Positions 1 through 15,617 of a stretch of DNA of 15,617 nucleotides are shown piece by piece (the stretch's first letter is position 1; the number at the start of each line of letters is the position of its first letter). Source of the DNA: Candidatus Nanohaloarchaea archaeon (GTDB taxonomy: Archaea > Nanohalarchaeota > Nanosalinia > Nanosalinales > JAHENU01); NCBI GenBank assembly GCA_018609855.1, contig JAHENU010000058.1, positions 1-15,617 of the forward strand. The letters are read 5' to 3'. The notes beneath the pieces were generated by a model that worked only from the letters and a program-made list of their open reading frames with translations, searched no databases and was not told where the DNA came from. The position numbers were made by a program, and so were the translations under genes.

Positions 1-17
1 CAATACAGTATATGAAA

Positions 18-25
18 AAGGTGAT
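18..25 (+). promoter_or_regulatory. Shine-Dalgarno site of the first gene
   Basis: AAGGTGAT is a strong match to the archaeal anti-SD complement (AGGAGGTGAT). It lies six bases before the ATG at 32 and supports that start over any in-frame upstream codon. Confidence 0.7.
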
Positions 26-31
26 ATTTCG

Positions 32-1000
32 ATGAAACCGTGGGTGATGGCAGTGTTGCTTATCCTCCTGCTGCCAGCGGTATGGGGGCAAGGGTATGAA
101 AAGGCAAATAAGTCGTTGCAGGAAGCTAACCAGAGTATTCAAGAGATGAAGAAACAGGGATTTAGTGTACAAAGAGTAACTGATCTGTACAAATCGGCGA
201 AGCAGCAGTTTGAAGCGCAAAGAGCGTTAGAAAAGCAGGGAGGAACGCCTAACTACGATACTGTTATTAGTCAGACTGAAAGAATACAGGAACTTGAAAA
301 GAAAGCATTTACCGTCAATGATAAATTAACTGCCCTTAATCTGAGCATTCAGGAAGCCAGCGACACAGTTAATGTGAGTGAAGCTAAACAAACATTTGCA
401 GAGGCAGTACGTGAATTTAAAGATGAACGATATGAAAAAGCTCAAGAAAAGATTGATGAGGCGTATAAAGAATTGTCTGAAGCTGAAGCCGCCTTTGCCA
501 AAGTCCGTGCCTTTTATGACGCCACTTCGGCCACAATTGGCAATTTTCTGAAAGAGAAGTGGAAAGAGACTACTGGAGGAGCAGTTGCCGCTATACTGAT
601 CGGTTTTGTAGTGTGGACCGGTATCTCAATTCGCATGAAAAAGAAAGAACTGAAGCGTTTGCATTTGGAAAAGGAGACAGTGTATAAGCTGATTAAAGAG
701 GTGCAGCATCAGTATTTTGAAGAAGGGTCGATTGCAGATAGCATTTATAAGGTGAAAGTGCAGAAGTTAAGCGAATTGATCCGGGACATTAATCGGCAGA
801 TTCCATTGGTTATGTCAGAGTTACAGGACAAGAAGAGCAGCATTATGTGGCTAAAAAAGCTGTTGCATATGGAAACGAAATCGGCTGAAGAGGAGCTGGA
901 AGAGGAAGGGTGGAGTGATGACAAAATCAAAGAAGAGATTAAGAAGAAGAAGCTACAAAAGGAGGAGATGGAGCAAGTAAAGCAGCAGGCTGCTGCCTAA
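32..1000 (+). CDS. Secreted/membrane-anchored coiled-coil protein, unknown function
   Basis: This 322-residue protein has an N-terminal signal peptide (about residues 1-20, hydrophobic core MAVLLILLLPAVWG). A long, charged, helical extracytoplasmic segment follows (about 21-180), rich in heptad-like Glu/Lys/Gln. One membrane segment lies near 183-200 (GGAVAAILIGFVVWTGISI). A Lys/Glu-rich cytoplasmic coiled coil (about 203-322) completes it, including a Tyr-Phe-Glu-Glu-Gly motif near 228-232. The topology suggests a bitopic protein with helical domains on both sides of the membrane, perhaps a scaffold or sensor. No catalytic motif is visible and I do not recognise the family. The ATG at 32 is chosen because it begins the signal peptide and has AAGGTGAT (18-25) six bases upstream. 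The frame is open further upstream to the window edge. No TATA box is visible in the 31 bases available, so it is probably distal in an operon entering from the left. Confidence 0.85.
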   Translation: MKPWVMAVLLILLLPAVWGQGYEKANKSLQEANQSIQEMKKQGFSVQRVTDLYKSAKQQFEAQRALEKQGGTPNYDTVISQTERIQELEKKAFTVNDKLTALNLSIQEASDTVNVSEAKQTFAEAVREFKDERYEKAQEKIDEAYKELSEAEAAFAKVRAFYDATSATIGNFLKEKWKETTGGAVAAILIGFVVWTGISIRMKKKELKRLHLEKETVYKLIKEVQHQYFEEGSIADSIYKVKVQKLSELIRDINRQIPLVMSELQDKKSSIMWLKKLLHMETKSAEEELEEEGWSDDKIKEEIKKKKLQKEEMEQVKQQAAA

Positions 1001-1024
1001 GGCATACACAGCACATTAACCGAC

Positions 1025-1057
1025 CATAAGGTCTTTATTGCACTAAAGGCCTTTATG
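1025..1057 (+). terminator. Stem-loop after the first gene, possible terminator or 3' UTR structure
   Basis: The segment forms a 13-bp stem with one G-T wobble and one bulged T at 1052. Its arms are 1025-1037 and 1044-1057, with a six-base loop TTGCAC (1038-1043). It starts 24 bases after the stop at 1000. No long T-run follows, so it is not a textbook archaeal terminator; it could instead protect the 3' end or be part of a structured RNA. A second, smaller hairpin follows directly (GAAAGTG 1057-1063 with CACTTTC 1073-1079). Confidence 0.4.
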
Positions 1058-1197
1058 AAAGTGTAATTTGACCACTTTCCGATCTAGAGATACTTCGTTA
1101 AATGTGACACACTATTTCTACAGTGCAATTAAACCGGTTCATTTTCCCAGAGAACGGACGACCGGCATTATTCCTTTTAATAGCGTTAACATCTTTG

Positions 1198-1257
1198 TTC
1201 TGTTCGGTCTTAATTGGCATTTTCTCTCCGTGAATAGTGCTTTACTACCGAACAGAA
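1198..1257. repeat. 11-bp inverted repeat in the convergent spacer
   Basis: TTCTGTTCGGT (1198-1208) and its perfect reverse complement ACCGAACAGAA (1247-1257) flank 38 bases. The repeat sits just beyond the stop of the minus-strand ATPase gene (1271), so it could form a terminator-like structure for that transcript. The rest of the 270-base spacer 1001-1270 holds no convincing gene. Confidence 0.4.
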
Positions 1258-1270
1258 AAATCTGAAGCCG

Positions 1271-2434
1271 TCATGTCAACGTATATTCACCGGTGAATTC
1301 GTCATTCGGATACACAACAAATCCTCTGTCTGGCTTAATATCAAACTTCACCAGCTTCTTCTTGAAATTCTCGCCACGCAATTTCAAAATCTCTAATGCA
1401 CTCTCTCGCGCCCCACTCTTCCGGAATACATTGTAAAGAACAATAATACCATCAGAAAGGAAAGACACGGCTTCTTCCACACCACCGCGGGCAGCTCCCA
1501 AATGCGTGGGCTGTGGCGTCTCACGAATTAAAAACGAGGTGATGTCTTCCTTCTCCAAATATCGAAATAGCTGCTCCATGTAAATTCTAAATCGTGATTC
1601 CTGGCCGGAAAATGCTGAGGCAATGGATGTCAATGAATCCACTACAACAATATCCGGTTCAAAATCATCTGGAAACAGCATTGGTTTCACATCAATCATT
1701 AACTCTCGTTTAGCTTCACTTAGTAATGCTTCAACCGAGCGGGAGATATCAAGGGCATTGTATCGCTTTATTCTCAGAAGATCTTGTTCTATGAGCGTAT
1801 CTGGTTCGAACCCGAAATCTTTCATGTGATCGACTAAGCGGCGTTCAGGTTCTTCAAACGACATATAAAGGACCTTATGACCTTCCAAACAGGCTTTGTA
1901 CAGCATAGTGAGACCGAAAAGTGTCTTTCCAGAGCCAGGACCACCTTCTAGCAAAATAGCCGACCCTTCTGGGATTCCTTCAGTCATGAGATCATCAAAT
2001 CCGGGAACGTGGGTTTTTAACTTTTGCAGCTTCTCAGTACTTTTCTCCGGTTCATGCTGCGTCCGGTGTTTTCGATACTCATTCTGCGTCTTAAATGTCT
2101 TATCACATTCCGAACAAACAATCGTATCTTGCTTCTCTGGCTCTACACTGGTTTTTTCTTGGTCGCCATCCTCCTGAGACAACTTGCGTTCAATGTGAGA
2201 AATAACGCTTTTCCGATTCTTGTTCTGTTTCTCTAACTGCAACACTTGCTTTCGCTGTTCGGCATTCAAATCATTTACCAGTTTTTTTACTTCATCCGCT
2301 TTACCTTCCACCACCGTCTGTCTCACATCCTGAGAAATATCGCTGGAAACAGAATTGTGGTGTTTATCCGCTTTCTGTGAGGAGTCTTTCCCTTCACCGG
2401 CACCTTTCCCCAACAATTTTTGCAGCCACGACAT
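1271..2434 (-). CDS. KaiC/RadA-like ATPase with an embedded C2H2 zinc finger
   Basis: This 387-residue protein has three parts. The N-terminal part (about 1-100) is charged and helical. A classic C2H2 zinc finger follows, with C107-x2-C110-x12-H123-x3-H127. The third part is a RecA-fold KaiC-like ATPase (about 138-380). Visible ATPase motifs are Walker A GGPGSGKT (164-171), the KaiC-type acidic pair E194-E195 in FEEPE, Walker B DIVVVD (261-266) followed by SLTS, and a late KLRG (351-354) typical of KaiC-family proteins. Single-domain KaiC-like ATPases are widespread in archaea and are linked to signalling and archaellum or chromosome functions, but the exact role here is unknown. The zinc finger suggests nucleic-acid or protein binding; this is inferred. 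The ATG at 2434 lies 24 nt after a TATA-like box (2465-2458 on the minus strand), so the mRNA is probably leaderless. It is divergent from leuS and convergent with the first gene. Confidence 0.88.
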   Translation of the reverse strand: MSWLQKLLGKGAGEGKDSSQKADKHHNSVSSDISQDVRQTVVEGKADEVKKLVNDLNAEQRKQVLQLEKQNKNRKSVISHIERKLSQEDGDQEKTSVEPEKQDTIVCSECDKTFKTQNEYRKHRTQHEPEKSTEKLQKLKTHVPGFDDLMTEGIPEGSAILLEGGPGSGKTLFGLTMLYKACLEGHKVLYMSFEEPERRLVDHMKDFGFEPDTLIEQDLLRIKRYNALDISRSVEALLSEAKRELMIDVKPMLFPDDFEPDIVVVDSLTSIASAFSGQESRFRIYMEQLFRYLEKEDITSFLIRETPQPTHLGAARGGVEEAVSFLSDGIIVLYNVFRKSGARESALEILKLRGENFKKKLVKFDIKPDRGFVVYPNDEFTGEYTLT

Positions 2435-2457
2435 GGTGTTATATTGTATAGCCCTCT

Positions 2458-2465
2458 TAAATAAA
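2458..2465 (-). promoter_or_regulatory. TATA-like box of the KaiC-like ATPase gene
   Basis: On the minus strand the sequence is TTTATTTA. Its last base is 24 nt before the ATG at 2434, the same geometry as the other leaderless starts here. Confidence 0.5.
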
Positions 2466-2518
2466 TATTTCCTTTCAAAGAAAGTGCATCAGCAGAAATG
2501 TAAAGAATAAAAAGCAAA

Positions 2519-2526
2519 TTTATATG
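2519..2526 (+). promoter_or_regulatory. TATA box of leuS
   Basis: TTTATATG has its last base 24 nt before the ATG at 2550. An archaeal TATA box centred about 26 nt upstream of transcription start predicts initiation at or next to that ATG, so the TTG at 2529 would lie outside the transcript. Confidence 0.65.
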
Positions 2527-2549
2527 TTTTGTCGAAGATATCGAGAACC

Positions 2550-5174
2550 ATGAGCGATTTTCAGGAAATAGAGCGCAAATGGCAACAGCGCTGGGAAGAC
2601 GCAGAGGCCTTTACAGTGGAGACAGACACGAGCGCTACAAAATTTTACAACCTGGAAATGTTTCCCTATCCATCAGGGTATGGACTGCACATGGGCCACA
2701 TCCGCAATTACGCAATCGGTGACGCCATAGCCCGCTATAAGCGCCTGCAAGGCTACAACGTCTTATATCCGATGGGCTGGGACGCATTTGGACTGCCGGC
2801 TGAAAATGCGGCCATCAAGCATGACATATACCCTGCAGAACATACGTACAATGCTATAGCACAATTGAAAAGTTCCATGGAACGGATTGGCTTAAGTTAT
2901 GACTGGAGCAGAGAGATAGCCACCTGTGATCCAGCATATTACAAATGGAATCAATGGCTCTTTCTCCAATTGTACAAGAATGGCCTTATTTACCGTGATA
3001 CTGCCACTATAAACTGGTGCCCCTCCTGTCACACGGTATTAGCAAATGAACAAGTTGAACAAGGCCAATGCTGGCGCTGTGATAGCGAGATTGAGATGCA
3101 AAAACTGGAACAATGGTTTGTCAAAACGACAGCATATGCAGATGAACTAGTTGATGATCTAGAACATATTGACTGGCCTGAGCGCATTAAAGCAATGCAA
3201 CGCAATTGGATTGGACGGAGCGAAGGCACTGTTGTGATATTTCCGATAGTAGATACAGCGGCACAATTGGATGTATTTACTACGAGAATTGATACTATCT
3301 TTGGCTGTACGTATGTGGCCATAGCACCCGATCACCCACTCATTGAGACGGCACAAGAACAGACAGATAAGCAGACCGCACAAAAGATTCGTCAATTCGC
3401 TGAAACGGCTTTAAAAGAGCAACGGTTTGAAAAAGAGACAACTGACAAACAAGGTATGTTCACTGGCCTCTATGCCAGAAATCCGGCAACGCAAGAGGCT
3501 ATACCAATTTATGTAGCCAATTTTGTACTAGGAACATATGGCAGTGGGGCCATTATGGCGGTGCCAGCACATGATGAACGTGATTTCGCCTTTGCGACCG
3601 CATATGATCTGCCAATCAGACAAGTAATCTCACAGGAAGGAGAGTCACAGGAACCTTTACAAGAAAGTTACACCGGATACGGAACTTTAGTACAGTCCGG
3701 GCAATTTTCAGGGCAGGAGTCAGTAACGGCAATAGATACGATCACAGATTGGTTGGCTGAACAGAATCTGGCCTACCATTCAGTCCAATACAAACTGAAA
3801 GACTGGTTGATTTCACGTCAACGGTACTGGGGCACCCCAATCCCTGCCATTTACTGCGATAGATGCGGCATTGTACTAGTGCCAGAAGAACAACTGCCAG
3901 TAGAGTTGCCTGATGATGTGTCTTTTACAGGAGAAGGCAATCCATTAGAGACAAGTGAGACATTTATCAAGACAACCTGCCCACACTGCGGACAATCAGC
4001 ACAACGAGAGACGGACACAATGGATACGTTCTTCGACAGTTCTTGGTACTTTCTCAGATACTGTGACCCTCACAATACGCAACAGCCGTTTGATACAGAC
4101 ATCAGTAATCATTGGTTACCAGTCGACCAATACATCGGCGGGGCAGAACATGCAGTAATGCATTTACTGTATGCACGATTCTTCACCAAGGCATTGCGGG
4201 ATTTAGGATACCTCTCTTTTAGCGAACCGTTTCAGCGCCTTTTTAATCAAGGCGTGGTGCACAAAGACGGAGTGAGCATGAGCAAAAGCAAAGGGAACGT
4301 AATATCACAAGAACACATAGAAGAACAATTTGGCATTGACACTGGCCGCCTCTATCTCGTGTCTGTAGCCTCACCAGAGAAAGATATTGAATGGGATGAC
4401 AGTGACATTAAAGGCACTTACCGCTCTCTCAAAAAGTTATACAGCTTGGCAGACAAGCCAACCACCCACCAGAATGACGATAAAACACTATCTAAGCAAC
4501 ACAAAGCCATCGCCGATGTAACTGAATATATGGAACAATTTCAGCTGAATAAAGCTGTCAACACCGTATTATCTTTTGTTGACTATCTCTATAATCTGGA
4601 GACTGTTCCATTACCTGCAGCAGAAGCAGCAGCACTACTAGCTAATCCGTTTGCACCGCATGCCTCAGAAGAACTGTGGGAGAAATTAGGAAACACTCCG
4701 TTTGCATCATTACAGCAGTGGCCTTCCTGCCTGTCTGAATACATTGATCCTACCTACGAGGCAGAAGACCTGTTCATCGAGACAGTCTACCGCGACATTC
4801 GGGAAGTAAGTAAACTTGTGCAAAAATACAGCCATATTAAGATCATAGTGGCAGCAGAATGGAGACATGCATTATACAGACAGATTGTGTCTATTGGCAG
4901 ACAGGACGATCTTATTCAACAGCTAATGGCTCATGAACAGTTTAGGCAACACCATGATTTTACAGTCAAAGCAGCCCAACGCTATCAAGACAATCCCGGT
5001 GCCATCCCTACTACCCTCATTGGCCAGAAGCGTGAGCAGCAAGTGTTAGAACGAGAGAAAGCGCGCATCGCTGACACATTTGGCGCAACAGTCTCTTTAT
5101 GTAAGGAAGAAGATGCAGAGAGTAAGAAAAAGGAACGCGCTGAGCCAATGAAACCTGCCATTGTATTACGTTGA
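2550..5174 (+). CDS. leuS: Leucyl-tRNA synthetase, bacterial-type body with archaeal-type C-terminal domain
   Basis: This 874-residue class I synthetase charges tRNA-Leu. Counting from the ATG at 2550, HMGH (the HIGH motif) is at 47-50 within PYPSGYGLHMGH. A zinc module CPSC...CWRC is at about 157-177, the editing domain has TTRIDT (244-249) and MAVPAHDERD (336-345), and the KMSKS loop reads SMSKSK at 576-581. The wording and order follow bacterial LeuRS. There is no long leucine-specific insert before the KMSKS loop. The bacterial C-terminal QVNGKxR region is absent. Instead, from about residue 740 the sequence looks archaeal, with an FIETVYRDI helix, an AEWRH segment and a final EPMKPAIVLR resembling archaeal MPLKPAI endings. 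Chimeric LeuRSs of this kind are known from haloarchaea. The start is set by the TATA spacing, although a TTG at 2529 is also in frame. The gene abuts the next one tail-to-tail with no spacer. Confidence 0.95.
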   Translation: MSDFQEIERKWQQRWEDAEAFTVETDTSATKFYNLEMFPYPSGYGLHMGHIRNYAIGDAIARYKRLQGYNVLYPMGWDAFGLPAENAAIKHDIYPAEHTYNAIAQLKSSMERIGLSYDWSREIATCDPAYYKWNQWLFLQLYKNGLIYRDTATINWCPSCHTVLANEQVEQGQCWRCDSEIEMQKLEQWFVKTTAYADELVDDLEHIDWPERIKAMQRNWIGRSEGTVVIFPIVDTAAQLDVFTTRIDTIFGCTYVAIAPDHPLIETAQEQTDKQTAQKIRQFAETALKEQRFEKETTDKQGMFTGLYARNPATQEAIPIYVANFVLGTYGSGAIMAVPAHDERDFAFATAYDLPIRQVISQEGESQEPLQESYTGYGTLVQSGQFSGQESVTAIDTITDWLAEQNLAYHSVQYKLKDWLISRQRYWGTPIPAIYCDRCGIVLVPEEQLPVELPDDVSFTGEGNPLETSETFIKTTCPHCGQSAQRETDTMDTFFDSSWYFLRYCDPHNTQQPFDTDISNHWLPVDQYIGGAEHAVMHLLYARFFTKALRDLGYLSFSEPFQRLFNQGVVHKDGVSMSKSKGNVISQEHIEEQFGIDTGRLYLVSVASPEKDIEWDDSDIKGTYRSLKKLYSLADKPTTHQNDDKTLSKQHKAIADVTEYMEQFQLNKAVNTVLSFVDYLYNLETVPLPAAEAAALLANPFAPHASEELWEKLGNTPFASLQQWPSCLSEYIDPTYEAEDLFIETVYRDIREVSKLVQKYSHIKIIVAAEWRHALYRQIVSIGRQDDLIQQLMAHEQFRQHHDFTVKAAQRYQDNPGAIPTTLIGQKREQQVLEREKARIADTFGATVSLCKEEDAESKKKERAEPMKPAIVLR

Positions 5175-6395
5175 TCATTCATATCGCAATGCATCGACCG
5201 GATCTTGCCGGGCAGCCTGGCGTGCAGGCCATATACCTGATACAATGCCGATGAAAGACGCAAACACCATGGCTCCCAGTAACAACGGGAGCGAAATGCT
5301 AGCTTGTAACAATGCAGAGCCGGTCGCTGCTTGACCTGCTATGACAGCCCCCTGGCTTAAACCAACACCAAGTACCACTCCAATTACCCCTCCCGCTGCT
5401 CCTAAAATGGCAGATTCAAGCAGAAATAAAGTGATAATTTGACTTCGGGTGCCGCCAACTGCTTTCATAACACCGATCTCTCTTGTCCGTTGTAATACCG
5501 CTGTATACATGGTGTTCATTACCCCAATACCGCCAACAAGCAGAGATATGGCGGCAATGCCAACCACCACTGCGTTCACAACGAGCAAAATATTATTTAA
5601 AGAGGCAATTGTCTGTTCAGGTGATGAGACTTCAAATGATTCTTCTCCAACTTCCACATTTCGCTCATTTCGCAATTCACGTGCAATACGATCACGCACA
5701 TTACTAGGTTCTACACCTTCCAATATCTGCGCAACAATGACATCATATTCTCTTTCATTAATGGATAAAAAATCACGCATTGGTTCCTCCAGTATGATAA
5801 TCGAATCGTCGATTTGAAAGTTACCTGTCGGCTTTAGTATACCAACTACCCGAACAGTAGTATTTTGTAGCGTGATGGTTTGCCGCACTTGGAGAGGATC
5901 ACTGAACTCCTCCTCCGCCACTGTGTGACCCACCACTACATTCAACCGATCGCCTTTGCCTACCATTCGACCACGATCTATTTTCATGTTTAACGAATCC
6001 ATCACCAATTTTTTGGACTCACGGTCTGCCGGTACCGATACAGCAAAAGTGAATAGTGATTTTTCGCCATCCGTGACCTGTACAGGAGAAAGTACTCGAC
6101 CAATTGCCAGATCAACACCGTTTACTTGTCGCACTATACGCAAATCGTCTTTAGTAAGCTTTGTTGTCGAAAAACTCCCGGGAGGACCAAAACCAGGGCC
6201 TTTTGGCGTAATGGTAATTTTGTCGGCTCCGATGGAACCAAATTGGGCAGAGATGGCAGTACGTAAGCCACCGCCAAGACTAATGAGAGCGACAACTGCT
6301 GCCATTCCTATAACAATGCCAATAATTGTCAACCACGACCGTAATCGTCGTTGACGAACATTCCGTGCTGCCACATGCCCATATTCTTTCCACAT
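5175..6395 (-). CDS. MacB/FtsX-type ABC permease, second copy
   Basis: This 406-residue permease has one N-terminal membrane helix (about 20-42, SWLTIIGIVIGMAAVVALIS) and a large extracytoplasmic MacB_PCD-like domain (about 45-270). Three C-terminal helices follow, with the conserved NTMYTAVLQRTREIGVMKA signature of the FtsX fold. It is clearly paralogous to the permease just upstream (7613-6402), including the shared PKGPGFGPPGS-like segment after the first helix. The two probably form a heterodimeric channel powered by the ATPase at 9519-8836, exporting or extracting an envelope substrate; the substrate is unknown. Six bases separate its ATG from the upstream stop. It is the last gene of the operon, and its TGA directly abuts the leuS stop (TGATCA). 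Confidence 0.9.
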   Translation of the reverse strand: MWKEYGHVAARNVRQRRLRSWLTIIGIVIGMAAVVALISLGGGLRTAISAQFGSIGADKITITPKGPGFGPPGSFSTTKLTKDDLRIVRQVNGVDLAIGRVLSPVQVTDGEKSLFTFAVSVPADRESKKLVMDSLNMKIDRGRMVGKGDRLNVVVGHTVAEEEFSDPLQVRQTITLQNTTVRVVGILKPTGNFQIDDSIIILEEPMRDFLSINEREYDVIVAQILEGVEPSNVRDRIARELRNERNVEVGEESFEVSSPEQTIASLNNILLVVNAVVVGIAAISLLVGGIGVMNTMYTAVLQRTREIGVMKAVGGTRSQIITLFLLESAILGAAGGVIGVVLGVGLSQGAVIAGQAATGSALLQASISLPLLLGAMVFASFIGIVSGIWPARQAARQDPVDALRYE

Positions 6396-6401
6396 TTTTC
6401 A

Positions 6402-7613
6402 TCACTGCCGCACAGCTACTGCTGGCTGTAATTGTGCTGCGTTGCGAGCCGGGAACAGACCGGCAAAAGTCCCAAGTATTGCCGCAAACGCAACTGCCCC
6501 TATTATTAAATCTAAGCCAGTGTATGCTTGCACTAAAGTTATGTTAAAACCTTTCGCTACTATTGATTCAACACCAACAGCAAAACCGATGCCTACAGAT
6601 GCGCCAACAATGCCACCAATCGTGCCCAAAAACGCTGATTCTAGCATAAATAACGAAAGGATATCGCTATTCCGGGCACCAACGGCTTTCATAATGCCAA
6701 TTTCTCTTGTTCGTTCTAGCACTGCTGTATACATAGTATTCGTAATGCCCACTCCTCCAACAATAACGGAGATGGATGCAATACCGATCAAAGCAATCTG
6801 AACAATATCAAGAATTGCCGTAAATGACGACAATACCTCTTCAGGCGTTTCTACTACAAAATCCTCCTTTCCCTCCTCCTGGCCACGATGTTGACGTAAC
6901 TCTCGCTCAATCCTCTCAGCTACATCACGAATATCAGTTCCACTATCTATGCGAGCAATGACCACATCTTCTGTATTAGGCTGATCAAATATCTGACGGA
7001 ATGTCTCCTTCGGTATGGTGACAGAACGATCGTCAGATGGATTTCCAATCCGTTCCCAAAAACCAACAACCCGCACCCGTTCTCCATTGACTTGAATACT
7101 GTCTCTCAACTGCAATCGTTCTCCCAACACCTGATTTTGTCTATAATCAATGCCAAGTACTGCTTGGAATCGATCACGTGAGCGCAATTCGCGACCGACA
7201 CCAATATCAAATGTATACGCCTCCCGCACAAGCTGATTACCTTCTCCTGTTGGAATACCGGCCACAAACACAAATTGCGTGGTATCATCGACTTGTACTT
7301 TTCCAGCACCGTTCAAAAATCCTGACGCCTCATCAACACCGCGGACTCTTTCCACAATATCTACTTCTCTACTCGCCAAAGGCGCAGAGGTATCACTCCC
7401 AGGCGGGCCAAAGCCGCCTTTTGGCTGAATAAAGAGTTTGTCCACACCAACTTCCTCAAATTGTTCCTGTACAGCACCAGATAACCCTTGAGAAAGAGAC
7501 ATGAGGCCCACGATAGCAGCTACCCCGATAAAAATGCCTACCATTGTCAACCAAGAACGAACGCCTCGTTGTGATACGTTATACGCCGCCATATACCAAT
7601 AATCACGCCGCAT
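6402..7613 (-). CDS. MacB/FtsX-type ABC permease, first copy
   Basis: This 403-residue membrane protein has the MacB/LolE-type architecture. One helix lies near 20-41 (SWLTMVGIFIGVAAIVGLMS), followed by an extracytoplasmic domain of about 220 residues and three helices between about 265 and 390. The conserved TNTMYTAVLERTREIGIMKA loop lies between the second and third helices. It starts GFGPPGS-containing extracellular sequence shortly after helix 1, as its paralogue does. Only six bases separate it from both neighbours (upstream stop at 7620, downstream ATG at 6395), so the genes are co-transcribed and probably translationally coupled. The upstream ribosome site is weak (GGGTAAG). The family exports lipoproteins, peptides or other envelope substrates; nothing here identifies the cargo. 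Confidence 0.9.
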   Translation of the reverse strand: MRRDYWYMAAYNVSQRGVRSWLTMVGIFIGVAAIVGLMSLSQGLSGAVQEQFEEVGVDKLFIQPKGGFGPPGSDTSAPLASREVDIVERVRGVDEASGFLNGAGKVQVDDTTQFVFVAGIPTGEGNQLVREAYTFDIGVGRELRSRDRFQAVLGIDYRQNQVLGERLQLRDSIQVNGERVRVVGFWERIGNPSDDRSVTIPKETFRQIFDQPNTEDVVIARIDSGTDIRDVAERIERELRQHRGQEEGKEDFVVETPEEVLSSFTAILDIVQIALIGIASISVIVGGVGITNTMYTAVLERTREIGIMKAVGARNSDILSLFMLESAFLGTIGGIVGASVGIGFAVGVESIVAKGFNITLVQAYTGLDLIIGAVAFAAILGTFAGLFPARNAAQLQPAVAVRQ

Positions 7614-7619
7614 TGTCGC

Positions 7620-8831
7620 TTACCCGTTATTTCGCCGTCGCCACCATCGGTATGCAAATATGCCTGCAATGATGACAGCTCCACCAATAACATACCAAAT
7701 GGTCGTATTACGTTCTTGCAAACCAAGCGCTACCGCTTCGGTATCACTATATAAGCGAGAAGTAATAGTACGATTAACAGTGAATGTCTCTCCAGCAGCA
7801 TTTTCGAACATCACGGAGACTGGTATTTGTAAAGTATCTTCAACAGTATTTGGTGGCACATGCACACGCAACTCTACTGTATCAAAATCGTCAGACCGCA
7901 TATTACCAATGTATATCTGGGAGGGACTCAGCAAGGTAAATTGCTCTGTATCTTGAACGTGTAGCTGTGTGAACCGAGATTCAACAGCACCTCGATTCAC
8001 CACACTCAGCGTAAGAGAGCCGGTCGTACCTTTTGTCTCTACTTCTTTACTATCTAAATGCACCTTAACATCCGGAACATCTCCTACAGACAGTCCAGTC
8101 TTCTCCTCGATAGTGTTCAATTGGCCAGCATCATCTTCATACGACACATTGACAGTGGTAAGATAGGTAGAAGCCTCAGCAGATTTCTTCGCCTTAACCG
8201 GAAATGTGACAGTCTGTCGACTTTGTGGAGCGATATGATCTACATACAGGGAAGATGTAGCACCCGCTGGCACAACAACGTCATCGGCCACATCCATAGA
8301 CACATCAACATCATACATAGGCGTTTTAGCAGTATTATGCAGCGTAAATTCCACTTTTCCTCGACCACCTGGCGCAAGTAAAGAGGGAGTTGTATCGACT
8401 TGCTCGATTTCTAAAACACTGTTCCGCTCTCGGATAGCTACGGGGACAGATTGTTCAACTGAAATCCCTTTGTCTTGTGAATGAAACCGGAAAGTCATTT
8501 CTTCCGTACCAGGTGATGCATCACCATTCACCCGCATATCAAAGGAAAAGCTGTATATTTCGCCAGGAAAAATCTCTCCTACGTCCCACTGTGTTTTTTC
8601 TGTACCAGGGACTCTGAATGGTCCTCCTGGATTAAAAGATATTTCCAAATCGGACCAATGCCCATCGCCAACATTCTGCACGGTAAAGAACACTGTCGCA
8701 TTATTCCCTATCAGCAATGGAAAAGGTTCTGTACGCACTACATCCACTTTGTATTGAGGACTCTCGCTACTCTGAGAAACCACAAGCGGCACTATAAACG
8801 CACACACTGCTATAATAACAAATATTCGCAT
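7620..8831 (-). CDS. Secreted CARDB/NEW3-like protein with C-terminal membrane anchor
   Basis: This 403-residue protein has a signal peptide (MRIFVIIAVCAFIVPLVVS, residues 1-19). Several beta-sandwich repeats typical of CARDB/NEW3 or S-layer-associated proteins follow, with recurring phrases such as ATVFFTVQNVG, KVEFTLHNT and LTLSVVNRG. A final membrane helix (about 376-395, IWYVIGGAVIIAGIFAYRWW) and a basic tail RRRNNG complete it. It should be exported and face outward, anchored at the C terminus. Lying between the ATPase and the permeases, it may be the extracellular partner or substrate-handling subunit, taking the place of a MacA-like adaptor; that is inferred. The ATG at 8831 follows the ATPase stop by four bases. 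An in-frame TTG at 8849 would overlap the ATPase gene and push the signal peptide inward, so it is not preferred. Confidence 0.87.
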   Translation of the reverse strand: MRIFVIIAVCAFIVPLVVSQSSESPQYKVDVVRTEPFPLLIGNNATVFFTVQNVGDGHWSDLEISFNPGGPFRVPGTEKTQWDVGEIFPGEIYSFSFDMRVNGDASPGTEEMTFRFHSQDKGISVEQSVPVAIRERNSVLEIEQVDTTPSLLAPGGRGKVEFTLHNTAKTPMYDVDVSMDVADDVVVPAGATSSLYVDHIAPQSRQTVTFPVKAKKSAEASTYLTTVNVSYEDDAGQLNTIEEKTGLSVGDVPDVKVHLDSKEVETKGTTGSLTLSVVNRGAVESRFTQLHVQDTEQFTLLSPSQIYIGNMRSDDFDTVELRVHVPPNTVEDTLQIPVSVMFENAAGETFTVNRTITSRLYSDTEAVALGLQERNTTIWYVIGGAVIIAGIFAYRWWRRRNNG

Positions 8832-8835
8832 AGAG

Positions 8836-9519
8836 CTAAGCACCAACAATCACACCATCTTGAATATGTATAATTCGTTGCGCGTGTCGCGCCACGGTTT
8901 TCTCATGTGTGACAATAATTATGGTAGTGCCATCTTTATTAAGCTTTTGAAAGAGCGCCATAATGGCTTCTTCTGTCTTGGAATCAAGATTACCTGTCGG
9001 CTCATCAGCTAAAATAACCTCAGGATCATTAGCTAAAGCCCGTGCCAATGCCACTCGTTGCTGCTGACCACCGGATAATTCGCTTGGTCGGTGATGTAAT
9101 CTCTCACTCAGGTCGACAAGTTCCAATAGTTCAGCTGCTCGCCGTCTTCTCTCATGTTGTGACACACTTTGGAAAAGCATAGGCAATGCTACATTCTCTA
9201 ATGCAGTCAATGTGCCAATAAGATTAAATTGTTGAAACACAAATCCTATTTTCTGGCCACGTAACTGCGCCAGTCGCGATTCACCTAGTTTCGAAATATC
9301 TTGCTGCTCTAAAAATATCTTACCACCAGTCGGTGTATCTAAACAGCCAACCATATTCATTAAAGTGCTTTTTCCAGAGCCAGACGGTCCCATAATAGCC
9401 ACAAACTCTTTTGGATAAATAGAGAGTGAAGCACCAGCCAGTGCAGAGGCCGTCACATCACCCATTTGATATATCTTTTCTACATCCTCAAGTCGGATCA
9501 ACGTAGATGTATCTGTCAT
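8836..9519 (-). CDS. ABC transporter ATPase, LolD/MacB family
   Basis: This 227-residue ATPase has every hallmark of the family. Walker [10 protein letters not shown] starts at 44, the Q-loop glutamine is at 96 in VFQQFNL, the signature LSGGQ is at 148-152, Walker B VILADE is at 168-173 followed by PTGNLDS, and the switch histidine is H205 in IVTHE. It hydrolyses ATP on the cytoplasmic face to drive the two permeases encoded downstream. The length is normal. The start at 9519 is backed by AGGAG at 9532-9528. It lies 38 bases after the small coiled-coil gene and four bases before the CARDB-like gene. Confidence 0.95.
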
Positions 9520-9527
9520 ACTGCCAT

Positions 9528-9544
9528 CTCCTATCCACAGATAG
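9528..9544 (-). promoter_or_regulatory. Ribosome site of the ABC ATPase next to a small hairpin
   Basis: On the minus strand AGGAG (9532-9528) lies eight bases before the ATG. Just upstream, CTATC-TGTG-GATAG (9544-9531) can fold into a 5-bp stem with a tetraloop. Its last two bases are the first two of the AGGAG, so the hairpin could partly mask the ribosome site. Confidence 0.4.
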
Positions 9545-9557
9545 AAACAGCGTTTTA

Positions 9558-9815
9558 TTAATAGCTTTCTATACTCGCCTGCAACTCACTATCAAGTGTC
9601 TGTTCGGGCCTTTTCGCTGATTGGCTCTCTTGCCGAAGCTGTCGAAGCTCATCTTGAATTTCAGCAATGTCTTGTGACAACAACGCCAATGCCACCCACA
9701 ATTGCTTTATAGCTCCGTTGAATCCAGAATAGGCCTCTTCATAATCCTGGGTCCGCCGCAACAGCCGATTCAGATGCGATTCTGTAGCCGGATCAAGCGT
9801 TTCATGCCAACTCAT
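9558..9815 (-). CDS. Small coiled-coil protein heading the ABC operon, unknown function
   Basis: This is an 85-residue soluble protein with no signal peptide. It is mostly helical, with a hydrophobic stretch (about 36-48, IKQLWVALALLSQ) and a heptad-like segment (about 49-65, DIAEIQDELRQLRQESQ). This suggests oligomerisation or binding to a partner. I do not recognise the family. Support for its being real comes from its position as first gene of the ABC operon, a weak TATA-like box at the expected distance, and the absence of a better gene in the segment. It ends 38 bases before the ATPase start. It could be a regulator or accessory of the exporter, or an unrelated passenger. Confidence 0.65.
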   Translation of the reverse strand: MSWHETLDPATESHLNRLLRRTQDYEEAYSGFNGAIKQLWVALALLSQDIAEIQDELRQLRQESQSAKRPEQTLDSELQASIESY

Positions 9816-9837
9816 GCCACATAATATACCTTTACGT

Positions 9838-9845
9838 TTTTAAGA
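9838..9845 (-). promoter_or_regulatory. Weak TATA-like box for the ABC operon
   Basis: TCTTAAAA on the minus strand ends 23 nt before the ATG at 9815. It is a poorer match than the other boxes, but the spacing fits a leaderless first gene. Confidence 0.35.
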
Positions 9846-9877
9846 ATACGGCTATGCATTACGTCGGTAGCTCTGGC

Positions 9878-9890
9878 AATGATTTATAAA
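9878..9890 (+). promoter_or_regulatory. TATA box and adjacent upstream element of the FKBP gene
   Basis: AATGATTTATAAA contains the TATA box TTTATAAA (9883-9890), whose end is 23 nt before the ATG at 9913. The same 13 bases occur at 14204-14216 in front of the metallo-hydrolase gene. A GGAGAT at 9902-9907 resembles a ribosome site, but would not be transcribed if initiation is at the ATG. Confidence 0.7.
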
Positions 9891-9912
9891 TGTACGTGAG
9901 CGGAGATAAGAT

Positions 9913-10596
9913 ATGGAAGAGAATGATTTTATCCAAATCCACTATATAGGTCGAATACAAGAAACAGGCGATGTCTTTGATTTGACAAAGGAAGATGTAG
10001 CACGAGAAGAAGACGTGTATGATGAAAATGAAGAATATGGCCCTATTACTATCATTGTAGGTAATTCCTCGCTTCTACCCGCCCTAGAACAAAAATTATA
10101 CGAAATGAGGGTAGGAGATGAAGCATCAGTGTCTTTGTCAGCTGAGGAAGCATTTGGCCAACGGAAGCGTGAGAATATCAAAAAGCTTTCAGCAAAGCAG
10201 TTTAAAAAGCAAGGAGTCAACCCAGAAGTAAATAGTGTCGTTCAAATCGGTGATCAAAAAGGAAGAGTTATTTCTGCCAATTCGGGCCGCGTATTAGTAG
10301 ATATGAATCATCCTTTGGCTGGTAAAGATGTGCGATATTGGATACGGGTTGAAGATAAGATAGAAGACGATGAAGTAAAGTTGCAACATCTTATGGAACA
10401 GAATCTCCCCGAGGTAAATTACGACACAAACGAGAGTACAGTGACGGTGAAAATTGCACAAGAACTCGATGAAACTGTAAAGGAACAATTACAAACAGCG
10501 TTGGAACAACAAATACACCGCTATACTACATACGAACATGTAGAGGTAACAACACCAGGTGCAACTACTGAGACCTCACACGAGAAGAATGTTTAA
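9913..10596 (+). CDS. FKBP-type peptidyl-prolyl isomerase, long archaeal SlyD-like form
   Basis: This 227-residue cytoplasmic protein catalyses cis-trans isomerisation of prolyl bonds and probably acts as a folding chaperone. The FKBP domain begins at IQIHYIGRIQ (7-16), continues through IIVGNSSLLPALEQKLYEM (47-65) and VGDEASV, and is interrupted by an insert-in-flap (about 80-135). It resumes at VDMNHPLAGKDVRYWIRV (129-146), the typical SlyD-type ending. A C-terminal acidic, mostly helical and strand extension (about 150-227) matches the longer archaeal form. There is no histidine-rich metal tail of the SlyD kind. The gene is first in the plus-strand group, divergent from the ABC operon, and probably leaderless. 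A TATA box for ftsZ overlaps its stop codon. Confidence 0.93.
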   Translation: MEENDFIQIHYIGRIQETGDVFDLTKEDVAREEDVYDENEEYGPITIIVGNSSLLPALEQKLYEMRVGDEASVSLSAEEAFGQRKRENIKKLSAKQFKKQGVNPEVNSVVQIGDQKGRVISANSGRVLVDMNHPLAGKDVRYWIRVEDKIEDDEVKLQHLMEQNLPEVNYDTNESTVTVKIAQELDETVKEQLQTALEQQIHRYTTYEHVEVTTPGATTETSHEKNV

Positions 10597-10599
10597 ATA
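10592..10599 (+). promoter_or_regulatory. Probable TATA box of ftsZ overlapping the preceding stop codon
   Basis: TTTAAATA spans the TAA stop of the FKBP gene (10594-10596). Initiation about 26 nt beyond its centre would be near 10622. This leaves a leader of about 12 nt that contains the AGGTGG ribosome site (10624-10629) ahead of the ATG at 10634. Read-through from the FKBP gene is also possible. Confidence 0.45.
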
Positions 10600-10633
10600 A
10601 ATTGTCACCAAAGGAAAGTAGGAAGGTGGTGGA

Positions 10634-11737
10634 ATGGTAGCTGAGCAGAACACATCAGAGCAAATTGAAACAGTGGGGGAGAAACCATCCTCTTCAGAAG
10701 TCGATGAAGAATTGAAACAAATTCTTGAAGAAAGAACGGCACAGATCGTGGTCGCTGGTGCAGGCGGTGCTGGCAACAACACAATTACACGGTTATCTAC
10801 GGTTGGTATTACTGGTGCTGATACGGTGGCCGTTAATGCCGATGCACAAGACTTGCTCTATGCTATGGCTGATAAGAAAATATTGATCGGAAAGGAATTG
10901 ACCCAGGGCTTTGGCGCTGGCGCTGACCCAAGTATTGGTGAAGAATCGGCCAATGAAAGCAAGGATCAGATAAAGAAATCTTTAGAAGGCGCTGATATGG
11001 TATTCATTACTTGCGGCCTTGGTGGCGGAACTGGTACTGGCTCTGTTCCCATTATTGCAGAAACAGCGAAAAAGATCGGCGCATTAACTGTTGGCATTGT
11101 AACTTTACCGTTCCAAATGGAAGGCCTTCAGCGGATGGAAAACGCCCGGTTAGGATTGGAAAAATTAGAACAAGTCGTTGATACGTTGATTGTAATTCCG
11201 AATGATAAATTGCTCGAAATTGTTCCTGATGTATCTCTGAATACGGCTTTTAAAATTGCTGATGAAATTCTTGTCAATGCTGTCAAAGGCGTGACGGAAT
11301 TAGTGACAAAGCCCGGCCTCATCAACCTTGACTTTGCAGATATCAGATCTGTTATGGGTGGTGGCGGCATCGCCATGATTGGCATGGGACAATCTGACTC
11401 TGAAAATAGAGCGAGAGAGGCTGTCTCAAAAGCATTGGCCAATCCTTTGCTTGATGTGGACATCGACGGAGGAACTGGTGCTTTGATTAATGTATCTGGC
11501 GGTCCCGAGATGACACTGAAAGAGGCACAAGAGGTCGTAAATGCGGTCTCTGAAAAATTAGAGCCGACAGCCAAAGTTATCTGGGGTGCTCAAGTATTAA
11601 AAGAGTTGGAAAATTCACTACGGACTATGATCATTATCACAGGCGTCAAGAGTCCTCAAATCTTTGGCCAGGAACATAGCTTCAAGGAAGAATACACGAA
11701 AGAGATTGAGAAAGAGCTCGGCATTGAATTCGTGTGA
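10634..11737 (+). CDS. ftsZ: Cell division GTPase FtsZ
   Basis: This 367-residue tubulin-fold GTPase polymerises into the division ring at midcell. A variable acidic N-terminal tail (about 1-34) precedes the first nucleotide-binding loop AGAGGAGNN (41-49). The tubulin signature GGGTGTGS is at 130-137. The T7 synergy loop NLDFADIRSVM (231-241) has the catalytic aspartates D233 and D236, so GTPase activity should be intact. The C-terminal activation domain ends with LGIEFV; no long disordered linker is seen. The length and motifs fit archaeal FtsZ. The start is supported by AAGGTGGT five to ten bases upstream. It lies 37 bases after the FKBP gene and nine bases before ppa. The usual archaeal neighbours secE/nusG are not present. 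Confidence 0.97.
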   Translation: MVAEQNTSEQIETVGEKPSSSEVDEELKQILEERTAQIVVAGAGGAGNNTITRLSTVGITGADTVAVNADAQDLLYAMADKKILIGKELTQGFGAGADPSIGEESANESKDQIKKSLEGADMVFITCGLGGGTGTGSVPIIAETAKKIGALTVGIVTLPFQMEGLQRMENARLGLEKLEQVVDTLIVIPNDKLLEIVPDVSLNTAFKIADEILVNAVKGVTELVTKPGLINLDFADIRSVMGGGGIAMIGMGQSDSENRAREAVSKALANPLLDVDIDGGTGALINVSGGPEMTLKEAQEVVNAVSEKLEPTAKVIWGAQVLKELENSLRTMIIITGVKSPQIFGQEHSFKEEYTKEIEKELGIEFV

Positions 11738-11746
11738 GGGCATAAG

Positions 11747-12292
11747 ATGACACATCCATGGCACGACATATCACCGGGAGAGAACACGCCTAAAGAAGTA
11801 AACGTAGTTGTTGAAGTGCCAAAAGATAGCCGGGTGAAATATGAACTTGATAAGGATACAGGGTTAATAACTCTTGATCGCGTTCTGTATTCTGCTTTGC
11901 ATTATCCTGGCGATTATGGCTTCATTCCGCAAAGCTACTGGTATGATGAAGATCCGATGGATGTCATAGTGTTATCGCATATTCCCGTCTATCCGGGAAC
12001 GTTGGTAAACGTGCGTGTAATCGGCGCATTTGAAATGGTAGACGACGACGATCAGGACGACAAAATTGTAGCTGTCCACACGGAAGACCCACGATTTGAT
12101 AATATACACACACTGAATGATGTGCCGCAACATATTCTGTCTGAGATCCAACATTTCTTTGAGACGTACAAACAATTAGAAGACAAACCAGTATCTATAG
12201 GCGAATGGAAAGAAAAAGACGGTGGCTGCCAGTACGTTATAGATTCAATTGCACTTTATTCGCAAACCTTCCACAGCACGGCAAAGCAATAG
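11747..12292 (+). CDS. ppa: Inorganic pyrophosphatase, family I
   Basis: This 181-residue cytoplasmic enzyme hydrolyses pyrophosphate to two phosphates, pulling aminoacylation and polymerisation reactions forward. Family I residues are in place: E23, K31 and E33 (KYE), R45, Y53, Y57, the metal-binding D67-E-D69-P-M-D72, D104-D105-K106, and Y141-K142. The signature reads DEDPMDV, with Glu where Gly/Ser/Asp/Asn is usual at the second position; its effect is unclear. The metal-binding aspartates are retained. The length is typical of a family I enzyme. The ATG follows the ftsZ stop by nine bases, with GAGGG (11736-11740) overlapping that stop as ribosome site. Co-expression with ftsZ is therefore likely. 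Its TAG abuts the TAA of the convergent Nudix gene. Confidence 0.95.
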   Translation: MTHPWHDISPGENTPKEVNVVVEVPKDSRVKYELDKDTGLITLDRVLYSALHYPGDYGFIPQSYWYDEDPMDVIVLSHIPVYPGTLVNVRVIGAFEMVDDDDQDDKIVAVHTEDPRFDNIHTLNDVPQHILSEIQHFFETYKQLEDKPVSIGEWKEKDGGCQYVIDSIALYSQTFHSTAKQ

Positions 12293-12721
12293 TTACAAAG
12301 AGCCAAGTTGTTGTAGCAAAGCCTGATACCGGTCAAGTAACGTCTTACTGGACTGTTCCATTTGAGACGGTAGTTCTTGTACGGGCCACCACTGCCATTT
12401 CGTTATCTCGCTCGATTCTGTTGCCTGAGGGGTGCCGGAGAAAGTTGAGCACAGATACCCTATTACTACCCAATGTTCGGTTTCTGTTACCTCATTCGTA
12501 ACCGAGAGCATCTGCAACTTGTCAGTGGCAATTTGCACACCAGTTTTCTCCGTCATCAAACGAGCAGCACAATCTGCAAAGGCCTCACCAAAGTGTAAAA
12601 AATCGCCCGGCAGTTCCCAGTGTTCTGTTGCATTGTCTTCAGAAATGCGTTGACCTAGCAACACGGTATGTTGCTCCATTAGCAGTACACGAACGTTGAC
12701 CGATATGTGTTGTGTGTTCAT
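12293..12721 (-). CDS. Nudix-fold protein with a degenerate Nudix box
   Basis: This 142-residue protein has the Nudix fold. VLLGQR (20-25) and WELPGDFLHFGE (35-46) mark the core strands. A C-terminal EITKWQWWPVQELP (105-118) resembles the NUDT15/MutT-like ending. In the consensus Gx5Ex7REUxEExGU, the first Gly is D40, E46 and R54 are kept, the Glu after Arg is L55, the first Glu of the pair is E58, the second is K59, and G61 remains. Two of the metal-binding acidic positions are therefore lost, so hydrolysis may be impaired or altered. It follows proS by seven bases on the same strand, so it is probably co-expressed with it. The substrate is unknown; a binding or regulatory role is possible. 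Confidence 0.85.
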   Translation of the reverse strand: MNTQHISVNVRVLLMEQHTVLLGQRISEDNATEHWELPGDFLHFGEAFADCAARLMTEKTGVQIATDKLQMLSVTNEVTETEHWVVIGYLCSTFSGTPQATESSEITKWQWWPVQELPSQMEQSSKTLLDRYQALLQQLGSL

Positions 12722-12728
12722 AGTATCC

Positions 12729-14186
12729 CTAATAATCTATAGCGACATATACCATTGCTGCAGCCGGTGCATCACAGACAATACACGACCCACTATCAAC
12801 ATGATTGTCTTCTTGTACATTGATGCCACGCACCTCGGCAGTTGTATCCTCCTTGATGCGTTCTGCACACGACTCACCTGATTCGATAGAGCAGAATGGA
12901 ATTCGCACAGTTTTCTCTTTTTCCAAATAGTGCTGCATATCTGTATATGAATCCGCCGTCACCAGAACAGTGTCCAGTGATTGCTCAGCTCGCTGACGCA
13001 GTGTATCTGTAAAGGTATTTGCAATGTCTGCTAGAGTCTCATAAAGCTCCGTCTGTGATACTGTGAGCTTTTCACCTGTATCCCGACGAACTATCGTCAC
13101 CCGCTGCTCTGCAACTTCTTTTGGCCCAATTTCTATCCGACAACAGGCGCCATGTAATTCCCAGTGGTTGTATTTTTCACCAGGGCTATTATCAGAATCA
13201 TCAAGGTAGATACGATAATGATCAGTGAGCATATTCTGAATCTCTTCACACTGTTTCATGACAGCCGTTGTATCATCACCAAACAGAACAGGGACAATCA
13301 CAGCCTGATATGGCGCAAGTGCAAATGGCAAGATCAGTCCGTTATTATCACCATGTACAGCAATGGTGGCTGCAATTTGGCGAGATACACCGGGTCCCCA
13401 GCACGTTTGCCAAGCATATCGCTCTTGTTTATCTGTATCAAAAAACGTAATGTCAAACGCCTCTGAGAAATTCTGGCCCAATTCATGGGTAGATCCAATT
13501 TGTAAACTCTTCCCGTTCGGTAACGGCACATCTGCAGTATAAGTATTCTTAGCACCGGCGAATTTATCCCAAGCTGGCCGCTGCATATAGAAAAATGGAA
13601 CGCCTAACTGATAGTAGACAACTCGTTCTGTCATTTCCATATCTTCTGCGATTTGCTCCTCCATCTCAGCTCGAGTGGCAAAGACATTATGCGATTCAAA
13701 CCATAGGAATTCTCGTTCTCGTAAAAATGGCTTAGTCATCTTTGTCTCATACCGAAAGACAGAGCCAAATTGGTACAATTTTAATGGCAGATCTCTATGC
13801 GATCTGATCCAGCGGGCATAAGAGGGATACATAGCAGTCTCTCCAGTCGGCTTTAATGCAAGCCGCTCTTCTAAAGGCGTTCCCTGTGAGCCGGCCTCTG
13901 ATACCCAAAACACTTCTGGTGCAAATCCTTCGACATGTTCTTGTTCCGTATAGAAATTCTGCTCTGGCACCACTGTCGGAAATTGAACCGGCAAATGACC
14001 GGTGCGGTGGAACTCACGCTCATAGAAATTCCGCAATTGCTCCACCATGAGCATAGTCATTGGTGTACGGACCACAAATCCTTTAGCTCCGTACTGTTGA
14101 TCAACCAGATCGGCCGCTTGCACCACTGTATTATACCACTCAGTAAACTGCTCATGTTTATCAACATCGAACTGGGTTGCCGGCAT
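12729..14186 (-). CDS. proS: Prolyl-tRNA synthetase, archaeal/eukaryal type
   Basis: This 485-residue class II synthetase attaches proline to tRNA-Pro in the cytoplasm. Counting from the ATG at 14186, visible blocks are LKPTGETAMYPSYARWI (111-127), motif 2 FRYETKMTKPFLREREFLW (144-162), and motif 3 with GPGVSRQIAATIAVHGDN (264-281). A C-terminal domain has four cysteines of the archaeal-type zinc site (C432, C440, C468, C471) and the characteristic final Tyr. It has no bacterial-type INS editing domain. An ATG at 14201 in the same frame is only eight bases from the TATA box, too close to be in the transcript. The ATG at 14186 is 23 nt from it, as in the other leaderless genes, and is preferred. 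The neighbouring Nudix gene follows seven bases downstream. Confidence 0.95.
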   Translation of the reverse strand: MPATQFDVDKHEQFTEWYNTVVQAADLVDQQYGAKGFVVRTPMTMLMVEQLRNFYEREFHRTGHLPVQFPTVVPEQNFYTEQEHVEGFAPEVFWVSEAGSQGTPLEERLALKPTGETAMYPSYARWIRSHRDLPLKLYQFGSVFRYETKMTKPFLREREFLWFESHNVFATRAEMEEQIAEDMEMTERVVYYQLGVPFFYMQRPAWDKFAGAKNTYTADVPLPNGKSLQIGSTHELGQNFSEAFDITFFDTDKQERYAWQTCWGPGVSRQIAATIAVHGDNNGLILPFALAPYQAVIVPVLFGDDTTAVMKQCEEIQNMLTDHYRIYLDDSDNSPGEKYNHWELHGACCRIEIGPKEVAEQRVTIVRRDTGEKLTVSQTELYETLADIANTFTDTLRQRAEQSLDTVLVTADSYTDMQHYLEKEKTVRIPFCSIESGESCAERIKEDTTAEVRGINVQEDNHVDSGSCIVCDAPAAAMVYVAIDY

Positions 14187-14203
14187 AATCGATGCTGTCA
14201 TAT

Positions 14204-14220
14204 AATGATTTATAAAATCA
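14204..14220. promoter_or_regulatory. Symmetric divergent TATA box for proS and the metallo-hydrolase gene
   Basis: TGATTT-ATA-AAATCA (14206-14220) is a perfect inverted repeat with a three-base centre and contains TTTATAAA (14209-14216), itself palindromic. Read leftwards, the box ends 23 nt before ATG 14186 of proS. Read rightwards, it ends 21 nt before ATG 14237 of the hydrolase. No second TATA box is visible in the 50 bases between those starts, so one element appears to drive both. Confidence 0.7.
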
Positions 14221-14236
14221 TGCCTTTTCCGTGAAT

Positions 14237-14815
14237 ATGCACATTGTCCAGCTAAAAGACCGCTCTGCGTATCGCTCTAATGCGTACTATCTGCCAGATG
14301 ACCGTGTAATAATTGATACCGGTGCCGGCCATATAGACTACAGCCGCATCACTGCACTTAACTCTATTCTGCTCACGCATGGGCATCCCGACCATATCGG
14401 CGGTGTAGCGGCCCTTTCCCACACGCACAACTCGACAGTCTATCTCCATGCAGCAGACGGGGAGCACGTTACTTTCTCGTACACACCAGCGTGGGAACAA
14501 ACGCTCCACTGCAACGGCCTTACTTTGCACGTACTCCACACGCCGGGCCATTCTCCTGGTAGTGTCTGCTTCTATGAGCCATCAGACAAGCTCCTGTTTG
14601 CCGGAGACACTGTCTTTGGCTATGGTATTGTTGGCCGCTGTGACTTGCCGGGCAGCAGCATACAACAACTACGTACTTCATTACAGAAACTCTCACAGTA
14701 TGACATCCACTGGATCTATTCCGGTCACGGCCGGCCACTAGACAATGGCAATTGGCACATTCAGCAAGCCATACAGACTATACAATCAGAAGCAGAGGAT
14801 GGTCTTAGGACATAG
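14237..14815 (+). CDS. Metallo-beta-lactamase-fold hydrolase (glyoxalase II-like)
   Basis: This 192-residue cytoplasmic protein has the full metal-binding set of the family. THGHPDH (47-53) supplies H48, H50, D52 and H53; HTPGHSPGS gives H105; AGDTVF gives D124; and YSGHGRP gives H164. Proteins of this group hydrolyse thioesters such as hydroxyacyl-thiols, or act on other small esters or lactones. The glutathione-specific C-terminal domain of true glyoxalase II is missing, so the substrate is unknown. The ATG at 14237 is chosen because it lies 21 nt from the TATA box. The GTG at 14231 would need transcription to start unusually close to the box. It is divergent from proS and convergent with the cysteine-rich gene, 67 bases away. 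Confidence 0.9.
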   Translation: MHIVQLKDRSAYRSNAYYLPDDRVIIDTGAGHIDYSRITALNSILLTHGHPDHIGGVAALSHTHNSTVYLHAADGEHVTFSYTPAWEQTLHCNGLTLHVLHTPGHSPGSVCFYEPSDKLLFAGDTVFGYGIVGRCDLPGSSIQQLRTSLQKLSQYDIHWIYSGHGRPLDNGNWHIQQAIQTIQSEAEDGLRT

Positions 14816-14882
14816 CGCCTTTATTTCGACACGGTGACCGGCTATGGATGGCTCTATGGTAATATGCACCAGTAAAATCCTA

Positions 14883-15617
14883 TTACGGCATACAGCAACA
14901 GGCTTTCGTGCCGCTGCAGGGCGAATGCTTTGTTTCTGGGACACCGGGAATCTCACAACTAACGATGGAGGTGCAGCTATCAGGAGACGCGCCTGAATAA
15001 TTCTTATCCGCAAAACTCTGACAATACTCAGTACAGGAACTATAGGTTTTGTTGGGAGGGACACTCGTCTCACTAACTGCGCTACAGTCCGGACTAGCAA
15101 ACACCGTTTTATATTGCGGTGTTGCTTCAATGTCCTTGGCCACTCCTTCTTCAGTACTGCCGCTCCGTCCTTTTTCCAATGGACAGGCATCTTTCACGGG
15201 TTCCCACATCACCCGTTTAATTTGCTGTGCAGCTTCTTCAGCTGACATGCCACGGTCTATTAATCCCTTACACATTACCTTTTCGCACGTCTTATGCGTG
15301 AGAGTGGTATTGCCTGTTGAGCACGCACTAATGTCAAAGCAATGCGTCTGTGAGCGGCAGTAGGATGTGGCACCATCGGCACCGGTGACAATGACATCAC
15401 TATTACTATCGCTTTTCTGCAAATTAAACGTCTTGGTACAATAGTCCCACACAGTGCCGGCAAACTCTTCCTCATCGCTGGTCCGTATCTCTTCACAAAG
15501 CGACTCGCATTGTGTTTCCACCTGCTGCCGATCGACCTGCTGTTTGCCACTGCCTGGCTCGGCTTTCCCAATATCTGGCTGCAGAGCCAAAAGAGAAGCC
15601 ATTAGGTACACAGTAAC
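14883..15617 (-). CDS. Cysteine-rich secreted protein, N terminus beyond the window
   Basis: The frame is open to the right edge, so the gene is 5'-partial; 245 codons including the stop are visible. The first residues (VTVYLMASLLALQ) look like the end of a signal peptide. The remainder has 18 cysteines in irregular pairs, three C-x3/4-C units (CESLC, CEKVMC, CTEYC) and a final ACCC. It is rich in Ser, Thr, Asp and Glu, with NxS/T sequons (NTT, NKT, NYS). This suggests an exported, disulfide-stabilised and possibly glycosylated surface protein. No catalytic motif is recognised. Similar disulfide-rich secreted proteins are common in DPANN archaea, but I cannot name a family. It could serve in host or cell contact; that is inferred. 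Confidence 0.8.
   Translation of the reverse strand, partial: VTVYLMASLLALQPDIGKAEPGSGKQQVDRQQVETQCESLCEEIRTSDEEEFAGTVWDYCTKTFNLQKSDSNSDVIVTGADGATSYCRSQTHCFDISACSTGNTTLTHKTCEKVMCKGLIDRGMSAEEAAQQIKRVMWEPVKDACPLEKGRSGSTEEGVAKDIEATPQYKTVFASPDCSAVSETSVPPNKTYSSCTEYCQSFADKNYSGASPDSCTSIVSCEIPGVPETKHSPCSGTKACCCMP

Follow-up and report, generated by a model that had tools for sequence, protein, structure and literature searches.

A candidate bidirectional promoter between proS and a hydrolase gene

The 50-bp spacer between two divergent genes of a Candidatus Nanohaloarchaea archaeon is likely a bidirectional archaeal core promoter, as judged from its sequence. The spacer lies in the window analyzed here, a stretch of 15,617 nucleotides in which proS, encoding proline--tRNA ligase (12729 to 14186, minus strand; above the cut-off of TIGR00408), stands head to head with a gene for a glyoxalase-II-like hydrolase of the metallo-beta-lactamase fold (14237 to 14815, plus strand; below the NCBIfam cut-offs). 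Genes were called mechanically as open reading frames (ORFs). The ATGs at 14186 (proS) and 14237 (hydrolase), both predicted to be leaderless starts, align by eye with the N termini of the homologs in G003, the nearest relative. Each ORF also has one alternative upstream start, an ATG at 14201 for proS and a GTG at 14231 for the hydrolase; at distances of 8 and 15 nt, respectively, these are too near the TATA box, which makes TATA-driven initiation at either unlikely. Elsewhere in the window, a cysteine-rich ORF without a Pfam match (14883 to 15611, minus strand) is open at the window's end.

The spacer itself (14187 to 14236, assigned to no strand) would hold both core promoters. It contains the self-complementary TATA octamer TTTATAAA at 14209 to 14216, which is 23 nt from A14186 of proS and 21 nt from A14237 of the hydrolase. 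These two distances had been given in the original prediction and were confirmed, as were the 50 bases between the genes, whose start codons are 51 bp apart. The inverted repeat TGATTT-ATA-AAATCA, which had been placed at 14206 to 14220, was also found, with arms that run one pair further to give ATGATTT-ATA-AAATCAT (14205 to 14221). This repeat surrounds the TATA box, and its outer bases are the would-be BRE positions in both directions. The octamer has its center at 14212.5, whereas the arms are centered at 14213, so the two symmetries are offset by half a base. An Rfam scan of 13900 to 14600 returned no family at the gathering threshold and no structured RNA in the spacer. Two sigma-70-like matches were present on the plus strand, the better one at 14177 to 14206; a bacterial promoter was dropped as a reading because the genome encodes both TBP (one ORF with two repeats, on contig C113) and TFB (one ORF with two TFIIB repeats, on contig C16), all four TBP/TFIIB repeats scoring over the Pfam cut-off.

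What points to use in both directions is the spacing of the TATA box to the two predicted starts, rather than the mirror symmetry. Spacing was calibrated on 324 kb of the 679-kb assembly (48%; the assembly, G000, is 61% complete). Octamers with at most one mismatch to TTTATAAA had their first base most often at −32 to −27 from candidate starts, with 5, 5, 10, 8, 5, and 2 site-start pairs at −32, −31, −30, −29, −28, and −27, respectively, for a total of 35 that counts the 14209 site in both directions. Given this peak, both proS and the hydrolase gene look leaderless, and both fit the TATA box at 14209 to 14216. The proS ATG is at the modal spacing (−30), and the hydrolase ATG is at −28, inside the range, with 7 of the 35 site-start pairs, its own included, as close or closer. 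Leaderless mRNAs have been defined as those with a 5′ end 0 to 5 nt from the start codon (PMC4983044); a TATA box at about −30 to −23 from the start codon is expected for them, and the octamer spans −30 to −23 from the proS ATG and −28 to −21 from that of the hydrolase. In Pyrococcus furiosus, the last TATA base is reported to lie 23 bp upstream of the transcription start site (TSS) (PMC6640164), a spacing that proS has exactly and the hydrolase misses by 2 bp, so that a start 23 bp from the TATA box would hit the third base of the hydrolase ATG. A position weight matrix (PWM) that included 5 upstream bases scored the site at 13.7 in the hydrolase direction and 13.0 in the proS direction, and the 33 sites used for training, which excluded both target sites and kept those of other shared pairs, spanned 7.9 to 14.0.

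Shared TATA boxes at other close divergent pairs

Across the 324 kb, 42 divergent pairs were scored, and both starts were TATA supported in 11. The same octamer supported both starts in 4 of these 11, at gaps of 49, 50, 50, and 53 bp, and the next pair had a gap of 74 bp. A broader, iterated PWM found 6 of 15 pairs sharing a TATA box, at gaps of 48 to 54 bp; one of these is doubtful (L144, seen with the broader PWM only), as its minus-strand ORF starts with TTG and looks spurious. When the PWM was trained without close divergent genes, five of the six G000 pairs with starts 46 to 58 bp apart had one TATA box usable both ways at a score of 5, the pair in L173 being the sole exception. By the same two-way test, 53 of 238 other G000 genes passed (Fisher p = 0.003).

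The sample is biased in both directions, in that 26 G000 stretches were picked around TTTATAAA sites and forty whole G000 contigs were picked by number from contigs lacking an exact TTTATAAA. In the forty contigs, three of the four close pairs shared a TATA box (L184, L205, and L201, with L173 the one that did not). Divergent genes 49 to 53 bp apart, with one octamer fitting both starts, can be viewed at L156 (2059/2113), L184 (4779/4829), and L205 (2385/2436).

Over 23 close pairs in five genomes, a TATA box at the standard distance from both starts exceeds chance. At a score of at least 5, 9 of the 23 pairs shared a TATA box, compared with an average of 0.7 and a highest count of 5 over 200 rounds in which spacers were shuffled with dinucleotides preserved. 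Outside G000, the 46- to 58-bp test at score 5 gave 3 of 4 in G002, 0 of 2 in G003, 0 of 3 in G004, and 1 of 8 in G010. The count depended on the threshold, with 6 of 23 at score 6 (5 of 6 in G000 and 1 of 8 in G010) and 3 of 23 at score 7 (2 of 6 in G000). For G000 and G002, an excess over other genes was found at score 5 (p = 0.003 in each), and it held at score 6 in G000 only; no such excess was present in G003, G004, or G010, where 1 of 13 close pairs taken together fit at score 5. One divergent pair in G002 (L209-L228, 28574/28625 in joined coordinates) consists of a NikR-like regulator and a ZIP-like metal transporter, both named by eye; their starts are separated by 50 bp and share a TATA-like octamer, and coupling of such a pair could make regulatory sense.

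Gap lengths pooled over the five genomes had no sharp mode at 50 bp. They had an onset near 50 bp and no peak, with 4, 11, 8, 7, and 6 gaps in the bins 45 to 49, 50 to 54, 55 to 59, 60 to 64, and 65 to 69 bp. Starts were chosen for this count without reference to TATA boxes, and the proS/hydrolase gap was counted as 35 bp because the rule takes the proS ATG at 14201.

These data bear on a one-way promoter, in which the TATA box drives one gene (proS), the hydrolase is transcribed from elsewhere or weakly, and the fit in both directions simply follows from having a palindromic octamer in a short spacer. The modal spacing of proS, set beside the −28 of the hydrolase, favors this reading, and the octamer is self-complementary, hence the high reverse scores at most sites: the two-way test was passed by 53 of the 70 other G000 genes with forward TATA support (score 5). 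A second octamer within one mismatch, TTTATCAA at 14157 inside the proS coding region, could moreover give the hydrolase a leadered mRNA. However, the octamer at 14209 is the sole one within one mismatch of TTTATAAA inside the 50-bp spacer, its score of 13.7 in the hydrolase direction is near the top of the training range, and the same double fit occurs in four of the five other close pairs of the genome sample. We consider a one-way promoter unlikely.

Neighboring genes in related genomes

The search for relatives covered 60 genomes, of which 27 besides G000 belonged to the same order and none to the same genus or family. A proS match was found in 26 of these 27, one of them partial and two of them weak and probably other synthetases. 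A hydrolase match was found in 16 of the 27, two of them weak (E values of about 1e-5 to 1e-4); hydrolase matches were 25 to 38% identical and may be paralogs, and contig breaks in the drafts could hide close pairs. G003 was the only one of the 27 in which proS and the hydrolase shared a contig at a distance of up to 10 kb. In that genome the two are still divergent, but 1,428 bp and three ORFs separate them, and inspection of the interval by eye showed no shared octamer like the one here. A conserved function of the proS/hydrolase pair was rejected, since close pairing was found in no other genome searched. In a further genome scan, the 80 matches kept of 392 were distant hydrolases (28 to 43% identity), and they were set aside.

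A second pair allowed a broader comparison. In L201 (G000:C45), trpS and glyS (6010/6065) point away from each other; 54 bp separate their ATGs, and a TATATAA in the middle is suitably placed for either start. The two genes are divergent in all 20 order relatives (of 27) that have both on one contig, and ORFs of at least 60 amino acids lie between them in 18 of the 20. In 15 relatives, ORFs between the genes or beside glyS belong to one cluster, identified by eye as phosphoglycerate kinase. The two relatives without an intervening ORF are G003 (about 620 bp, by eye) and G027, where the interval of 88 bp from ATG to ATG involves its second trpS-like copy. The G024 interval has broken trpS and glyS pieces, and the best trpS match of that genome is elsewhere. 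Visual inspection of the stretch between glyS and trpS in G003 suggested a tRNA with an intron at about 2130 to 2380 of L286 (G003:C13), but ARAGORN called no tRNA there. For trpS/glyS, the neighbor relation is widespread, and G000 was the only genome in which the compact spacer with a shared TATA box was seen, a combination that favors compaction over a conserved regulatory design, in a comparison that is unrooted as to the direction of change between compact and wide spacers.

Compaction could go further and make shared-TATA pairs a recurrent end point in this lineage, reached by promoter fusion through deletion. A pair of outward-facing TATA boxes of sequence TTTATAAA would be direct repeats, as the octamer reads the same on both strands, and a deletion between them would fuse the promoters and leave each leaderless gene correctly spaced. 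The proS/hydrolase pair (three ORFs and 1.4 kb in G003) and the trpS/glyS pair (~620 bp in G003, intervening ORFs in 18 of 20 relatives) fit loosely. These are the two pairs compared, no fusion was observed directly in them, the change is unrooted, and the relatives may instead have gained insertions. Such a history is a doubtful explanation at present.

Significance of the palindrome

The 678,725-bp assembly contains 32 instances of the octamer TTTATAAA, with about 22 expected from base composition. The inverted-repeat arms at the proS/hydrolase site are the longest of the 32 at 7 pairs; arms were 6 pairs at one site, 5 at seven sites, and 4 at twenty-three. When TTTATAAA was held fixed and the rest of the spacer was shuffled, arms of at least 7 pairs had a P value of 0.024, and about 0.75 such sites would be expected among 32. 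The palindrome alone is not beyond chance. Leave-one-out scoring of 33 other sites, which included members of the other shared pairs, gave reverse scores similar to forward scores at most of them, and the BRE is poorly marked in G000. The P value given TTTATAAA, together with the high reverse scores elsewhere, led us to reject the palindrome as a special design. Mirrored flanks, which had been proposed to set this site apart, are not supported as a special feature either, as most other TATA sites in the genome score both ways. At an FKBP26-type gene elsewhere in the window (ATG at 9913; region 9870 to 9913), AATGATTTATAAA lies at the canonical leaderless distance, and this sequence is the identical 13-mer to 14204 to 14216 in the hydrolase direction.

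An operator would give the inverted repeat another role, with a dimeric repressor binding over the TATA box to control both genes. Its perfect 7-bp arms around a 3-bp center, unmatched at the other TTTATAAA sites, would suit such a function, but TGATT-N5-AATCA is found at one place only in the 61%-complete assembly, with no copy at another promoter there, and the arms coincide with the TATA box and adjacent BRE positions, with a P value of 0.024 once the octamer is given. In addition, the FKBP26 promoter carries AATGATTTATAAA, which is identical to the left half of the repeat, but lacks the right half. An operator is highly improbable.

To our knowledge, there is no functional link between a glyoxalase-II-like hydrolase and prolyl-tRNA synthetase. 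The seesaw or balanced coupling put forward in the original prediction, in which opposite preinitiation complexes exclude each other, tie proS and hydrolase levels together, and so matter to the cell, has very little to recommend it: overlapping complexes would have to exclude each other sterically, and activating one direction of Escherichia coli bidirectional promoters tends to lower the other, but basal transcription was reported to be too low for competition at all five E. coli promoters tested (PMC12825309), G003 has three ORFs between the genes, and the close pair is in no other genome searched. Exclusion would matter only if the site were busy; competition in E. coli appeared once one direction was activated (PMC12825309). 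The analysis gave no sign that the spacer acts as a regulatory switch.

Proposed mechanism

Under the preferred reading, a bidirectional core promoter, TBP would bind the nearly symmetric TATA box in either orientation, and TFB would set the direction by reading bases on one side or the other. Preinitiation complexes would then assemble one at a time, facing either way, and RNA polymerase would start about 21 to 23 bp downstream, at or beside the A of the start codon, so that either gene, proS or the hydrolase, would be transcribed into a leaderless mRNA. Regulatory coupling is no part of this model. This model is built directly on sequence, spacing, and recurrence, from which we infer use of TBP and TFB, production of both transcripts, and leaderless translation. 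The occurrence of several compact shared-TATA pairs would be explained most simply if a spacer has to be at least about 50 bp long for two leaderless genes to be served by it like this. The idea of one TATA box for two divergent leaderless genes is accordingly retained in part: leaderless distance in both directions, the TBP and TFB genes, recurrence, and precedent (PMC6640164) argue for it, and the mirrored flanks do not.

As a single site, the spacer carries a modest message, of ordinary parts in a compact layout. A housekeeping gene pair on one TATA box would be a natural test of how direction is set at coding-coding promoters. As shared-TATA pairs recur in the sampled 48% of G000 (proS/hydrolase, trpS/glyS, and three more), this question could be asked genome-wide with one map of 5′ ends.

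Comparison with known systems

Symmetry of core elements is reportedly what lets polymerase load both ways at the prokaryotic bidirectional promoters described by Warman et al. in 2021 (Nat Microbiol), a study whose title is said to name archaeal promoters, and the proS/hydrolase spacer is like them in having such symmetry. Bacterial bidirectional promoters differ in layout, as they are described as sharing a −10 element, usually with 18 bp from one start to the other (PMC10268837). The class II intergenic repeats of halovirus HF2 are similar in being short AT-rich promoters active both ways in a Haloferax reporter, and one of them, IR12c, sits at a coding-strand switch, like the divergent spacer here (PMC8707807). 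Unlike this spacer, the HF2 repeats are viral, 29 bp long, and have three AT motifs, and one shared TATA box is not claimed for them in the available part of that source (PMC8707807). The predicted leaderless starts resemble those of Haloferax volcanii, where most protein-coding transcripts, 72% as reported, are leaderless; the words “divergent” and “bidirectional” do not occur in the main text as available (PMC4983044). In a literature search on archaeal bidirectional, divergent, leaderless, and shared-TATA promoters, no TATA box shared between two leaderless coding genes was among the matches listed; absence from print is not claimed.

The closest precedent comes from P. furiosus, for which a shared archaeal TATA box was demonstrated (PMC6640164). 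As summarized in that study and its references, TBP binds the TATA box almost symmetrically, and direction is set by TFB and the BRE. A BRE-TATA-BRE motif was described there, and at PF1918, one TATA box gave two TSSs 49 bp apart in vitro, with RNAs in almost similar amounts (PMC6640164). The P. furiosus cases were established by RNA and in vitro evidence and are described as mainly antisense transcripts beside head-to-tail genes, few of them leaderless (PMC6640164), whereas proS and the hydrolase, known from sequence only, are two coding genes that both appear leaderless. The layout expected of a BRE-TATA-BRE promoter, a central TATA box with starts about 49 to 50 bp apart, was found here as a near-symmetric TATA box midway between start codons 51 bp apart, compared with the 49 bp at PF1918 (PMC6640164), the start codons here standing in for TSSs. 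The proS/hydrolase arrangement is probably a compact version of a kind of promoter already shown in another archaeon.
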